A stretch of 64,000 bases of DNA from Candidatus Hinthialibacter antarcticus (lineage in GTDB: Bacteria; Hinthialibacterota; Hinthialibacteria; Hinthialibacterales; Hinthialibacteraceae), in NCBI GenBank assembly GCA_030765645.1, contig JAVCCE010000045.1, forward strand, positions 1-64,000, given 5' to 3'. The position numbers were made by a program, and so were the translations under genes. Positions within the stretch are counted from its first letter, which is position 1; each line of letters opens with the position of its first letter. Shown piece after piece: positions 1 to 64,000 of the stretch. Below the pieces are notes generated by a model. It was not told where the DNA came from. It was given only the letters and a program-made list of their open reading frames with translations, and ran no database searches.

Positions 1-53
1 ACGGCAGGTAATAACCCACCAATATTTCGAATGATGTGGGGAGGGCGAACCTC
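1..53. repeat. 53-bp direct repeat, left copy (possibly continues left of window)
   Basis: Bases 1-53 are identical to 2083-2135. The two copies bracket the protease gene at 237-1544 in direct orientation. The right part of the unit (from 39) also belongs to the GGAGGGCGA family seen inverted at 60016-60095. This copy begins at the window edge, so its true left end is unknown. Confidence 0.85.
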
Positions 54-70
54 CTGGTGAGCCGGATAAA

Positions 71-127
71 ACCGAAAGTTTGCTCCCTCTCCCCACTGGG
101 AGAGGGTTGGGGTGAGGGCTTGGATAT
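71..127. repeat. Dispersed intergenic repeat, family A (copy 1)
   Basis: This 57-bp stretch matches 1800-1856 with few differences. Its core is a short inverted repeat (CCCTCTCCC ... GGGAGAGGG) followed by GGGGTGAGGG. Diverged copies lie at 9432-9464 and, inverted, at 9553-9588. It has no coding content and is probably a REP-like structured intergenic element. Confidence 0.8.
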
Positions 128-142
128 CGAAAGGGTTTTATT

Positions 143-161
143 GGTGGGTTAAGAACCCACC
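143..161. repeat. Hairpin repeat, family D (copy 1)
   Basis: GGTGGGTT-AAG-AACCCACC forms a perfect 8-bp stem and is followed by CTAC. The same outer layout, GGTGGGCT ... AGCCCACC followed by CTACC, recurs at 60730-60764. On the minus strand it lies downstream of the protease gene's stop at 237. It has no T-run, so it is called a repeat rather than a terminator. Confidence 0.6.
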
Positions 162-236
162 CTACAAATTTTCCCTCCCCCATCTTTGGGGAGGGGTAGA
201 AACCGGTCATTTTCGCGTCGCGGCGGGTGCGCGGGT

Positions 237-1544
237 TTAATACAATCCCCAGTTATTTACGGTTACCGGTTCTACATCATCTAATGTATGTCCTTCATTG
301 AGATTCGCATAATTTGGTGAGCTATATAATGCGACTAATGACAAAACATCTGCTGGTGTAAATGAACCTGTTGATGGTGACATACAACTACCTTGATCAA
401 GACTATCAAAAGATGATCTCAAATCATGGTTTCTTCCCATTGCATGTCCAATTACTAATTCATGCCATGCTGTACTTAAATCTATATGACTTCCAAACCT
501 TACATTACCTGCAATAAGATATCCTTTTGTTGGTTGAGATGGGTCTGATGCATATTCAACTCCTGCAAATTTAGGAATAATATTGTACCATGAAACGTTG
601 ATTCCACGATTAGCTACATCTCCTCTTGAAGCCTTGACCATGTCAAATTTAAATGTTAATTCTCTTATAATTTCCCAATACGGTTCTCCATATTGCGCTA
701 AATGATTATTGACTGCTTGTTGCACTTCAAAAATTGCATTTCTTAAAGTATCAATTGCTCCTGCTGGCGCATTATCTTCATCAAGGTAAACTGGAATTGA
801 ATTTCTTCCTGATCTTTCTCCAATTCCGTTGCCAATACTAAATGCCCATCGAGCAGGTCGACCATACGTTGTTGGATTGTGAATTGCACTCAAATGTTTA
901 GGGTTCCAATACCATCGATGGCCTTCTTCAGTTGAACCAACGTAAAAATCTAACGGTCTTCGAGATGACATGCTCGATTTAATATTCATTAAACCATCTG
1001 TCGTTTTAATAATTAAAGGATGAGAATCATTTTCAGGAATTGCATCAAAAGTAAATCTACCTTCATCATCAGTTTTTATAACTTGACCATTATATGAAGC
1101 ATCTGCGCCAACAACTGGAACGATACCTTGGTCTAAATAAGGATCATACGATGTCAAATCAAAAATTTGTCCTGTCAATGGTTTACTTGCCATTGGACGA
1201 ACGCGGTTGCCGCGCTCAACACTTTGCGCAAAATCAAACACAATTTGTTTTCGAGCATCAATATCATCCGTTGACAACAATTGTTTCTCTAACCCCTTTA
1301 AAGAAATCCGCTGACCATTCACCACAACCGGAACCCGGCCTAACCCGCAATTGGTATATTCAATCTCATCGCCATTCACAACAGAATAAATGGTCGAACC
1401 GTCTAATTGAGACGCGAACACGCTGTGCGCCTGTTTCTCTGACATGTCCTTAATAAACGCGGGGATTCCTGTCGAATGCGCCGCGCTAGCCGCTCCTACA
1501 AGACCGAGTCCGCTCAAGAAAGTTCGCCGATGAATGGGTTTCAT
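237..1544 (-). CDS. Tat-exported metzincin-like metalloprotease with altered zinc motif
   Basis: The 435-residue protein opens with a twin-arginine-type signal (RRTFLSGLGLVG near residue 6). The start at 1544 is preferred over an upstream one because GGAGAA sits 8 bases before it. Around residues 120-190 there is a carboxypeptidase-regulatory-like beta segment. Near residue 361 it reads HELVIGHAMGRNHD, which is the metzincin zinc motif HExxHxxGxxHD with two extra residues, and a Met-turn-like SCMSP follows about 26 residues from the first His. An exported zinc peptidase is the best guess, but the insertion may affect activity. Codons for roughly the last 320 residues are much more AT-rich than those for the first 110, and 53-bp direct repeats bracket the gene, so transfer or recombination is possible. 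Confidence 0.65.
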   Translation of the reverse strand: MKPIHRRTFLSGLGLVGAASAAHSTGIPAFIKDMSEKQAHSVFASQLDGSTIYSVVNGDEIEYTNCGLGRVPVVVNGQRISLKGLEKQLLSTDDIDARKQIVFDFAQSVERGNRVRPMASKPLTGQIFDLTSYDPYLDQGIVPVVGADASYNGQVIKTDDEGRFTFDAIPENDSHPLIIKTTDGLMNIKSSMSSRRPLDFYVGSTEEGHRWYWNPKHLSAIHNPTTYGRPARWAFSIGNGIGERSGRNSIPVYLDEDNAPAGAIDTLRNAIFEVQQAVNNHLAQYGEPYWEIIRELTFKFDMVKASRGDVANRGINVSWYNIIPKFAGVEYASDPSQPTKGYLIAGNVRFGSHIDLSTAWHELVIGHAMGRNHDLRSSFDSLDQGSCMSPSTGSFTPADVLSLVALYSSPNYANLNEGHTLDDVEPVTVNNWGLY

Positions 1545-1668
1545 TGTATTGGTTCTCCATGAATGATGACGCAGGTTGATTTGAAACATTCTAGCATAAG
1601 ATTTGAACAATTTGACCAACCCCTGCCCTCAAATTACCTTAATTCAATTGACGTTGCCGTCCCGCCAT

Positions 1669-1716
1669 GATCCCCCCGGCGTTTGCAACGCCACCCCCCC
1701 TTATGTAAAGGGGGGC
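1669..1716. repeat. Two-hairpin structured repeat, family C (copy 1)
   Basis: The element opens with GATCCCCCC. Stem 1 is GGCGTT-TGC-AACGCC and stem 2 is CCCCCCTT-ATGTA-AAGGGGGG. The other copies (1932-1978 and 61911-61957) change stem bases on both sides, which preserves pairing. It is non-coding. Confidence 0.75.
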
Positions 1717-1799
1717 AAAAAACAAGCCGAGTTTTAAAGTAGGGGTGCAGCGTGCTGCACCCGAATTCCCCTTCATTGGTCATGGAGAGGGCGCATAAT

Positions 1800-1856
1800 A
1801 CCGAAAGCCTGCTCCCTCTCCCCCCTGGGAGAGGGCTGGGGTGAGGGCTTGGATAT
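1800..1856. repeat. Dispersed intergenic repeat, family A (copy 2)
   Basis: Near-identical to 71-127, including the ACCGAAAG lead-in and the GGGCTTGGATAT tail. A family B arm (GGCTCGGCGGGAGCCTCGCC) follows at 1879-1902. The whole 1545-2245 interval consists of such modules, and I see no convincing gene in it. Confidence 0.8.
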
Positions 1857-1931
1857 ATATCCGTTTTTATTCAAACGCGGCTCGGCGGGAGCCTCGCCCT
1901 CCCCGCCCGCGTCGAGATTTTCTTGTCTCGA

Positions 1932-1978
1932 ATCCCCCCGGCGTCTTCGACGCCACCCCCCCTTATGTAAAGGGGGGC
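1932..1978. repeat. Two-hairpin structured repeat, family C (copy 2)
   Basis: Stem 1 is GGCGTC-TTC-GACGCC. The last stem pair is C-G here, T-A at 1669-1716 and again T-A at 61911-61957, where the neighbouring pair has changed instead. Stem 2 is the same as in copy 1. Confidence 0.75.
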
Positions 1979-2082
1979 ATTCACCGCGACGGCATTGGTT
2001 TCATAATCACCTGGGGGGATCACGGCGGCCCTATAGTTTGGCTCGCGAAGCAGCCCACCATGCAATGTTTCAATCATCATGA

Positions 2083-2135
2083 ACGGCAGGTAATAACCCA
2101 CCAATATTTCGAATGATGTGGGGAGGGCGAACCTC
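2083..2135. repeat. 53-bp direct repeat, right copy
   Basis: Identical to 1-53. Similarity ends after ACCTC, where this copy continues into a CCTGCGGCAGG palindrome instead of CTGGTGAGCC. Together the copies frame a segment of about 2.1 kb that holds the protease gene and several repeats. Confidence 0.85.
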
Positions 2136-2245
2136 GCCTGCGGCAGGCAGGCCTCGCCACAGCCCGCTCGATTCAGCTTCTGCTCATTTGTTTTTAAGGG
2201 CTGCCCGTTTCGCGGCCTTGGCTTGCCACCCTGCCAATACAAAAA

Positions 2246-2281
2246 TTGTTGAATTTTTCTGAGTAGTATAATATGCTACTC
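2246..2281 (+). promoter_or_regulatory. parDE promoter with overlapping palindromic operator
   Basis: The -10 is TATAAT at 2267-2272. A weaker -35, TTGTTG, is at 2246-2251 with a 15-base spacer. The -10 lies inside an inverted repeat with arms GAGTAG (2261-2266) and CTACTC (2276-2281). This layout fits autorepression by the RHH antitoxin encoded just downstream, which is the known mode for ParD-type antitoxins. Binding here is inferred. Confidence 0.6.
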
Positions 2282-2314
2282 AGTAGGACAATCTTTATAG
2301 TAGGATGTTTTCTG

Positions 2315-2560
2315 ATGAGCATGGTGAAAAAAAGTATTACTGTTACTGAAAAACAAGCAGAGTGGGTCAAATCGAAGATTAATGAAGGCTTTTATGGAAA
2401 TGAAAGCGAAGTATTTCGTGATCTGATTCGCAAAGAGCAAACGAGAGATCATGAGCTAGTGGCGATACGACAAGCGCTTGTTGAAGGTGAACAAAGCGGT
2501 GAGCCTCAGCCTTTTGATGCAGCCCGTTTTAAAGAGACAATGAAGATAAAACATGCCTGA
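2315..2560 (+). CDS. parD: ParD-like ribbon-helix-helix antitoxin
   Basis: The 81-residue protein has a typical ParD/RHH layout. A short beta strand (KKSITVTEKQ) is followed by two helices including SEVFRDLIRKEQ, then an acidic C-terminal tail that would bind the toxin. The start at 2315 has AGGA nine bases upstream; a longer reading from 2273 would begin inside the promoter. The gene overlaps the toxin gene by 8 bases, the usual antitoxin-first order. ParD neutralises ParE and represses its own promoter, and the palindrome over the -10 fits this. Confidence 0.85.
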   Translation: MSMVKKSITVTEKQAEWVKSKINEGFYGNESEVFRDLIRKEQTRDHELVAIRQALVEGEQSGEPQPFDAARFKETMKIKHA

Positions 2561-2859
2561 TCATAAGTACGAATATTATCTGTCACCAAAAGCCGTAGAG
2601 GATTTAGACCATATTTGGTTTTATTCTTTCGAAAATTGGGGAATTTATCAGGCTGATTTATACATTGACAAACTGACGGCAGCGTTTGAATTGCTCGCCG
2701 AACGTCCCAAAATTGCAGTGAATTGTGATGCTTTTAGTGAGGGGTATCGCCGATATCAAGTCGGAACTCATGTGATCTATTTGCGGCAAACTTCTTATTG
2801 GTATAGCCGTAATCCGTGTGTTGCATGAACGAATGGAACAAGTAGATCATCTGAAATAG
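2553..2859 (+). pseudogene. parE: ParE-like toxin with frameshift near the C-terminus
   Basis: The reading frame from 2553 encodes a ParE/RelE-fold protein: LSPKAVEDLDHIWFYSFENWG at the start and GYRRYQVGTHVIYLRQTS later. It then ends after 91 residues with an unrelated tail. A different frame (codons from 2785) reads IGIAVIRVLHERMEQVDHLK and stops at 2857-2859, which is the expected ParE C-terminal strand and tail. One extra base near 2788-2800 explains both halves. ParE poisons DNA gyrase in characterised systems. This copy is probably inactive unless the shift is a sequencing or assembly error or is bypassed during translation. Confidence 0.8.
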
Positions 2860-2860
2860 G

Positions 2861-3418
2861 TTAAGCTTTTTCTTCCAGATATTTTTCCACTGCCACTGTT
2901 TTTAATTCAAAACCCAATATCGCTTTGGCGGCGTCGGGCAGGGTTTGGCTGTTGGCGTCAATGGTGTGCGTCAGGCGGATCAGTTCCGCAAGGCTAAGCC
3001 CCATATACACGCCGTTCGGCGGCATCATCTCCAGCGATAAACTGATGAACCCCCGGCGTGCGCATTTGCATAACGTATGTACGCCGTGGATGCGGCCTTC
3101 GAGCGCTTTCACGCCCACGGCGGTGAACTGAATCAGCGCTTTCAAAAATCGCCCGGGATGGGTGTGATGACCAGAGGCGTGCCAGGCGTCTTCCCAGGCT
3201 TCGTGCGCTTCCCAGTAATAGCCGTGGTTAAAAAGGTCGATGCCGAACAGGTAATGGGGGTTTTGGCTCCATCGTTCGGGATGCAGCGCGTCAGCGGGTT
3301 CGGGTTCATGCCCATAACTATGGCCCTCGGGATTGCGGGTCGGGTGCGGCAATTTGCCTGGAATAAACGCATACGCCGGAAAGGGGATGTCCGGCGCCAA
3401 ACGTGGAATCTTGTTCAA
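2861..3418 (-). CDS. DUF309-type helical protein
   Basis: The 185-residue protein carries the DUF309 signature HEAWEDAWH at residues 72-80, preceded by FNHGYYWEAH and followed by a helix with FLKALIQFTAVGVKALEG. Family members are small all-helical proteins of unknown biochemical role, and the conserved HExWE histidine and acids suggest a metal or ligand site. The N-terminal 50 residues are proline-rich and less conserved. It converges on the parE remnant and diverges from the phosphoesterase gene at 3512. Confidence 0.8.
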   Translation of the reverse strand: MNKIPRLAPDIPFPAYAFIPGKLPHPTRNPEGHSYGHEPEPADALHPERWSQNPHYLFGIDLFNHGYYWEAHEAWEDAWHASGHHTHPGRFLKALIQFTAVGVKALEGRIHGVHTLCKCARRGFISLSLEMMPPNGVYMGLSLAELIRLTHTIDANSQTLPDAAKAILGFELKTVAVEKYLEEKA

Positions 3419-3511
3419 GATAAAGACCTCGCTAATTTGTTGTTCCTTGAATCCATTTAGCCGCTTCGTATACTGAACGTCAACTCATTTCGCTATTCAG
3501 GGAGTCATTTT

Positions 3512-4537
3512 TTGAACCATCCAAGCCCGAATCCATCGCAAGATCAATCCTGCCATTGGGCGCCATTGGTCGAAATCATTGAGCGCATGAATACGTTTGT
3601 GATCTCCAGCCATATTCATCCCGACGGCGACGCCATCGGCGCTGCGTTGGCTCTGCGGCGGATGCTGGAGAACTATGGCAAGGATGCCATCTGTTATTTT
3701 ACTCATCCCGCCGGGCGCCAGTTAGAACAATTCTGCAAACCGGGCGAGATTTTTTTACATGAAAAAGACGCAGTCGATTTGTCTGACCGCGATTTAGTCG
3801 TCATGGTCGACGCCAGCGGTTGGGACCGCCTGGGCGCGGCGGGCGCAGTGCTTGATAAACACCCCGCGCCGAATGTTTGCATCGACCATCACCCCGAAGT
3901 CGGCGAGTTCCCCGGGCTGCGCATTGTGGATACCAATGCGTCTTCAACCACGGTGTTGATTTACCGCTTGCTGAAGTATATGCAACTTTCTTTGACGAAA
4001 GACATCGCCGAGGCGATTTATCTGGGCATGATCGTCGATACCATTAATTTTCATTTGCCCAATACCAATGCCGAAACCCACCGCATCGCCGCCGACTGCA
4101 TCGAAGCGGGCGTTAAACCGGCGGATGTGTACGAACCCGTGTTTGGCACCATGCGTTTTTCGCGGATGCGGCTGATGGCGGAGGCGTTTGCTAACGCGTC
4201 TGTTCTGTTCGATGGAACCGTCGGCGTGATGTTTACCGATTTGGCGATGGTCAAGAAATGCCAATCCGACGAGGATGACGACGACGGCTTCTCAGACCTC
4301 TCGCGCAATATTGAAGGCGTCAAGGTCGGGATTTATTTTCGACAGATTGACGCCGATCGAGTCAAAGTGAGTTGGCGCACCAAAGAACCCTATAGCATCG
4401 TCGAGAGCGCGCGCAAATTTGGCGGCGGGGGTCACCTGCGCGCATCGGGCGCCATGATTCATGCGTCGATTGAAGAAGCCAAACGATTGGTGCTGGCGGA
4501 CATGGAAGCAAGGGTCCGCGCGGGCGACTACGTCTAA
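3512..4537 (+). CDS. nrnA: DHH-family phosphoesterase, NrnA-like (nanoRNase/pAp phosphatase)
   Basis: The 341-residue protein contains the DHH motifs in order: HIHPDGD (34-40), VDAS (99-102) and IDHH (124-127). The DHHA1 C-terminal GGGGH motif is at 304-308. NrnA-type enzymes use two metal ions to degrade short oligoribonucleotides and 3'-phosphoadenosine 5'-phosphate in the cytoplasm. The start is TTG at 3512, supported by AGGGAG seven bases upstream and by the need for the helix preceding motif I; the next ATG (3587) would cut into it. The stop overlaps the stop of the convergent gene by four bases. Confidence 0.88.
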   Translation: MNHPSPNPSQDQSCHWAPLVEIIERMNTFVISSHIHPDGDAIGAALALRRMLENYGKDAICYFTHPAGRQLEQFCKPGEIFLHEKDAVDLSDRDLVVMVDASGWDRLGAAGAVLDKHPAPNVCIDHHPEVGEFPGLRIVDTNASSTTVLIYRLLKYMQLSLTKDIAEAIYLGMIVDTINFHLPNTNAETHRIAADCIEAGVKPADVYEPVFGTMRFSRMRLMAEAFANASVLFDGTVGVMFTDLAMVKKCQSDEDDDDGFSDLSRNIEGVKVGIYFRQIDADRVKVSWRTKEPYSIVESARKFGGGGHLRASGAMIHASIEEAKRLVLADMEARVRAGDYV

Positions 4538-5169
4538 CCGCCGTTCTCTGCGGAGACCGGGGAGCCGTCTTTCGCCCACTTCACCCCGCCAGTCACGACG
4601 AATGACACCCCTTTCACGAGATGCCAGGGAACAAACCGCGCATCGACGATAAAGGGCTTCATGGTTTTGGGGAAAACATTAAATACCTCGGCTTGATGGC
4701 GGTACACCGGAGTCTTTTTATCGCTGTAGTACGAAATTTCTACTTTTAATTGCTGATAGCCTTCTTCGCTCTGATTGACCAGATAACCCCGTAAATAGCG
4801 CTCCGATTCCATCCAAAAATGCGACCGATTGGGATATAACTCTAAATGGCTGGCTTCGGCGGGCGAATAGGATGTGACGCTTACGGGAAACCCCGATATA
4901 GTATTGATGCCACGGGGCGGGAACCGTTTTAAATCATCTTGGGAGACTAACTCTTCAACGCCAGGCTCAATTTTCTTCACCCACCAGGTGGGGACTTCAT
5001 TCTTGAAGCCGAAGCGTTCGATGGAGTAGCGATAGTTATAGGTCGATTCAATCTCTCCCAAGAAGATATCGCCGTAATCGAGCGTAATGCGGTCGGATGT
5101 TTGCGCAGGCGAAACGAACGTTGCCGTCAGAATTACGATTAGAAAGAATACGAAGGGTGCGCTCTTCAT
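4534..5169 (-). CDS. Exported protein of unknown function
   Basis: The 211-residue product begins with a clear Sec signal peptide (MKSAPFVFFLIVILTATFVSPAQT). The mature part is rich in beta-type and aromatic residues, with a central EGYQQLKVEISYYSDK segment that looks like an Ig-like or immunoglobulin-type beta sandwich. I do not recognise the family. The ATG at 5169 is chosen for the signal peptide; a TTG at 5190 would add seven residues. No good ribosome-binding site is visible for either. The start lies only 15 bases from the start of the divergent gene at 5185. Confidence 0.6.
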   Translation of the reverse strand: MKSAPFVFFLIVILTATFVSPAQTSDRITLDYGDIFLGEIESTYNYRYSIERFGFKNEVPTWWVKKIEPGVEELVSQDDLKRFPPRGINTISGFPVSVTSYSPAEASHLELYPNRSHFWMESERYLRGYLVNQSEEGYQQLKVEISYYSDKKTPVYRHQAEVFNVFPKTMKPFIVDARFVPWHLVKGVSFVVTGGVKWAKDGSPVSAENGG

Positions 5170-5184
5170 ACCATTAGGTTTCGG

Positions 5185-6972
5185 ATGCAATCGCCATTTA
5201 GTTTAGTAATCCATAAAATCTGTCTTCTTTTCGTGATCGGATGCGTCGTGTGTCAGACGGCGTCTGCTGCGACTTTTTTGATTTTAGACCGCTGGGGCGG
5301 CGTGATTGGCGCGTCGCGCACCGCTGCGGGCGAATTACGCGAACCGGAAGTGGTACGCCCCTGGATGGAATCGCCGGAACCGGTCTTATTTATTGACATG
5401 GAAGCCGGAGTCGACGGCGGCTATCAATTGACCCAAACCGGCGAATTGTTATCAATGGGGGCCGCGCCGCCGTTGCAATTTGCGCTTAGTTCAGCGTATA
5501 ACGCGACGGCGTTGGCCATGTTGCCTGGAGGCGTCGGTGGATGGATCGCCGTTGACGACTATATCAAACGCATCGGCCGTCAGCCGGAATTGGTATTTCC
5601 CCGGGGGTTGAACCAAGGCCGTATTTTATCTGATCTGGAATATGACCATCTCAATCGCCGCTTGGCGGTGTTGTTTAAAGACGGAGGGCTGACGGTTTGC
5701 AGCCAGCAAGCCCCGATTGAATACACCGTGAAACTGGCGGCGGACGATTCGGCTCTCGACGTGGAATTTGACGGCGACGAACTGTTGGTGCTCACGCAGC
5801 AAGCCAAAGTGGTTCGAGTCAATCAGAAGTCATCCAAATTAGACGCTAATGCTCCAACGCTATCCGAACAGAATGCGGTTGATCTTGAGTTGTCTCCATT
5901 CGGTAAAGGCTATTACGTGCTCGATGCGTTCGGCGTGATTCACGCGTGCGGCGGCGCCCCGAAAATCGAGACGGAAGCCTTGGCCCGGGCTGACGCCGTT
6001 GATTTAGAATGGATATCAACCGACGAGCCGCCGCGCTGGTATCCGACCGGATGGAACACGCAGGTCGCGTTGCAGCCAGACGCATTGCGCCTCGACCCCG
6101 AAGGCTCGTCAAAATACTTGTCATTAATGATCGACGGCGCCGAGAACATGCGTCGATTTTTGGTTGAACTGCGTCTCGATCCAACTCGCTTAGTGGTAGA
6201 TCCAAACCGGGTGCTGATTGGCCCGTGGTGGAACCGGAACATCAATACCCCCAATTTAAAAGCCTCGTATGATGAATCGCAGGGGTTGTTGACCTTGCAG
6301 GGAACGGGGTCCACCACCATCACCGGCGGCGCCAACGGCGGCGGCGAAGCGGCGCTTATCCCGATTGCGCCCGCCCCCGGCGTCCAAGCGGCGACCGCAT
6401 CGGTGACCATTGAACAATTTTTCTTTGAAGACGCTGCGTTGAGCTACGCCTATCGCCTTGATGCAGAACCCGCGCCCAGCATCATTCAGTTTCAAAGTTT
6501 GGCGCCGATATTAAATTTAGAATGGTCGATGCAGACGCCGTCGCAGGCCAAGGCGCCCACGGTTGGATCAGTGGTCCGTGCTGATGTGTATGTACAACAC
6601 GGCAGCCGCATTCAAACCTTGGTATTTGATTTGAAGTTCACCAATCAAACCCTGCATTTGCTGGGGATGACGCCGGGCGATGCTTGGCAGCCGCACGTTC
6701 CATTACGGGTCCAATTCGCCACGCCGTCGCTGGCCAATCCAACCGGAGAAGTCAGTAACCAGGAAATCCGGGCGGTGGAGTCAGGCGCCTGTCAGGACGA
6801 ACGGGCTTCATTATTGACGCTGTTTTTCGCTGTTCAGGAGCCGGGCGTTGCATCATTGCAATTTAAAAAATTGATGGCGCTTGATGAAAAAGATCGTGAG
6901 TTAAACGCTGACATTGAATTGAGCGGATTCGATTGGACGGTTTCATCCCAAGCGTCGGCGCTCAAACCATGA
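5185..6972 (+). CDS. Secreted multidomain protein with cohesin-like C-terminal modules
   Basis: The 595-residue protein has a signal peptide (residues 1-29, ending TASA). A beta-rich region of about 250 residues reads like irregular beta-propeller blades. Two segments follow that resemble cohesin-type beta sandwiches. One spans about 310-440 (LSLMIDGAENMRRFLVELRLD). The second spans about 455-590 (VGSVVRADVYVQHGS, then LVFDLKFTNQTLHLLGM). Cohesin-like modules bind dockerins in cellulosomes but also occur in other extracellular proteins; no dockerin was seen nearby. Function is unknown and the domain calls rest on pattern only. Confidence 0.55.
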   Translation: MQSPFSLVIHKICLLFVIGCVVCQTASAATFLILDRWGGVIGASRTAAGELREPEVVRPWMESPEPVLFIDMEAGVDGGYQLTQTGELLSMGAAPPLQFALSSAYNATALAMLPGGVGGWIAVDDYIKRIGRQPELVFPRGLNQGRILSDLEYDHLNRRLAVLFKDGGLTVCSQQAPIEYTVKLAADDSALDVEFDGDELLVLTQQAKVVRVNQKSSKLDANAPTLSEQNAVDLELSPFGKGYYVLDAFGVIHACGGAPKIETEALARADAVDLEWISTDEPPRWYPTGWNTQVALQPDALRLDPEGSSKYLSLMIDGAENMRRFLVELRLDPTRLVVDPNRVLIGPWWNRNINTPNLKASYDESQGLLTLQGTGSTTITGGANGGGEAALIPIAPAPGVQAATASVTIEQFFFEDAALSYAYRLDAEPAPSIIQFQSLAPILNLEWSMQTPSQAKAPTVGSVVRADVYVQHGSRIQTLVFDLKFTNQTLHLLGMTPGDAWQPHVPLRVQFATPSLANPTGEVSNQEIRAVESGACQDERASLLTLFFAVQEPGVASLQFKKLMALDEKDRELNADIELSGFDWTVSSQASALKP

Positions 6973-7046
6973 TGCGCGAACGGTTGATAAGACGATGAAT
7001 CTCGATAAGATAGTAGCGCTCTGCAAGAAAACCATTGGGAACCCTT

Positions 7047-7787
7047 ATGAAGATTGAACCAGAAGACCAGCAACGGTATCGAATTGACGAAGACATGCCC
7101 GAAGAGGAAATAAAAATCCTCTCGGAGGCCCAGTCGTACGCACTGCAAAAACTCATTCAGAACGCTGGACATGTGTTGTCCGGCGAAGAGCGCGAAATTG
7201 TGATGAAATTGGTCGATAAGCTCAACCTCGAAACAGAGCGCTTCAAGTCTCTTCGAAAAATGACCGTCGGCGACAAGCCATTGGATGCGTTTTTATCCAA
7301 AAATCCATCTCAGCCCAAAACGAAACTCAAAGTCGGTTCAACGGTTGACGGCGGCGATCATTCGAAATCGTCTGACGGTGAAGTGATTGTTGAAGAAGAC
7401 GGCGAGACCGAAGAACGCCGGCCCGAACCCAAAGTGACCCACATCGTCGGCTTCAAGCCGGAAGAAGTGGTCCAGCGCTATATCGAATGCTGGAACCAGC
7501 AAAAATTCGGCGCGGAGTTTGATTGTTTTAGCCGCGACTTTATGCAGATCAGCCGTGAACAATATATTGATGCGCGTCATGCTTCGTTTAAGAACAGTCT
7601 GGCCAATGGCGGAATGCGGGTTGATTTTAAAGGATTTGATTCGAGCGACGTCATCGGCGGTGAAGCGGAAGTGATCGCGGCAAAGTCGGTCAAAGAAGGC
7701 AATAAAGCAGAAAAGACCGAAAGAGACCTCTATCGCCTGAAACTCGACCACGGCCGCTGGGTGATCTACACCGTCCAGCCTCAGTGA
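7047..7787 (+). CDS. Hypothetical protein with C-terminal NTF2/SnoaL-like domain
   Basis: The 246-residue protein has an acidic, helical N-terminal half with no recognised domain. The C-terminal segment from about residue 137 (EVVQRYIECWNQQKF) ends in strands of the type RDLYRLKLDHGRWVIYTVQ. That pattern is typical of the cone-shaped NTF2/SnoaL fold, used as a small-molecule pocket or dimerisation module. No signal peptide or membrane segment is present. The ATG at 7047 has GGGA six bases upstream; an in-frame TTG at 7035 is less likely. A strong terminator follows at 7835. Confidence 0.55.
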   Translation: MKIEPEDQQRYRIDEDMPEEEIKILSEAQSYALQKLIQNAGHVLSGEEREIVMKLVDKLNLETERFKSLRKMTVGDKPLDAFLSKNPSQPKTKLKVGSTVDGGDHSKSSDGEVIVEEDGETEERRPEPKVTHIVGFKPEEVVQRYIECWNQQKFGAEFDCFSRDFMQISREQYIDARHASFKNSLANGGMRVDFKGFDSSDVIGGEAEVIAAKSVKEGNKAEKTERDLYRLKLDHGRWVIYTVQPQ

Positions 7788-7834
7788 GTTAGGCCGGATT
7801 TCATGCTATTTTTGTCTTAACGAAAACCTAACAG

Positions 7835-7867
7835 CCCGCCAGCATTGCAATTTGCTGAGCGGGTTTT
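7835..7867 (+). terminator. Intrinsic terminator after the NTF2-like gene
   Basis: The stem is CCCGC-CAGCA with TGCTG-A-GCGGG (one bulge), with loop TTGCAATT and then TTTTC. It lies 48 bases past the stop at 7787. A longer ubiD reading would start inside its loop, which argues for the ubiD start at 7905. Confidence 0.8.
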
Positions 7868-7904
7868 CATTACAATAGATTCACTTCGAGTACAATACCC
7901 CATT

Positions 7905-9410
7905 ATGGCCTATAAAAACCTAAAAGATTTTGTCGCCCGCTTAATTCGCGAAAATGAATTGGTTGAAATCAGCCAATCCATATCTCCTGTTCTTGAAATG
8001 ACCGAAATCGCCGAGCGCGTGATGAAGTCGCACGGCCCGGCGTTGTTATTCACCAATCCCGAAGGCTCCGATATCCCGCTGTTGATTAACGCCTACGGTT
8101 CTGAAAAACGCATGGCGATGGCGCTGGGCGTTGACCATATCGACGAGATCGCCGAGCGCATCCGCAAACTCACCAAAACAAAACCGCCTGGCACGCTGTG
8201 GGAAAAACTGGCGATGCTGATGCAGCTCAAAGAGGTCGCCGGGTTCGCGCCGAAAAAAGTTAACACCGGGCGCTGCAAAGAGATCATCCTCAAGGGCGAC
8301 CAGGCGAGTCTTAGCGATATCCCCGTGCAAACCTGCTGGCCTAAGGACGGCGGCCCTTACATTACGCTGGGGCAGGTCTACACCCGCGACCCGATTACGG
8401 GCATCCGCAATGTGGGGCTGTATCGTATCCAGGTATTTGATTCGCGCACCACGGGGATGCACTGGCAGATTCACAAAGTCGGCGCCTCGCATTTCCGCGA
8501 GTTTTGTAAGAAGAACCAGCGCATGCCGGTTGCGGTCGCGCTGGGCGGTGACCCGGCGTTGTTGTATGGCGCTTCGGCGCCCTTGCCGCCCAACATCGAC
8601 GAGATTTTATTTACCGGATTTCTACGGCAGCAATCCGTCGAAATGGTAAAGTGCGAGACCAGCGACATCGAAGTGCCCGCTGATGCGGAAATTGTGCTGG
8701 AAGGTTGGATCGACCCGATGGAGCAGCGGATGGAAGGCCCCTTCGGCGACCATACCGGCTACTATTCGCTAGCGGATATGTACCCCGTATTTCATGTGGA
8801 GTGCATCACGCGCGCCCGCGACGCGATTTATCCGTCCACCATTGTCGGCATCCCGCCGATGGAAGACGCCTTCCTGGGGCAAGCCACCGAGCGCATCTTC
8901 ATGCCGCTGATTCAGATGACGTTCCCTGAGATTGTTGATATGAGCCTTCCGGTTGAAGGCGGGTTTCATAGTTTGGCGATTGTCGCGATTAACAAATCAT
9001 ATCCGGGGCAGGGCTTTAAAGTCGCCCACGCCTTTTGGGGGACGGGTTTGCTCTCGCTGACCAAAAACATCATCGTCGTTGACGGACATGTAAACGTGCA
9101 TAACCCCGGCGAGGTGATGTGGCGCGTCGCCAACAACTTCGCGGCGGAACGCGACCTGCAAGTGGTGCGCGGCCCGGTCGATGTGTTGGACAACTCGTCG
9201 GAGTATCCCGGTTATGGGTCTAAAATGGTAATTGACGCGACCCGCAAATTGCCACAAGAAGGCTTTAATCGCGAATGGCCGCCTGATATTGATATGACCA
9301 GCAGCGTGAAAACCAAAATTGATGAACTCTGGAACCAGTTGGGCATCCCCATTTCGTTGGAAGAATCCAAACGTCGCCAGTTTAAAATCTGGCCCGAAGA
9401 CAAGGCGTGA
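7905..9410 (+). CDS. ubiD: UbiD-family prenylated-FMN decarboxylase
   Basis: The 501-residue product matches UbiD decarboxylases over its full length. It begins with the N-terminal LKDFVARLIRENELVEI segment and carries the conserved EGPFGDHTGYYS segment near residue 277. It also has the PEIVDMSLPVEGGFH region and a C-terminal WPPDIDM helix. UbiD enzymes use prenylated FMN to (de)carboxylate aromatic or unsaturated acids. In ubiquinone synthesis the substrate is 4-hydroxy-3-polyprenylbenzoate, but many homologues act on other acids or in menaquinone (MqnL-like) pathways. No UbiX, which makes the cofactor, is seen here. ATG 7905 is preferred because upstream codons run through the terminator. 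Confidence 0.88.
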   Translation: MAYKNLKDFVARLIRENELVEISQSISPVLEMTEIAERVMKSHGPALLFTNPEGSDIPLLINAYGSEKRMAMALGVDHIDEIAERIRKLTKTKPPGTLWEKLAMLMQLKEVAGFAPKKVNTGRCKEIILKGDQASLSDIPVQTCWPKDGGPYITLGQVYTRDPITGIRNVGLYRIQVFDSRTTGMHWQIHKVGASHFREFCKKNQRMPVAVALGGDPALLYGASAPLPPNIDEILFTGFLRQQSVEMVKCETSDIEVPADAEIVLEGWIDPMEQRMEGPFGDHTGYYSLADMYPVFHVECITRARDAIYPSTIVGIPPMEDAFLGQATERIFMPLIQMTFPEIVDMSLPVEGGFHSLAIVAINKSYPGQGFKVAHAFWGTGLLSLTKNIIVVDGHVNVHNPGEVMWRVANNFAAERDLQVVRGPVDVLDNSSEYPGYGSKMVIDATRKLPQEGFNREWPPDIDMTSSVKTKIDELWNQLGIPISLEESKRRQFKIWPEDKA

Positions 9411-9431
9411 AATGAAATGTAATCACCAATT

Positions 9432-9588
9432 CCTTCTCCCTCTGGGAGAAGGTTAGGATGAGGGATTCTTTCATACAGTGTTGTTTGTTGAAGTCGTGGT
9501 GAAATGAAATTTAATTGCTGAAATTGACTCAGCACAAATGCGGCGAGGCCGCCCCTCACCCCAGCCCTCTCCCAGAGGGAGAGGGGGG
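9432..9588. repeat. Inverted pair of family A repeats
   Basis: A family A unit at 9432-9464 and an inverted one at 9553-9588 face each other across about 90 bases of non-coding DNA. Two inverted REP-like units with a short spacer resemble a REPIN. The right arm ends 17 bases before the Nudix gene start. Confidence 0.7.
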
Positions 9589-9604
9589 AAATACTAGGTG
9601 TCTT

Positions 9605-10204
9605 ATGCCTTCTGAAGAACAAGTGCTTGTTATCCCCCGGTCTGCGTTAGAGGGGTTTCTGCCGTTTCGCGGATTTCGTTCGGCGCAGGGCGTTGACCTC
9701 GCCGCCTGGGCGCCGCAGTGTTCATTTAAGCCGCGCGGGCCGATGGAAAGCGACAAGGCGTACAAACAGATCATCCCTTACATTGTGCTGCGCAGCGGCG
9801 AGCAGGCGTTCCGTTATTGGCGCACCAAGCGCGGCGGCGAAGATCGCTTGCATCATTTGTACTCTGTTGGCGTGGGTGGTCATGTCAATCCGCGTGATGA
9901 AAACCTGTTTACGGATGAAACCGAGCGTCTGGAAGAAGCCGCTATGCGCGAGTTGCGCGAAGAAGTGGAATTGACGCATCCGGTTGAATTAAACCTGGTC
10001 GGGTTTCTCAATGACGATGAAATTGAAGTCGGGCAGTATCATCTCGGCGTGGTCTATGAGGCGTTTCTGCCGGAACCGCAAGTGACGTTGCGTGAATCGG
10101 CGCTGGGGCGCGGCGAGTGGAAGCCCGCGCATGAACTCAACGACGGCGTCGATTACGAAACCTGGTCGCAATTTGTGATTGATGATTACCTGCTGAAATC
10201 ATGA
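9605..10204 (+). CDS. Nudix-type hydrolase-like protein
   Basis: The 199-residue protein carries a recognisable Nudix box around residues 95-120: GGHVNPRDEN, then LEEAAMRELREEVEL, giving the REXXEE helix. The spacing from Gly to the helix is longer than the classic GX5EX7REUXEEXGU. Nudix enzymes hydrolyse nucleoside diphosphates linked to another moiety; the substrate cannot be read from sequence. The ATG at 9605 is preceded by AGGTG. Earlier in-frame codons from 9515 translate the intergenic repeat and are rejected. The stop overlaps the next start as ATGA. Confidence 0.75.
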   Translation: MPSEEQVLVIPRSALEGFLPFRGFRSAQGVDLAAWAPQCSFKPRGPMESDKAYKQIIPYIVLRSGEQAFRYWRTKRGGEDRLHHLYSVGVGGHVNPRDENLFTDETERLEEAAMRELREEVELTHPVELNLVGFLNDDEIEVGQYHLGVVYEAFLPEPQVTLRESALGRGEWKPAHELNDGVDYETWSQFVIDDYLLKS

Positions 10205-10857
10205 ATCGGCTTCACAAGCGTTGGCTTGAAGTTGTGGTCGTCATTGGCGTTTTCTGTATTATCCTTTCTATCACTCTCCCGGCGTTTTTCCGAAACCAGC
10301 AAGCCGAATCAAATGCGATGATTTTTGACGGAATGGCGCAAATCCTTAACGCTGTTCAGCAATACCAAAATGAACATCAGCAGTATCCCGCCGCAGTCTC
10401 AGAAGGAAAACAGCAAATTGTCTGGGATCAGGACGGGATGCTTTTGTTCAATAACTTGAACTACGATTATCTTCACTCCTTTCTTTTATGCGCAAAGCCG
10501 GATGGGCTGAAAATGCCTAAAGAATTTGTGGATTTGCAATATAGCCAAAACTTCTCTCTGGATGCCATATCACTTTTTCGTAATTCCACTAATAAATCTC
10601 TTGTGATCGCCATCGTCGCCAACCAGTTCAATCAGCCGCCTTTAAAACAAATGCTCATCCATCTCGACTCTGTTGTTCCCGGCCAACCCATCATTCAACC
10701 GCACTATTTTTTCGCCCCGTCGAATGGGCTGACCAGCCGGGGGAGCATGTATCTCGACATCTACGGCAACCACTCGCCTTGGGTCCACCCGCCAAAAACA
10801 GAGTTGCTTCCATGTTCCATTAGCGACATTATCGTTGAGGGCGTCGTCGATGAATGA
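10201..10857 (+). CDS. Pseudopilin-like single-pass protein
   Basis: The 218-residue protein begins with a short basic stretch and a 20-residue hydrophobic helix containing LEVVVVIGVFCIILSITLPAF. This resembles the type IV pilin or pseudopilin helix, including a Glu five residues into it, but it lacks the Gly-Phe cleavage site expected for prepilin peptidase. The rest looks like the DUF1559/pseudopilin alpha-beta body with QQYQNEHQQYP. It may act in a secretion pseudopilus or simply be a membrane-anchored protein. Its start overlaps the Nudix stop (ATGA) and its end overlaps the following gene, so the three are probably co-transcribed. Confidence 0.55.
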   Translation: MNRLHKRWLEVVVVIGVFCIILSITLPAFFRNQQAESNAMIFDGMAQILNAVQQYQNEHQQYPAAVSEGKQQIVWDQDGMLLFNNLNYDYLHSFLLCAKPDGLKMPKEFVDLQYSQNFSLDAISLFRNSTNKSLVIAIVANQFNQPPLKQMLIHLDSVVPGQPIIQPHYFFAPSNGLTSRGSMYLDIYGNHSPWVHPPKTELLPCSISDIIVEGVVDE

Positions 10858-12211
10858 TCGCCCCGTCCAGTTTTGGTTGTTTGCGTTTCTACTGGCGGGG
10901 TTGTCGATTACCTTCGCCGGGCACGGTTCGTTCGTCGATGAGAACCTCATCATGCAAGTGACCGACTCCATCGCGCAACGCGGCAGCCTGGAAGCGATGC
11001 CCGGCTTTCAAGCGCTGGAAGCCCCCGACGGAAAATACTACAGCCGCTACGGCATCGCGTTTCCCGTCATAATGCTGCCTTGGTATTATCTCGGCGAAGT
11101 GTTGTTCTGGTTGTTCGGTCATCACGCGGTGTTTTTTAAAGGCTCGCATTTTTTCGCCTGCTTGTGGGGCAGCCTTTTCATCACGGCGCTAACGGGCGTT
11201 TTGTTTTATCGCGTATGCCGCCTCATTGGCGGAGAGCAGGCCGCATCCGCTGCGCTGTCAATCGTATTGATTTGGGGGACGTCATTTTGGCCTTATAGCC
11301 AAACCTTGTTCCGCCTGACGACCACCACCGCGATATTACTCATCCTGCTTGAGTGCATCTTACGCCATCAACAACAGGCGCGCTGGCTGCATCTCGTCGG
11401 AATCGCGCTTTGCGCAATGGTTGGCGTCAATCTGCGCGAGGATATCGTTATCGCATTTGCATTTCTCGGCTTGTTCGCGATTGCAATGGGTTCCGTACAA
11501 GAACGCGGCGCCCGCGCGTCGGCGTTTTGGGTTGGCGGGCTGCTTGGCGTCGCAATCTGGGGCTGGCACAACTACGTCCGCTTTGGGACGTTCTTCATTG
11601 AAAATTACGCCGACTTGGAATTCAACTACCCGCTTCTGATTAGCGTCCCCAATTTGCTGTGGGGATGGGGGCGCGGACTGTTGCCCTATTCGCCGTTGTG
11701 TTTGCTGTTGGTGTTTTCGTTTCGCTCCGCAAAAAAACATCGCGAGTTGTTATTGTGGTGTACTTGTTTTGGGATCGTCATCGCCTATCTCTTACTCTAC
11801 GCAAAATCTCACATGTGGCACGGCGGGCGGTGTTGGGGGCCCCGGCACTTGTATTACCTACTGCCGTTTTGCATGTTGCCGGGCGTACGCTTGCTCGCCA
11901 ACGATCAGCATTGGGGTTGGAAGGCGTTCGCCGCCGCCGCCTTTGTTTGGGGGATGCTCTATAACTGGCCGGGCGTCTACGCCCACACGGGCGCCTATCA
12001 ATCTTTCGCGTCTGCGCCGGGCTTTTTTGAGTTACTCATGCGCCCGATTGGGCATCCCGATTACATTACATTCGATGATCTCGATCTGTGGTGGGTGCGC
12101 ATGGTTCGCATGTATCCATACTCCCTCTGGCCGGTTGCGTTCGCCGGATTGATTGGCCTCACGCTGTATTGCGGCTGGCGGCTTTGGAATTCATTCAAGC
12201 AGCAGGCATAA
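10850..12211 (+). CDS. GT-C type membrane glycosyltransferase-like protein
   Basis: The 453-residue polytopic membrane protein has about ten predicted transmembrane helices. The first extracytoplasmic loop starts with an acidic pair (SFVDENLIMQVTDSIAQRG), the position of the catalytic Asp/Glu in PMT/ArnT-type GT-C enzymes. Such enzymes transfer sugars from polyprenyl phosphates to proteins or lipids outside the membrane. The donor and acceptor are unknown. ATG 10850 overlaps the previous gene by eight bases and has GAGG nine bases upstream; the in-frame TTG at 10835 is rejected. Confidence 0.65.
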   Translation: MNDRPVQFWLFAFLLAGLSITFAGHGSFVDENLIMQVTDSIAQRGSLEAMPGFQALEAPDGKYYSRYGIAFPVIMLPWYYLGEVLFWLFGHHAVFFKGSHFFACLWGSLFITALTGVLFYRVCRLIGGEQAASAALSIVLIWGTSFWPYSQTLFRLTTTTAILLILLECILRHQQQARWLHLVGIALCAMVGVNLREDIVIAFAFLGLFAIAMGSVQERGARASAFWVGGLLGVAIWGWHNYVRFGTFFIENYADLEFNYPLLISVPNLLWGWGRGLLPYSPLCLLLVFSFRSAKKHRELLLWCTCFGIVIAYLLLYAKSHMWHGGRCWGPRHLYYLLPFCMLPGVRLLANDQHWGWKAFAAAAFVWGMLYNWPGVYAHTGAYQSFASAPGFFELLMRPIGHPDYITFDDLDLWWVRMVRMYPYSLWPVAFAGLIGLTLYCGWRLWNSFKQQA

Positions 12212-12218
12212 TGATTAT

Positions 12219-13880
12219 ATGGTTTTAAAACACCTCCTCTTACTGTTTGTCACGCTTCCGTTTCGCCAGTTTCGCAACCGCGCCCGCAGCGCACAGTGGG
12301 ACGACGCGCTCAAATGGTTCGCTCTGAGCGTTTTTATTCTGGGCGTGGCGTGGGCGGAGTACGCGTTTTTTCAGCGCTTCTTTGCGTTGCTGGCGCAAGT
12401 GCCGTTAGGTTTCGCGATGGTGTTGCCCAACGCCTTTTCCATCATGGGGTCGTTTTTATTTGGCTTCCTCGTTTATTCCAGCGTGATTACCGCGCTGACA
12501 TCGCTCTACCGTTCTGACGATCTCCGCATGTTGTTGCATACGCCAGTCAAGATCGAACTTGTCTTACTGATGAAATGGTTTGACGTAGCAGTGCGCAGCG
12601 CAATCACGCTGGTCGGATTTTGCATTCCCCCGATGATCGCGTTGGGGCTGCAACTTCAACTCGAACCGGCGTTCTATTTTGCGTTTATCACGGCGACGTT
12701 ATTACTGGCGGCGCTAGCGGTCAGTCTTGCGATGATCGCGGCGTTCTTGTTGATGTCGGTGTTCCCCGCGAAGCGCCTTCATCAATCGCTGTCCGTCCTG
12801 GGGCTGTGCATCGCCGTCGCCCTGATCGGCGGGCTGCGCTTTCTTCATCTCGAAACGCTTTGGAGCGACGAGGCGTTGGCGAACCCGATGCTGACGTTTT
12901 TTCAACAGAAGCCAAGCGGGTGGGTGCAATACGGCCCTGGCATGTTGTTCGCTCAAGCGGTGCAGCCTTATTTGGGAATGAACATTCAAACCGCCGGCAT
13001 TCTGCCCGTCGCATTGATTGGGCTGGCGTCGGTGTTTTTCTCTTTGGCGGTCGGTCGGACGTTGTTTCTTTCTGGGTGGTGGAAGTGTCAGGAGCAGGGC
13101 GACCCCGGCGTGAAGCGCGTACGCAGCATGTCCGAAACTTTTTGGGAACGCAATCTGCATCGCGGCCCGATTTCCGCCCTGATGGGAAAAGACTGGCTGA
13201 TTACCCGTCGCGATCCCTCCATCTGGACGCAATTGTTTATGATGGTTCCGCTGGTCGCGTTGTACTTGGTCAATCTCTCGTTTTTGCCCGTCAAACAAGA
13301 AGGGCTTGCCCCGGTTCTCGCAGCGGCGAATGTTGGCGTGATCGCATTGCTGATCGCGGTGATTGGCGCCCGTTTTGTGTTTCCATCAGCCAGCCGTGAG
13401 GGCAGGGCGGTGTGGACGCCGAGCGTTGCGCCGATTGGGGCTTGGCGCCGCATTGTTCAAAAAATCCTGTTCGCCGCGCCTCCGGTGGCGTTGGTGTCGG
13501 GTGCGATGTTAATCGGTTCATGCCGGATATTGGACTTGCCTTACGATCTTTCGCTCTGGTCAATCGTGATCGGCGGGGTCGCATCGGTGCAAATTAGCCT
13601 GATGGCGGTGTTTTTAGGATTTTGCTTTCCTATTTATCACTATCGCCATTTGATGGAAGTCTCACTGGGCAAAGGCGCTTTTTTATACATGGCATTGGCG
13701 GTGTTAGAAATTTCCGGCCTGCTCTATTTCTCCGTTCAGTCGGCGTTGTTTGAGCCGGGCGCCGTGTTAGAACTGTCCAATATGCGCATCTTGCTATGGT
13801 TATTGGCCTGGACTTTGGCAACCCTTGGCTTTGGGTTTTGGAGTCTTGTGAAAACCCGCCAATTTGAATGGAACCTGTAA
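12219..13880 (+). CDS. ABC-2-like multi-spanning membrane protein
   Basis: The 553-residue protein has about twelve to fourteen hydrophobic helices in two halves. They are joined by a cytoplasmic stretch containing SETFWERNLHRGPISALMGKDWLITRRDP, a type of segment seen in large ABC-2 exporter permeases. No ATP-binding partner is encoded next to it, so if it is a permease its ATPase lies elsewhere. The first long hydrophobic segments follow a basic, cytoplasmic N-terminus (FRQFRNRARS). The start at 12219 is the first ATG after the previous stop. Confidence 0.5.
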   Translation: MVLKHLLLLFVTLPFRQFRNRARSAQWDDALKWFALSVFILGVAWAEYAFFQRFFALLAQVPLGFAMVLPNAFSIMGSFLFGFLVYSSVITALTSLYRSDDLRMLLHTPVKIELVLLMKWFDVAVRSAITLVGFCIPPMIALGLQLQLEPAFYFAFITATLLLAALAVSLAMIAAFLLMSVFPAKRLHQSLSVLGLCIAVALIGGLRFLHLETLWSDEALANPMLTFFQQKPSGWVQYGPGMLFAQAVQPYLGMNIQTAGILPVALIGLASVFFSLAVGRTLFLSGWWKCQEQGDPGVKRVRSMSETFWERNLHRGPISALMGKDWLITRRDPSIWTQLFMMVPLVALYLVNLSFLPVKQEGLAPVLAAANVGVIALLIAVIGARFVFPSASREGRAVWTPSVAPIGAWRRIVQKILFAAPPVALVSGAMLIGSCRILDLPYDLSLWSIVIGGVASVQISLMAVFLGFCFPIYHYRHLMEVSLGKGAFLYMALAVLEISGLLYFSVQSALFEPGAVLELSNMRILLWLLAWTLATLGFGFWSLVKTRQFEWNL

Positions 13881-13887
13881 CTGCGGT

Positions 13888-13917
13888 TTGATCTTTCTTC
13901 GACTTAAATGGTATGAT
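13888..13917 (+). promoter_or_regulatory. Sigma-70-type promoter for the ThuA gene
   Basis: TTGATC (13888-13893) and TATGAT (13912-13917) are separated by 18 bases. They lie about 58 bases before the ATG at 13975, which has AGGAG eight bases upstream. Confidence 0.6.
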
Positions 13918-13974
13918 CGTAGGCAGGGTATCAATTTGCCCGTCATCATCTTGTATTCGATAGGAGCCAAATCA

Positions 13975-14751
13975 ATGAAACGCATCTTGAGTATCGCGCT
14001 TGCTGCTGCATTTGTTTGTGCATTTGGGTTTAGCGTCCCCGCGCAAGACGGGCCAATCAACGTCTTGTTTTTAACCAGCTCAGCAGGGTTTGAGCACGCT
14101 GTCATTAAACGGGAAAACGGCGACCTTGGTTTTGTTGAAAAACTCATGGTCAAACTGGGGGCGGAAGAAGGCATCCGCGTTCTCCCCACCAAAGACGGCG
14201 GACTCATCAGCAAAGAGACCTTGCCGCTGTTTGACGTGGTCATGCTTTATACCACGGGCGACATTACCAAAGCCGGAAACGACGGCAGCATCCCCACTTC
14301 CGAAGCGGGACGCCAAGCCTTAATCGAATGGGTCGCGGCAGGCGGCGCTTTGGTTGGAACGCACACCGCGTCAGATACATTCCACGGCTGGAAGCCCTAC
14401 CTGGAAATGATCGGCGGGCAATTCATGACGCACGGCAAACAACAAGACGGCGTATTGACCGTCAAAAAACACCCCATCACCTCTCATTTGCCTGAAAAAT
14501 GGAAACTGTTTGAAGAATGGTATTGCTACAAAAACCTGCAAGAAGATTTTACGCCCATCATGTTGCTCGACGGTTCGCAGATGGATGAAGACTACTACAA
14601 AGAAGCGGGTCTGTACCCTCATGGCTGGGTGGAAGATTTTGGCAAAGGCCGCGTGTTCCATTCGGCGTTAGGCCACCGTCAGGATGTTTGGGAGAATCCC
14701 GATTTCCAAAAAATGATTATTAAAGCGATTAAATGGACAGCGAAGAAATAG
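13975..14751 (+). CDS. Exported ThuA-domain protein
   Basis: The 258-residue protein has a Sec signal (MKRILSIALAAAFVCAFGFSVPAQ) followed by a full ThuA domain. The domain has a class I glutamine-amidotransferase-like fold, with INVLFLTSSAGFEH at the start, GGALVGTHTASDTFHGW in the middle and GKGRVFHSALGHRQD near the end. ThuA proteins are linked to trehalose or other sugar metabolism, but their reaction is unproven, and exported versions are common in polysaccharide-degrading bacteria. It has its own promoter and ends at a strong bidirectional terminator. Confidence 0.85.
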   Translation: MKRILSIALAAAFVCAFGFSVPAQDGPINVLFLTSSAGFEHAVIKRENGDLGFVEKLMVKLGAEEGIRVLPTKDGGLISKETLPLFDVVMLYTTGDITKAGNDGSIPTSEAGRQALIEWVAAGGALVGTHTASDTFHGWKPYLEMIGGQFMTHGKQQDGVLTVKKHPITSHLPEKWKLFEEWYCYKNLQEDFTPIMLLDGSQMDEDYYKEAGLYPHGWVEDFGKGRVFHSALGHRQDVWENPDFQKMIIKAIKWTAKK

Positions 14752-14781
14752 TCTAAGATTCATTGATAAGATTCAGCACGA

Positions 14782-14811
14782 AAAATGGGCGGTCAATTGA
14801 CCGCCCATTTT
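14782..14811. terminator. Bidirectional terminator between convergent genes
   Basis: A perfect 30-base palindrome (arms AAAATGGGCGGTCAA and TTGACCGCCCATTTT) follows the ThuA stop by 30 bases. It has T-runs on both strands, so it can also serve the convergent gene that ends at 14853. Confidence 0.85.
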
Positions 14812-14852
14812 ATATTTTTGAATCCGTGTAAAACATTGATGATCCGAATGAA

Positions 14853-15734
14853 TTATCCGGCTGCTGCGGTTTTTTCTTCTTCGGCTTTTTCGGCCTGTTT
14901 GGTTTGTTGCTCGGCTTTTTTTACATACTCGTCAAACCACTTATTGGCTTTCTTTAACACGGCGCGAAGTTTCACCAAGCGTTCTTTGTCGGCCTTATTG
15001 ACTGGTTGCATGCTATCAGGGGTCAATAAAACCGCGTTGAAAAATTTCTGGTCTGGGTCCTTTGAGCGAAGATCAATAATGCCAGAGGCGTCTAAGAAGT
15101 GCGCAATGGCTTTTCGCGGGCCTGCTTTGGTCGGGTCAAATATGTCATCGTTTGCGAATAGTATTTTTTGAAGGTGCGCCATTAGCCCTTCTTTGGTGCC
15201 TTTTTCTCCGAGTTTGCCAACATCATCAGGCGGCAGACGATTTTCAACATTAAATTTGGCTGCGATTTCTTCGAGTTTCATCGCTCGTGAAACTGTCTTG
15301 CCAAACATTCCTTGCTTTTCTTTGATGGTGGGCAGTTTGCCGTTATTAAGAAATTTGACGCGGTCTTTAAAGATATCCATCACAGAGCGCGCTTCTAACT
15401 CCATGCGGGATTTGCGAAGAATATTCACAATGTTCGCAATCTTATCTTTGGGAAAGAGTTGGTCCGCTTTTTCAGGACCAAGCACAAAGTTACCTAATTT
15501 ATTGATTAAATCATATAAGTCTTTGCGGCATTCTTCATAGATGGAATCTTCGCTTTCGCCAACGCCCATCAAGTTTTCTATGGCGATGCTGGAGGGAGAC
15601 TGCTTTGTCGTCGTTCTGCCCGTCTCCATATCATGCTTTGTCCGCTCCAGTTCTTTGGCGGACTGCATGCGCTTGAGGCGCTCTTGAATTTCCTCCTGGC
15701 TGACATTGTATTTTGTGTTCGTTTTCTTCTGCAT
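14853..15734 (-). CDS. Charged cytoplasmic protein of unknown function
   Basis: The 293-residue protein is highly charged and largely helical, with no signal peptide or membrane segment. It starts MQKKTNTKYNVSQEEIQERLKR and ends in a Lys/Glu/Ala-rich coiled-coil-like tail (KKAEQQTKQAEKAEEEK). I do not recognise the family. The start at 15734 has AAGGA ten bases upstream; the in-frame extension to 15791 is less likely. The 5' side is an AT-rich stretch of about 270 bases up to 16004, shared with the divergent aminotransferase gene, where I see no other gene. Confidence 0.55.
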   Translation of the reverse strand: MQKKTNTKYNVSQEEIQERLKRMQSAKELERTKHDMETGRTTTKQSPSSIAIENLMGVGESEDSIYEECRKDLYDLINKLGNFVLGPEKADQLFPKDKIANIVNILRKSRMELEARSVMDIFKDRVKFLNNGKLPTIKEKQGMFGKTVSRAMKLEEIAAKFNVENRLPPDDVGKLGEKGTKEGLMAHLQKILFANDDIFDPTKAGPRKAIAHFLDASGIIDLRSKDPDQKFFNAVLLTPDSMQPVNKADKERLVKLRAVLKKANKWFDEYVKKAEQQTKQAEKAEEEKTAAAG

Positions 15735-16004
15735 TGTGGAGTAATCCTTAAAATAATGAGCGTAAAAGTTTAGCTCAAATAATCCCCTCAAATCCTAAAG
15801 AAAAACAGAAAAAAAGAATATTTCTTTAATATTATAGCATTTTTTTACAAGTGCGTGAATGAAATCTTACAATCATTCTACCCGAGTTGTCAACATTTAA
15901 ATCATTTATTTAAATACGCTTTTTTATCAACTTGAATTTACTTGCTTAATCCTTCATCGTAAGGCACCGATCATACATTATAACTCTAATTTGGTGAAAT
16001 ATAC

Positions 16005-17198
16005 ATGAATTTGACTCCTGCGATCTTAGGAGGCCGCTGCGCCGCCTCACCAGCATTACCCTTTGCTCGACCTTTGCTTCCTTCTTATGACGATGTTGCT
16101 GGACAATATCGGTCAATTTTTTCCAGCGGCATGGTGACCACCGGCCCCTATGCGGAGCAATTCGCCGAAGCCGTTGCTGATCGTCTTGGCGTTAAGTACG
16201 CCGTGTGCGTCTCGAGTTGCACGTCGGGGTTAATGCTTGCCTATCAAGCGCTGAGTCTCCCCAAAGAAGCGACGGTACTTGTTCCCAGTTTTACGTTTAT
16301 GGCCTCTGGCTTAGCATCGCTTTGGAACCATCATCATTTAAAGTTTATCGACATAGACCCTAAAACCCTTAATCTAGATCCAAAAAATCTTGAAGAATCA
16401 ATCACAGATGATTGTGAACTCGTGATTGGAGTCCATCAATTTGGCGCACCGGCTCCAATTGAAGAAATCCAAACCATTGCTGAAAAACATAGTCTTCAGG
16501 TCTTATATGATTCTGCGCATGGTCTGGGTTCTCTGCATCATGGTAAGCCGCTGGGCGGCAATGGCCGCGCGGAAATTTTTAGCCTTTCGCCCACCAAACT
16601 GGTTGTTGCGGGAGAAGGCGGCGTCGTCGCGACGAATGACGAAGAGATTGCCTATCATTTACGCATAGGCCGAAATTACGGCAACCCGGGCGACTATGAT
16701 TGCTTGTTTCCTGGGATGAATGCCCGGATGAGCGAATTTCACGCGATCTTAGGGTTGCATTCACTCAAAATGCTTGAGGGCGCGGTTCATACGAGAAACA
16801 AGATCGTTGGGTATTATCGTGAGCGGTTGGGCGCATTGCCAGGCGTGGCGTTCCAGCAAATTGCAGAATATGACCGTTCATCGTATAAAGATTTCACTTT
16901 GATTCTTGAACCCGGTGAATTTGGTTTGAACGCCCAACAACTCGCCAAGGCTCTCGACGCAGAGGGAATCGGCTCGCGTATGTACTACGCTCCGGTATTG
17001 CACCAGATGAAAGTTTATCAACAATTCGTCGACTTTGATCCAGCCGAGCGGTTGCCTAACACGGTCTATTTAGCCACGCGGGCGATCTCGCCGCCGCTGT
17101 ACTCAGATATGCGCGAACAAGAGGCCGCCGTCGTTTGTGAGGCGATTGAACGCATTCAAACGAACGCAAAAGCCGTTTTAGCGCGATTAACTGCGTAA
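16005..17198 (+). CDS. DegT/DnrJ/EryC1-family PLP aminotransferase
   Basis: The 397-residue protein has the sugar-aminotransferase layout. TSGLMLAYQAL precedes the cofactor pocket, LYDSAHGLG carries the Asp (169) that binds the pyridine nitrogen, and SLSPTKLVVAGEGG carries the PLP lysine (198). RNYGNPGDY and MNARMSEFHAILGL are family signatures. These enzymes transfer amino groups onto nucleotide-linked keto sugars, or perform related dehydrations, for surface glycans. The specific sugar is unknown. GGTGA lies eight bases before the ATG. Confidence 0.87.
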   Translation: MNLTPAILGGRCAASPALPFARPLLPSYDDVAGQYRSIFSSGMVTTGPYAEQFAEAVADRLGVKYAVCVSSCTSGLMLAYQALSLPKEATVLVPSFTFMASGLASLWNHHHLKFIDIDPKTLNLDPKNLEESITDDCELVIGVHQFGAPAPIEEIQTIAEKHSLQVLYDSAHGLGSLHHGKPLGGNGRAEIFSLSPTKLVVAGEGGVVATNDEEIAYHLRIGRNYGNPGDYDCLFPGMNARMSEFHAILGLHSLKMLEGAVHTRNKIVGYYRERLGALPGVAFQQIAEYDRSSYKDFTLILEPGEFGLNAQQLAKALDAEGIGSRMYYAPVLHQMKVYQQFVDFDPAERLPNTVYLATRAISPPLYSDMREQEAAVVCEAIERIQTNAKAVLARLTA

Positions 17199-17225
17199 CT
17201 TCTTTTCATTTGAGTATTTTTCGCC

Positions 17226-17254
17226 TTGCCAGCCAGGCCGATGTTCTTTATGAT
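17226..17254 (+). promoter_or_regulatory. Sigma-70-type promoter for the BON lipoprotein operon
   Basis: TTGCCA (17226-17231) and TATGAT (17249-17254) have a 17-base spacer. They give a leader of about 40 bases before the ATG at 17301. This also shows that the longer in-frame reading from 17226 is not the gene start. Confidence 0.7.
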
Positions 17255-17300
17255 ATGCTTATCCAAACATTTTGTTCCGAAAAGGAGCATGGAGGAAACA

Positions 17301-17594
17301 ATGAATAAAAGCCTTCTTACAATGTGGGCGTTGGCAGGCCTCGTATGCCTGGCGACGATGGGTTGTGCAAGCGGCGGTAAATTAGCGGATGCGGATATCG
17401 CCACTAGCATTAAAGGACAACTCGAAGCTCCGTCTGGACCTGAGGGACCGTTTGCCATTGATATTTTCGTAACCAAGAGCGAAGTCACGCTTGACGGTAA
17501 AGTGGACAGCGATGCCTCCAAGCAACAAGCGATGGGAATTGCGCAGTCGACGGAAGGCGTCAAAGGCGTTAAGAGCTTTTTGATTATTCCATGA
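17301..17594 (+). CDS. Small BON-domain lipoprotein
   Basis: The 97-residue product has a lipoprotein signal with lipobox around LATMGCAS (Cys about 22) and a single BON domain: a helix ADADIATSIKGQLE, then strands FVTKSEVTLDGKVDSDASKQQA and GVKGVKSFLIIP. BON domains bind phospholipid membranes; small BON lipoproteins sit in the periplasm, as OsmY/DolP-type proteins do. GGAGG is six bases before the ATG. The stop overlaps the macro-domain start (ATGA), so the two are one operon. Confidence 0.85.
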   Translation: MNKSLLTMWALAGLVCLATMGCASGGKLADADIATSIKGQLEAPSGPEGPFAIDIFVTKSEVTLDGKVDSDASKQQAMGIAQSTEGVKGVKSFLIIP

Positions 17595-18118
17595 GGCGGC
17601 AAGTCAACTTGAGCGAGATTGATCTCGTTCAGGGAGACATTACCCAACAAAACATTACTGTGATCGTCAACGCTGCAAATTCGTCCTTATTGGGCGGAGG
17701 CGGCGTTGACGGCGCTATCCACCGGGCTGGCGGCTCCGCCATTCTTGACGAGTGCAAAACTCTGGGTGGATGTAAGACGGGCGACGCCAAAATCACCACA
17801 GGCGGCAACCTCAAAGCACACTATGTAATCCATACTGTTGGTCCGGTCTATCATGGCGGGAACGACGGCGAGGCGGAACTGCTTGCGTCGTGTTACCGTA
17901 GATGTTTGCAAATCGCATCTGAGCGCAAGATTGAATCCATCGCGTTTCCTTCGATTAGCACGGGCGCTTACCGCTACCCGGTTGCGGACGCTGCGAACAT
18001 TGCGATATCCACTGTCATTGGTTTCTTGAACCAAAATGATGATGTCAAACTGGTACGCTTTGTTTTATTTGACGACCATACGTTGAGCGCCTATCAAGCC
18101 GCGCTCAACGCGATTTAG
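17591..18118 (+). CDS. Macro-domain ADP-ribose-processing protein (MacroD/YmdB-like)
   Basis: The 175-residue stand-alone macro domain carries the ADP-ribose site motifs IVNAANSSLLGGGGVDGAIH (about 20-39), IHTVGPVY and FPSISTGAYRYP. MacroD-type enzymes remove ADP-ribose from acidic residues and hydrolyse O-acetyl-ADP-ribose in the cytoplasm. The gene overlaps the preceding lipoprotein gene by four bases and shares its promoter. It converges on the gene at 18128 with nine bases between stops. Confidence 0.93.
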   Translation: MRRQVNLSEIDLVQGDITQQNITVIVNAANSSLLGGGGVDGAIHRAGGSAILDECKTLGGCKTGDAKITTGGNLKAHYVIHTVGPVYHGGNDGEAELLASCYRRCLQIASERKIESIAFPSISTGAYRYPVADAANIAISTVIGFLNQNDDVKLVRFVLFDDHTLSAYQAALNAI

Positions 18119-18127
18119 TTTTCTCGA

Positions 18128-19354
18128 TTATTCTTTCCGTCCGTCGTTCTCAAGCGGTTGATCTGTGTTGCCGGATTGCGGCGGCTCAAGCGTTATATTA
18201 TCCATACTAGGCGAGGTTGTTGTTTCGCTTGGGCTGGTGGTATTTGCCGACTGAGTCGGAATGTCCGAAAAATTCACCGGGCCGTTCATTGGCGGTTGCG
18301 GATCAGAAGTTCCGCTAGGGCTTGGCGGCGTTGGAGACGATTGAGGCGTTGGAGACGACGGTGGAGTTGACGATTCGGTCGGCGCTGGAGGGGTTTGAGG
18401 CGAAGGCGCTTGGCGTCCGCTCGGGCTATAGGATTCATTGCCGGTTAAGGCTGCGACAAAGTGAAGCGTATAGGATTGAAGCAAAACCGGAACTGGAAGC
18501 ATGAACAGGGCGACAAAAGCGCCGAGAGGCATCATCAAGCCTGAATTTTGTAGGGTGGTCATTGTTTCGGGGAAATTTTCTATACCTCCCATCGCCGCAA
18601 CAATGGCGAGTGCAAACATGCTAAATAACATGTAGAAGACAAATACAACAAAACCAAAGACCAATGCTAAACCTACCTGAATCACAATATATCCTAAAAA
18701 TTCCATCAAATTGGAAAGTACAAGTCCAATTGCTGTAGACCATGCTGCAAAGATGCCTTTCTTTTCGACTAACATTTGAGGAACGACTAGTCCTGCCAAC
18801 ATGGCGGAATAGATGACGAAAGCAACAAATACTATTAAACACACCAGCAATAACAACAAAACCATAATGACCATTAGGGCGGTGCTCGAACTGCCCTGGC
18901 TTATAAAGATGAAAGGCGCTGCGACCACCCCGCCGACCAGAACAACGCAGAGGACTATCGTGATTCCTGCGATCAGGTTCCACAGAAAAAGCGAAATGAT
19001 GGATGAAATATTATTTTTAAATGATTGGCGTAAATGAAAGACGCCTTGTTTGACGCCGTCCATCAACATAAATGATATGCAGGAACCGATAAACATATAC
19101 ACAGTACCCAAGACTAACAGCAAAAGGCCGCCTGCTATGATGAGCGGTAATTGTTGAAGCAGGGTTGCATAAAAATCGCCGGATTGCATGTTTTCTTGCA
19201 GCCACGGGGTGAAATTTGGTTTCGGGCCTTGATAACCCTGGGCAAAAAAAACTAAGAGTGCGCCTTTGAGCCAATATTCCAACCGAAAGGGCTGGAACAT
19301 CAAATAGATCATGTGTGTCCAACTTTTACCAAATGCATCGGTGCAATGAGCCAT
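18128..19354 (-). CDS. Polytopic membrane protein with proline/serine-rich tail
   Basis: The 408-residue protein has about six hydrophobic segments (residues 35-300), arranged like DUF-type integral membrane proteins that begin with an amphipathic WTHMIYLMFQPFRLEYWLKG helix. From about residue 310 it becomes a disordered Pro/Ser/Thr tail of about 95 residues (PSPTPQSSPTPPSPSG). No function is assigned. It is divergently arranged with alr, about 145 bases apart. Confidence 0.6.
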   Translation of the reverse strand: MAHCTDAFGKSWTHMIYLMFQPFRLEYWLKGALLVFFAQGYQGPKPNFTPWLQENMQSGDFYATLLQQLPLIIAGGLLLLVLGTVYMFIGSCISFMLMDGVKQGVFHLRQSFKNNISSIISLFLWNLIAGITIVLCVVLVGGVVAAPFIFISQGSSSTALMVIMVLLLLLVCLIVFVAFVIYSAMLAGLVVPQMLVEKKGIFAAWSTAIGLVLSNLMEFLGYIVIQVGLALVFGFVVFVFYMLFSMFALAIVAAMGGIENFPETMTTLQNSGLMMPLGAFVALFMLPVPVLLQSYTLHFVAALTGNESYSPSGRQAPSPQTPPAPTESSTPPSSPTPQSSPTPPSPSGTSDPQPPMNGPVNFSDIPTQSANTTSPSETTTSPSMDNITLEPPQSGNTDQPLENDGRKE

Positions 19355-19498
19355 GGTTTATCCTTTATGGTTCGATTGACGTTTTGTCGCGCCGCCCATT
19401 GATTTGTGTTCGTATGGCGGAAACAATTTTCATTATTCGGTATTACGACGAACCAGTCTATTTAAATTCGACCCATTTTTATACAGGCGATTGTTCTA

Positions 19499-20623
19499 GT
19501 GCACCATCATACACGGGTTGTCGTTAATCTTCGAGCGTATCAATCCAATATACGATATTTAACGAACTGTTTGGGGGCGCAATCAAAACTGTGCGCGGTC
19601 GTTAAAGCCGATGCGTATGGTCATGGTCTCGAACAGATTGCTCCCGCCGCAGTGCAGGCTGGCGCCGACTCTCTGGGCATCGTCGATAATTGGGAAGCCA
19701 AACTCATCCGCGAGTTGGGGATTCCGTTGCCCATATTGCGTCTTCGTCCTGCGCTGAAAGAGGAAGCCGAAGAAGCCGCGCAGTGGGGCGTTGAAGAAAT
19801 TGCCGGATCATTGCAGAACGCGCAAATATATTCAGCCATTGGCGCGGCGAGAAAACAGCCGATTGGCGTTCATGTTCAGCTCGACGCGGGCATTGGGCGC
19901 ATGGGCATGTATGCGTCTCGCCAACAAAGCGATTTGGACGCCTTGCTTGCACTTCCGGGAATCAAGATCAAGGGCGTAATGACTCACTTTCCTTGTGCGG
20001 ACGAAGAGGACCGGTCGATTACGAAATTGCAACTTCAAGGGTTTCTTAACGACGTCGAGGCATTCAAACGCCAACTGCCCGGCGACATCATTCTACACGC
20101 TTCCAATAGCGCGGCGTTGCTGCGTTTTCCTGACGCGCATTTGCAGATGGCGCGCGCAGGGATTGTCAGTTACGGCCTGAAGCCTGACCTGAGTATGGAG
20201 GTTCCCCATGAGCTCCAGCCTGTCATGCAGTGGGAAACGAAAGTTGTTCTGGTGCGGGAAGTCCCGAAAGGCGCGAGTATCGGCTATGGCATGACCTATA
20301 AAATGCCGGGGGATGGACGCATTGCGCTGCTGCCGACCGGGTATGCGGACGGGTATTTGCGCGACTTTTCTAATCGCACTCATGTTTTAATTCGGGGGAA
20401 ACGGTTTCCCGTGGTGGGGCGCATTTCGATGAATTTGATTACGGTTGACGTCAGCGATGCTCCTGAAATTCAAGAAGGAGAGGAAGTGGTTTTGATGGGA
20501 AGGCAAGGAAATGAAACGATTTCCGCTTCAGAATTGGGCAAACATGCAAGCACAATTGATTACGAAATTGTCTGCTTAATCGGTCGTTGTAATGGAAAAT
20601 GGCGCCACTATGTTTCAGGATGA
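19499..20623 (+). CDS. alr: Alanine racemase
   Basis: The 374-residue protein carries the PLP lysine motif VVKADAYGHG (Lys36), the SIGYGMTY segment with the second catalytic Tyr (about 260) and GRISMNLITVDVSD (about 300). It interconverts L- and D-alanine for peptidoglycan. The start is GTG at 19499; the first beta strand (RVVVNLRAYQSNIRYL) begins only six residues later, which leaves no room for a downstream start. AGG lies 11 bases upstream, so the ribosome site is modest. Confidence 0.9.
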   Translation: MHHHTRVVVNLRAYQSNIRYLTNCLGAQSKLCAVVKADAYGHGLEQIAPAAVQAGADSLGIVDNWEAKLIRELGIPLPILRLRPALKEEAEEAAQWGVEEIAGSLQNAQIYSAIGAARKQPIGVHVQLDAGIGRMGMYASRQQSDLDALLALPGIKIKGVMTHFPCADEEDRSITKLQLQGFLNDVEAFKRQLPGDIILHASNSAALLRFPDAHLQMARAGIVSYGLKPDLSMEVPHELQPVMQWETKVVLVREVPKGASIGYGMTYKMPGDGRIALLPTGYADGYLRDFSNRTHVLIRGKRFPVVGRISMNLITVDVSDAPEIQEGEEVVLMGRQGNETISASELGKHASTIDYEIVCLIGRCNGKWRHYVSG

Positions 20624-20720
20624 TAATAGAATTGATAAAGAATATTGCTAAATTATTGTCTGTATTGTTGTTGATTTGGCTTACTCCGTTGCAGTTTTTT
20701 TCAAATAATTGGATTTAGTC

Positions 20721-20748
20721 TTGACTTTCAGGTATATCGACGTAATAT
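20721..20748 (+). promoter_or_regulatory. Strong sigma-70-type promoter in the alr-rpmB gap
   Basis: TTGACT (20721-20726) and TAATAT (20743-20748) are separated by 16 bases. Transcription would start near 20755, only about 20 bases before a complete terminator structure. Confidence 0.65.
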
Positions 20749-20754
20749 AGAATT

Positions 20755-20818
20755 ATGGGCTTCCAACCTTTGGGATCGCGCAAAGGAACTTCTGTTCCGA
20801 GGGTCGATCCCTTTTTTT
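20755..20818 (+). ncRNA. Candidate short RNA or terminated leader
   Basis: Predicted from the promoter at 20721 to a terminator at 20772-20818, giving about 64 nucleotides. The RNA would fold as a nested hairpin: outer stem GGGATCG (20772-20778) with CGATCCC (20805-20811), inner stem GGAAC-TTCT-GTTCC (20785-20798), then seven Ts. An ATG at the 5' end opens a 59-codon frame to 20934, so a leader peptide with conditional readthrough toward rpmB is an alternative. A further hairpin (GTTCTGATT at 20928 with AATCAGAAC at 20946) lies downstream. I do not recognise a known RNA family. The rest of 20624-21074 holds nothing else I can name. Confidence 0.45.
20772..20818 (+). terminator. Intrinsic terminator or attenuator upstream of rpmB
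   Basis: The nested stem GGGATCG ... GGAAC/GTTCC ... CGATCCC is followed directly by seven Ts. It lies about 150 bases after alr and 257 before rpmB. Confidence 0.75.
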
Positions 20819-21074
20819 GTCTAGATATATTTGTTATCTTTTCGTGTAGATATTCTTGCGGTGAGGTGATGGGTTTCGGGGCGCTCAAAAAGCAGTGGGT
20901 CAGCGTACGTGAAGCGCTCAGCGGTTCGTTCTGATTTGGAAGTTCAATCAGAACATCTTTCTTAAAACAACTATAAAGCTCTTTGATTTTCGAGATTTGA
21001 GTCTACAATTCACAACTTGGCATTAAGACCTAAGACCTTAATTACGCGATTGATACAATCCGAGGAGAGAGACC

Positions 21075-21263
21075 ATGTCCCGCGAATGTCATTTTTGCGG
21101 CAAGAGCACTGCCTCCGGCAACAATGTAAGTCACGCAAACAATAAAACCAAACGCCGTTTTAATCCCAATTTGCAGCGAGTGACGCTTCGCTCGGCAAAT
21201 GGAACCAAGCGGGTTTTATCATGCACCCGTTGCATCCGCTCCGGCAAGACAATTGCTGCCTAA
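21075..21263 (+). CDS. rpmB: 50S ribosomal protein L28 (zinc-binding form)
   Basis: The 62-residue protein is L28, with ECHFCGK at the N-terminus and [11 protein letters not shown] in the middle. Cysteines 5, 8, 50 and 53 make it the C+ (zinc-ribbon) paralogue type. In several bacteria C+ ribosomal proteins are replaced by zinc-independent copies under zinc limitation; no second copy is visible here. GAGGAGAGA lies just before the ATG. It is usually paired with rpmG but stands alone here, with a long leader region upstream. Confidence 0.95.
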
Positions 21264-21293
21264 TTTATAACCCGGTTTCATTCCAGGCGGGCC

Positions 21294-22790
21294 ATGGCCG
21301 AGACCCTGACATACGACCTGATATCTATCCTGCGCGTTCTCTATCGGAAGCGCAGGATGATTGTGTTGGGAACCATCGCCGCAGCCGTCATTGCAGCCAT
21401 CGCGGCTTTGCTTTGGCCTCAAACATGGCGCGCGGAAACCATTGCGATTGTTTCTCCACCGAAATACAAAGAGACGCTCAGTCTGGTTTCTAATCCATTC
21501 GACGTTTTGACGTACCAATCCATTATGCTGTCGGACGGGCAACTCGATGAAGTCCAGCGCACCTTGCGTTGGGGCAGTGAAGCGGTGCGTACGTTAATTA
21601 CCCCGCCTGAACTCGACCGCTTGAAGGCCAATCCAAACATTCAAGACAAAGCCTTGCGCTTGACCCCCTATCAGCTGATTCAAAATACCAACACGACATT
21701 ACTGACGGAATTGCTGATTCCAGAAGATGACAGCGATAACCCCGAATACGACATCTATATCTATTCATTGAGCCAACTCGGCGCGGACGATCTCGAAGCG
21801 CTGGGCGGACTGGATGCGGACGAACTCCAAGACCTCACCATTTTTGATCTGCGCAAGATGTTGTTCGCAAGCGTGTCGATCGTCAAAGAGACCAATCTCG
21901 AAACGATTTACTCGCCGGTGATTCGCGTGTCGGCTGAGTATGACACTGGCGAGCGCGCCCGTATGTTGACGAACCTTTGGATGTTGCTGTTCCAATACCG
22001 CTCTGAGCGCACGGTGCGCAGCATTGTCATGCGGCAGATTGATATGTTTCGCGAACGCGCCGTCTCCAAAGAAAAAGACTTAGGGACGATTGAAACCGAT
22101 TGGAAAAACGCCCAGCAGGAAGCCGACCTGGAAACGCTTTATGCAGACGCCGCTTCAAAATGGATTTTGCTAAAAGGCGTGGCGCCGGTGTATAAACGCG
22201 TGAAACAAAGCAAAGAAGAATTTGATCTGGAAGAATCGGACCGCCCGTTTATGACCGAAGAGAGCCAGGAATGGGACTCGATTCAATTCAACATTACCGC
22301 TGAATATGAAAAGGCGCTTTTGCCTCAGTCACAGGAACTCAAGGCGGAAATTTCATTTCTCAAAAAACAAATAGAGCGCGGCGCCAGCGACGAACTCTCT
22401 ATGCAACTCGCGACTGCGCAAGACCGGTTGGCGGCGTTGCAGTCTGAAATCAAATCGACATCGTCTGCGCTCGATAAAACGCTGAGCCAGATTCGGACGT
22501 ACGAGACAAAATTGCGTTTGCAGCATATTCAATTGGAACGCGCCCGCACGGCAATCGAAGTGTTGGAGCCGTACCTGGGCGAAGCCAACCTGCTTGAGCA
22601 GAATAAAGACGGACGCTATTCCGATATCAGTTATAACCCTGCCATCAAACCCGACAAGCGGGTGTTCCCCAAACGCACCATGATGACGGCTTGCGGCCTG
22701 TTAGTCGGGCTGTTGCTTTCATGCGGCTGGGCGTTTCTGCAAGACATCTGGGCTGAAGTGGTCCGGCCCGAATCTGAAACACAGGCGTAA
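21294..22790 (+). CDS. Wzz/chain-length-determinant-like membrane protein
   Basis: The 498-residue protein has the polysaccharide co-polymerase layout. A short cytoplasmic start (DLISILRVLYRKRR) leads into a transmembrane helix (about 22-42), a large periplasmic domain with long coiled coils (about 230-440), and a second helix near 465-485 after a Pro-rich KPDKRVFPKRT segment. Such proteins set chain length or help export of O-antigen, capsule or exopolysaccharide. There is no attached tyrosine kinase domain. The following gene is a GT-C enzyme, which fits surface-glycan synthesis. Confidence 0.75.
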   Translation: MAETLTYDLISILRVLYRKRRMIVLGTIAAAVIAAIAALLWPQTWRAETIAIVSPPKYKETLSLVSNPFDVLTYQSIMLSDGQLDEVQRTLRWGSEAVRTLITPPELDRLKANPNIQDKALRLTPYQLIQNTNTTLLTELLIPEDDSDNPEYDIYIYSLSQLGADDLEALGGLDADELQDLTIFDLRKMLFASVSIVKETNLETIYSPVIRVSAEYDTGERARMLTNLWMLLFQYRSERTVRSIVMRQIDMFRERAVSKEKDLGTIETDWKNAQQEADLETLYADAASKWILLKGVAPVYKRVKQSKEEFDLEESDRPFMTEESQEWDSIQFNITAEYEKALLPQSQELKAEISFLKKQIERGASDELSMQLATAQDRLAALQSEIKSTSSALDKTLSQIRTYETKLRLQHIQLERARTAIEVLEPYLGEANLLEQNKDGRYSDISYNPAIKPDKRVFPKRTMMTACGLLVGLLLSCGWAFLQDIWAEVVRPESETQA

Positions 22791-22801
22791 GTCCGTTGAC
22801 C

Positions 22802-24223
22802 ATGCGCCGATTGCATGGGTGCGGCGCCGTCTTGTTTTTAGGCTCCGCTTTGTTGTCGTGGGCGTCGCATTGGATCGACCCCAGCGCACTTGCCTTTGAA
22901 GTTGCTTTCATCCTCTCGATTTTGTTTGTAATGTCCGGCGCGTATTTTTGCGCGTGTTGGCATGTCTTGAAACAAGGCGCTTCGTGGCGCGTGATTGTCT
23001 TTTGGGCGCTTGCGGCCCGCGTCGCGCTGGCGCCCAGCCTGCCGATTTACGAAACCGACGCGTATCGCTATTTGTGGGATGGCTTCGTCGTTTCGCAGGG
23101 AATCAATCCCTATCAATTTTCACCCAATCAAGTCATCAGCGCCTTGGATGCAAATGAGCAAAACGAGCTTGCGCCCGACCTATTATTGTTGCGTGAGGAA
23201 TTACGCGCCCATCCTGACATGGTGGATGTACTTCGCAACGTGAACAACGCTGACTTGAACACGATCTACCCACCCTTCACGCAATTGCTGTTCGGCGCAA
23301 CGTCATTCGCGGCGCCGGGTTCGATCTTTGTGTGGCGAATCATCGCGCTGGGGTTCGACGCTCTCTTGATGGCAAGCATCGTCTACTTGTTGGGGGCCTT
23401 TCGATTGGACCCGTCTCGTGTTGTGTTTTACGCTTGGTCGCCGTTAATCTTGAAAGAATATATCAACACCACTCATTTCGATGTGATTGCGTTATGTGGA
23501 TTGTTCGCCGTCTTTGCATTGATGAAAGCGAAGCGCACAAACGGCGCCGCAGCGGTGTTGGCTTGTGCGGTGCAGACAAAAATTTTTCCCCTGTTTGTAT
23601 TTCCGCTGTTTCTCAAAAAATGGCGTTGGCCGCAATGGACGGTTTTTGCGGTCGTGTTTGCAATACTCGTTGGCCTGTTTATACAGACCGGCGACAACGG
23701 GCTGCGCGGATGGTCGGCGTTCTTACATCGTTGGGAAGCCAACAGCAGTCTGGTTGCGCTATTCGAATGGGGTGGCGTGATGCTGGGTGTTCCCGCTTGG
23801 GGAGACGGCGTGGTGTTGGCGCGATTCAGCGGCGTATCGTTTCGGCTGGACGCGTTCTTGGTTGCGAAAATATTGGCGGGATACATTTGGTTGGCGGGAT
23901 GGGCGTTGATCTCTCTACGCGCCTGGCGGCGCCCCGCGTTTGATTTGCAGGCTACGGTCTACGACGCATTTTCTATCATCGCGCTGCTTTTGATTTGCAG
24001 CCCGGTATGCAACCCCTGGTATCTCGCCTGGACAGTCCCGTTTTTATGCTTTTATCCCCGTGCGTCGTGGCTGTATTTGACCGCCGCTTGTTTTGTGTAT
24101 TACGCCTTCTTTATCCCAACGCCCAGCCAGCAACCCGTGTGGATTCGCGCACTGGAATATTGCCCGTTTTATGCTTTGCTGATTTGGGAATGGAAAACGA
24201 AGCGCTTGTCTCAAACGATATGA
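22802..24223 (+). CDS. GT-C mannosyltransferase-like membrane protein
   Basis: The 473-residue polytopic protein has the loop-1 acidic motif ETDAYRYLWDG, preceded by LAARVALAP and followed by GINPYQFSP. This is typical of polyprenol-phosphate-dependent GT-C enzymes of the GT87/DUF2029 or PIG-M-like groups. It should transfer a sugar at the outer face of the inner membrane. ATG 22802 is chosen over TTG 22796. Its stop overlaps the BMP gene start (ATGA at 24220), which ties it to the downstream transporter operon. Confidence 0.7.
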   Translation: MRRLHGCGAVLFLGSALLSWASHWIDPSALAFEVAFILSILFVMSGAYFCACWHVLKQGASWRVIVFWALAARVALAPSLPIYETDAYRYLWDGFVVSQGINPYQFSPNQVISALDANEQNELAPDLLLLREELRAHPDMVDVLRNVNNADLNTIYPPFTQLLFGATSFAAPGSIFVWRIIALGFDALLMASIVYLLGAFRLDPSRVVFYAWSPLILKEYINTTHFDVIALCGLFAVFALMKAKRTNGAAAVLACAVQTKIFPLFVFPLFLKKWRWPQWTVFAVVFAILVGLFIQTGDNGLRGWSAFLHRWEANSSLVALFEWGGVMLGVPAWGDGVVLARFSGVSFRLDAFLVAKILAGYIWLAGWALISLRAWRRPAFDLQATVYDAFSIIALLLICSPVCNPWYLAWTVPFLCFYPRASWLYLTAACFVYYAFFIPTPSQQPVWIRALEYCPFYALLIWEWKTKRLSQTI

Positions 24224-25293
24224 ATGTGAACTCGCGTATGAAACCAATTGTTCTTTTTTGTCTCGGCGTTTTGATGCTGGCGTGTTCGCCGCAATCCAGC
24301 ATTGATTCGGGCGCGCGTCCGTTTACCGCAATTTTGGTGACTGACGTGGGCGGGCTGGGCGATAAAGGGTTCAATGATTCGGGCTGGGCGGGGTGTCAGG
24401 ATGCGCAGCAACGGTTGTTGGAACGCGGGGTCGAGTTGGAAGTGCACGTCATCGAATCGCGTGAGCAAACCGACTATGTTGATAACCTGAATCTAGCCGC
24501 CGAACGCGGCGATATCGTCATTGGTTTGGGGTTTCTTATTGCGGACGCCATCAAGCAAGTTGCGGATTATCACCCAGACACTCACTTCCTTTTTATTGAC
24601 GGACAAGTCGAAGGCCCGAACATCGCCAGTTATGCCTTTCATGCGCAAGACGGCGGATTTTTGGCGGGGCTGTTGGCGTCGTACATGACCCAAAGCGGTG
24701 TGGTCGGCGTTGCGCCGGGCATGGACATTCCGCCGGTACAACGCTTCGCCGCTGGATACCGCGCTGGTGTGGTCACGGGCGCCCGTTTGCAGGGCCGCGA
24801 GATTAAAACGCTCACAACCGTCATCGGAAGTTTTAACGACCCCGTCAAAGGCAAGTCGTTGGCCAAGTCACTGATGAGCCAAGGCGCTGATATTATTTTT
24901 CAACTCGCTGGTAATAGCGGGTTGGGCGTCATCGAAGCCGTGAAAGAATCGCCCCAGGGGACTTACGTCATCGGCGTGGATATCGACCAGGACGACCTCT
25001 TGCCGGGGCGCATTTTGACTAGCGTTCTCAAACGGATGGATCGAGTTGTGTCCGACAAAACCATTGCTGCCTATGACGACAAGTTTGAGCCGGGCGTGTA
25101 TCAAGTCGGGTTGAAGGAAGGGTATGTTTCACTCACGGAGATGAAGCACACGCGGGATGGCGTCCCTTCGCAAGCCCTGGTCGTTTTAGACCGCGCGAAG
25201 GCGTTGATCACGGATGGAAAAATCAAACCGCCCGCCGTTTATGATGACCTCGAAGCGTTTATTCCCCCGGTGGAGTTATTGGAATCGCCATGA
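24220..25293 (+). CDS. BMP-family (Med/PnrA-type) nucleoside-binding lipoprotein
   Basis: The 357-residue lipoprotein has a lipobox LMLAC (Cys22 from this start). The body follows the basic-membrane-protein pattern: TAILVTDVGGLGDKGFNDSGW at the ligand pocket, then VGVAPGMDIPPVQRFAAGYRAG and YVIGVDIDQDD. PnrA-type proteins bind purine nucleosides and deliver them to a Nup-type ABC importer, which is encoded next. An alternative start is ATG 24238. The gene overlaps the upstream GT-C gene by four bases and the ATPase gene by four bases. Confidence 0.9.
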   Translation: MNVNSRMKPIVLFCLGVLMLACSPQSSIDSGARPFTAILVTDVGGLGDKGFNDSGWAGCQDAQQRLLERGVELEVHVIESREQTDYVDNLNLAAERGDIVIGLGFLIADAIKQVADYHPDTHFLFIDGQVEGPNIASYAFHAQDGGFLAGLLASYMTQSGVVGVAPGMDIPPVQRFAAGYRAGVVTGARLQGREIKTLTTVIGSFNDPVKGKSLAKSLMSQGADIIFQLAGNSGLGVIEAVKESPQGTYVIGVDIDQDDLLPGRILTSVLKRMDRVVSDKTIAAYDDKFEPGVYQVGLKEGYVSLTEMKHTRDGVPSQALVVLDRAKALITDGKIKPPAVYDDLEAFIPPVELLESP

Positions 25294-26786
25294 GCGAGGC
25301 CGTCTCACCCAGCGTTCAATTGGATTCCATCCATAAAAATTTTGGCGCAGTCACTGCGCTCGATCACGTCTCGCTCGAATTTCACCCCGGGCGCATTCAT
25401 GCAATATTAGGGGAGAACGGCGCGGGCAAAAGCACGCTGTTGTCGGTTCTCTTTGGGTTGCAGCAACCTGACGGAGGAACGATCCGCCTTTTTGGCGAGC
25501 GGGTCGAACGGTTGCGGCCAGCGGAGGCAATGCGTCGCGGCGTTGCGTATGTGCAGCAGCATTTTTCGTTGGTCCCGGCGTTTACCGTTTTGGAAAATTT
25601 GATGCTGGGGCGGGAGCCGAGCGCGTGGCGTTTATCGAAACATGCATTTCGCGAAACGGTGCAAGACGCGCTGCAAGGATTTGATTTGGACTTGCCTTGG
25701 GACGAGCGCGTCGGGCGCCTTTCGGTTGGCGTGCAGCAGCGCGTTGAAATTGCCAAGGCGTTGTCGCGGCGCGCGCGCATTCTATTGTTCGATGAACCGA
25801 CCGCATCGTTGGCGCCGGGCGAAATCGTGGGATGCTTGCAAACCATCAAGACGCTGCGCGACCAAGGTGCTACGGTGGTGTTCGTCACGCACCATCTCAA
25901 CGAAGCGCTGCAAATTGCTGATGAAATCACCGTGCTGCGAAACGGTCAAACAACGCTGCATCAAATATCCAATGGGTTTGATGAAGCCAAAATTGCTGCG
26001 GCCATTGTCGGCGATCATCTCCCGCAAGAAACGTATGAACTGCCTCCAACCGCCGCGCCGCTCTTGCGCGTTCAGTCCCTGTCGCCCCGGAAGAAACCCG
26101 CTGAACCGTTGTCGTTTGATGTTCATGCGGGAGAAATTTTGGGCGTGGCCGGGGTTTCAGGCAACGGGCAAAAACAATGGATCGATCTCATTCTGGGTCG
26201 GGAAGCAATCGCCTCCGGCGAACTATGGCTGGGGCAAAATGAAATTACTCACTCCTCTATTTTAGAACGCCGACGATGCGGCTTGGCGTATATTCCCCAA
26301 GACCGAATCCACGAGGGGTTGCTGCACGAACGCCCGCTTTGGGAAAACTGGATGCTCAACCCACGCTTCGAAGGAGCGAATTCGCATTGGCTTTCGGTTT
26401 CTGCATTGCGCCGTCAAACCCGGGAAGGCATGGAAGCGTTTTCGGTTCGGGCGCCGTCTGAGTTCGCGACTCCCGCGACGCTTTCGGGCGGACATCAGCA
26501 GCGCTTCGTCTTGGCGCGTGAATTGTCTGCATCCCCGAAGGTCATAATCGCCCATGACCCCGCGCGCGGACTGGACATTCGCGCTGCGCGTTTTGTCCAT
26601 GAGCAGCTCATCCATGCTTGCCGCGAGGGAGCAGGCGTATTGTTGCTTTCGTCTGAATTATCCGATTTGTTTTTACTGTGCAAACGCATCGGCGTCATTT
26701 CGCAAGGCTGTTTGACGTCGATCCACAATGCCGACGAATGGACGGCGGAGAGATTAGGACGCGCAATGGCGGGAGGCGGTCAATGA
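25290..26786 (+). CDS. Nucleoside ABC transporter, duplicated ATP-binding subunit
   Basis: The 498-residue protein holds two ABC domains. The first has Walker A GENGAGKST (41-49), a signature-like LSVGVQQRVEIAKAL and Walker B RILLFDEPTASL. The second starts near residue 280 with the degenerate P-loop GVAGVSGNGQKQ, then LSGGHQQRFVLARELS and a Walker B ending AHDPARGLD, where Asp replaces the usual Glu. This asymmetry is normal for the sugar/nucleoside importer class (NupA/YufO-like). It is encoded between the binding protein and two permeases, with overlaps on both sides. Confidence 0.92.
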   Translation: MSEAVSPSVQLDSIHKNFGAVTALDHVSLEFHPGRIHAILGENGAGKSTLLSVLFGLQQPDGGTIRLFGERVERLRPAEAMRRGVAYVQQHFSLVPAFTVLENLMLGREPSAWRLSKHAFRETVQDALQGFDLDLPWDERVGRLSVGVQQRVEIAKALSRRARILLFDEPTASLAPGEIVGCLQTIKTLRDQGATVVFVTHHLNEALQIADEITVLRNGQTTLHQISNGFDEAKIAAAIVGDHLPQETYELPPTAAPLLRVQSLSPRKKPAEPLSFDVHAGEILGVAGVSGNGQKQWIDLILGREAIASGELWLGQNEITHSSILERRRCGLAYIPQDRIHEGLLHERPLWENWMLNPRFEGANSHWLSVSALRRQTREGMEAFSVRAPSEFATPATLSGGHQQRFVLARELSASPKVIIAHDPARGLDIRAARFVHEQLIHACREGAGVLLLSSELSDLFLLCKRIGVISQGCLTSIHNADEWTAERLGRAMAGGGQ

Positions 26787-27793
26787 ACGCGCGTCGCTTG
26801 TTGCGCTTTGGGGTGCTTGGCGTTGCGGTTGCGGGCTTGCTTGCCTTGCTGCTTTGGCTGACTGGATATTCGCCCTTTCAAACCGTCCAGACAATTTTCG
26901 CCAGCACATGGGGGTCTCCATCGGGGCGCGTACAAGTATTAAACAAAGCGGCGTTGTTGATTTTGACGGGACTCGCGGTTGCCGTTCCCTATCGGGCGGG
27001 GTTGTTTAACATCGGCGGGGAAGGCCAGATGTTGCTCGGCGGTTTGGCGGCGGCCTTTGTCGGGTGGCTGCCGTTGTCGATGTTTGGGCCGCTGCATTGG
27101 ACGGCGTGTCTTGTGATCGGTGCCGTTGCGGGCGCTTGCTGGGGCGCTTTGGCGGGGTGCTTGCGGACCTGGCGTGGAATTCACGAAGTCATTTCAACCA
27201 TCATGTTGAATTTTATCGCGCTGCAATGCGTGAATGAAATTACCTTTGGCGTATTCAATGCGGGAGGCGGCGCCAGTCGTACGCCGCTGGTGCTTGGTTC
27301 CGCCCATTTGCCGTCGCTGGCGGCGGGCGCTTCTTCTCCGTTGCATTGCGGCGTTGTGATTGCAATCGTGGTCGCCGTTGGAGGCAGCGTTTGGCTGCAT
27401 CGAATTCGCAGCGGGTTTCAATTACGCGCGGTGGGAGAAAACCCTGATGCGTCGCGCAGCGCGGGGATGCCCGTTTCTCGCATTCAATGGAGCGCGATGG
27501 CTATCGGAGGCGGTTTCGCCGGGCTGGCGGGCGCCATTGAAACCAGCGGCATGACCCACGCCTTCTATGCTCGCTTTTCCGGCGGGATGGGGTTTGACGG
27601 CATCGCGGTCGCTTTTCTGGCGTTGTGTGAACCCTGGGCGACGGTCCCGGCTGCGCTGGCGTTGGCGACGTTGCGCTCAGCCGATCGCTCTTTGCAACTG
27701 GAACTGGGGTTGCCAAAAGAAATCGTGTTCGTGGTTGAAGGTGTTCTTGTAATTGTGATCGCCCTTTTGTTGCGGAGGCGAAGCCATGTTTGA
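26783..27793 (+). CDS. Nucleoside ABC transporter permease 1
   Basis: The 336-residue polytopic protein of the BPD_transp_2 group has about nine helices, the GLFNIGGEGQMLLGGL segment and the coupling-loop-like GENPDASRSAGMPVSRIQW. It pairs with the next permease to form the membrane channel of the BMP/Nup importer. ATG 26783 overlaps the ATPase stop (ATGA) and follows GGGAGGCGG. Confidence 0.9.
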   Translation: MNARRLLRFGVLGVAVAGLLALLLWLTGYSPFQTVQTIFASTWGSPSGRVQVLNKAALLILTGLAVAVPYRAGLFNIGGEGQMLLGGLAAAFVGWLPLSMFGPLHWTACLVIGAVAGACWGALAGCLRTWRGIHEVISTIMLNFIALQCVNEITFGVFNAGGGASRTPLVLGSAHLPSLAAGASSPLHCGVVIAIVVAVGGSVWLHRIRSGFQLRAVGENPDASRSAGMPVSRIQWSAMAIGGGFAGLAGAIETSGMTHAFYARFSGGMGFDGIAVAFLALCEPWATVPAALALATLRSADRSLQLELGLPKEIVFVVEGVLVIVIALLLRRRSHV

Positions 27794-28679
27794 CGCCGTC
27801 GGTTTTGTCATCTTGTCGACGCCTGCTTTAATCATGGCCGGGTTGGTCAAGAGCGCTCCCCTGTTATGGGCGTCGTTAGGCGGCGCTTATAGCGAACGCT
27901 CCGGCGTCATCAATATTGGGTTAGAAGGCATGATGTTGACCGGCGCTTTTTTCGCGGTGTGGGGCTCCTGGTTGAGCGGAAGCCCCTGGGGCGGCCTCTT
28001 GTGCGCGGCGCTTGCCGGGGCGCTAGTGGGACTCTTGCACGCGGTTGTTTGTTTACAGGGCCGGGCAAATCAAATTGTCAGCGGCATGGGCGTTAATATC
28101 ATTGCGCTTGGCGTCACAGGCTTTCTGTTGGTGCGTGTCTTTGATGCGTTAGGCAATTCGCCGGAGGTCGCAAAACTGCCATTATGGAATCTTGGCGTTG
28201 CGGTTTCGCCGCTCCATTTGCTTCTTGTCGTCGTTCTTCTAATTACCATATACGGATTTTATCAAACGCGCTTTGGGTTACGATTGCGGGCTTGTGGAGA
28301 GTCGCCTTCTGCCGCAAAGGCGGCGGGCGTCTCAGTAACGCAGTCCCGATATATTGCTGTGACCATCAGCGGCGCATTGGCGGGACTTGGCGGCGCGCAA
28401 CTTTCGATTGGCGAACTGAGTTATTTCACAACGGGGATGAGCGGGGGCAGGGGGTTCATTGCGCTGGCTGTATTGATATGCAGTGGATGGCGGCCCGGGC
28501 GAGCAGCGCTGATCTGTTTTGGGTTTGGACTTGCGGAAGCGTTGGCGGAGAACTTGCAGGGAGCGTATCCCGCGATGCCGTCCCGGGCGTTGTTGGCCTT
28601 GCCGTTTATGCTTGCCTTGTTCGTTTTGATGTTCAGAACAAGCGACGCTCGCGGCCCCGCCGCATTGGGTAAAGCCTAA
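27786..28679 (+). CDS. Nucleoside ABC transporter permease 2
   Basis: The 297-residue BPD_transp_2-type permease has YSERSGVINIGLEGMMLTGAF near the N-terminus and a coupling loop GESPSAAKAAGVSVTQSRY. It is the partner of the upstream permease and overlaps it by eight bases. It completes a four-gene importer (binding protein, ATPase, two permeases). Its stop overlaps by four bases the stop of the convergent small HTH gene. Confidence 0.9.
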   Translation: MFDAVGFVILSTPALIMAGLVKSAPLLWASLGGAYSERSGVINIGLEGMMLTGAFFAVWGSWLSGSPWGGLLCAALAGALVGLLHAVVCLQGRANQIVSGMGVNIIALGVTGFLLVRVFDALGNSPEVAKLPLWNLGVAVSPLHLLLVVVLLITIYGFYQTRFGLRLRACGESPSAAKAAGVSVTQSRYIAVTISGALAGLGGAQLSIGELSYFTTGMSGGRGFIALAVLICSGWRPGRAALICFGFGLAEALAENLQGAYPAMPSRALLALPFMLALFVLMFRTSDARGPAALGKA

Positions 28680-29032
28680 TGGATGACGCCTAATTCTTGC
28701 ATCCTCGAATAAATGGCGCTGGGTGGGCGTTTAAGCATTCGCGAAATTTCAAAGATGGTGAATCCATCATGCCGCATTTTTTTCAGGTGCGAATCTTCGT
28801 CTTCGCTCCAGACGGCGAGCGCTCGTGGATGGCTGCTGAGAAGGTTGTCGATAGACGGATTCAGAGGGCGAAACCGGTCGCGAGATGGCAACGCTTTTTC
28901 GGCAACAGCAAATATGTCCGACTGATCATATTCGGGGTGGTCCGCTAATATTTTCTCACTGCTATGCCCCTCTGATAGCAATGAAAGAATGGTTGCGTTT
29001 TTCTTGTTGCCGGGTTCGGTTTGCGTGTTCAC
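28676..29032 (-). CDS. Small two-part putative DNA-binding protein
   Basis: The 118-residue protein has an N-terminal segment (LLSEGHSSEKILADHPEYD) that resembles the helical DUF433-type pattern of RHH-like antitoxin domains. The C-terminal half (WSEDEDSHLKKMRHDG, then TIFEISRMLKRPPSAIYSRM) resembles a Myb/SANT-like or GcrA-like helix-turn-helix. The start is GTG at 29032 with AAGGGGGAA directly upstream. A regulatory role is likely but unproven. It converges on the transporter operon. Confidence 0.6.
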   Translation of the reverse strand: MNTQTEPGNKKNATILSLLSEGHSSEKILADHPEYDQSDIFAVAEKALPSRDRFRPLNPSIDNLLSSHPRALAVWSEDEDSHLKKMRHDGFTIFEISRMLKRPPSAIYSRMQELGVIH

Positions 29033-29141
29033 CGGTTCCCCCTTGCGGTGAAAATCATGACAAATTCATCTGATTCAATCCATCTATATAATCATACAAT
29101 ATCGCAAATCGCAGCAATTGGCGATATGTTTTTTATATATT

Positions 29142-29921
29142 TTAAGCGCAAGTTGATTGTAAAAAATTGTGCATGGCTAAATTCACTGGGCCTGGCTGTT
29201 CGAGAGGAGACAGATGCCCGGCTTTTTTGATGAGAACCAATTCGGAAGTCGGGATTTTCTGATGCATCGTTTCGGCGGCGGATGGCGGCGTCAAAATATC
29301 TTCTTCACCAACGATAATCAGAGTCGGGGCAATAATTGACTCAAGCGTGACCAGCGAACCCGGGCGTGACGCCATTGCCACTTGCGCTTGGACGACGCCC
29401 TCGGGCGGCGTTGTCTTAATCGTATTTTCTATCTCTCTAACCATCTCTTTATTATTAGTTTGGGTTGTTTTGCCTAATAGTTTTTCTGGCATGTCTTTGA
29501 CCAACATACCCACTCCTTCATTTCGAACGGTCTCAGCCATTTTGAGCCGATTATTTATCTGCTCACCCGAATCCGCTTCCGCGCGCGTATCGTACAAGAT
29601 AAGCCCTAGGATGCGGCGCGGCATGGTTCGCCAAAATTCAAACAGGATATACCCGCCCATCGAACAACCGCCCAACACCGCTTGTTCAATTTTCTGTTCA
29701 CCCATGAATGTAATGATTTGTTTCACATAATCACTCATGCTGCCAGGCGTTTCGCTCAATGGAGATTCACCAAAACCCGGCAAATCCGGCGCTAATACAT
29801 AGGCGCTTTCAGACAAGCCTTCGAGTTGATGGCGCCACATTTGGTGGTTCAGAGGAAAAGCATGCAGTAGGATAACGGGGGTGTTGTTTGGGTCTCCAGC
29901 AGATGAAAAAGCGAGGCTCAT
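29142..29921 (-). CDS. Alpha/beta-hydrolase
   Basis: The 259-residue protein has LLHAFPLNHQMW (oxyanion region), the nucleophile elbow GGCSMGGY with Ser87, an acid in VGEEDILTPP (Asp208) and the catalytic His236 in KAGHLSPLEQP. The layout is closest to esterase/carboxylesterase or BioH-like hydrolases that cleave small esters. The substrate is not readable. It is divergent from the radical SAM gene. Confidence 0.88.
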   Translation of the reverse strand: MSLAFSSAGDPNNTPVILLHAFPLNHQMWRHQLEGLSESAYVLAPDLPGFGESPLSETPGSMSDYVKQIITFMGEQKIEQAVLGGCSMGGYILFEFWRTMPRRILGLILYDTRAEADSGEQINNRLKMAETVRNEGVGMLVKDMPEKLLGKTTQTNNKEMVREIENTIKTTPPEGVVQAQVAMASRPGSLVTLESIIAPTLIIVGEEDILTPPSAAETMHQKIPTSELVLIKKAGHLSPLEQPGPVNLAMHNFLQSTCA

Positions 29922-30085
29922 TTTTTTCTTTCCTCCCGGTTTTTAAGTGATTGACTGAGTGTGAACCCACCGATGATAAAGGTTCACGGCTATTCGTCGA
30001 TAATGTATTAAAGTATGTTACTGCAACGGACGGTATTTTCACCCACTGAATCCCCTGTTTTTTGGGTTTTTGAGGAATGAGCCAA

Positions 30086-31114
30086 ATGAGCACAGCCGCG
30101 CCGCAAGTCGAAACCAAAGTCGATCACAATTACCACCAACTGCCCAGCGAGCGCACGTCCGCCTGGGAACAGGCGATGCCGCCGGAATATTGGGCGTATC
30201 GTGAGAAGTGGGACAACTGGCCCAAACAGCATATTACCGGCCCGGTCCCCATTCATCTCGATATTGAAGCGACCTCGAATTGCAACCTGAAATGCACCAT
30301 GTGCCCACGCACCGATATGGTCAACGACGGCGCCTTCTGGGACGTTAATGATTTTGACCTCGACCTCTACAAACGCTTGATTGACGAAGGGGCGGCGTCG
30401 GGACTCTGTTCGCTGAAATTCAATTACCTTGGCGAACCGTTGATGAATCCCGATCTGGTCGAGATGATTACTTACGCCAAAGAACGCGGATTGGTCGATG
30501 TGATGTTTAACACCAACGCGACCCTATTAACGGAACGTATCTCTAAAAAATTGATCGCGTCCGGGCTGGATAAACTGTTCTTCTCGTTTGATTCGCCTAA
30601 CCGCGAGCATTACAACGAAATTCGCATCAACGCCGAATATGACAAGACGCTACGCAACATTAAGCGCTTTATGAAACTGCGGGACGAAATGGGTTCCGTG
30701 AAGCCGTTCACCCGCGTCTCGATGGTGAGGATGCAGGAAAACGAGCACGAATGGCTGGAATTCAAGGCGCTGTTTGAGCCGATTGTAGACGCGGTCGCCT
30801 ATGTGGATTATATCGAGCACACCAACCAGTCGTCAGAAGGGCGGGTATTGCACCAGATTGCGCCGCCGAAGACGACCAACAAAAAATTCTGCTGCCCGCA
30901 GTTATGGCAGCGCATGTTTGTGCACCCCGACGGTGTGGTGAGCGTGTGCTGCGTTGATTCCGCCCGTGAACTGACGGTGGGCAATATCGAGGGACGCACC
31001 ATTCAGGAAATCTGGAACGGGCCGGAGTATCAAAAACTGCGCGAACTTCACGCAACCGGCCGGATCGACGAAATCCCCGCCTGCGCGAATTGTCACCTGG
31101 CCAAATTGGATTAG
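30086..31114 (+). CDS. Radical SAM protein with SPASM-like C-terminal cysteines
   Basis: The 342-residue protein has the radical SAM cluster motif CNLKCTMC (Cys66, 70, 73) and GEPLMNPDL at the next conserved position. Its C-terminal region has KFCCPQLWQ, VSVCCVDS and ACANCH, the pattern of a SPASM or twitch domain holding extra Fe-S clusters. Such proteins modify peptides, sugars or cofactors, or mature other enzymes. No precursor peptide is obvious nearby. ATG 30086 is chosen over 30077 because GAGGA lies nine bases before it. Confidence 0.85.
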   Translation: MSTAAPQVETKVDHNYHQLPSERTSAWEQAMPPEYWAYREKWDNWPKQHITGPVPIHLDIEATSNCNLKCTMCPRTDMVNDGAFWDVNDFDLDLYKRLIDEGAASGLCSLKFNYLGEPLMNPDLVEMITYAKERGLVDVMFNTNATLLTERISKKLIASGLDKLFFSFDSPNREHYNEIRINAEYDKTLRNIKRFMKLRDEMGSVKPFTRVSMVRMQENEHEWLEFKALFEPIVDAVAYVDYIEHTNQSSEGRVLHQIAPPKTTNKKFCCPQLWQRMFVHPDGVVSVCCVDSARELTVGNIEGRTIQEIWNGPEYQKLRELHATGRIDEIPACANCHLAKLD

Positions 31115-31140
31115 AAAATTCGTGAATTCGATGCAAAATA

Positions 31141-31167
31141 AAAGCCGCTCAATCGAGCGGCTTTTTT
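31141..31167. terminator. Bidirectional intrinsic terminator
   Basis: AAAGCCGCTC-AATC-GAGCGGCTTTTTT follows the radical SAM stop by 26 bases. The opposite strand reads into TTTTATTTT, so it can also end the minus-strand transporter operon that stops at 31199. Confidence 0.9.
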
Positions 31168-31198
31168 CATGTTGTTATTGCTAGAATATATGCTATTT

Positions 31199-31570
31199 TT
31201 ATCCAAGTGCCGATAGAAGTGCATCAACCGCATGCTCTACATCGCGTGCTTTTCTTCTTGCTCCATCAAAAATTTCTTTTAAGGATGATTTGTATTTAGA
31301 TTGATATTCTTTTAATTCTTCTTCATCAATAACATCAATTACATTTCCCTCATGGTCTGATATTTTTAATATATAAAAGTAGACATTAACTATATCGATA
31401 TTATCGGGTTCTGTTTCTTTTGTTTTACGCTTTTCTTCAATTGTAATTGCATAAGAAGGAAACGCAGTTATATAAAGAAATGGGTTCGCAGTTGTTTCCC
31501 ATCCTAGATTGCCATTGACCGTTTTTGCATGTAGTTTTTTTATAAGTTCAATGTGTTTATCCGGTATCAT
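31199..31570 (-). CDS. Small AT-rich gene of unknown function
   Basis: The 123-residue cytoplasmic protein begins MIPDKHIELIKKLHAKTVNGNLGWE, has a central beta region and ends in a helix (EIFDGARRKARDVEHAVDALL). I do not recognise it. The N-terminal NGNLGWE and the strand pattern suggest a small alpha/beta fold. Codons are far more AT-rich than in the neighbours. It sits six bases after the membrane-protein gene at 31577-32071, and both may be one acquired unit. Confidence 0.6.
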   Translation of the reverse strand: MIPDKHIELIKKLHAKTVNGNLGWETTANPFLYITAFPSYAITIEEKRKTKETEPDNIDIVNVYFYILKISDHEGNVIDVIDEEELKEYQSKYKSSLKEIFDGARRKARDVEHAVDALLSALG

Positions 31571-31576
31571 CTAAAT

Positions 31577-32071
31577 TCACCTTGTTTTTGGTAATTGTGT
31601 AAGCATCTCATTTAATTTGTCCAACGCTATAGACAAAACCCTATTAAATAAAGGAATATCAACTTGTTTTTTACTGCTCTCTATCAGTTGTTCAATTTGG
31701 TCCTCGATAATAGAAATCTGTCTAAGAATTTTTGTTAAAACTGCCTTGTGTTCTTTACTCAAATCTGGATTTTCTGATTGTACCGTTACCAACGCTTTCT
31801 TTAGCGCCGTGTAACGGTCTGGTAAAATTGACCAAGCTTTTTCTCTGTGTAAACGCCGTACTTCTTCAAGTACCTGTATCGCAGTCGAAACATCAACAAT
31901 CGTCTTGGATTGCTGAATTTCATTGACTGCTTCTCTCGCAGCGTCTTTTGCGGCTTTGGCGTAAATGAGCGTCCAAATAAAACCGCATACTGTTATTATA
32001 ACACCAATTATACTGGCTGCGGCGCCAAGTTCAGAGTTTGTGATGAACAGATAAATGGTGTTTATGTCCAT
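31577..32071 (-). CDS. AT-rich gene for a single-pass membrane protein with helical domain
   Basis: The 164-residue product begins MDINTIYLFITNSELG, followed by one transmembrane helix (about 17-38) and a long, mostly helical cytoplasmic part (AREAVNEIQQSKTIVDVSTAIQVLEEVRRLHREK ...). ATG 32071 is chosen because upstream in-frame codons lie inside the permease gene. It starts three bases after the permease stop with only a weak ribosome site. The family is not recognised. A membrane-anchored helical protein next to a small cytoplasmic one may be a two-gene accessory module. Confidence 0.55.
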   Translation of the reverse strand: MDINTIYLFITNSELGAAASIIGVIITVCGFIWTLIYAKAAKDAAREAVNEIQQSKTIVDVSTAIQVLEEVRRLHREKAWSILPDRYTALKKALVTVQSENPDLSKEHKAVLTKILRQISIIEDQIEQLIESSKKQVDIPLFNRVLSIALDKLNEMLTQLPKTR

Positions 32072-32073
32072 TT

Positions 32074-33144
32074 TTACGTCTTTTTCACGGTGGCGGATTT
32101 TCGCCTCATCTGGTCGACATAGACGGCGATGATGATAATCAGGCCGATGACGATGCGCTGCATGTAGGGCGACACGCCAACCAGGTTGCAGCCGTTGCGC
32201 AGAAATTTGATGATAAATGCGCCGATGACGGCGCCAAGCACCGTCCCCTCGCCGCCCATCAGGCTGCCGCCGCCGATGACGACTGCCGCAATGACTTCCA
32301 GTTCCATCGCGATGGCTTCGCCGGGCTGACCGGAATTCAGCCGCGAGGCGTGCAGGATGCCCGCGATGCCCGCCGTCAATCCGCCGATCATGTAGACGTA
32401 TAATTTGACCCGCTCGACGTTGACGCCGCATAAGCGGGCGGTGTTTTCATTGGAGCCGACCGCGTAAACTTGCATGCCGAACACGGTTTTACGCAAGATG
32501 AATGTGCCGATGAATCCAACGGCGATCAACACAAAAAGCGAATAGGGAATAATGATCAATTCGCGGCCTGTGTCGAACGTGAATCCGGTGTTGTTGAGTT
32601 GGCGGAACGCACTGGGCAGACCGGTGACGGGGACGCCGTTGGCCCATTGCAGGGCCAGGCCGCGCACGATTTCCATCATGCCGAGAGTAACGATAAACGG
32701 CGGCAGTTTGCCCAGATTGATTACGCTGCCGTTGACGAGCCCTACGACCGCCCCGGTCGCGATGCCAACGAAAAGGCCTGCCGTCATAGCGATGGCGATG
32801 TTGCTGCCGTCTTCATTCAATATCGCCATGATGGTCCAGGTCGCCATAACGCCTGCCAGCGCAACCAGCGAGCCGACCGACAAGTCGATGCCGGCGCTGA
32901 CGATGATGAAAGTCATGCCGACCGCGCCGATGGCGATAACGACGGTCTGACCGATTACCTGAGAGACATTGCCCGGCGTCAGGAATTTCATGTTGGCGAA
33001 TCCTGAAACATAAAAAATGTCGATCAGCGTGAATATGGTCAGGATCACGATCAGCGGGATCAGCGATTTGAGGATTTTCAGACAATAATTTTTGTATCCC
33101 GAAGAGGACGGTTTTTGCATGGACGTTGTATGGTTCGCTGCCAA
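32074..33144 (-). CDS. Sugar ABC transporter permease (RbsC-like)
   Basis: The 356-residue polytopic protein has ISAGIDLSVGSLVALAGV-type helix content (SAGIDLSVGSLVALAG) and AVGSNENTARLCGVNVERVK, both typical of RbsC/MglC permeases, plus VIGGGSLMGGEGTVLGA near the C-terminus. A homodimer forms the channel for a monosaccharide. The start is TTG at 33144 with AAGGAG nine bases upstream; the ATG at 33120 lacks such a site. It is downstream of the ATPase in one operon. Confidence 0.92.
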   Translation of the reverse strand: MAANHTTSMQKPSSSGYKNYCLKILKSLIPLIVILTIFTLIDIFYVSGFANMKFLTPGNVSQVIGQTVVIAIGAVGMTFIIVSAGIDLSVGSLVALAGVMATWTIMAILNEDGSNIAIAMTAGLFVGIATGAVVGLVNGSVINLGKLPPFIVTLGMMEIVRGLALQWANGVPVTGLPSAFRQLNNTGFTFDTGRELIIIPYSLFVLIAVGFIGTFILRKTVFGMQVYAVGSNENTARLCGVNVERVKLYVYMIGGLTAGIAGILHASRLNSGQPGEAIAMELEVIAAVVIGGGSLMGGEGTVLGAVIGAFIIKFLRNGCNLVGVSPYMQRIVIGLIIIIAVYVDQMRRKSATVKKT

Positions 33145-33166
33145 GATACTTTCTCCTTGATTCGTC

Positions 33167-34678
33167 TCAATTGCACGCAGCCGCAGCGGCTTCGTCGCTG
33201 AGCCCTGTCGCTAACGCCATGATCTTGTCGGCGTTGATTTGGTTGATCGGGTATTTCTTGCTTAAGGCGCCGCAGTGCATGACGTACACCGAGTCGCACA
33301 TGCCGAGCAGTTCGGGCAGGTAACTCGAGACCATGACGAGGCCTTTGCCGTCGACGGCGAGTTGGTCGATAACTTTATAAATTTCTGCTTTGGAGCCGAC
33401 GTCGATGCCGCGGGTCGGTTCATCTAATAACAATACTTGAGCGTCTGCGCCCAACAGGCGCGCCAGCGCGACTTTCTGCTGGTTGCCGCCTGATAATTGG
33501 TTGATCTTCTGTTCGGGCGATTCGGCTTTGACGTTCATCTGTTTCATCAGCGCGATAGAAAATTCATGCAATTGAGAAAACGAGACGATGCCGTTGCGGC
33601 TGATTTTTTGCGGCGCTGGCAAGGCCAGATTGACGCCGATGGAGAGGTCTTGCGCCAAGCCTTCGCCCGCGCGGTCTTCGGAAAGCAGACCGACGCCGCA
33701 TTTCATCAAACTTCGGGGATTCGCCTTCAAAACCGCTGCGCCGTTGATTGTCAACGCATCCATCTGGTGTTGGTCTAATCCAAACAGGGCGCGCATCATT
33801 TCCGTGCGGCCTGCGCCGACCAGCCCCGCGACGCCGACGATTTCTCCCGCGCGTACATCCAGCGAAACATTGTTGGTTCCATTGGGGCTGGAAAGGCCGC
33901 TAACCGAGAGCAAGTTGCCGCTCGGCGTCCGTTGATGTTTGGGGTAGAGGTCTTCAATCTTGCGGCCCACCATCATCTGGATAATCCATTCGGGCGAGGC
34001 TTCGCTCATGGGCTGTAAACCAACGCCTTCACCGTCGCGCATGACAGACACCACGTCGCCGATCTCGTTAAATTCTTCCAGGTAGTGAGAAATATAAATC
34101 ACGCCGACGCCTTCGCGCTGTAGTGCGCGGATCATCTCAAAGAGTTTGACGGTTTCATTTTTTGATAAGGCGGCGGTGGGTTCATCCATGATGATGAGCG
34201 GCGCTTTGACGCTGAGCGCGCGCGCAATTTCCACCATTTGCCGTTGCGATACGCCCAGGCGCCCAACGGGGATGTCTGGGTCAATGTCGATGTCGAAGCG
34301 CTGAAACAAGGCGCGGGTTTCGCTGCGCTGACGGGCGAAGTCCATGCCGAATGCATTTTTACATTCATGTCCAAGAAAGATGTTTGCATGAACGGGAAGG
34401 TTCAGCGCCAGGTTGAATTCCTGATAGATCATGGCGATGCCCTTCATCAACGCTTCTTTGGGGTGATGGGCTCGAAAGGGCTGGCCTTGAAAGAGAATTT
34501 CGCCCTGGTCGGGTTGATGGACGCCGGTGAGAACTTTCATCAGCGTGCTTTTGCCTGCGCCGTTTTCGCCCGCCAGAATCATCACTTGTCCGGCTTCGAC
34601 TTCGAGGTCAACGCCGCGCAATGCGCGCGTCGCGCCAAAGGTTTTATGGATGTTGCGCATTTGCAACAGGGGAGGCAT
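33167..34678 (-). CDS. Sugar ABC transporter, duplicated ATP-binding subunit (RbsA/MglA-like)
   Basis: The 503-residue protein has two ABC domains. The first has Walker A GENGAGKST (38-46), LGVSQRQMVEIARALS and Walker B LIIMDEPTAAL. The second has the degenerate P-loop GVAGLVGAGRTE, LSGGNQQKVALARLL and VLLLDEPTRGIDVG. It energises uptake of a pentose or hexose bound by the neighbouring periplasmic proteins. It lies between the second binding-protein gene and the permease gene. Confidence 0.94.
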   Translation of the reverse strand: MPPLLQMRNIHKTFGATRALRGVDLEVEAGQVMILAGENGAGKSTLMKVLTGVHQPDQGEILFQGQPFRAHHPKEALMKGIAMIYQEFNLALNLPVHANIFLGHECKNAFGMDFARQRSETRALFQRFDIDIDPDIPVGRLGVSQRQMVEIARALSVKAPLIIMDEPTAALSKNETVKLFEMIRALQREGVGVIYISHYLEEFNEIGDVVSVMRDGEGVGLQPMSEASPEWIIQMMVGRKIEDLYPKHQRTPSGNLLSVSGLSSPNGTNNVSLDVRAGEIVGVAGLVGAGRTEMMRALFGLDQHQMDALTINGAAVLKANPRSLMKCGVGLLSEDRAGEGLAQDLSIGVNLALPAPQKISRNGIVSFSQLHEFSIALMKQMNVKAESPEQKINQLSGGNQQKVALARLLGADAQVLLLDEPTRGIDVGSKAEIYKVIDQLAVDGKGLVMVSSYLPELLGMCDSVYVMHCGALSKKYPINQINADKIMALATGLSDEAAAAACN

Positions 34679-34692
34679 GTCGAACGTCCTTT

Positions 34693-35694
34693 TTAGTTAT
34701 TGGAGTTTAGAATGGAAAGGTCGGGATCCAGCAAGGCTTGAATCGCATCGTCATTCATATTCTCTTTGGTTGCTATCGTAACGCCAGTGTCAATTCGTTT
34801 TGGGACTTCTTCACCGTTGAATTGGGCCATTAAAGTTATGACGGATTGGCGCCCCATGAAAAATGGATTTTGCAGCGCCAGCGCATGGACTTCATCTTTC
34901 TTCATCGCTTCGACCAATTCACTCGATGCATCAAAACCAATCAAAATAATTTCCCCGGCTTTTTGGCGCGCTTGCACTGCGAGCAGAGCGCCGTAGATGC
35001 TGGGTTCGTTCGGGCCGAAGATTGCGTTAACGTCGGGATGCGCGGTCAGCATATCTTCGGTCACGGCGCGTGACTTCTCGCGGTCGTTGTAGCCGATCTG
35101 CTTGTCGATGATCTGGATATTCGGGTATTCTTTGGCGAGGGTTTCTTCAAAGCCGCGTTCGCGTTCGGTGTTGGATTCACTGCCGGGTTGCGCGCCGATG
35201 ATGATACAGGTTCCTTGATTGCCCAACCGCCGGGCGGCTTCGTGCGCCGCATTCACCCCGCCGATGTAATTGTCGGTCGCAATGAAGGAGACGTATTGGT
35301 CGCTGTTGACGCCGGAGTCAAAAACCACGCAGGGGATGTTCGCCAAGGCGGCGCGTTCGACGACGGAAACCAGCGCGTTTGAATCCTGCGGCGCCAGCGC
35401 AATTCCATCCACGCGCAAGGTGATGAAATCTTCGACGATGGAAATTTGCTGGTCTTTCATCGTCTCATCGGGCGGGCCCATCCAAAGAATATCCACGTCG
35501 AGTTCTTGCGCAGCGGTCAATGCGCCCGCATACACCGCCTGCCAGTAAACGTGCGCGGTGCTTTTGGGGACAACGGCGATGACCTTGCGTCCATCCGACT
35601 GGCCCAATTGGTTTGAACAGCCATAGGTGAGCATCACAGTCAGCGCCGTTGCGCAAACGCAGATATGTCGTAGCCAAAAAGAAAACTTCATCAT
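34693..35694 (-). CDS. Sugar-binding lipoprotein (Peripla_BP_4), paralogue 2
   Basis: The 333-residue lipoprotein has a lipobox around LTYGCSN and the periplasmic-binding-protein pattern VIAVVPKSTAHVYWQ, then VDGIALAPQDSNAL, FDSGVNSDQYVSFIATDN and IFGPNEPS. It is similar along its whole length, and equal in length, to the protein encoded directly upstream. Its ATG overlaps that gene's stop. Both would deliver sugars to the single permease/ATPase pair that follows. Confidence 0.92.
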   Translation of the reverse strand: MMKFSFWLRHICVCATALTVMLTYGCSNQLGQSDGRKVIAVVPKSTAHVYWQAVYAGALTAAQELDVDILWMGPPDETMKDQQISIVEDFITLRVDGIALAPQDSNALVSVVERAALANIPCVVFDSGVNSDQYVSFIATDNYIGGVNAAHEAARRLGNQGTCIIIGAQPGSESNTERERGFEETLAKEYPNIQIIDKQIGYNDREKSRAVTEDMLTAHPDVNAIFGPNEPSIYGALLAVQARQKAGEIILIGFDASSELVEAMKKDEVHALALQNPFFMGRQSVITLMAQFNGEEVPKRIDTGVTIATKENMNDDAIQALLDPDLSILNSNN

Positions 35695-36692
35695 TCACTC
35701 AATATGGAAAGGTCCGGTTTGAGCAGCAATTTGTTGTCAGGATCGTTCATGTTGTCGGGCGTAATCAGATAAACGCCGGTATCAATGCGCTTATCGACCT
35801 CTTCGCCGTTCAGGTGCTGAACAACGGCTTTAACGCCCTGATAGCCCATGTTAAACGGGTTCTGTAAAATCAGCGCCTGTATTTCTTTCTTTTGCAACGC
35901 ATCAATTAACTCATCGGACGAATCAAAACCCACGAACACTTTTTTGCCCGCCAGTTGACGCGCCTGCAACGCCAGTAAGGCGCCGAAGGTGCTGGATTCA
36001 TTGGGGCCGTAGATCGCGTCTACGTCGGGATGCGCGGTCAGCATGTCTTCGGTCACGGCGCGGGATTTTTCGCGGTCGCTATAGCCGTATTGCGCGTCGA
36101 TGATTTTGATGTCGGGATAATTTTCCGCCAGCGTATCTTCAAAGCCTTTTTCGCGCTGGTTAGTGGATTCGCTGCCGGGATCGACGCGCACGATGATGCA
36201 GGTGCCTTTGTTGTTTAACAAACGCGCCATTTCATGCGCCGCCTTCACGCCGCCCGAGTAGTTGTCCGTCGCGACGAAGGTCAAGTATTGTTCGGTATTG
36301 ATGCCCGAGTCAAAAATCGCGCAGGGGATTTTCGCCAGCGCGACTTTTTCAACCACGGGGACTAAGGCGTCCTGGCTTTGCGGCGCCAGCACCATTCCAT
36401 CCACGCGCTTGGTGATGAAATCTTCGACGATGGAAATCTGTTGTTCTTTCATGGTTTCTGATTGCGGGCCCATCCATGAAATTTCCACGTCAAATTCTTT
36501 CGCCGCCGTCAATGCGCCTGCATAGACCGATTGCCAGAAAATATGCGCCGTCCCCTTTGGGATGACCGCAATGGTTATCTTGCCGTCGCTTTGTACGTCC
36601 GCGCTTTGCGGCCCGCAGGCTGCAAAAAAGATAGAACCGATTATTGCGATACTGGCAAACAGAATAAGGGTAGATGCAGAAAATTTCTTCAT
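35691..36692 (-). CDS. Sugar-binding lipoprotein (Peripla_BP_4), paralogue 1
   Basis: The 333-residue lipoprotein starts at 36692 (GAGGTG seven bases upstream); a longer frame to 37061 runs through the promoter region and into the next gene and is rejected. Its lipobox is near FFAACGPQ. Key segments are TIAVIPKGTAHIFWQ, VDGMVLAPQSQDAL, FDSGINTEQYLTFVATDN and IYGPNESS. By eye it is about 60% identical to the downstream paralogue. Sequence differences cluster around the ligand-pocket segments, so the two may differ in affinity or sugar. Confidence 0.93.
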   Translation of the reverse strand: MKKFSASTLILFASIAIIGSIFFAACGPQSADVQSDGKITIAVIPKGTAHIFWQSVYAGALTAAKEFDVEISWMGPQSETMKEQQISIVEDFITKRVDGMVLAPQSQDALVPVVEKVALAKIPCAIFDSGINTEQYLTFVATDNYSGGVKAAHEMARLLNNKGTCIIVRVDPGSESTNQREKGFEDTLAENYPDIKIIDAQYGYSDREKSRAVTEDMLTAHPDVDAIYGPNESSTFGALLALQARQLAGKKVFVGFDSSDELIDALQKKEIQALILQNPFNMGYQGVKAVVQHLNGEEVDKRIDTGVYLITPDNMNDPDNKLLLKPDLSILSE

Positions 36693-36776
36693 TTCAATCA
36701 CCTCGTAGGGGTGAGACAATGCTCCCCGAATGGTTGTTGGGATTGCCAAAATTCTGTTCAGTTTCAATAGGGCGAA

Positions 36777-36821
36777 AATCACGTTTTCTGTGTGATTATA
36801 ACCCGAACAGAAAAATTGCAA
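36777..36821 (-). promoter_or_regulatory. Promoter and possible operator of the sugar transporter operon
   Basis: On the minus strand TTGCAA (36821-36816) and TATAAT (36800-36795) are 15 bases apart, giving a leader of about 95 bases to the start at 36692. An inverted repeat AATCAC/GTGATT (36777-36782 and 36792-36797, nine-base spacer) overlaps the -10. It could bind a sugar-responsive regulator. The rest of 36693-36948 shows nothing else. Confidence 0.5.
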
Positions 36822-36948
36822 CCGCACATCTTCGCGTAAAAAAAGTATGGCAATGAATAGGGAAAGCCTACATCCAATATGCGTTCCCATACTACGCACT
36901 GCCCATTCTACGGCATCGGCGCCCTCAAAAAAAGCGCTTCGGACGGAG

Positions 36949-38298
36949 TTATGGCGTTGTTTGTTGGATTTTAATGGGGACGAGGGTGGTCTCGCCGGAA
37001 ACAACGGCGGCGTAGCGTAAATACGCATTGCGGTTGGTGCGGTCGATGATGCGGATTTCATAACCGCCTTGGCGAATGACGGGGATGTCGGCGTCTTTAA
37101 TGGCGCCGTTGAAGCGGATCAACGAATCAATCGGCTGGGAGAGTTCAATCTTCGCGGCGCCCATGGCGCGGCGTCCAAAGCGCGCTTCTTCTGCAATCTG
37201 GGCATAAACGATTAGAAACGAGGCTGCGATGGGGATCGCCAGCGCCCAGCGCCGAAAGGATGTTTTTAAGAAATCGGGTAAATACGTTAGGACGAGCAAC
37301 AGGCACGGCGCTGCTTCAAACGAGAACAAGTCCCAGTCTTGTTCGACGCCTAAATTCGGGTGCCAGACTAAAGCCAACAGAGTGAAGCACAATGCGCTCA
37401 CTAACAGAAATACGCGGTCTTTGCGCAATATTGTTTGGCGCCCAAAAAGAGTAATGGACAACAAGATAACCGGCCAGAATATCCATGAACGCATGGTCCA
37501 CGCGTAGAGGATGTCAACCAAATGCCCCCATTCGAACATCCCATAAAAGCGAACGCCGGTAGGGTCGGGGAATAGGGGGACGAAGTTTGTATCCGGCGAG
37601 AGGCCTTTGATTTCAATCCCAAGCATGAAAGAAAATTCGCGAAACAGATAGGCGGCGAGACAAGGCGATAAGCCAATCGCAAGGCCTTTGTAATCGCTCA
37701 TGCGTTTTTTGAGAATCGGCAATAGCAAGACTGCAGGCGCAGCGAATAAAATTCCCAGGTGCATCCACAAACCCAACGAATAGGCCAAACCTGCTTGCGT
37801 ACTGCTTGCTTGGTTATTGAGATAGCGGACGCCGTACAGGCCGAATAGGAACAGCGTCGCGATGAACATCGTATAGTATTCGGTGTGGCCGCAACTTAAA
37901 ATCAAAAATCCCGATGAAAAGAAAAGCGCGAGGCTCCACAGCGGGTCGCAGCCGCAACACTCGCGGTTGAAAATAAGCACGGCCCAAACCGCTGCGGCGC
38001 CCGCCAGGCAGGAAATCAGGTTCATCACGCTGAGCGAATTCCAACCCAGCGGAGTGAGTAATTGATAGACTGCCTGCAAGGTGGCATGAGACAAGAGTTC
38101 CGATTGTACCATCCAGATGTCGTCTTCGAGAAAGCGCGATAATTGGTTGCCGTCGCCGGAGAACACTTGCGAGCGGTGCAGCCAGAAAAACGCGAATGCG
38201 AGCGCCGCCGCGATGATTGGATAGCGGTCAAACAAACGGCCCGTGGATGACCACGGGCCGTTGAACGATGCTGTTTGCGTTGAGGCGTTGTTGGTCAT
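36949..38298 (-). CDS. Polytopic membrane protein, GT-C-like
   Basis: The 449-residue protein has about ten hydrophobic helices. It has a loop-1 acidic pair (FLEDDIWMVQSELLSH) like PMT-type glycosyltransferases and a CGHTEYYTMF segment in a later helix. The C-terminal 80 residues form a soluble domain. The donor and acceptor are unknown. The start at 38298 has no clear ribosome site, and a perfect terminator-like hairpin (38235-38262) falls in codons 13-21. The true start may therefore be further in, for example TTG at about 38237. Confidence 0.55.
   Translation of the reverse strand: MTNNASTQTASFNGPWSSTGRLFDRYPIIAAALAFAFFWLHRSQVFSGDGNQLSRFLEDDIWMVQSELLSHATLQAVYQLLTPLGWNSLSVMNLISCLAGAAAVWAVLIFNRECCGCDPLWSLALFFSSGFLILSCGHTEYYTMFIATLFLFGLYGVRYLNNQASSTQAGLAYSLGLWMHLGILFAAPAVLLLPILKKRMSDYKGLAIGLSPCLAAYLFREFSFMLGIEIKGLSPDTNFVPLFPDPTGVRFYGMFEWGHLVDILYAWTMRSWIFWPVILLSITLFGRQTILRKDRVFLLVSALCFTLLALVWHPNLGVEQDWDLFSFEAAPCLLLVLTYLPDFLKTSFRRWALAIPIAASFLIVYAQIAEEARFGRRAMGAAKIELSQPIDSLIRFNGAIKDADIPVIRQGGYEIRIIDRTNRNAYLRYAAVVSGETTLVPIKIQQTTP
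38235..38262 (-). terminator. Terminator-like hairpin after groEL, inside the next frame
   Basis: A perfect 12-bp stem (AACGGCCCGTGG/CCACGGGCCGTT) with a four-base loop lies 47 bases past the groEL stop. Read on the minus strand it is followed by TGTTTG. It probably ends the Bat-groEL transcript. It overlaps the annotated 5' end of the following membrane-protein gene. Confidence 0.7.
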
Positions 38299-38308
38299 GA
38301 TGTTTAGG

Positions 38309-39991
<1,683 letters not shown>

Positions 39992-40041
39992 CTTCTCATC
40001 TCCTACTGCTAAAATGTGTTGATTGGATAAATTGCTAGCGA

Positions 40042-40854
40042 TCAGGGTTCAATCGGCTGGACGCTTTGGTACGGCATCCATCCAGTGAACGCGGCGTCGC
40101 CGGGCAACCGGATTTGCACCCAGTCGTTTTGCCGCTGAACGATTCGTACTTTCGCGCCTTCATGCAGCGAAAAGGCCGTCGAGAAATCCGAACCGGGCGC
40201 CGTTTTGATTTCGACCGCCGAAGAGGTAACGATTCCTTCGTTCCATGTTTCAAAATCGTAGACTTTGGCGGCGGCGCACGAAACGAAAATTATAAAAGCA
40301 AGCCCCCCCAGCCAACAAGGGACGCGGAGCCATGCTTTTTGATTTGGCTGATTGAGCCAAAGTATGCCGGACAGGCTTAGAACCCATAACCAAAGCCCCG
40401 CGAGGGCGATCCAGGCCAATTCATTGGGGTTAAACGAGTCATAAATCCACAAAAATAAACCGAGCGTCCCGCTGTGTTTGGGCGGAGCGGCGATTTCGTC
40501 GACGATTTGGTTGCGGGCGTACGTCAGGTTGACCTCGAGGTCTTCAAAACGAGGCAGATAGCGCTTGGCGCGTTCATACCAGAGAATGGCGTCGCCCAAT
40601 TGGCCTTGAAGGAAATAGGCGTTGCCTAAGTTGTAGAACAGGTAGCCGTTGGCGGCGCCGTGTTCATTTAGATATAGATAGCCCGCGATGGCTTTTTCGG
40701 TTTCATTGTTGCGATACAACTCATTCGCCTGGCTGAAAATGTCTGATGAACTCGCTTCGGGCGCATAGTCAGGCGGCAATGTAGTTTCCGCCATCGCCGA
40801 AAAGGCGCTGGTCAAGAATAAAGATAAAAAGAGAAAAAATCGAATCGGCGTCAT
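40042..40854 (-). CDS. batE: BatE-like TPR and SH3 protein
   Basis: The 270-residue protein has a signal peptide (ending AMAE). TPR repeats follow around residues 38-110 ([21 protein letters not shown], then [23 protein letters not shown]). There are two transmembrane helices (about 145-195) and a C-terminal bacterial SH3 domain ([23 protein letters not shown]). This is the BatE layout of the Bat (Bacteroides aerotolerance) cluster; the molecular role is still unclear. One base separates it from batD. Confidence 0.85.
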
Positions 40855-42690
40855 TTATTTTAGTTTCATTAATGATTGAACAATTTGTTCCGTTTGTTCC
40901 AAGTCGTTTCGGGCGGAAGCGGCGTCTAATGAGCCTCCCGAAAAACGGGCGCCGTCAACGGTTTCTAAGATTGAAGCCGCGCGTTCTACAGAATCGCCGT
41001 CAACGCCTTTTTCGCGCAAGGTTTCTTTTAATTCGGTGATGGTCAATCCGGCTGCCGCCAGGTTCCAACAATGGTCGACGGTTTGGTTGATGGCCCGGCC
41101 GATGGCCGCGTACGTCTGTTGCAGATCGCCCGTCGCCAGCGCGTCTTGGGCTTCGGTCAAACACTTACGCGCTGCCCGCGGAGCCCGCAGCCGTTTGGCC
41201 GCATCGGGATTGGCGATCAGATAATCGCGCCGGGCTTTTGCGTAGAGCGCCGCGCCTAATAAGGCCAACGGAAGCAGCGCAAACAACCACACGATCAAAC
41301 GCTGGTGCGCGCCCAGGTTGATTGATGCCAGCGCCAACAGCGATGTGTGAATGAACCGAAAATCATCGCCGATGCGGGTAGGGATGCGCCGGGGAGAGCC
41401 TGACGTATAGGCGCTTCGTGAGCCGCCCAGCGCGGCGCGTATGTTCAATTCAATCGGCGGCGTTTCGAGCGTGATGTATTTGACCGCTTGCGGATCGAAA
41501 TAGGCGTAGCGTACCGGGCCGATTTCATTGGCATTGATGTCATGCGGAATCAACACGTGCGTGTATTCCACCCGACCACTGACGCCCTCTTTCGAGACGC
41601 TGATATCTTGCGAGGTGGTTGGGCCGAATTGATCGAAGTTTGTTAAATCCGGCAATTGCGGCGAGGGCGCATTGCGTAGATTGCCGACTCCTTCGAGCGA
41701 AATATTCAGTGTCACCGGATCGCCTTCGTCAAGTTCGATTTCATCCACTTTGCTACTCAATTGAAAGCGGCCGACTGCGCCTTGGAAATTTTCCGGCTTG
41801 CCTTCTTCTGGAAGCGGCTTCACGTTTAAGGTGACGGGGTTTGACGATTTTGAAAAGTTTTCCTGGCGCCGAAACACGCTGATGCCCGTCGAAACCGCGC
41901 GCCGCCCTTGGACTTCTAAGGGAGCAATTTCAATCTTGCCGGGTTTGAGTGGATAGAGAATGTAGCGGTTGATGGTGAATTTCGCGAAAATTTGGTTGTC
42001 AATTTTCACGTATTCTTTTTCAAGGTCGCGGCCAACGTCGTGCTTTTCCACCCAAAATGATTGAAACACGCCTTGTTTGTCAAGCACCTTATCAATTTGA
42101 ATGTTGCGTTCGTATTCGCGGGGAACCAACAGGTAATAATCAAGAATGGTTTCTTCGCCGACGTAGGCGTCTTGTTTAGTGATTTGCCCCAGGTAATAAG
42201 GCCATTGTTGATTGTCAATCGTTGGAGATGGCTGTGGGCTTGGCGTTGGGGCCGACGCGTTTTCGTCGAGCACGGTCAGCGTGATGGGTTTGACGGCGAC
42301 GAAGCCGGATTCTGTTTGGACGCGAATGTCTTTCAGAGAATATTGCCCCGCTGCGAGCGCGATGACGTCATATTCATGAATGACTGCGCGTTCGACCGAG
42401 GTGCGTCCATTGACCATCGACCAGTTGGTCTTGTTACTGTTTGATCGGTAGGAAAACGTCAGCCCGTTCAATTCGGGAATCACCGGCGTATTTAATGCGT
42501 CGTTCCCATCCGAGCGCACGGTGATTTGCATTCGGGTTGTTTCATTGATGCGCAGTACATTCTTAGAGAGCGTTGCTTCGATTGAGACTTTCGCATCGCT
42601 GGTCAATGCGACTGCGCAGAGAAAGAACCCCATCGCAAAAAGCGCGATCAAAAGCCGTTTATATGTAGCGCAATGCGAATGTGTTTGCAT
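40855..42690 (-). CDS. batD: BatD-like oxygen-tolerance membrane protein
   Basis: The 611-residue protein has a signal peptide and repeated beta-sandwich domains in the periplasm (VSIEATLSKNVLRINETTRMQITV at the start and IELDEGDPVTLNISLEGVGNL in a later repeat). One transmembrane helix lies near residue 475 (LIVWLFALLPLALLGAALYA), followed by a helical cytoplasmic tail. This matches BatD. In other bacteria BatD works with the VWA proteins BatA and BatB. ATG 42690 is preferred over TTG 42699. The gene follows batC by two bases. Confidence 0.88.
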   Translation of the reverse strand: MQTHSHCATYKRLLIALFAMGFFLCAVALTSDAKVSIEATLSKNVLRINETTRMQITVRSDGNDALNTPVIPELNGLTFSYRSNSNKTNWSMVNGRTSVERAVIHEYDVIALAAGQYSLKDIRVQTESGFVAVKPITLTVLDENASAPTPSPQPSPTIDNQQWPYYLGQITKQDAYVGEETILDYYLLVPREYERNIQIDKVLDKQGVFQSFWVEKHDVGRDLEKEYVKIDNQIFAKFTINRYILYPLKPGKIEIAPLEVQGRRAVSTGISVFRRQENFSKSSNPVTLNVKPLPEEGKPENFQGAVGRFQLSSKVDEIELDEGDPVTLNISLEGVGNLRNAPSPQLPDLTNFDQFGPTTSQDISVSKEGVSGRVEYTHVLIPHDINANEIGPVRYAYFDPQAVKYITLETPPIELNIRAALGGSRSAYTSGSPRRIPTRIGDDFRFIHTSLLALASINLGAHQRLIVWLFALLPLALLGAALYAKARRDYLIANPDAAKRLRAPRAARKCLTEAQDALATGDLQQTYAAIGRAINQTVDHCWNLAAAGLTITELKETLREKGVDGDSVERAASILETVDGARFSGGSLDAASARNDLEQTEQIVQSLMKLK

Positions 42691-42692
42691 TG

Positions 42693-43520
42693 TTACCAAT
42701 CTTTTTCTATGACGATGTTGGCTTGTACCGGTTGGCGTTTGATTTGTTTGCGCCGGTCTTTTTCGTCTTCTTCAAAATTCTTTAACAGTTGTTCCGCTTG
42801 TTCTTTGGTTAGTTTTTTCTCATCTTTTTGAGGGCTTTGTTGCTGATCGTTTTGGGCTTCTTGATCTTGTTTGTCGCTTTGTTCGTCTTGCTGTTCCTGA
42901 TTTTGCTGGTCTTGTTGATCTTGGTCCTGATTTTCTTGTTGCTGCTCTTGCTGTTCCTGCTTTTCCTGGTCTTTTTGTTCTTGATCGCCCTTTTGCGGCT
43001 CTTGTTCCTGGTCTTGTTTTTCCTGGTCTTCGTTTTGTTCCTGGTTCTCTTGGTTTTGCTGCTGCTGTTGCTGCTGTTCTTCTAACTTGCGCTTGGCCAA
43101 TTCAAGATTGTGTTTGGCGTCTTCATCGTCAGGCAAAACTTCAAGCGTCTTTTCATACGATTGAACGGCTTCCTGGTATTTCTCCATTTGAAATTGCGCG
43201 TTACCGATGGAGTAGTTCGCCCGCGCATTGATGGTTTCATCTTCAGCGCCCAGGGTTTGTTGATATTCGGTCATGGCTTCTTCGTACTTGCCCTGGCGAT
43301 ACCAGGCGTTGCCCATGTTGTAGTGCAACTCGCTTGATTCGGGTGCATACCGCGCCGCAAGGTCGGTATAGGCCTGGATGGCTTCCTGATATTTTCCCTG
43401 CTCATACAACTGGTTGGCTTTCAACACGCCGTCACGAATCGGGTTCAAAAACCCATAGTGCAGCGACGATGCAATGAGCAGGGCAAGGGCCGCCCGAAAT
43501 AGATTTTGGTTCGTACGCAT
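42693..43520 (-). CDS. batC: BatC-like TPR protein with Gln/Glu/Asp-rich tail
   Basis: The 275-residue protein has a signal-anchor, three to four TPRs (about 33-145: ANQLYEQGKYQEAIQAYTD, HYNMGNAWYRQGKYEEAM, YSIGNAQFQMEKYQEAV) and a highly acidic, glutamine-rich low-complexity stretch (about 150-245) before a short conserved end (KDRRKQIKRQP). TPRs mediate contacts among the Bat proteins. The opposite strand of the low-complexity region gives a spurious hydrophobic frame. Confidence 0.85.
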   Translation of the reverse strand: MRTNQNLFRAALALLIASSLHYGFLNPIRDGVLKANQLYEQGKYQEAIQAYTDLAARYAPESSELHYNMGNAWYRQGKYEEAMTEYQQTLGAEDETINARANYSIGNAQFQMEKYQEAVQSYEKTLEVLPDDEDAKHNLELAKRKLEEQQQQQQQNQENQEQNEDQEKQDQEQEPQKGDQEQKDQEKQEQQEQQQENQDQDQQDQQNQEQQDEQSDKQDQEAQNDQQQSPQKDEKKLTKEQAEQLLKNFEEDEKDRRKQIKRQPVQANIVIEKDW

Positions 43521-43543
43521 GGCGCGTTCTCCGTAATAATCGT

Positions 43544-44605
43544 TTACGACTTCTGGCGTTCCGGCGCGTCGCCGGGGTTAAACCCGCCGAGGGTGCGCCG
43601 CTTGGCGTTCTTTTTATCGGTTAATAACATTTCGACAATGAGCAGGAGCAACGCCGGAAATAGAAACATATAATAGCGCTCTTCAAATTGTGAAATAAAC
43701 CGCGATTCCAAATAACGCTGCTGGCGTCGTTGTTCGATGTGCTCATAGATCGCATTCAATCCAAACTCAGACGAACGAACCGGGAAATATTCGCCGCCGG
43801 TGATACGGCAGATGGATTGCAGCGCCTCTTCGTTTAATTTGCTGTAAACCACATTGCCTTCGCTATCTTTAATATACTCTTGCAGATCGCCGGCGTCGTC
43901 GCGCTGGGGGATGGGGCCGCCGACGGCGTCGCCGATGCCGATGGCGTAGATCAACACGCCTTCTTCTTTGGCTTTCTCTGCGGTTTCTTTTGGGTCGCCA
44001 ACGGTGTCTTCGCCGTCGGTAATCAAGATGATGACCCGCGATTCGCGTTCACCGGGCGGGAACGACGCCAGCGCTTTTTCAATCGCGCTGCCAATGGCGG
44101 TGCCGCCGGTGGGGATGGTGTTTTGGTTGACTTCGCTTAATAAGATTTTCGCCGCAGCGTAATCTAGCGTCAGCGGACATTGCGTAAATGCTTCGCCCGC
44201 GAAGGGGATCAGGCCGATGCGGTGGCCTTTCATTCGGTCAATGAGTTTAGCGATTTGTAGTTTGGCTTGATCCAGGCGGTTGGGTTTAATGTCTTCCGCC
44301 AACATGCTGCGCGAAACGTCCAGCGCGATGAAGATGTCGTTGCCTCGCGAGATCAGCGTCTGTTCTTTTGATCCCCACATCGGGCGCGCCAACGCCAGCA
44401 ATGAAAACGCAAACACGCCAAACAGCAGCCACAAACGCGCTTTCTGTTTCTCGCGGCTGACCCCGGCGAGCAGGCGTTCGACCAGTTCCATTTCGCCGAA
44501 GCGTTTTAGCGCGGCGAGGCGCTTGTTCCACGCCCAGCGCAAAAAGAGCGCCAGCGGGAGCAAAAGCCAAAGTAGATTGAGCGATTGTGGTGAACCAAAC
44601 TGCAT
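43544..44605 (-). CDS. batB: BatB-like VWA membrane protein
   Basis: The 353-residue protein has N-terminal transmembrane helices (about 9-23 and 58-74), a VWA domain with the MIDAS motif DVSRS (96-100), a Thr in IPTGGTAIGSAI and an Asp in LITDGEDTVGD, and a C-terminal helix near 325. VWA domains bind a metal and partner proteins, here on the periplasmic side. It lies four bases after batA and is similar to it, as expected of the BatA/BatB pair. Confidence 0.9.
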   Translation of the reverse strand: MQFGSPQSLNLLWLLLPLALFLRWAWNKRLAALKRFGEMELVERLLAGVSREKQKARLWLLFGVFAFSLLALARPMWGSKEQTLISRGNDIFIALDVSRSMLAEDIKPNRLDQAKLQIAKLIDRMKGHRIGLIPFAGEAFTQCPLTLDYAAAKILLSEVNQNTIPTGGTAIGSAIEKALASFPPGERESRVIILITDGEDTVGDPKETAEKAKEEGVLIYAIGIGDAVGGPIPQRDDAGDLQEYIKDSEGNVVYSKLNEEALQSICRITGGEYFPVRSSEFGLNAIYEHIEQRRQQRYLESRFISQFEERYYMFLFPALLLLIVEMLLTDKKNAKRRTLGGFNPGDAPERQKS

Positions 44606-44608
44606 CGT

Positions 44609-45625
44609 TTACGGCAACTTTCGATATCGGGTTTGCGACAGTACCACTTCGATCAGCAACAACGCCAACCCGGGGATTAAAAAATTGGGAAACAACTCGC
44701 GAAAGCGGCGGTGCGCTTCGGAGACGATTTCGGTTTTTTCTAACTGGTCGATTTCATCAAAAATTTCGTTGAAGCGTTTTGTATCGACCGCGCGAAAATA
44801 CTTTCCATGGGTGAGGGAGGCGATCTTTTTCAGGCTCTCTTCGTCGATGCGCTCCGCTTCGGGGTAGGGGCGCAGTTGGCGGCCCAAAATGGTTTCAACC
44901 ATGACGTAGGGCGTCCCCAACCCGCCGACGCCGATAGTATAGATTTTCACGCCCAGCGATTGGGCGAGTTCGGCAGCGGTGAAGGGGTCGATTTGGCCAT
45001 CGTTGTTGGCGCCGTCGGTGATGAGTACGATCACTTTGCTTTTGGCTTCGCTGTAGCGCAGGCGGTTTAATGACGACGCCAGTGCGTTGCCGACGGCGGT
45101 GCTGTTCTCAGGAACCATCCCGATGAAAATCTGGTCGATGAAATTATTGACGATGGCGTAGTCAATCGTCAGCGGGCATTGCAGGAACGCGTCGGTGGCG
45201 AATACCGTCATGCCGATGCGGTCATTTTGTCTGCCTTCGACGAAAGCCTTCACGGCGTCCTGGGTAACCTGCATTCGCGTCCGGCGGTTTTGCACGTCGA
45301 GGTCGATCAGGTTCATGCTGCCTGAGATGTCGAGCGTCATCATAATATCGACGCCTTCGCTATAAACCTGGCTGGTGACCAGTTCTCGCTGAGGGCGCGC
45401 AAGCGCGAAGATAAACAGCACCAGCGCCGCGAGGCGAAGCCCGAACAAACCGCGCCGCGCCCACAATAATCTGGAGCCTTTGTTTGAGGAGCGGCCCATT
45501 GCGCTTTTCACGCGGCGGATGTCTGAATAGACCAACGGCGCCGCGCCCGCGCCTTTCATGTAGCGCAGCAGCAACAATGGAACAATAAATAAAAGCAGGA
45601 GAATTCCTGCAAAAGCAAATCGCAT
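44609..45625 (-). CDS. batA: BatA-like VWA membrane protein
   Basis: The 338-residue protein is laid out like BatB: a first helix at 4-20, a second at about 60-77, then a VWA domain with MIDAS motif DISGS (99-103), VPENSTAVGNALA and VLITDGANNDGQ, and a closing transmembrane helix (LFPNFLIPGLALLLIEVVL). It is predicted to act in an inner-membrane complex with BatB, BatD and the MoxR ATPase. Confidence 0.9.
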   Translation of the reverse strand: MRFAFAGILLLLFIVPLLLLRYMKGAGAAPLVYSDIRRVKSAMGRSSNKGSRLLWARRGLFGLRLAALVLFIFALARPQRELVTSQVYSEGVDIMMTLDISGSMNLIDLDVQNRRTRMQVTQDAVKAFVEGRQNDRIGMTVFATDAFLQCPLTIDYAIVNNFIDQIFIGMVPENSTAVGNALASSLNRLRYSEAKSKVIVLITDGANNDGQIDPFTAAELAQSLGVKIYTIGVGGLGTPYVMVETILGRQLRPYPEAERIDEESLKKIASLTHGKYFRAVDTKRFNEIFDEIDQLEKTEIVSEAHRRFRELFPNFLIPGLALLLIEVVLSQTRYRKLP

Positions 45626-45630
45626 TTCGT

Positions 45631-46629
45631 TTAACTCGTTAGATCAGCGCTATCGGCGACGGCGCTGGTTTCTTTTTGTGTTTTTATGACTAACTGTTTG
45701 GCGATCTCGACCAGGTTCTGCATGGCCTCGCCCGCGAGTTCGTGTTTGGCGAATTTAATCAAATCGCATTCTTCAAAAAAATCGCGAAACGCCTTGTGCG
45801 TATCGAACGGCGTTTGAAGGCTTTTTAACGCGGCGATGATTTCTTCTGTGGTGTAGTCCATCGCCAGAATGCGATAGCGGTCATAAAGATACACGCGGAC
45901 AATTTCGCTGACGCGTATGGTCAGTTCTTCCAGTCGGCGTTCACGGAACAAGGCTTCATCCGCGCGAACCGCCTGCAGCGCTTCCAACGCTTTGACGTGC
46001 GCGGGAACGGGCGGGGGCGGCGCAAGTTCCGGTTCCGTTTTTCGTCGCCATAAGTAGTAGGCGGCGATCAAGGCGGCGAGAAGCGCTATCACAACCAATA
46101 CGACAACCCAAGCGTAACTTGTGCCTTCTAATTCCATCGGCGGTTTGATGTCGCGCAATTCGTCGTCCGCTGCGGCGCCTTCGATTCCGATGGGATATGG
46201 CTCGGTCGCGAGCGTCTCTGTTTGCCCATTAGAAATTTGATACGCAAACGGGACCGAAGGTATTTGCTGGACGCCGGGTTCATTGATAGCAAGCGTGAAT
46301 GTGTATTCGTCATACATCAGGCCGCTGTGCGTTGCGGGATCAACCGGCTTTGGTTCATCAGCGCTGTAATCTAAGTGTTCGAGTTTGGAGGCGTCTTGAA
46401 TGACGAACGGCGCCAAGTCAATCGGGAGAGCCTGCGGCTTGATTGAGATGCTGGAGTTATAAATGACTTTGACGGAAAACTGGAACGGTTGTCCCGCCGC
46501 GACCGTTTCCGGTTGCGTCGATAACTCGAAGCGGGGCAGGGCGCCTTGGTTGGATGCATCTTGCGCCTGCGCAAACAGACACGCCAATACGAGAAGGCTA
46601 TAGATTGAAAAAACGTACAATCGTTTCAT
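45631..46629 (-). CDS. BatD/DUF4381-like membrane protein
   Basis: The 332-residue protein has a signal peptide (ending AQAQ) and a periplasmic beta-sandwich part (FELSTQPETVAAGQPFQFSV). One transmembrane helix lies near 170-192 (YAWVVVLVVIALLAALIAAYY), followed by a cytoplasmic helical domain with IRVSEIVRVYLYDRYRI-type sequence, as in DUF4381. It is common between DUF58 and batA in MoxR clusters. Its role is unknown; it probably belongs to the same membrane complex. Confidence 0.75.
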   Translation of the reverse strand: MKRLYVFSIYSLLVLACLFAQAQDASNQGALPRFELSTQPETVAAGQPFQFSVKVIYNSSISIKPQALPIDLAPFVIQDASKLEHLDYSADEPKPVDPATHSGLMYDEYTFTLAINEPGVQQIPSVPFAYQISNGQTETLATEPYPIGIEGAAADDELRDIKPPMELEGTSYAWVVVLVVIALLAALIAAYYLWRRKTEPELAPPPPVPAHVKALEALQAVRADEALFRERRLEELTIRVSEIVRVYLYDRYRILAMDYTTEEIIAALKSLQTPFDTHKAFRDFFEECDLIKFAKHELAGEAMQNLVEIAKQLVIKTQKETSAVADSADLTS

Positions 46630-46658
46630 AGGTTCGTGTGATGACTCGTTTTTGCTTA

Positions 46659-47534
46659 TCAGTATCGTCTCGCCCGTTTTTGGAAAAAATGAATCAACGG
46701 GTCCACATAGGGCTTGTCGGTTCGGATGGGAACGTGGTCGACATTCAACCGTTTAAATTCTTGCGACAAGCGTTCGATATCGCGATTAGCTTCGTCGGTA
46801 AACAATGAACGCATCTTCGCGTCATAGGTATCAATGACGATGACCTCGCCAGTTTCCGCGTCTTCGAGTTCGAGCAGCCCGATGGGCGGCATGTCAACTT
46901 CGCGCGGGTCGGTGATGCTGATGGTGACGAGATCGTGCTTTTTGTTGGTGACGCGTAATGCGTCCTGATAGCGCTCGCTCATAAAGTCAGAAATCAAAAA
47001 TACCACGCTTTTATGGGTGGTGAGCCGTCCCATAAAATCGAGCGCATTTTGAATATTGGTGGCGCCGCCCTTGGGTTCAAACAACAACAGTTCGCGAATC
47101 AGGCGCAACACATGCTTTTTGCCCTTCTTGGGCGGGATGAAGGTTTCGACTTCATCCGTGAAGAGAATCAAACCGACGCGGTCGTTATTTTTAATTGCCG
47201 AAAACGCCAGCACGGCGGAGAGTTCAGCCGCCAGTTCGGCTTTTTGTTTTTCTGTGGTTCCAAACAAACTTGAAGACGACGCATCGACCACCATCATCAC
47301 GGTCAGCTCGCGCTCTTCGCGATAGCGTTTCACAAACGGCTCGCCCATGCGCGCGGTGACGTTCCAGTCGATGGTGCGGATGTCGTCGCCGTGTTGATAC
47401 TCGCGCACTTCCTCAAACTCGACGCCCTGGCCTTTGAAGACGGAATGATATTCGCCCGCCAGCACGTCGTTGACCATGCGGTTGGTGCGGATTTCAATGC
47501 GCCGGATTTTTTTGATTAACTCGCGCGGGATCAT
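46659..47534 (-). CDS. DUF58 protein of the MoxR/Bat cluster
   Basis: The 291-residue protein carries the DUF58 hallmark REYQHGDDIRTIDW (44-57), followed by a VWA-like part with VVDASSSS. DUF58 proteins are encoded next to MoxR in most genomes and are thought to be MoxR partners; no enzyme activity is established. Its ATG overlaps the stop of the upstream glycosyltransferase gene (ATGA). Confidence 0.92.
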   Translation of the reverse strand: MIPRELIKKIRRIEIRTNRMVNDVLAGEYHSVFKGQGVEFEEVREYQHGDDIRTIDWNVTARMGEPFVKRYREERELTVMMVVDASSSSLFGTTEKQKAELAAELSAVLAFSAIKNNDRVGLILFTDEVETFIPPKKGKKHVLRLIRELLLFEPKGGATNIQNALDFMGRLTTHKSVVFLISDFMSERYQDALRVTNKKHDLVTISITDPREVDMPPIGLLELEDAETGEVIVIDTYDAKMRSLFTDEANRDIERLSQEFKRLNVDHVPIRTDKPYVDPLIHFFQKRARRY

Positions 47535-48427
47535 GGACGGCCCTCCCGCAATTGGCGCATCTGGGTTTGCATATCTTGAATGACGCGCTGCGCCTCCGCC
47601 ATTTGTTTTTTGAGAACTTGGTTTTGTTGCGCGTATTGCTGCGCCTGTTGCAGCGCTTGGCGCGTTTCGCGCTGTTTTTGAAACGTGCTTTTGAATATCG
47701 GATCAAACACGGCGTCGCGGTCGCGGCGATAGCGCCGCTTGACGGTGCGGTCGTTAGCTTTGTACGACTCTTGTTCAAGGATATTGCTATTGTCGTCGCG
47801 GCGGCGATATTCGCCAGTGACTTTGCTAACGTGTTGAAAGTTAAACTTGCGCGACAGGCGAATTAGAAATTCCCAGTCTTCATACACGGTCAGTGATTCA
47901 TCGAAAGGCCCGACCGCGTCGAAGCAGTCCTTGCGCACCAGCCAGCAATTGATCGGAACGTAATTCGCCAGCAAAAAATTGTCTTTCTCAAAATCAAAGG
48001 AGTAGATTAATTGTTCTTGAACGCGCTTCCATTCGTGGGTGTGCGGGTCTTGTTGGAAAGTCACGTTGAGCACGTCGGAATAAACCATCGGCAACTGTTG
48101 TGGACGCGCGGCGTCGGCGAGAGTTTGCAGAAAATGCGGCAGCACGCCGTCGTCGTCATCAACGAAACTAACGTACTCGCCGTTCGCCGCGTTGACGCCG
48201 ATGTTCAAGTTGGCGGTACGCCCCCGGTTGACCGGGTTGCACATATAGTGGTGCGCAACGCCCGCGAGTTCGTCCTCGACGATTTCGCGCACGTCCTCGC
48301 CCGCATCGTTGACCACCACGACCTCGAACGAATCAAAGGTTTGCGCGGCCAGCGTCTGCAAGCATTCGCGCAACCGGTCCGGCCGGTTGTAGGTTCGGAC
48401 TATGGTTGATATGAACGGCTTGGTCAT
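47531..48427 (-). CDS. Family 2 glycosyltransferase inside the Bat operon
   Basis: The 298-residue GT-A enzyme starts TIVRTYNRPDRLRECLQTL, has VVVNDAGED and the metal-binding YVSFVDDDD motif near 86-94, and a YEDWEFLIRLSRKF acceptor-side segment. The C-terminal 50 residues are a Gln-rich coiled coil (QALQQAQQYAQQNQVLKKQM). It should transfer a sugar from a nucleotide donor in the cytoplasm. It sits between moxR (17 bases away) and DUF58 (four-base overlap), an unexpected place for a glycosyltransferase. Confidence 0.9.
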   Translation of the reverse strand: MTKPFISTIVRTYNRPDRLRECLQTLAAQTFDSFEVVVVNDAGEDVREIVEDELAGVAHHYMCNPVNRGRTANLNIGVNAANGEYVSFVDDDDGVLPHFLQTLADAARPQQLPMVYSDVLNVTFQQDPHTHEWKRVQEQLIYSFDFEKDNFLLANYVPINCWLVRKDCFDAVGPFDESLTVYEDWEFLIRLSRKFNFQHVSKVTGEYRRRDDNSNILEQESYKANDRTVKRRYRRDRDAVFDPIFKSTFQKQRETRQALQQAQQYAQQNQVLKKQMAEAQRVIQDMQTQMRQLREGRP

Positions 48428-48444
48428 GACAACCCCTGTTTGAT

Positions 48445-49449
48445 TTATGGAACTTCAACCTGATCGAACACGCGTTGAATCACCTGTTCGGGCGTCATTT
48501 CTTCGGCCTCGGCTTCATAACTCAAAATGACGCGATGGCGCAATACGTCCATCCCGATCGATTTGACGTCTTCCGGCGTGACGTAGCCGCGTCCCCGTAA
48601 GAAGGCGTGGGCTTTGGCGGCGACGGTGAGGAAGATGGTCGCGCGCGGCGAAGCGCCGAATTCAATCAAGTCATGAATGTCGATGTTATAAGTTTTCGGT
48701 TCGCGAGTGGCGAACACCAAATCAACAATGTAATCGCGTACCTTGCCGTCGACGTAAACGCTTTTGACGGCTTGCTGCGCTTTGAGAATGGTTTCTGGAT
48801 CAACCACGATTTGCGGCGTATGGATCTCTTCGCCGGTCATGCGGTCGAGAATGATGCGTTCTTCGGCTTTGCTGGGGTAGCCCACTTTGAGTTTCAACAT
48901 AAAGCGGTCGATTTGCGCTTCGGGCAGGGGATAGGTGCCTTCCTGCTCGATGGGGTTCTGTGTTGCCAGCACCAGAAACGGCGCCGCCATCGGATAGGTT
49001 TCCGCGCCAATGGTGACTTGTTTTTCCTGCATACATTCGAGCAGAGCGCTTTGCACTTTCGCGGGTGCGCGGTTGATTTCGTCGGCGAGGATAATCTGTG
49101 AAAAGATCGGCCCTTTTTTGGGGACGAACTCGCCGGTCTGTTGGTTGTAAATCATGGTGCCGACCAAGTCGGCGGGCAGCAAGTCGGGCGTGAATTGGAT
49201 TCGTTGAAACGATGCGCGGATGGTTTTGGATAACGTCGAAACCGTTAGCGTCTTGGCGAGACCGGGGACGCCTTCCAACAGCACATGGCCGCCGGTCAAC
49301 ATGCCGATCAACAGGCGTTCGACCATATATTGTTGGCCAACAATAACTTTCTCAATCTGGTCAAGCAGGGGCCGGATAAACGCGCTCTCTTGTTGGATGC
49401 GTTCAGAGATGGCGCGGATATCGGCGCTGGAAGTATTTGCAGCGTCCAC
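48445..49449 (-). CDS. moxR: MoxR-family AAA+ ATPase
   Basis: The 334-residue protein has Walker A EGVPGLAKT (59-67), Walker B ending LADEINRAP, sensor LVLATQNPIEQEGTYPLPEAQ and an arginine-finger region around QIDRFMLKL. MoxR ATPases act as chaperone-like remodelers with VWA partners. The start is best at GTG 49449, eight bases after AAGGAGG; the TTG at 49455 is too close to it. It is the first gene of the Bat operon, about 65 bases from a good promoter. Confidence 0.94.
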   Translation of the reverse strand: MDAANTSSADIRAISERIQQESAFIRPLLDQIEKVIVGQQYMVERLLIGMLTGGHVLLEGVPGLAKTLTVSTLSKTIRASFQRIQFTPDLLPADLVGTMIYNQQTGEFVPKKGPIFSQIILADEINRAPAKVQSALLECMQEKQVTIGAETYPMAAPFLVLATQNPIEQEGTYPLPEAQIDRFMLKLKVGYPSKAEERIILDRMTGEEIHTPQIVVDPETILKAQQAVKSVYVDGKVRDYIVDLVFATREPKTYNIDIHDLIEFGASPRATIFLTVAAKAHAFLRGRGYVTPEDVKSIGMDVLRHRVILSYEAEAEEMTPEQVIQRVFDQVEVP

Positions 49450-49520
49450 GGACAATGCCTCCTTCTACAAATTCTTATGAAGCGTATTGGATGAATACCG
49501 CCGGTGAGTCAGCAGCGCTC

Positions 49521-49549
49521 ACTATAGCAACGCTTTGCCGTCTCGCCAA
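49521..49549 (-). promoter_or_regulatory. Promoter of the moxR/Bat/groEL operon
   Basis: On the minus strand TTGGCG (49549-49544) and TATAGT (49526-49521) have a 17-base spacer. The predicted start near 49514 gives a leader of about 65 bases to GTG 49449. Confidence 0.65.
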
Positions 49550-49646
49550 TTTCCAGGCGGCGCGACTAATTTATTTTGATGATCCATCTTCATGCAATGA
49601 ATTGAATCTCTGTATTGTGTACGATCATTTCATATAACAGTAACGC

Positions 49647-50033
49647 TTATTCACGGCTTTCAGACAACTTGTTTTCAATCCATTCGACTTCTTTGTTATA
49701 AGGCTGATAAAGCGAACGGATTGACAATAAACTTCCACGAAATTGTTGTAAATCTTTGTTTATATTTTGCGAGTAAGAACCAACAAAATTTTTCGCATTG
49801 AGAACGGCCTTACGTGAATAGGGGTTGCCCGGGTAATAGTTGCGAATGGCGCGATTGTAGTAGTCAAATGCAAGCGCAAACTGTTTTTGCTCGACCGCGT
49901 GTTGCGCATCAGACAAATGATGAGACGCCAACCAGGTCAAGCGGGTTCCAAGCGCCAAAACGAAAACGACGCTAAGGAGTAGCGCCGTTATTGTTGACCG
50001 AATCATTGTCTCGCGTGATGGAGCGCGTTCCAT
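49647..50033 (-). CDS. Small membrane-anchored protein
   Basis: The 128-residue protein has one N-terminal transmembrane helix (about 12-30) and a soluble helical part, DAQHAVEQKQFALAFDYYNRA, which reads as a single TPR-like helix pair. The family is not recognised. A later ATG at 50006 is a possible start. It lies 12 bases downstream of the FmdB-like gene and probably shares its transcript. Confidence 0.55.
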   Translation of the reverse strand: MERAPSRETMIRSTITALLLSVVFVLALGTRLTWLASHHLSDAQHAVEQKQFALAFDYYNRAIRNYYPGNPYSRKAVLNAKNFVGSYSQNINKDLQQFRGSLLSIRSLYQPYNKEVEWIENKLSESRE

Positions 50034-50045
50034 AAGTTTCTTGAT

Positions 50046-50357
50046 TTACGCAGCCGCTGTTTTCTTTGAGTCTTTCTTGTCGCCGGAGGAACTGTCTTTC
50101 TTGCTGTCCGGTTTTGTTTCAGACTTGCTCTCGCTTGCGCTGGCGCTTTCATTTTTGCTCTTGGGTTGTTCTTTGCGCTTATAGTCGGTTTCGTAAAACC
50201 CGGACCCTTTGAAGATGATGCCTGCGCCGCCGCCAATCAGTCGGCGTACTTTTTTTGATTTACACTCTGGACATTTGTCGAGTGGATCGTCCTTCATGGA
50301 TTGAAACAATTCAAATTCATGATTGCATTTGTCGCAGACATAATCATACGTGGGCAT
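50046..50357 (-). CDS. FmdB-family zinc-ribbon protein
   Basis: The 103-residue protein starts MPTYDYVCDKCNHEFE, with Cys pairs 8/11 and 29/32 forming a zinc ribbon, then the family motif RRLIGGGAGIIFKGSGFYETDYK. The C-terminal 40 residues are a Lys/Ser/Glu-rich disordered tail. FmdB/CxxC_CxxC_SSSS proteins are common but poorly understood, with proposed regulatory roles. It follows dnaK beyond a terminator. Confidence 0.92.
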   Translation of the reverse strand: MPTYDYVCDKCNHEFELFQSMKDDPLDKCPECKSKKVRRLIGGGAGIIFKGSGFYETDYKRKEQPKSKNESASASESKSETKPDSKKDSSSGDKKDSKKTAAA

Positions 50358-50379
50358 GGCGTTTTCCTTCCAAACAAAT

Positions 50380-50406
50380 AACGGCCAGCAGGTTGTGCTG
50401 ACCGTT
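50380..50406 (-). terminator. Terminator after dnaK
   Basis: An 11-bp stem (AACGGTCAGCA/TGCTGGCCGTT, one G-T pair) with loop CAACC is followed by ATTTGTTTG on the minus strand, 13 bases past the dnaK stop. Confidence 0.75.
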
Positions 50407-50419
50407 GTAGGGTAGCGTG

Positions 50420-52366
50420 TTATTTATCTACGGTAAATTCCGCGTCAACAACATCGTCTTTATTGACGGACGAACTTTCAGAAGCGCTTTCTTCGTCCGG
50501 CGTTTCGGCGTCAGGCTCTGCGCCCGTCGCTCCAGCGCCCGCCGCGCCTGCGGCTTCTTGCTGTTTGGCGACTTCTTCATAAATCTTCTGGCCTAAGGTT
50601 TGGGCCGTTTGCTCAAGTGCTTCTTTCTTTTGCTTGACATCGTCAATCGAGCCTGACTCCAAAGCGGTTTTCAATTCTTGGATGCCGTCTTCGATTTTGG
50701 CCTTGTCGGCGTCTTCGATTTTGTCGCCGTATTCTTTCAGCGATTTTTCTGTCGAATAAACCAGGTTGTCGGCTTCGTTGCGCACGGTGGCTTCTTCTTT
50801 TTTCTTTTGATCTTCGTCCGCGTGCAGTTCCGCGTCTTTCACCATCTTTTCAATTTCATCTTCCGACAAGCCGCTGGATTGCTCAATGCGAATTTTCTGC
50901 TCTTTGCCGGTGCCTAAATCTTTGGCGGAGACATGCAGAATGCCGTTGGCGTCGATGTCGAACGCGACCTCAATTTGAGGCAGCCCGCGCGGGGCGGGGG
51001 GAAGCCCAACCAGATCGAAGCGTCCGATGCTTTTGTTTTGCGAAGCGATTTCACGTTCGCCCTGCAAGACCTGGATCGACACGGCGGGCTGATTGTCAGA
51101 CGCCGTTGAAAACACCTGGCTCTTACGGCATGGGATCGTTGTGTTGCGCTCAATCAAACGAGTGAACACGTCGCCCAAGGTTTCGATGCCGAGCGAGAGC
51201 GGCGTCACGTCAAGCAGCAGGACGTCTTTGACTTCTTTGTTCAACACGCCGCCCTGAATGGCCGCGCCGACGGCGACGACTTCATCCGGGTTCACGCCTC
51301 GGTTCGGTTCGCGTTCAAACAACTGTTTAACGATCTTTTGAACATACGGGATGCGCGTCGAGCCGCCGACGAGAATCACTTCGTCAATTTCAGACGCTGA
51401 CAAGCCCGCGTCTTTGATGGCCTTTTTGCATGGCTCGATGGTGCGGTCGATCAATGGCCCCGCGATTTGCTCAAACTTGGAGCGCGACAATTTCATCTGC
51501 AAGTGTTTCGGGCCGGTGGCGTCGGCGGTGATGAATGGAATGTCGATGGAGGTTTCCATCGAACTCGACAATTCACACTTGGCCTTTTCTGCGGCGTCTT
51601 TCAAGCGTTGCAGCGCCATCGGGTCCTTGCGGACGTCGATGCCGGATTCTTTTTGGAAGTTATCGGCAATATGGTCGATGAGGACATGGTCAATATCGTC
51701 GCCGCCCAAGTGGGTATCGCCGTTGGTCGACTTCACTTCAAATACGCCGTCGCCCAGTTCGAGGATGGAGACATCGAACGTGCCGCCGCCGAAATCATAC
51801 ACGGCGATCTTTTGGTCGGTCTTTTTGTCCATACCGTATGCGAGCGCCGCTGCGGTCGGTTCGTTAATGATGCGCAATACTTCGAGACCGGCGATTTTGC
51901 CTGCGTCCTTGGTGGACTGGCGCTGGCTGTCGTCAAAATAGGCCGGGACGGTGATGACGGCTTGGGTGACTTCATGGCCCAGGTAGTCTTCCGCTGTTTG
52001 TTTCATCTTCTGCAAGACGCGGGCGGAAATTTCTTCGGGCTTATAAGTCTTGCCGTCAATTTCAAATGCGGCGGAGCCGTCGGAGGCTCTAGCGATTTTA
52101 TAGGGGATGCGCTCTTTTTCGGCGCCGAGTTCTTCAAACTTGCGCCCGATAAAACGCTTCGACGAAAACACCGTTCGCGTTGGATTCGTAATCGCTTGGC
52201 GCTTGGCGACCTGGCCGACCAGGCGTTCACCGCTGTCGGTGAATGCGACGACTGAAGGCGTTGTACGACCACCTTCCGCGTTTGTAATGACGGCTGGCTC
52301 GCCGCCTTCGATCACGGCGACAACGGAGTTCGTTGTTCCTAAATCAATTCCGATGACCTTTCCCAT
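50420..52366 (-). CDS. dnaK: Chaperone DnaK (Hsp70)
   Basis: The 648-residue protein has the ATPase signatures GIDLGTTNS (5-13), [12 protein letters not shown] and [13 protein letters not shown]. The substrate domain begins after [13 protein letters not shown], and an acidic C-terminal lid ends in VDAEFTVDK. It folds and protects proteins with GrpE and a DnaJ; no dnaJ is nearby. ATG 52366 has AAGGAG eight bases upstream; the longer frame to 52465 is rejected because it overlaps grpE. It lies 19 bases after grpE. Confidence 0.98.
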
Positions 52367-52385
52367 GACGTTTGCTCCTTTATCT

Positions 52386-53036
52386 CTAAGATTCGTTAGT
52401 TTCTGTCTGATCGGATGGTGTGCTGGCAGCCTGTGCGACTTGTACTTTTGCGGCGCGTAAAACACGCTCTTTTAACAGATAACCGGGCATAAACTCACTG
52501 ACGATTTGCCCGGGTTGGTGTTCTTCGCTTTCGATTAGCATCATGGCTTCGTGAACGCTAGGGTCGAACATCTCGCCCTGGGTGTTGATGCGCTCAAGGC
52601 CATATTCCGAAAGAATCGTCATCATCTGCTGCTGGATCATCTTCACGCCGTCGCGAAATGACTCGTGGTTGTCCTCATTCGAGTCGGTGTTGAGTGCGCG
52701 GTCGAGGTTGTCGATCACGTCCAACAGGCGTCCCATGAATTCTTGCAGCAAAAATTCACGCATTTCAGAGCGTTCGCGAATCGTACGTTTGCGGAAATTA
52801 TCAAATTCCGCCTGTAATCGCTGCAAATCGTGAAGGTATTCATCACGCTGCTTGCAGACCGCCTCAAACTCAGTCTCAGCGCTAGGTTCGGCCTGGCCTT
52901 CAGCGGTTTCAGCCTCTTCGAGCGTTTCGTCTACGGAGTCGTTTTCTTCAACCACTGAAGAAGCGGCATCCTGGTTGCTGACGCTTTCATCTGTTGGATT
53001 TTCAAACTCTTGTGTTGTGTTTTCTCTTTCGTTCAT
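52386..53036 (-). CDS. grpE: Nucleotide exchange factor GrpE
   Basis: The 216-residue protein has an acidic, disordered first 65 residues, a long coiled coil ([25 protein letters not shown]) and the beta domain motif [10 protein letters not shown] ... [23 protein letters not shown]. It dimerises and releases ADP from DnaK. The start [11 protein letters not shown] at 53036 is chosen; an upstream extension to 53108 is not GrpE-like. No CIRCE or other heat-shock operator was found in front. Confidence 0.96.
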
Positions 53037-53146
53037 GCTTGCTATTAATCTCAGTGTTTTTAGTTTTTTTTGACTTAACGCTATTCCTAAATGCAATAAA
53101 CATTCCATGAGAGTTGTTGGTTTATAAGTTATTATAAATAAGCAGT

Positions 53147-53320
53147 TTATTTTGGTTTGCGCGAGGCGCTTTCATCGAAGAAATCGTTGTTAAAGCGGGC
53201 CAGAATGGCGCGATTCACCAAGGTATCTAGAGCGGGTGTGCCAAAATAGCTAGTCATTGAAATTTCTTCGGCACGACGGGCATGGAATATATTAAAGATG
53301 GTAGCGGGTTTATATTCCAT
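53147..53320 (-). CDS. Possible small protein of 57 residues
   Basis: An ATG-started frame of 57 codons gives a balanced, protein-like composition beginning MEYKPATIFNIFHARRAEEI and ending FDESASRKPK. It lies between grpE and the DnaA-box cluster. No ribosome site is visible and no family is recognised. Third codon positions look GC-rich compared with the AT-rich surroundings, which favours real coding, but the evidence is limited. Confidence 0.4.
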   Translation of the reverse strand: MEYKPATIFNIFHARRAEEISMTSYFGTPALDTLVNRAILARFNNDFFDESASRKPK

Positions 53321-53341
53321 GATGTCGATAGAAATATATAC

Positions 53342-53514
53342 TTATCCACAGAACATTACATCTAGAAGAATATTACATGGATAATGATTGATTCGATCTA
53401 TTTTATCTGTTTGTTTTTATAGAACTTGCAGAAATATTAGCAATATGTAAGGCTGTGGAGAACTTGTGAGTCATTTGCCCCATTTTGTGGATTTCTTGTA
53501 AAAACTGTGGAAAA
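53342..53514. other. DnaA-box cluster, candidate oriC or DnaA-regulated site
   Basis: Four sites match or approach the DnaA box TTATNCACA: TTATCCACA at 53342 (exact) and, on the opposite strand, TTCTCCACA at 53454-53462, AAATCCACA at 53486-53494 and TTTTCCACA at 53506-53514. A partial fifth site (TTATCCATG) is at 53376-53384 on the minus strand. The intervening DNA is strongly AT-rich, as an unwinding element would be. It contains no gene and lies between purH and grpE. Confidence 0.5.
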
Positions 53515-53525
53515 CCAGTGGATGG

Positions 53526-54125
53526 TTATAGTTTAACGCTTTGTAGATAACCTGTGATGGCGCGGTCATATTGATGGGTGTGCATGAATGCCTTTGCCGC
53601 GAGTCTCTTGCGCGTCTCAAGGGTGACGCCGTTGTGTTTTCTGATCTCTTCAACGACTACGTTGTAGTCATCCGGCTCGGTGATGACGGTGACAGCCTTA
53701 AAATTTTTCGCTGCGGCGCGAATCATGGTCGGGCCGCCGATGTCGATATTTTCCAGCGCTTCGTCCAGGGTCACGCCGGGTTTGGCGATGGTTTGCTGAA
53801 ATGGATATAAGTTGACTACGACCAGGTCAATCGGCTTGACGTCAAACTCGCCTGCTTCTTCGACCTGTTTGGGATCATTTCGTTTGAATAAAATGCCGCC
53901 GTGAATCATGGGGTGCAGGGTTTTCACCCGCCCGCCTAACATTTCCGGTGAGCCGGTGTAGTCGCTGACTTCCTGATATTCGATGCCGGATTCATGCAGC
54001 GCGCGGCCTGTTCCGCCTGTCGAGAGGATGTGGGTTCCATGCGCTTTGAGAGCGCGACCTAAATCAACAACGCCGCTTTTTTCGTATACGCTCAGAATCG
54101 CTTGTTGTATCGGAACTACATCCAT
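53526..54125 (-). CDS. purH: Stand-alone IMP cyclohydrolase (PurH N-terminal domain only)
   Basis: The 199-residue protein matches the MGS-like N-terminal domain of PurH: ILSTGGTGRALHESGIEYQEVSDYTGSPEMLGGRVKTLHP (read in parts), VVVNLYPFQQTI, NIDIGGPTMIRAAAKN and KAFMHTHQYDRAI. It closes FAICAR to IMP in the last purine step. It stops right after that domain; the AICAR transformylase half (about 300 residues) is missing and no remnant follows. ATG 54125 with GGGAG ten bases upstream is the start. The formyltransferase must be encoded elsewhere. Confidence 0.88.
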   Translation of the reverse strand: MDVVPIQQAILSVYEKSGVVDLGRALKAHGTHILSTGGTGRALHESGIEYQEVSDYTGSPEMLGGRVKTLHPMIHGGILFKRNDPKQVEEAGEFDVKPIDLVVVNLYPFQQTIAKPGVTLDEALENIDIGGPTMIRAAAKNFKAVTVITEPDDYNVVVEEIRKHNGVTLETRKRLAAKAFMHTHQYDRAITGYLQSVKL

Positions 54126-54271
54126 GACCCACGCTCCCAAAGTATTTACTCGATTACTATACGGCTGAAATCTTTGGCTGGAAAGCCTCAAAAATACGAT
54201 TAGAACGTTTTTATGAGATGGGGGTTGCCTCTTACTGCAGCGGCTAAGAGTGATGATGAAAAGCGGTATGT

Positions 54272-55342
54272 TTATCGCGCGGAGAGACGTTGAAGGTACC
54301 AATTGATTTTGGTGTTCAACACGGGGTTGCGGGAGCAGCCGAGCGCTTTCTGAAACGAGGCGCGCGCCGATTTCCGGTCGCCCTGCGCATAGAGCGCAAC
54401 GCCTTCGTTATAATAAAAATCAGCGGTCTTCGGGTGAAGTTCCTGCGCGACGCGAGAAAGTGTGATGAGCATTTCGTTGTCTTTTTTGCGGTAATAAATC
54501 TCGCTCAGGCTCTTGATGGTGGGCGCCGATGAATCTTTCAAAGTCGCGCCAAAAAATTCCTCGGCAAAATCCAGCCAGCCCATTTTGACGTAATGCTTTA
54601 ATAAATCTTGCTGGGCTTCTTCATCGTCGGGGGCCTTCTTCACTCGCTCTTGTAGTGTGTCTAATCCTGTTTGTTCTTCCATGTAGGAACGCAAATCTTC
54701 CACTTCGGAGCGTTCGGGGTAATACGTTTTCAAGCGGTAATAATCTTCTTGAACGGTTTGGTATTTTCTGAGTAATAACAGCGCTTTTTCACGCAGGATC
54801 AACGCGCCGATTTTCTCATCTTCGCCGAGCTCTTTCTCGTTGAGAATTTCGCCCAGTTCGTCCAGCGCGGCGTTGGGTTTGCGGCGGCGCACCAAATCTT
54901 CGGCGTATTCGATACGCTTGCCCAGCGGGACGCTCTTCCAATGTTGAGATGCCGCAGACGAATGTTGCGGGATCGACGACGCGGCGGAAGGCGGAATTTT
55001 TCCACTCTCAATGAGTTTCTCGATTGTCTTGGCGGGATCGCCGTCAGCGCCTAAGTATTTTGAGATGTCAATCGCTTGGTTGGAGGGTGCATGTTTGCCT
55101 AGTTCCGGCTTGGGGCGTTGTACGCCTCTGCTTAATGAATTTGTCGATTGTTTGGCGTCTTCCAAACGGCGCATCAAGTCGCCGCGCAGCATATTCATAA
55201 ACGATTTGACGCCGTCGTCTCCAGAATCTTCGCCTGACAACGGCGGCAGCGACGGCATGTCCTGCGCGGACGCAAGCGACGTTGTCAATGCGAAAAATAT
55301 CAAGAGAGAAAATATGAACGTAAGGTTCACGCGATCTTGCAT
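54272..55342 (-). CDS. Exported TPR-type protein
   Basis: The 356-residue protein has a signal peptide (ending LASAQD), a low-complexity segment to about 140, then helical repeats of the TPR/tetratricopeptide-like kind (IEYAEDLVRRRKPNAALDELGEIL; FYYNEGVALYAQGDRKSARASFQKAL near the end). It is probably a periplasmic scaffold; the partner is unknown. The start 55342 has AGGGG five bases upstream; the extension to 55438 lacks a signal-like start. I see nothing in the 54126-54271 gap. Confidence 0.65.
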   Translation of the reverse strand: MQDRVNLTFIFSLLIFFALTTSLASAQDMPSLPPLSGEDSGDDGVKSFMNMLRGDLMRRLEDAKQSTNSLSRGVQRPKPELGKHAPSNQAIDISKYLGADGDPAKTIEKLIESGKIPPSAASSIPQHSSAASQHWKSVPLGKRIEYAEDLVRRRKPNAALDELGEILNEKELGEDEKIGALILREKALLLLRKYQTVQEDYYRLKTYYPERSEVEDLRSYMEEQTGLDTLQERVKKAPDDEEAQQDLLKHYVKMGWLDFAEEFFGATLKDSSAPTIKSLSEIYYRKKDNEMLITLSRVAQELHPKTADFYYNEGVALYAQGDRKSARASFQKALGCSRNPVLNTKINWYLQRLSAR

Positions 55343-55485
55343 AAGCCCCTTCAACTTTTCAGAATGCCGCAGGGGATTAGGTGAAGCGGCTTTCGTAGTC
55401 AGCGGTAAAAAGCCGCGACGAAGACAAGCGAAACCCAACCCCGAGGCATAATAAAATCTTCTATATTCAATTACGTCTTTATATT

Positions 55486-56898
55486 CTAATCGGTTTTTAC
55501 CACAATTTTATCGGGATTCAATATATTATTTGGATCAAACATCTTTTTCAGTTCAATCAACATGTTTTTGACGGTGGTTCCAACTTCCATCTCGAGGTAA
55601 GGCGCCTTGGTGACGCCGATGCCGTGCTCGCCGGAAATAGACCCCTGGCGTTTTATGGTTGCTTTGAATAATTCGGCGACGGCGGCTTCGATGTTGGGGT
55701 CGTGTTCGTTGTGCGTCATAAAATTGACGTGCAGGTTGCCGTCGCCCGCATGGCCAAAACAGAGCGTCGCAATTTTATAGCGATCACCGATTTCATAAGC
55801 GTCTTGTAAAATGCCTTGGATTTCAGAAATGGGGACGCAGATGTCTTCGTTGGTTTTGAAGGGCGCGATGGCGTGCATCGCCGGGCTGAGGTTTTTGCGA
55901 ATCGACCACAGCGCCATGCGTTCTTCTTCGGATTGCGCGGGGTGAATTTCTTGCGCGCCGCAGTCTTTGCTCACTTGAATCAAGGTGTTTTGTTCGTCTT
56001 GTATGCGTTGAGGATCAAAGCCGTCGCATTCAACCAGCAACAACGCATCCGCCACTGGCATTCGTTTGTCTTTTAGATATTGGTTGGCGGCTTCGAGACA
56101 ACGCCGGTCAATAAATTCTAACGCTGACGGCGTGACGCCGCTCATCAAAATACGTTGGACGGAATCAATCGCCGCCGCGACGGAATCAAATAATGCCACG
56201 AAGGCTTGCCGGTGCGGCGGGTAGGGAACCAGTCGTAAGGTTGCTTCCGTGATGACGGCAAGGGTGCCTTCGCTGCCAATCAATAGCGGCAGGAGATTAT
56301 ACCCGACCACGTTCTTACGCGCCTTGGTTCCAACTTGCACCGCTTCGCCGTTGGGCAGCACCGCGCGCACGGATTGCACCCACTCCTTCGTGACGCCGTA
56401 TTTGACGCAATTCAGTCCTCCGGCGCATTCCGCCAACGAACCGCCTACGGTCGCGGTTTTTGCGCTGGACGGGTCAGGCGGGTAGAACAGTCCCTTTGCC
56501 AGCAACTGGGTTTTCAATTCGCCAAGCGCCATGCCGGATTGTACGGTGACAAAACGATTGGCTTCATCCAATTCTACGATGGCGTCCATGTGTTCGAGCG
56601 AAAGGACAACCCCTCCGTGGACGGGCAGAGCGCCGCCTGTGAATCCCGTGCCGCCCCCGCGCGGATACACCGGAAAGTGGTGTTCGTTGGCGAGGCGCAT
56701 CAATGCGCAGATTTCGTCTTCACTCTCAGCCCAGACGACTGCTTGCGGCGGGAACTCTTGCCGGGTGGCGTCGAACGAATAAGTGAGTAAATCTTCGGGT
56801 TGATTTGAGGCGCGTTCCGGCCCAAAGATTGCCTGCAACGCGCGCATGATGTCGTTGCTGATCGGGTTGTATGAAAGAGTGGGCGTTTCGAGGGACAA
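55486..56898 (-). CDS. GlcD-like FAD-linked 2-hydroxy-acid oxidase
   Basis: The 470-residue protein has the FAD PCMH fold with PRGGGTGFTGGALPVHGG (about 79-96) and GGSLAECAGGLNCVKYG. Its C-terminal FAD-oxidase domain has LCFGHAGDGNLHVNFM, SGEHGIGVTKAPYL and MFDPNNILNPDKI. It is closest to glycolate oxidase subunit GlcD or D-lactate dehydrogenase, which oxidise 2-hydroxy acids and pass electrons to quinones. No GlcE or GlcF partner is adjacent. The two cannot be told apart here. Confidence 0.9.
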   Translation of the reverse strand: MSLETPTLSYNPISNDIMRALQAIFGPERASNQPEDLLTYSFDATRQEFPPQAVVWAESEDEICALMRLANEHHFPVYPRGGGTGFTGGALPVHGGVVLSLEHMDAIVELDEANRFVTVQSGMALGELKTQLLAKGLFYPPDPSSAKTATVGGSLAECAGGLNCVKYGVTKEWVQSVRAVLPNGEAVQVGTKARKNVVGYNLLPLLIGSEGTLAVITEATLRLVPYPPHRQAFVALFDSVAAAIDSVQRILMSGVTPSALEFIDRRCLEAANQYLKDKRMPVADALLLVECDGFDPQRIQDEQNTLIQVSKDCGAQEIHPAQSEEERMALWSIRKNLSPAMHAIAPFKTNEDICVPISEIQGILQDAYEIGDRYKIATLCFGHAGDGNLHVNFMTHNEHDPNIEAAVAELFKATIKRQGSISGEHGIGVTKAPYLEMEVGTTVKNMLIELKKMFDPNNILNPDKIVVKTD

Positions 56899-56984
56899 AC
56901 CATGTCTCCTTAGCGTTATATCTTTTATTATAGCGGCAAGGCTGCGCTGTTGTTGACGGTTTTATTACAACGTGAAAGTCAAGC

Positions 56985-57773
56985 CTATTCCGGGTCGCAC
57001 CAAAAGGGCACATATCGCCATGCTGTGCGTAACTCGCGTTCGTGTTTGCGGTAGAGAGGATCGCATTGGGCGACCTTGTTCCAAAAACGGTTGGAGTGGT
57101 TCATGTGGACGGTATGGCAAAGTTCGTGAATCATAATATACCGAACCAACGGCGGCGGAAAAAACAACAACTTGAGATTCAAACTAATTGACTTGCCGCG
57201 TGAACAACTGCCCCAACGCGAACGCTGATTGCGGATCGAAACGCGATTAAAGGGCAGGTCGAATTCTTCCGCAATGCGCTCTAGCCAGGGGACCAAACGG
57301 CGCTGCGCCTTACTGCGCAGCCACTGGCGCAGGGCGGGTTCAAAACTGCTGACGTCATGTTTGTTGGCGATCACCGCCAAGCAGCCGGGATAGATAACGC
57401 GCACGTCAGTTGTTCCATTATTGGGAGGGCGATAGCGCAAGCGCCATTCTTCGCGGACGGCGCGGAGAGAAATCGTACGCGGCGGCTGACCGTATGTTCC
57501 GTCATCGTTGTTTGTTAGTTCTAATAGAATACGCTCGCGCGTCCTCTCGACCCACTCCCGGTTTTCGTCCAGAATGGCTTGCAGCGTTGCCGGGCGCAGC
57601 CTGCGTGGAGACACCACCGTGATCTTTCCGCGCAACGTCATTTTGATGGAAATACGCTTGGCGCGCGGATGGACCCGGACAGCAACATGGTCCATCCATT
57701 CGCTCATGCGTTGTCGCGGCGCGTGTGGAATCATCTTATCCAATATATTGAACCCGCATAAACACGATAACAT
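56985..57773 (-). CDS. YgjP/DUF45-type zinc metallopeptidase
   Basis: The 262-residue protein has the zinc motif HELCH (216-220) with a third ligand in MNHSNRFW (His226). Before it comes the family segment NRVSIRNQRSRWGSCSRGKSISLNLKL. YgjP-like proteins are predicted cytoplasmic peptidases related to SprT/WLM and are often linked to restriction or DNA-protein repair. ATG 57773 is the longest start; 57734 is also possible, and neither has a strong ribosome site. Confidence 0.85.
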   Translation of the reverse strand: MLSCLCGFNILDKMIPHAPRQRMSEWMDHVAVRVHPRAKRISIKMTLRGKITVVSPRRLRPATLQAILDENREWVERTRERILLELTNNDDGTYGQPPRTISLRAVREEWRLRYRPPNNGTTDVRVIYPGCLAVIANKHDVSSFEPALRQWLRSKAQRRLVPWLERIAEEFDLPFNRVSIRNQRSRWGSCSRGKSISLNLKLLFFPPPLVRYIMIHELCHTVHMNHSNRFWNKVAQCDPLYRKHERELRTAWRYVPFWCDPE

Positions 57774-58110
57774 CGTCGCCCATTTGTTGATCTAGAATGC
57801 TACTGGTTCCGTTTTGGTGAATGTCAGTCAGAGAACCAATTTTACTCTCTCTCTTGGAGACTGTAAGCTAGATCATTTCATCGGTAGAATCCAGAAGAAG
57901 TAAGCCGAAAAAAAACGTATCTCATGTAATCCAATGTGGCATTGTGTTCTGTAAAAATGTTGTTGAAATGTTTATGCCGTAAAAAAATACGCTATCATTG
58001 GTATTCACTTTCAATGACATTGAAAGTAGTGTCTAATATGAAATATTGTGATTGTTTTTATTACTGATGGAAATATTAGAATCTAACCTCTCTCCTGATG
58101 GAGGAAGATG
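57774..58110. other. Gene-free region of about 340 bp
   Basis: It is AT-rich with no credible coding frame. It contains a 21-bp palindrome at 58007-58027 and a weak promoter-like pair TTGTTT (58052-58057) and TATTAG (58074-58079), 16 bases apart, ahead of the gene at 58111. Nothing else was recognised. Confidence 0.6.
58007..58027. promoter_or_regulatory. 21-bp palindrome, likely operator
   Basis: ACTTTCAATG-A-CATTGAAAGT is a perfect inverted repeat with ten-base arms and a one-base centre. It lies 84 bases before the gene at 58111, in the control region shared with the divergent peptidase gene. It matches no operator I can name. Confidence 0.6.
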
Positions 58111-58446
58111 ATGCCCATTCGAGATGAATACGCCGAACAAATAGAACGAGTCATGGCATTAGACCCACGGCCTGAGCAGGTCAAACGGCTTGAGAAAGCC
58201 TCAATTGATCAGCTCGAACTGTGGAAAGGGATTCGTGGAAACTCCCGCGACCAATTTTGCGCGACGTTTGTCCGCTATAAAAATTGGGCGGAAGCGCTTT
58301 TGGCGGATGTCTCCAACGCGAAAAACCGCATGATCCTTGGCGTTGATCCTGAAGATGCGCTCAAAGACGTGGTAAATTCTCTCAACGTTTTCGTTGGCGT
58401 CCAGGAAATCATCGCTGTGCCTGAAGACCACGAAGATAAAAGTTAA
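58111..58446 (+). CDS. Small protein of unknown function
   Basis: The 111-residue helical, acidic protein starts MPIRDEYAEQIERVMALDPR and contains WKGIRGNSRDQFCATFVRYKNWAEALL. I do not recognise a family; it has no signal or membrane segment. ATG 58111 is preferred over the adjacent ATG 58108 because GAGGA would be too close to the latter. It probably forms an operon with the gene at 58482. Confidence 0.65.
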   Translation: MPIRDEYAEQIERVMALDPRPEQVKRLEKASIDQLELWKGIRGNSRDQFCATFVRYKNWAEALLADVSNAKNRMILGVDPEDALKDVVNSLNVFVGVQEIIAVPEDHEDKS

Positions 58447-58481
58447 CCGCTGCATGTATTGTCCTCTACGTGGAGAGTGGG

Positions 58482-58925
58482 ATGGATATCAACCAAGATG
58501 ACCGCAACCAGTTAGAAACCATTGGCGTGTATGTCGATGGGGAACGTCTCTCCATTCTTGTTGACGCCGCCAACCGCATTCTCGAATTAAGCGATCAAGA
58601 TGAATACGTTTATGGCGACCTGCGCATCGAATGTTCTGAAGAAGGCGCGTTGGTTATATTTCGCCGGGCGATTCATGGGTCAAAAGAGCGCGAAATTTTG
58701 TTACGTAGCGCTCCCATTGAAAATGAATTGGAAGTGACTTCGTTTCATCGAGGCGCGTGGATCGATTTGTTGATGGCGTTGGATGAAGCGGTTTCACGCG
58801 GCGTCTCTCCTGACGATCTCACTGATTTACGCAACCGCTTTAATCCTTGCCCAAAAACGGACAGCGCCCATCGTTATGAAGACGACCTGCTGTGGCCTCT
58901 TATTCAAGAACGGGCAAACAAATAA
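58482..58925 (+). CDS. Protein of unknown function
   Basis: The 147-residue protein starts MDINQDDRNQLETIGVYVDGERLSILVDA. It has mixed alpha/beta content, with a repeated hydrophobic-strand pattern ending RRAIHGSKEREILLRS and a helical C-terminus. No family is recognised. ATG 58482 follows GGAGAG; an in-frame GTG at 58470 is possible. It is 35 bases after the preceding small gene and ends at a hairpin. Confidence 0.65.
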   Translation: MDINQDDRNQLETIGVYVDGERLSILVDAANRILELSDQDEYVYGDLRIECSEEGALVIFRRAIHGSKEREILLRSAPIENELEVTSFHRGAWIDLLMALDEAVSRGVSPDDLTDLRNRFNPCPKTDSAHRYEDDLLWPLIQERANK

Positions 58926-58928
58926 AAA

Positions 58929-58956
58929 GCCCCGCTGGAACGCATCACAACGGGGC
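58929..58956. terminator. Probable terminator after the small-gene pair
   Basis: GCCCCG and CGGGGC pair across a 16-base loop directly after the stop at 58925. The downstream tract is only GAATATTTC, so termination may be weak. Confidence 0.5.
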
Positions 58957-58980
58957 GAATATTTCATCCATTTATGTTGC

Positions 58981-59178
58981 TTACACGTCGCTTCGATTTT
59001 TCAACAAAAGCGCAATTGACAACAATAAGATCACTTCGGCGAAATTCACGAAACTGAGCGGGCGCACCGGGTACATGCCGAATGTTCCGCCCAGGTCAAT
59101 TTGAGCGACTTTAAACACGATTCCGATAATGATGGATAGAATTGACAGCCAGATTAACAGATGGGGTAAACTTTTCAT
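58981..59178 (-). CDS. Small two-helix membrane protein
   Basis: The 65-residue protein has two hydrophobic helices (HLLIWLSILSIIIGIVFKVAQ and NFAEVILLLSIALLL) joined by a short GTFGMYPVRPLS loop. The start at 59178 has GGAGGAGA eight bases upstream, a strong site that supports real expression. Function unknown. Confidence 0.7.
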   Translation of the reverse strand: MKSLPHLLIWLSILSIIIGIVFKVAQIDLGGTFGMYPVRPLSFVNFAEVILLLSIALLLKNRSDV

Positions 59179-59290
59179 TGAAATATCTCCTCCAGAATAA
59201 GCATCGAACAATACACAGATAATCTACTCTTAAATCAATATTCGCACTAGCATTCATTATAGAAAATTTTAATTCCTTAGGAAAACAACG

Positions 59291-59995
59291 ATGAAACATG
59301 ATATGACGAATAAAACCTGCGTCGTTACAGGCGCCAGCCGGGGCATCGGCTTTCACATTGCGCGCGCGCTGCATGAGGCGGGCGCCCAGGTGGCGATAAC
59401 AGGGCGCAGCGAACAAACATTGGTTGACGCCTCTGAGAAAATCGGCGAGCGCTGCCGCTATTTTGTTTGCGACCAACGCAACCCATTTGCAATCGAAAAA
59501 ATGGCGAAAGCCGTCATTGAATCCGTGGGCGCCCCCGACTTGTTGGTTAATAACGCCGGGCTGTTTCGACTGTTGAAGACGCTCAACACCACACTCGAAA
59601 ACTGGAACGAGATTATCGAAACCAACCTGACGGGCGTGTTTTTGACGACCAAGGCGTTTCTGCCGTCGATGCTTGAAAAAGATCGCGCTGACATCGTGAT
59701 GATTTCATCGATGAGCGGTAAAAAGGGCGACCCTGGCGCTGCGGCTTACGCCGCCAGTAAGTTTGGCTTGCAGGGGTTCTCTCAGGCGCTGATGTATGAG
59801 GTGCGTAAGAGCAATATCCGCGTGATGGTGATGAACCCCAGCAGCGTTGACGTCAGCGAAACGCCCGGCACCGAATCCGGCCCGGGGCTGCATCTTCACG
59901 CCGCTGACATCGCCGACACCATCGTGCATCTCGCCTGCCTGCCGGGCCGCACCATGATCCGCGACATGGATATTTATGGGACAAACCCAGGGTGA
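59291..59995 (+). CDS. Short-chain dehydrogenase/reductase (SDR)
   Basis: The 234-residue protein has the NAD(P) motif TGASRGIG (13-20), NNAG near 93, a catalytic Ser in MISSMSG and YAASK near 156. It is a classical SDR, of the kind that oxidises or reduces alcohols, sugars or acyl groups; the substrate is unknown. It has no signal peptide. AGGA lies about ten bases before the ATG. It is followed by a repeat element and faces a minus-strand gene. Confidence 0.9.
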   Translation: MKHDMTNKTCVVTGASRGIGFHIARALHEAGAQVAITGRSEQTLVDASEKIGERCRYFVCDQRNPFAIEKMAKAVIESVGAPDLLVNNAGLFRLLKTLNTTLENWNEIIETNLTGVFLTTKAFLPSMLEKDRADIVMISSMSGKKGDPGAAAYAASKFGLQGFSQALMYEVRKSNIRVMVMNPSSVDVSETPGTESGPGLHLHAADIADTIVHLACLPGRTMIRDMDIYGTNPG

Positions 59996-60015
59996 AGTTT
60001 ATTTTTGTTTTAAAG

Positions 60016-60095
60016 GGGAGGGCGAACCTCCTGGTGAGCCAGAAAGTATTGACAATTAATCTCATTTTTGCGGCTCGGCGGGAGCCTCGCCCTCC
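60016..60095. repeat. Family B inverted repeat element
   Basis: The left arm GGGAGGGCGAACCTCCTGG (60016-60040) and right arm GGCTCGGCGGGAGCCTCGCC (60072-60095) are inverted relatives 31 bases apart. They could form a long hairpin after the SDR gene. Related single arms lie at 39-63, 1879-1902 and near 2121. Confidence 0.7.
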
Positions 60096-60103
60096 ATATA
60101 GGT

Positions 60104-60718
60104 CTACTCAAACGGTAATCGTGTGACTGTGGGAGATGTCAAAAGGACAAGAATATGCAAGAAGGCGGATAGCAAGAAAATCTGAAACATGCGCTTATAA
60201 ATTTTAGAATGGTCAATGTTGAAATAATGAATGACGCCATTCGAGTTGTAATAAATTAAAAACAAGATAGGAAGAACTAGGCGAAGTATGAAAAACCTCA
60301 AATCGCGTCCTGCGTCTGTATATTCATACCCAATCTCTGGCGTGATGACCGACCATAGAAACACTTGAAAGATACCCACCAGATTTGAAATGACCTGACT
60401 CAGATCAATGAATATTAATGTAAGCCAGCCAATTTGTAATCGCTTCAAGGTTCCATAAATCCATACAAACCCTAAAGGCATTAAAAACAATATTGGTAAA
60501 AGTGAGTTTCGGCTTTGTAAGTGGTGATGTTGAAAAAAGACAATATGTATAAAATCAATTTCTTTTGAAAAATAATAGAAGATAAACATAAAGAAAGAAT
60601 AGACATAACCGACACACGCAAAACATACAATTATCTGCAACAACGCCGGCGTTTTGGGCGGAAGGGCTTGTTGGGGTTGGTTGTCTTCTATGTTTGGTGG
60701 GTATTCTGGTTCACTCAT
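60104..60718 (-). CDS. Polytopic membrane protein of unknown function
   Basis: The 204-residue protein has a short proline-rich start (MSEPEYPPNIEDNQPQQ) and four hydrophobic segments, laid out like small DUF-type membrane proteins with aromatic-rich loops (FFQHHHLQSRNS). The longer frame to 60853 overlaps kdgK and a hairpin repeat, so ATG 60718 is used. Composition is AT-rich. Confidence 0.55.
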   Translation of the reverse strand: MSEPEYPPNIEDNQPQQALPPKTPALLQIIVCFACVGYVYSFFMFIFYYFSKEIDFIHIVFFQHHHLQSRNSLLPILFLMPLGFVWIYGTLKRLQIGWLTLIFIDLSQVISNLVGIFQVFLWSVITPEIGYEYTDAGRDLRFFILRLVLPILFLIYYNSNGVIHYFNIDHSKIYKRMFQIFLLSAFLHILVLLTSPTVTRLPFE

Positions 60719-60729
60719 AGATTTAAAAC

Positions 60730-60764
60730 GGTGGGCTAAATTGTTTGCACAATTTGAGCCCACC
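60730..60764. repeat. Hairpin repeat, family D (copy 2)
   Basis: GGTGGGCTAAATTGT pairs with ACAATTT-G-AGCCCACC around a TTGC loop and is followed by CTACC. It sits between kdgK and the membrane-protein gene and could attenuate kdgK readthrough. Confidence 0.65.
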
Positions 60765-60786
60765 CTACCATTCTTTAATCCAACGC

Positions 60787-61776
60787 TTACCGTACGATCC
60801 TCAGGTTGCCGCCGCCGGCCATGAGTTTTTCGGCCTCGTCTTTGGTGCACCAATTGAGGTCGCCGGGGACGGAATGCTTTAACGCCGAGAAGGCCACGCC
60901 CAACTTGCAGGCGTAATCGGGATCGCTCTTATTAAGGTATCCTGTCAAAAAGCCCGCCGAGAATGAATCGCCTCCGCCGACGCGGTCAACGATCTCGACA
61001 TCATACGTCGGCGCGTCATAAATCTTGCCGCCGTGCAACACAATCGCCGTCCAGTTGTTGCGCCAGACCGAGACGTTTTCGCGCAGCGTGATCGCGACCA
61101 CTTCAAAGCCAAATTGGTCAGCCAGTTGCTTGGCGACTTCTTCGTAATTTTCGCCCTTGATGCCAAACACGCGGTTGCAGTCTTCCTCGGTGGTGATGAG
61201 GATATCGGTGTATTGCATGAGGTCGGTCATGCACTTGTTGGCTTCGTCTTGCGTCCACAATTTGGCGCGGTAGTTGAGATCGACGCTGACTTTGACGCCG
61301 TGCTCTTTGGCTTTCTGCATCGACTCTTTGGTGGTGTCGGCGGCGCTTTGCGAGAGCGCGGGCGTGATCCCGCTGACGTGGAAAAACTTGGCGCCTTTGA
61401 AAGCGGCGTCCCAATCGACCATGCCCGGTTCGATGTTGGCGACGGCGGAGTCTTTGCGGTCATAGACCACGCTGCTGGCGCGCGGCTTGGCGCCGAATTC
61501 GGCGAAGTAGAGACCCATGCGGTCGTCGTTGCTCCAAACGATTTTTGAGACGTCGACGCCGTGTTCGCGGGCTTTGTTGGCAGCCATGCGGCCCAACGGG
61601 TTCTTCGGTAGGCGAGTGACAAAGCAACTATCGAGTTCCATGCGCGCCGCCGCCACTGCGACGTTATATTCACCGCCGCCGCAGCAGACATTGAATGCGT
61701 GAGTTTGCTCGAGACGCAGGTAATCAGGCGGCGCAAGCCGCACCATAACTTCTCCAAAGGTGACGATATCTGCCAT
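60787..61776 (-). CDS. kdgK: 2-Keto-3-deoxygluconate kinase (PfkB family)
   Basis: The 329-residue ribokinase-family protein starts DIVTFGEVMVRLAPP, has GGGEYNVAVAAARM (sugar site) and the catalytic GGGDSFSAGF near 262-271. Its CCGGGEYNVA start and aromatic-rich lid fit KDG kinases, which make KDPG from 2-keto-3-deoxygluconate in uronate/pectin breakdown. The downstream neighbour in metabolism, the KDPG aldolase gene, lies just upstream on the same strand, which supports this assignment. Confidence 0.85.
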   Translation of the reverse strand: MADIVTFGEVMVRLAPPDYLRLEQTHAFNVCCGGGEYNVAVAAARMELDSCFVTRLPKNPLGRMAANKAREHGVDVSKIVWSNDDRMGLYFAEFGAKPRASSVVYDRKDSAVANIEPGMVDWDAAFKGAKFFHVSGITPALSQSAADTTKESMQKAKEHGVKVSVDLNYRAKLWTQDEANKCMTDLMQYTDILITTEEDCNRVFGIKGENYEEVAKQLADQFGFEVVAITLRENVSVWRNNWTAIVLHGGKIYDAPTYDVEIVDRVGGGDSFSAGFLTGYLNKSDPDYACKLGVAFSALKHSVPGDLNWCTKDEAEKLMAGGGNLRIVR

Positions 61777-61910
61777 GTTGGTTTCCCCTTATTTATCGTT
61801 ATTTTTAAAAATAGTTTTATTAATGATTCGTTTTCTGGTTAAGCACTGAGCCTCTGCCTTCAGCAGGTTTCGAGCGCACTGTCATTCGCTGAAACCAAAA
61901 ATGCATCTGT

Positions 61911-61957
61911 GATCCCCCCGGCGCTTGCAGCGCCACCCGCCCTTATTAAGGCGGGCA
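61911..61957. repeat. Two-hairpin structured repeat, family C (copy 3)
   Basis: Stem 1 is GGCGCT-TGC-AGCGCC and stem 2 is CCCGCC ... GGCGGG, both with compensated changes relative to 1669-1716. It lies in the eda-kdgK gap of about 200 bases, which holds nothing else recognisable. Confidence 0.75.
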
Positions 61958-61982
61958 GGCTTCGAGCACGCTGAGAAGTCGC

Positions 61983-62645
61983 TTATTTTGAATTTCGCGC
62001 TTCTTGAATCTTGTCTATAAACTGCTTGGCGGTCTCGGTGATGGCGCTCCAATTTTGCGAAGCCAATACAGGTTTGCCGCACAGGTTTCCGCCCGCCGCC
62101 ACGCAGGCCGCGCCCGCTTTGATGAAATCGCTGACGGTATTGATATCGACGCCGCCAGTCGGCGTCAGGCGCACTTGCGGCAGCGGCCCCAGCACGTCTT
62201 TGAAATATTTTGGTCCGAGCGAGGTTGCGGGGAACACCTTCACCACATCGGCGCCCGCTTCCCAAGCGGTGAGAATCTCAGTCGGGGTATACGCGCCGGG
62301 GAACATCAGCGCGGTATAGCGCTTCGCCATTTTGACGGTATCGAGATTGAGCGTCGGCGAGACGACAAATTCCGCCCCCGCGAGGATGGCGGCGCGGGCG
62401 GTTTCAGGATCGAGCACAGTGCCGACGCCGATCAGCACTTCGTCTTTCATTTTCTCAGCGACTTCGTGAATCACGTCGAGCGCGTTGGGCGTGGTCATGG
62501 TGACTTCCATGGCTTTGACGCCGCCCTGGCTGAGCGCTTCACAGGCGCGCAGCAACTGGCTGCTGTCGTCGGCGCGGATGACGGCGACGATGCCGCTATC
62601 GAGAATGAGTTTCAGGTTGGCTTCACGTTTTTTACAAGTAATCAT
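61983..62645 (-). CDS. eda: KDPG/KHG aldolase
   Basis: The 220-residue protein is a class I aldolase: IVAVIRADDSSQLLRACEAL at the start, the Glu in MEVTMTTPNALDVI, and the Schiff-base lysine in ADVVKVFPAT, followed by LTPTGGVDI. It splits 2-keto-3-deoxy-6-phosphogluconate into pyruvate and glyceraldehyde 3-phosphate. With kdgK it converts 2-keto-3-deoxygluconate to central metabolites. AAGGA is 11 bases before the ATG. Confidence 0.95.
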   Translation of the reverse strand: MITCKKREANLKLILDSGIVAVIRADDSSQLLRACEALSQGGVKAMEVTMTTPNALDVIHEVAEKMKDEVLIGVGTVLDPETARAAILAGAEFVVSPTLNLDTVKMAKRYTALMFPGAYTPTEILTAWEAGADVVKVFPATSLGPKYFKDVLGPLPQVRLTPTGGVDINTVSDFIKAGAACVAAGGNLCGKPVLASQNWSAITETAKQFIDKIQEARNSK

Positions 62646-62847
62646 TGGAGTTTTCCTTGTTGGAATTACGAATCGTTATCAAACACCAATGCTCATAGAA
62701 TCGACCCGACAAGTCAAGGTTTTATGGTGGCGTTCAGGCTGGTTTGGCGCGTGGTTGTGAATAAACGCTCCAAATGTTATACGTCTGCTAACGGCGGGGG
62801 CGGATCATGCTACTATTTCAACATCATTTTCATTGGAGAATGCAAAT

Positions 62848-63708
62848 ATGAAAATTCAACCGCCGAAAAGCGTTTTGATTAGCGGCGCCTCGACTGGGAT
62901 TGGCCGCGCTGTCGCGCTCTATCTGGATAAAAAAGGCTGGCGCGTTTTCGCAGGGTATCGTAAAGACGCCGACGCCGAGTCGTTAAAAAATGAAGCCAGC
63001 GAACACCTGACGCCTGTCCGGTTGGACGTTGCTAATTCGGACAGCATTGCTGAAACCGTCGGATCGGTAAATGAAATCATTAGCGAATATGGCTTGGACG
63101 CGCTCATTAATAACGCAGGCGTTGCGGTTGGCGGCCCGGTGGAGTTCGTTACTCGCGATCAGTGGCGTCAACAGTTTGAAATCAATTTTTTCGGCGCGAT
63201 CGAACTTACGCAATGCTGCCTGCCGATGTTGCGAAAAACCAAAGGCCGCATTGTGAATGTCAGTTCGATTGCGGGGCGCAGTTCGATGCCGTTTACTGCT
63301 CCGTATTGTTCATCGAAATACGCGATGGAGGCGCTGTCTGATTCTTTGCGGTTAGAACTGCGGCAATGGGGAATTCAGACCGTCTTAATCGAACCGGGCG
63401 CGATTGAGACGCCCATTTGGGGCAAAGCCACTGAGCAGACCCAACAGATGGAAACCGATTCCGCCTCGCCCGCGATGCAACTCTACGGCAAGGCGCTTAC
63501 ACAGTTTAATCAGGTTCTCAACAATGCAGCGAAACGGGCCGCGCCTGTCGATCTAGTGGTGCAGGCGGTGCGAAAAGCGCTCGAAGACGAGCCGCCGCGC
63601 GACCGCTACGTTGTGGGGCAAGACGCGCGGATGCGGTTACTACTTAAATTGTTTCCCACCCGTTTTCAGGATTGGGTTCTCGCAAAAAACATCGGGCTGG
63701 ACGCATGA
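62848..63708 (+). CDS. Short-chain dehydrogenase/reductase (SDR)
   Basis: The 286-residue classical SDR has SGASTGIG (12-19), LINNAGVAVGGPVE, VSSIAGRSSMP and the catalytic YCSSK near 152. The extended C-terminus (WGKATEQTQQ onwards) is typical of retinol-dehydrogenase-like SDRs. The substrate is unknown. ATG 62848 has GGAGA nine bases upstream; 62833 is rejected. The stop overlaps the start of the next gene (ATGA). Confidence 0.9.
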   Translation: MKIQPPKSVLISGASTGIGRAVALYLDKKGWRVFAGYRKDADAESLKNEASEHLTPVRLDVANSDSIAETVGSVNEIISEYGLDALINNAGVAVGGPVEFVTRDQWRQQFEINFFGAIELTQCCLPMLRKTKGRIVNVSSIAGRSSMPFTAPYCSSKYAMEALSDSLRLELRQWGIQTVLIEPGAIETPIWGKATEQTQQMETDSASPAMQLYGKALTQFNQVLNNAAKRAAPVDLVVQAVRKALEDEPPRDRYVVGQDARMRLLLKLFPTRFQDWVLAKNIGLDA

Positions 63709-64000
63709 AGCCGCTGATTGTTGGAACGGGATTGTTTTGTTTGGACATCGTGTACCCGCCGGGAGACGCTATCCCATCGCTGTATGCAGGCGGCAGTTCG
63801 CTGAATGTTGCTTGCATTCTGAGTGAGTTGGGCTGGGACGCGAAACTGATCGGACGCATCGGCGACGACCAGGCGGCGCAGTATCTGTTGTCTGATTTGG
63901 ATTCATTTCAAATTGATGCATCCAGCATTGTGTTGGATGCAGAAACCAATACGCCGATGTATTCGGAGACGTTCAATGATGCTGGTCATCAGTTTCAACG
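63705..64000 (+). CDS. PfkB-family sugar kinase, 5' part (cut by window edge)
   Basis: The frame starts at ATG 63705, overlapping the SDR stop, and runs open to the window end. It reads KPLIVGTGLFCLDIVYPPG, then YAGGSSLNVACILSELGW and GRIGDDQAAQYLLSDL, the N-terminal half of ribokinase/PfkB enzymes including the GGSSLNVA sugar-binding motif. The substrate is unknown, and the catalytic GAGD motif lies outside the window. Confidence 0.85.
   Translation, partial: MKPLIVGTGLFCLDIVYPPGDAIPSLYAGGSSLNVACILSELGWDAKLIGRIGDDQAAQYLLSDLDSFQIDASSIVLDAETNTPMYSETFNDAGHQFQ

Follow-up and report, generated by a model that had tools for sequence, protein, structure and literature searches.

The gap between purH and grpE in Candidatus Hinthialibacter antarcticus contains a real, non-random group of DnaA boxes. 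The group is read here, with a probability of about 0.55, as a secondary DnaA-box cluster that lies outside oriC in the probable promoter or leader region of the grpE-dnaK operon and that may regulate the operon, titrate DnaA, or both. To judge from base composition and from the relatives compared, replication of the chromosome is likely to start outside this cluster. Taken alone, the cluster is most likely one more DnaA-box cluster of the ordinary kind in a chromosome. More useful than the cluster is a specific oriC prediction, the gap between spoVG-murI and an ECF sigma factor gene, in which boxes are present in six genera of the family.

The genome under study (G000) is a draft of 5.15 Mb in 78 contigs. 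The window, i.e., the whole stretch of 64,000 nucleotides that was analyzed, is located on the 107-kb contig C45. The comparison set consisted of six family genomes (G000–G005), of which G004 represents the sister genus of G000. Boxes were modeled on the E. coli word TTATCCACA, which may differ from the preference of the G000 DnaA. This word is the expected DnaA target in G000 because the DnaA protein is complete, with a C-terminal DNA-binding domain (Bac_DnaA_C, E 6e-31) in which the DHTTV signature is visible.

Boxes and genes of the purH-grpE gap

The boxes and the surrounding genes are as follows (window coordinates).

50420–52366, minus strand: dnaK (Pfam HSP70), with a presumed start at an internal ATG
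52386–53036, minus strand: grpE (start 53036; Pfam GrpE, E 6e-52), the first clear gene downstream of the boxes
about 53147–53320, minus strand: open frame of 57 codons, a doubtful gene with no Pfam match
53342–53350, plus strand: DnaA box, exact sequence match to TTATCCACA
53351–53453: AT-rich stretch, 27% GC, separating the exact box from the tandem boxes
53454–53462, minus strand: DnaA-like box TTCTCCACA, one mismatch
53486–53494, minus strand: DnaA-like box AAATCCACA, two mismatches, full TCCACA core
53506–53514, minus strand: DnaA-like box TTTTCCACA, one mismatch
53526–54125, minus strand: purH (stop 53526–53528), 199 aa comprising just the IMP cyclohydrolase part (Pfam matches to MGS and to positions 1–59 of AICARFT_IMPCHas)
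53542–53550, minus strand: DnaA-like box TTATCTACA, one mismatch, within the 3' end of purH

The preliminary description had reported an exact box and three boxes with one or two mismatches in AT-rich DNA, and these are present at 53342–53514. The words CTGTGGAGAACTTGTG and TTATCCACAGA, which it had likened to words at many bacterial origins, were also found in the sequence. The GC content of 53323–53560 is 33%, as compared with about 52% nearby. The minus-strand boxes form a co-oriented series that reads toward purH and in the grpE direction, and the exact box at 53342 faces the opposite way across 103 bases at 27% GC. The box at 53542–53550 may be incidental since the same bases serve as purH codons. 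A minus-strand sigma-70 promoter scan of the region upstream of grpE recognized none, and the position of the promoter is therefore assumed. No heat-shock CIRCE element was seen by eye upstream of grpE, and an Rfam scan of 52300–54200 gave zero matches at E <= 1.

The grouping of the boxes exceeds chance. Four boxes with at most one mismatch occur in 209 bases of 53323–53560, vs. a mean of 0.13 in dinucleotide shuffles of this segment, and at least four such boxes were obtained in 0 of 5,000 shuffles. The whole genome contains 1,074 sites with at most one mismatch to TTATCCACA, a density from which 0.014 clusters of at least four such sites within 209 bases are expected per genome; this estimate disregards the enrichment of box words in AT-rich gaps, and the local shuffle accounts for AT-richness. 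A genome-wide search for the pattern TCCACA-N4..34-TCCACA-N4..34-TCCACA gave a single match, at the window cluster, and the reversed control gave none. Single exact boxes are unremarkable in G000, with 25 copies genome-wide vs. 21 of the reversed control word. Boxes clustered beyond chance in AT-rich intergenic DNA, as expected of an oriC, are thus found at this site.

GC skew, conservation and origin candidates

The preliminary description had taken the cluster as a candidate replication origin and had named GC skew as a check. Run on contig C45 in 5-kb windows over 107 kb, the check gave positive skew in 21 of 22 windows, on both sides of 53 kb, with no sign change at the cluster, i.e., without the negative-to-positive switch expected of an oriC. 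The orthologous purH-grpE site of G004 has negative skew on both sides and likewise no switch. GC skew carries information in G000. Sampled pieces of one contig usually have the same sign, with C11, C1, and C7 mostly negative and C72, C76, and C73 positive; C15, the contig with dnaA, is negative in nearly all 5-kb windows. With an origin at 53 kb a switch would be expected at that point, and none was seen; the origin reading is unsupported on this ground. Skew and box clusters were read over ~1.8 Mb of the 5.15 Mb (about 35% of the assembly), and within this portion a sign switch was not located to any one place.

Conservation of the cluster is narrow. Boxes were scored in relatives by mismatches to TTATCCACA, without a scoring matrix. 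In G004 the purH-grpE order is kept, and the gap holds a looser, degenerate group consisting of TCATCCACC, TACTCCACA, and TTATCCACA; the gaps of G000 and G004 align only weakly. The order is also kept in G002, where the gap is without boxes. In G001, G003, and G005, purH and grpE are separate and no comparable intergenic box cluster was seen beside grpE. The sequence upstream of grpE is apparently coding in G001 and G005, and apparent boxes at this place in G001 were rejected as located in a coding frame. A box group at the purH-grpE place is thus common to G000 and only one of its five family relatives, and a DNA search with the whole gap in 20 relatives returned a 26-base match in a distant genome as the sole match. 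A position and box array conserved among relatives, as expected of an oriC, were not found for the window cluster.

The search for dnaA and for other DnaA-box clusters, also suggested in the preliminary description, placed dnaA at C15:126583–127956 and revealed two box regions that recur in all six family genomes, namely the gap upstream of dnaA and the spoVG-murI/ECF gap. The features of these regions are as follows.

G000, C15, 127957–128785: box array upstream of an isolated dnaA; boxes in 6/6 family genomes
G000, C14, 2892–3768: AT-rich spoVG-murI/ECF gap of roughly 0.9 kb with DnaA boxes
G000, C14, 1983–2891 and G004, C33, 8794–9690: murI
G000, C14, 3769–4356; G004, C33, 7521–8081; and G003, C23, 42975–43532: ECF sigma gene
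G003, C23, 41826–42092: spoVG

The spoVG-murI/ECF gap came to light when the class was searched for pairs of boxes separated by two bases, a phased-pair pattern that was picked after the dnaA-upstream arrays had been seen and that was one of several patterns tried. The matches were at C14:3213 in G000, at C33:8366 and 8515 in G004, and at C23:42366, 42423, and 42538 in G003. All of these map to a single orthologous site, flanked by spoVG-murI on one side and by the same ECF sigma factor gene on the other. A murI synteny search yielded 11 loci of about 2–4 kb each, whose sequence was read for boxes; it did not find murI in G003, yet the gap boxes are present there. At least one exact TTATCCACA occurs in the gap in all five genomes for which the gap sequence was read. 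A block resembling CCTGTGGATAA-N2-TGTGA is present in the gap of G001, G002, G005, and G000 (in G000 the first C is not strict), the corresponding block of G004 is TGTGGATAA-N2-TGTGCATA, and the gap of G002 contains six boxes with at most one mismatch. The box arrangement at murI was not seen in other families of the class. By this comparative argument, C14:2892–3768 is regarded as the best candidate for oriC in G000. Third-position skew on the coding strands of murI and the sigma gene was dropped as a proxy at C14, the sites being too few and too variable between genomes.

Upstream of dnaA, boxes lie 10–12 bases apart in several of the six family genomes. No sign switch of the skew is seen at dnaA in G000 or G004; the skew of G002 and G003 is ambiguous there, and the short contig of G005 shows a change of the opposite sense. 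Despite the box array in 6/6 genomes, this region was demoted to second candidate since the skew is without a clear switch. In this lineage the origin is apparently not marked by dnaA. Two exact boxes 154 bases apart at C7:56185 and 56339 were set aside as coding, as they lie inside a glycosyltransferase-like gene. A phased pair, TTATCAACA-N2-TTATACACA, is also present at G000 C59:9731–9911; the gene immediately downstream encodes a long product that looks secreted, with dockerin-like repeats and a TPT-rich linker.

Interpretation of the cluster

The reading of the group as a secondary DnaA-box cluster draws on the box density, the only TCCACA triple of the genome, the position directly upstream of grpE-dnaK, the box group in G004, the lack of a skew switch, the complete DnaA of G000, and the B. 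subtilis precedents given below. Against it stand the single exact box, the narrow conservation, the weak alignment of the G000 and G004 gaps, and a promoter position that is assumed. Cooperative binding of DnaA to the exact box and to the three weaker boxes that share one orientation is proposed. Binding over the promoter region could then tie transcription of grpE-dnaK to the level or state of DnaA; alternatively, the boxes may simply keep DnaA away from the origin. Two bolder readings, direct control of grpE-dnaK by DnaA through a dedicated box array and accessory initiation here in addition to the main origin, appear unlikely. If it is true that DnaA controls grpE-dnaK, replication initiation would be joined to chaperone supply and protein-folding stress.

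The main rival, a possible though less probable reading, is that the boxes are non-functional or serve another protein, the group of TCCACA words in this AT-rich gap having arisen by chance or being in decay. In its favor are the degeneracy of three boxes, the overlap of one box with purH codons, and weak conservation, limited to one sister genus. The expectation of 0.014 clusters per genome argues against chance, even if that figure underrates how common such words are in AT-rich gaps, and boxes are also grouped in this gap in the sister genus. The proposal that the window site is the chromosomal replication origin, in which the tandem boxes at 53454–53514 would load DnaA onto the AT-rich stretch at 53351–53453, which would then melt, is not supported and is considered quite improbable. 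By the TCCACA-triple test no other co-oriented box group in the genome is as dense, and a stretch at 27% GC adjoins the boxes. A box-spacer-trio pattern is also readable, consisting of TTCTCCACA, a 7-base spacer, and six NTN triplets under a permissive rule with an assumed strand convention. The published rule (PMC8287927) consists of a DnaA box, a spacer of at most 16 bases, and at least three DnaA-trios, and was applied here without the published program; the permissive pattern is also present upstream of dnaA. In addition, skew on C45 is without a switch near 53 kb, the orthologous G004 site lies inside uniformly negative skew, and the array is shared with one of five relatives, whereas the two other box regions are conserved family-wide. 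The site resembles an oriC with a basal unwinding system (PMC8287927) in its DnaA boxes beside an AT-rich stretch, and a trio pattern can be read under a permissive rule; it differs from one in lacking a skew switch and conservation, while the two other regions fit the comparison better.

The preliminary description had also allowed for a DnaA-regulated or datA-like site. As an alternative to the origin this was the better reading. A dedicated DnaA-control locus like E. coli datA or DARS, at which IHF or Fis would help to change the nucleotide state of DnaA, is the least probable of the readings considered. The presence of several boxes in non-coding DNA away from the probable origin speaks for it; narrow conservation is not what a central control element would lead one to expect, and the definition of datA and DARS in E. 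coli is a functional one. In one report (PMC5295017), datA is described as a region of about 1 kb with high-affinity boxes that needs IHF. Like datA, the window cluster has about five DnaA boxes and probably lies outside oriC; it does not match the ~1 kb size of datA.

The closest likeness to the secondary cluster proposed here is with Bacillus subtilis. DnaA-box clusters (DBCs) outside oriC have been reported in this organism, and their combined loss leads to early initiation (PMC5295017). DnaA of B. subtilis has also been reported to act as a transcription factor (PMC4447404). The DBCs and DnaA-bound promoters described in these sources resemble the window cluster in having several TTATCCACA-like boxes in gene-free DNA, off the probable origin and by a promoter region. 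They differ in that the window cluster has fewer strong boxes and in that grpE-dnaK is not among the targets named in the parts of these reports available to us.

Frames flanking the boxes

The 57-codon frame at 53147–53320 is not called a gene here because it has no Pfam match and because the frame is seemingly not kept in G004, as judged by eye. A word, TTTTGGCACA, followed by GCCAT ~40 bases on, recurs by eye upstream of grpE in G000 and G004 and more loosely in G002. This stretch, in the 53147–53320 region, recurs though the reading frame does not and is possibly a conserved non-coding element. On the other side of the boxes, the best match to the short purH is likewise a short frame (201–255 aa) in each of the other genomes of the order, and a fused purH frame of about 525 aa is present in five genomes from other families of the class.
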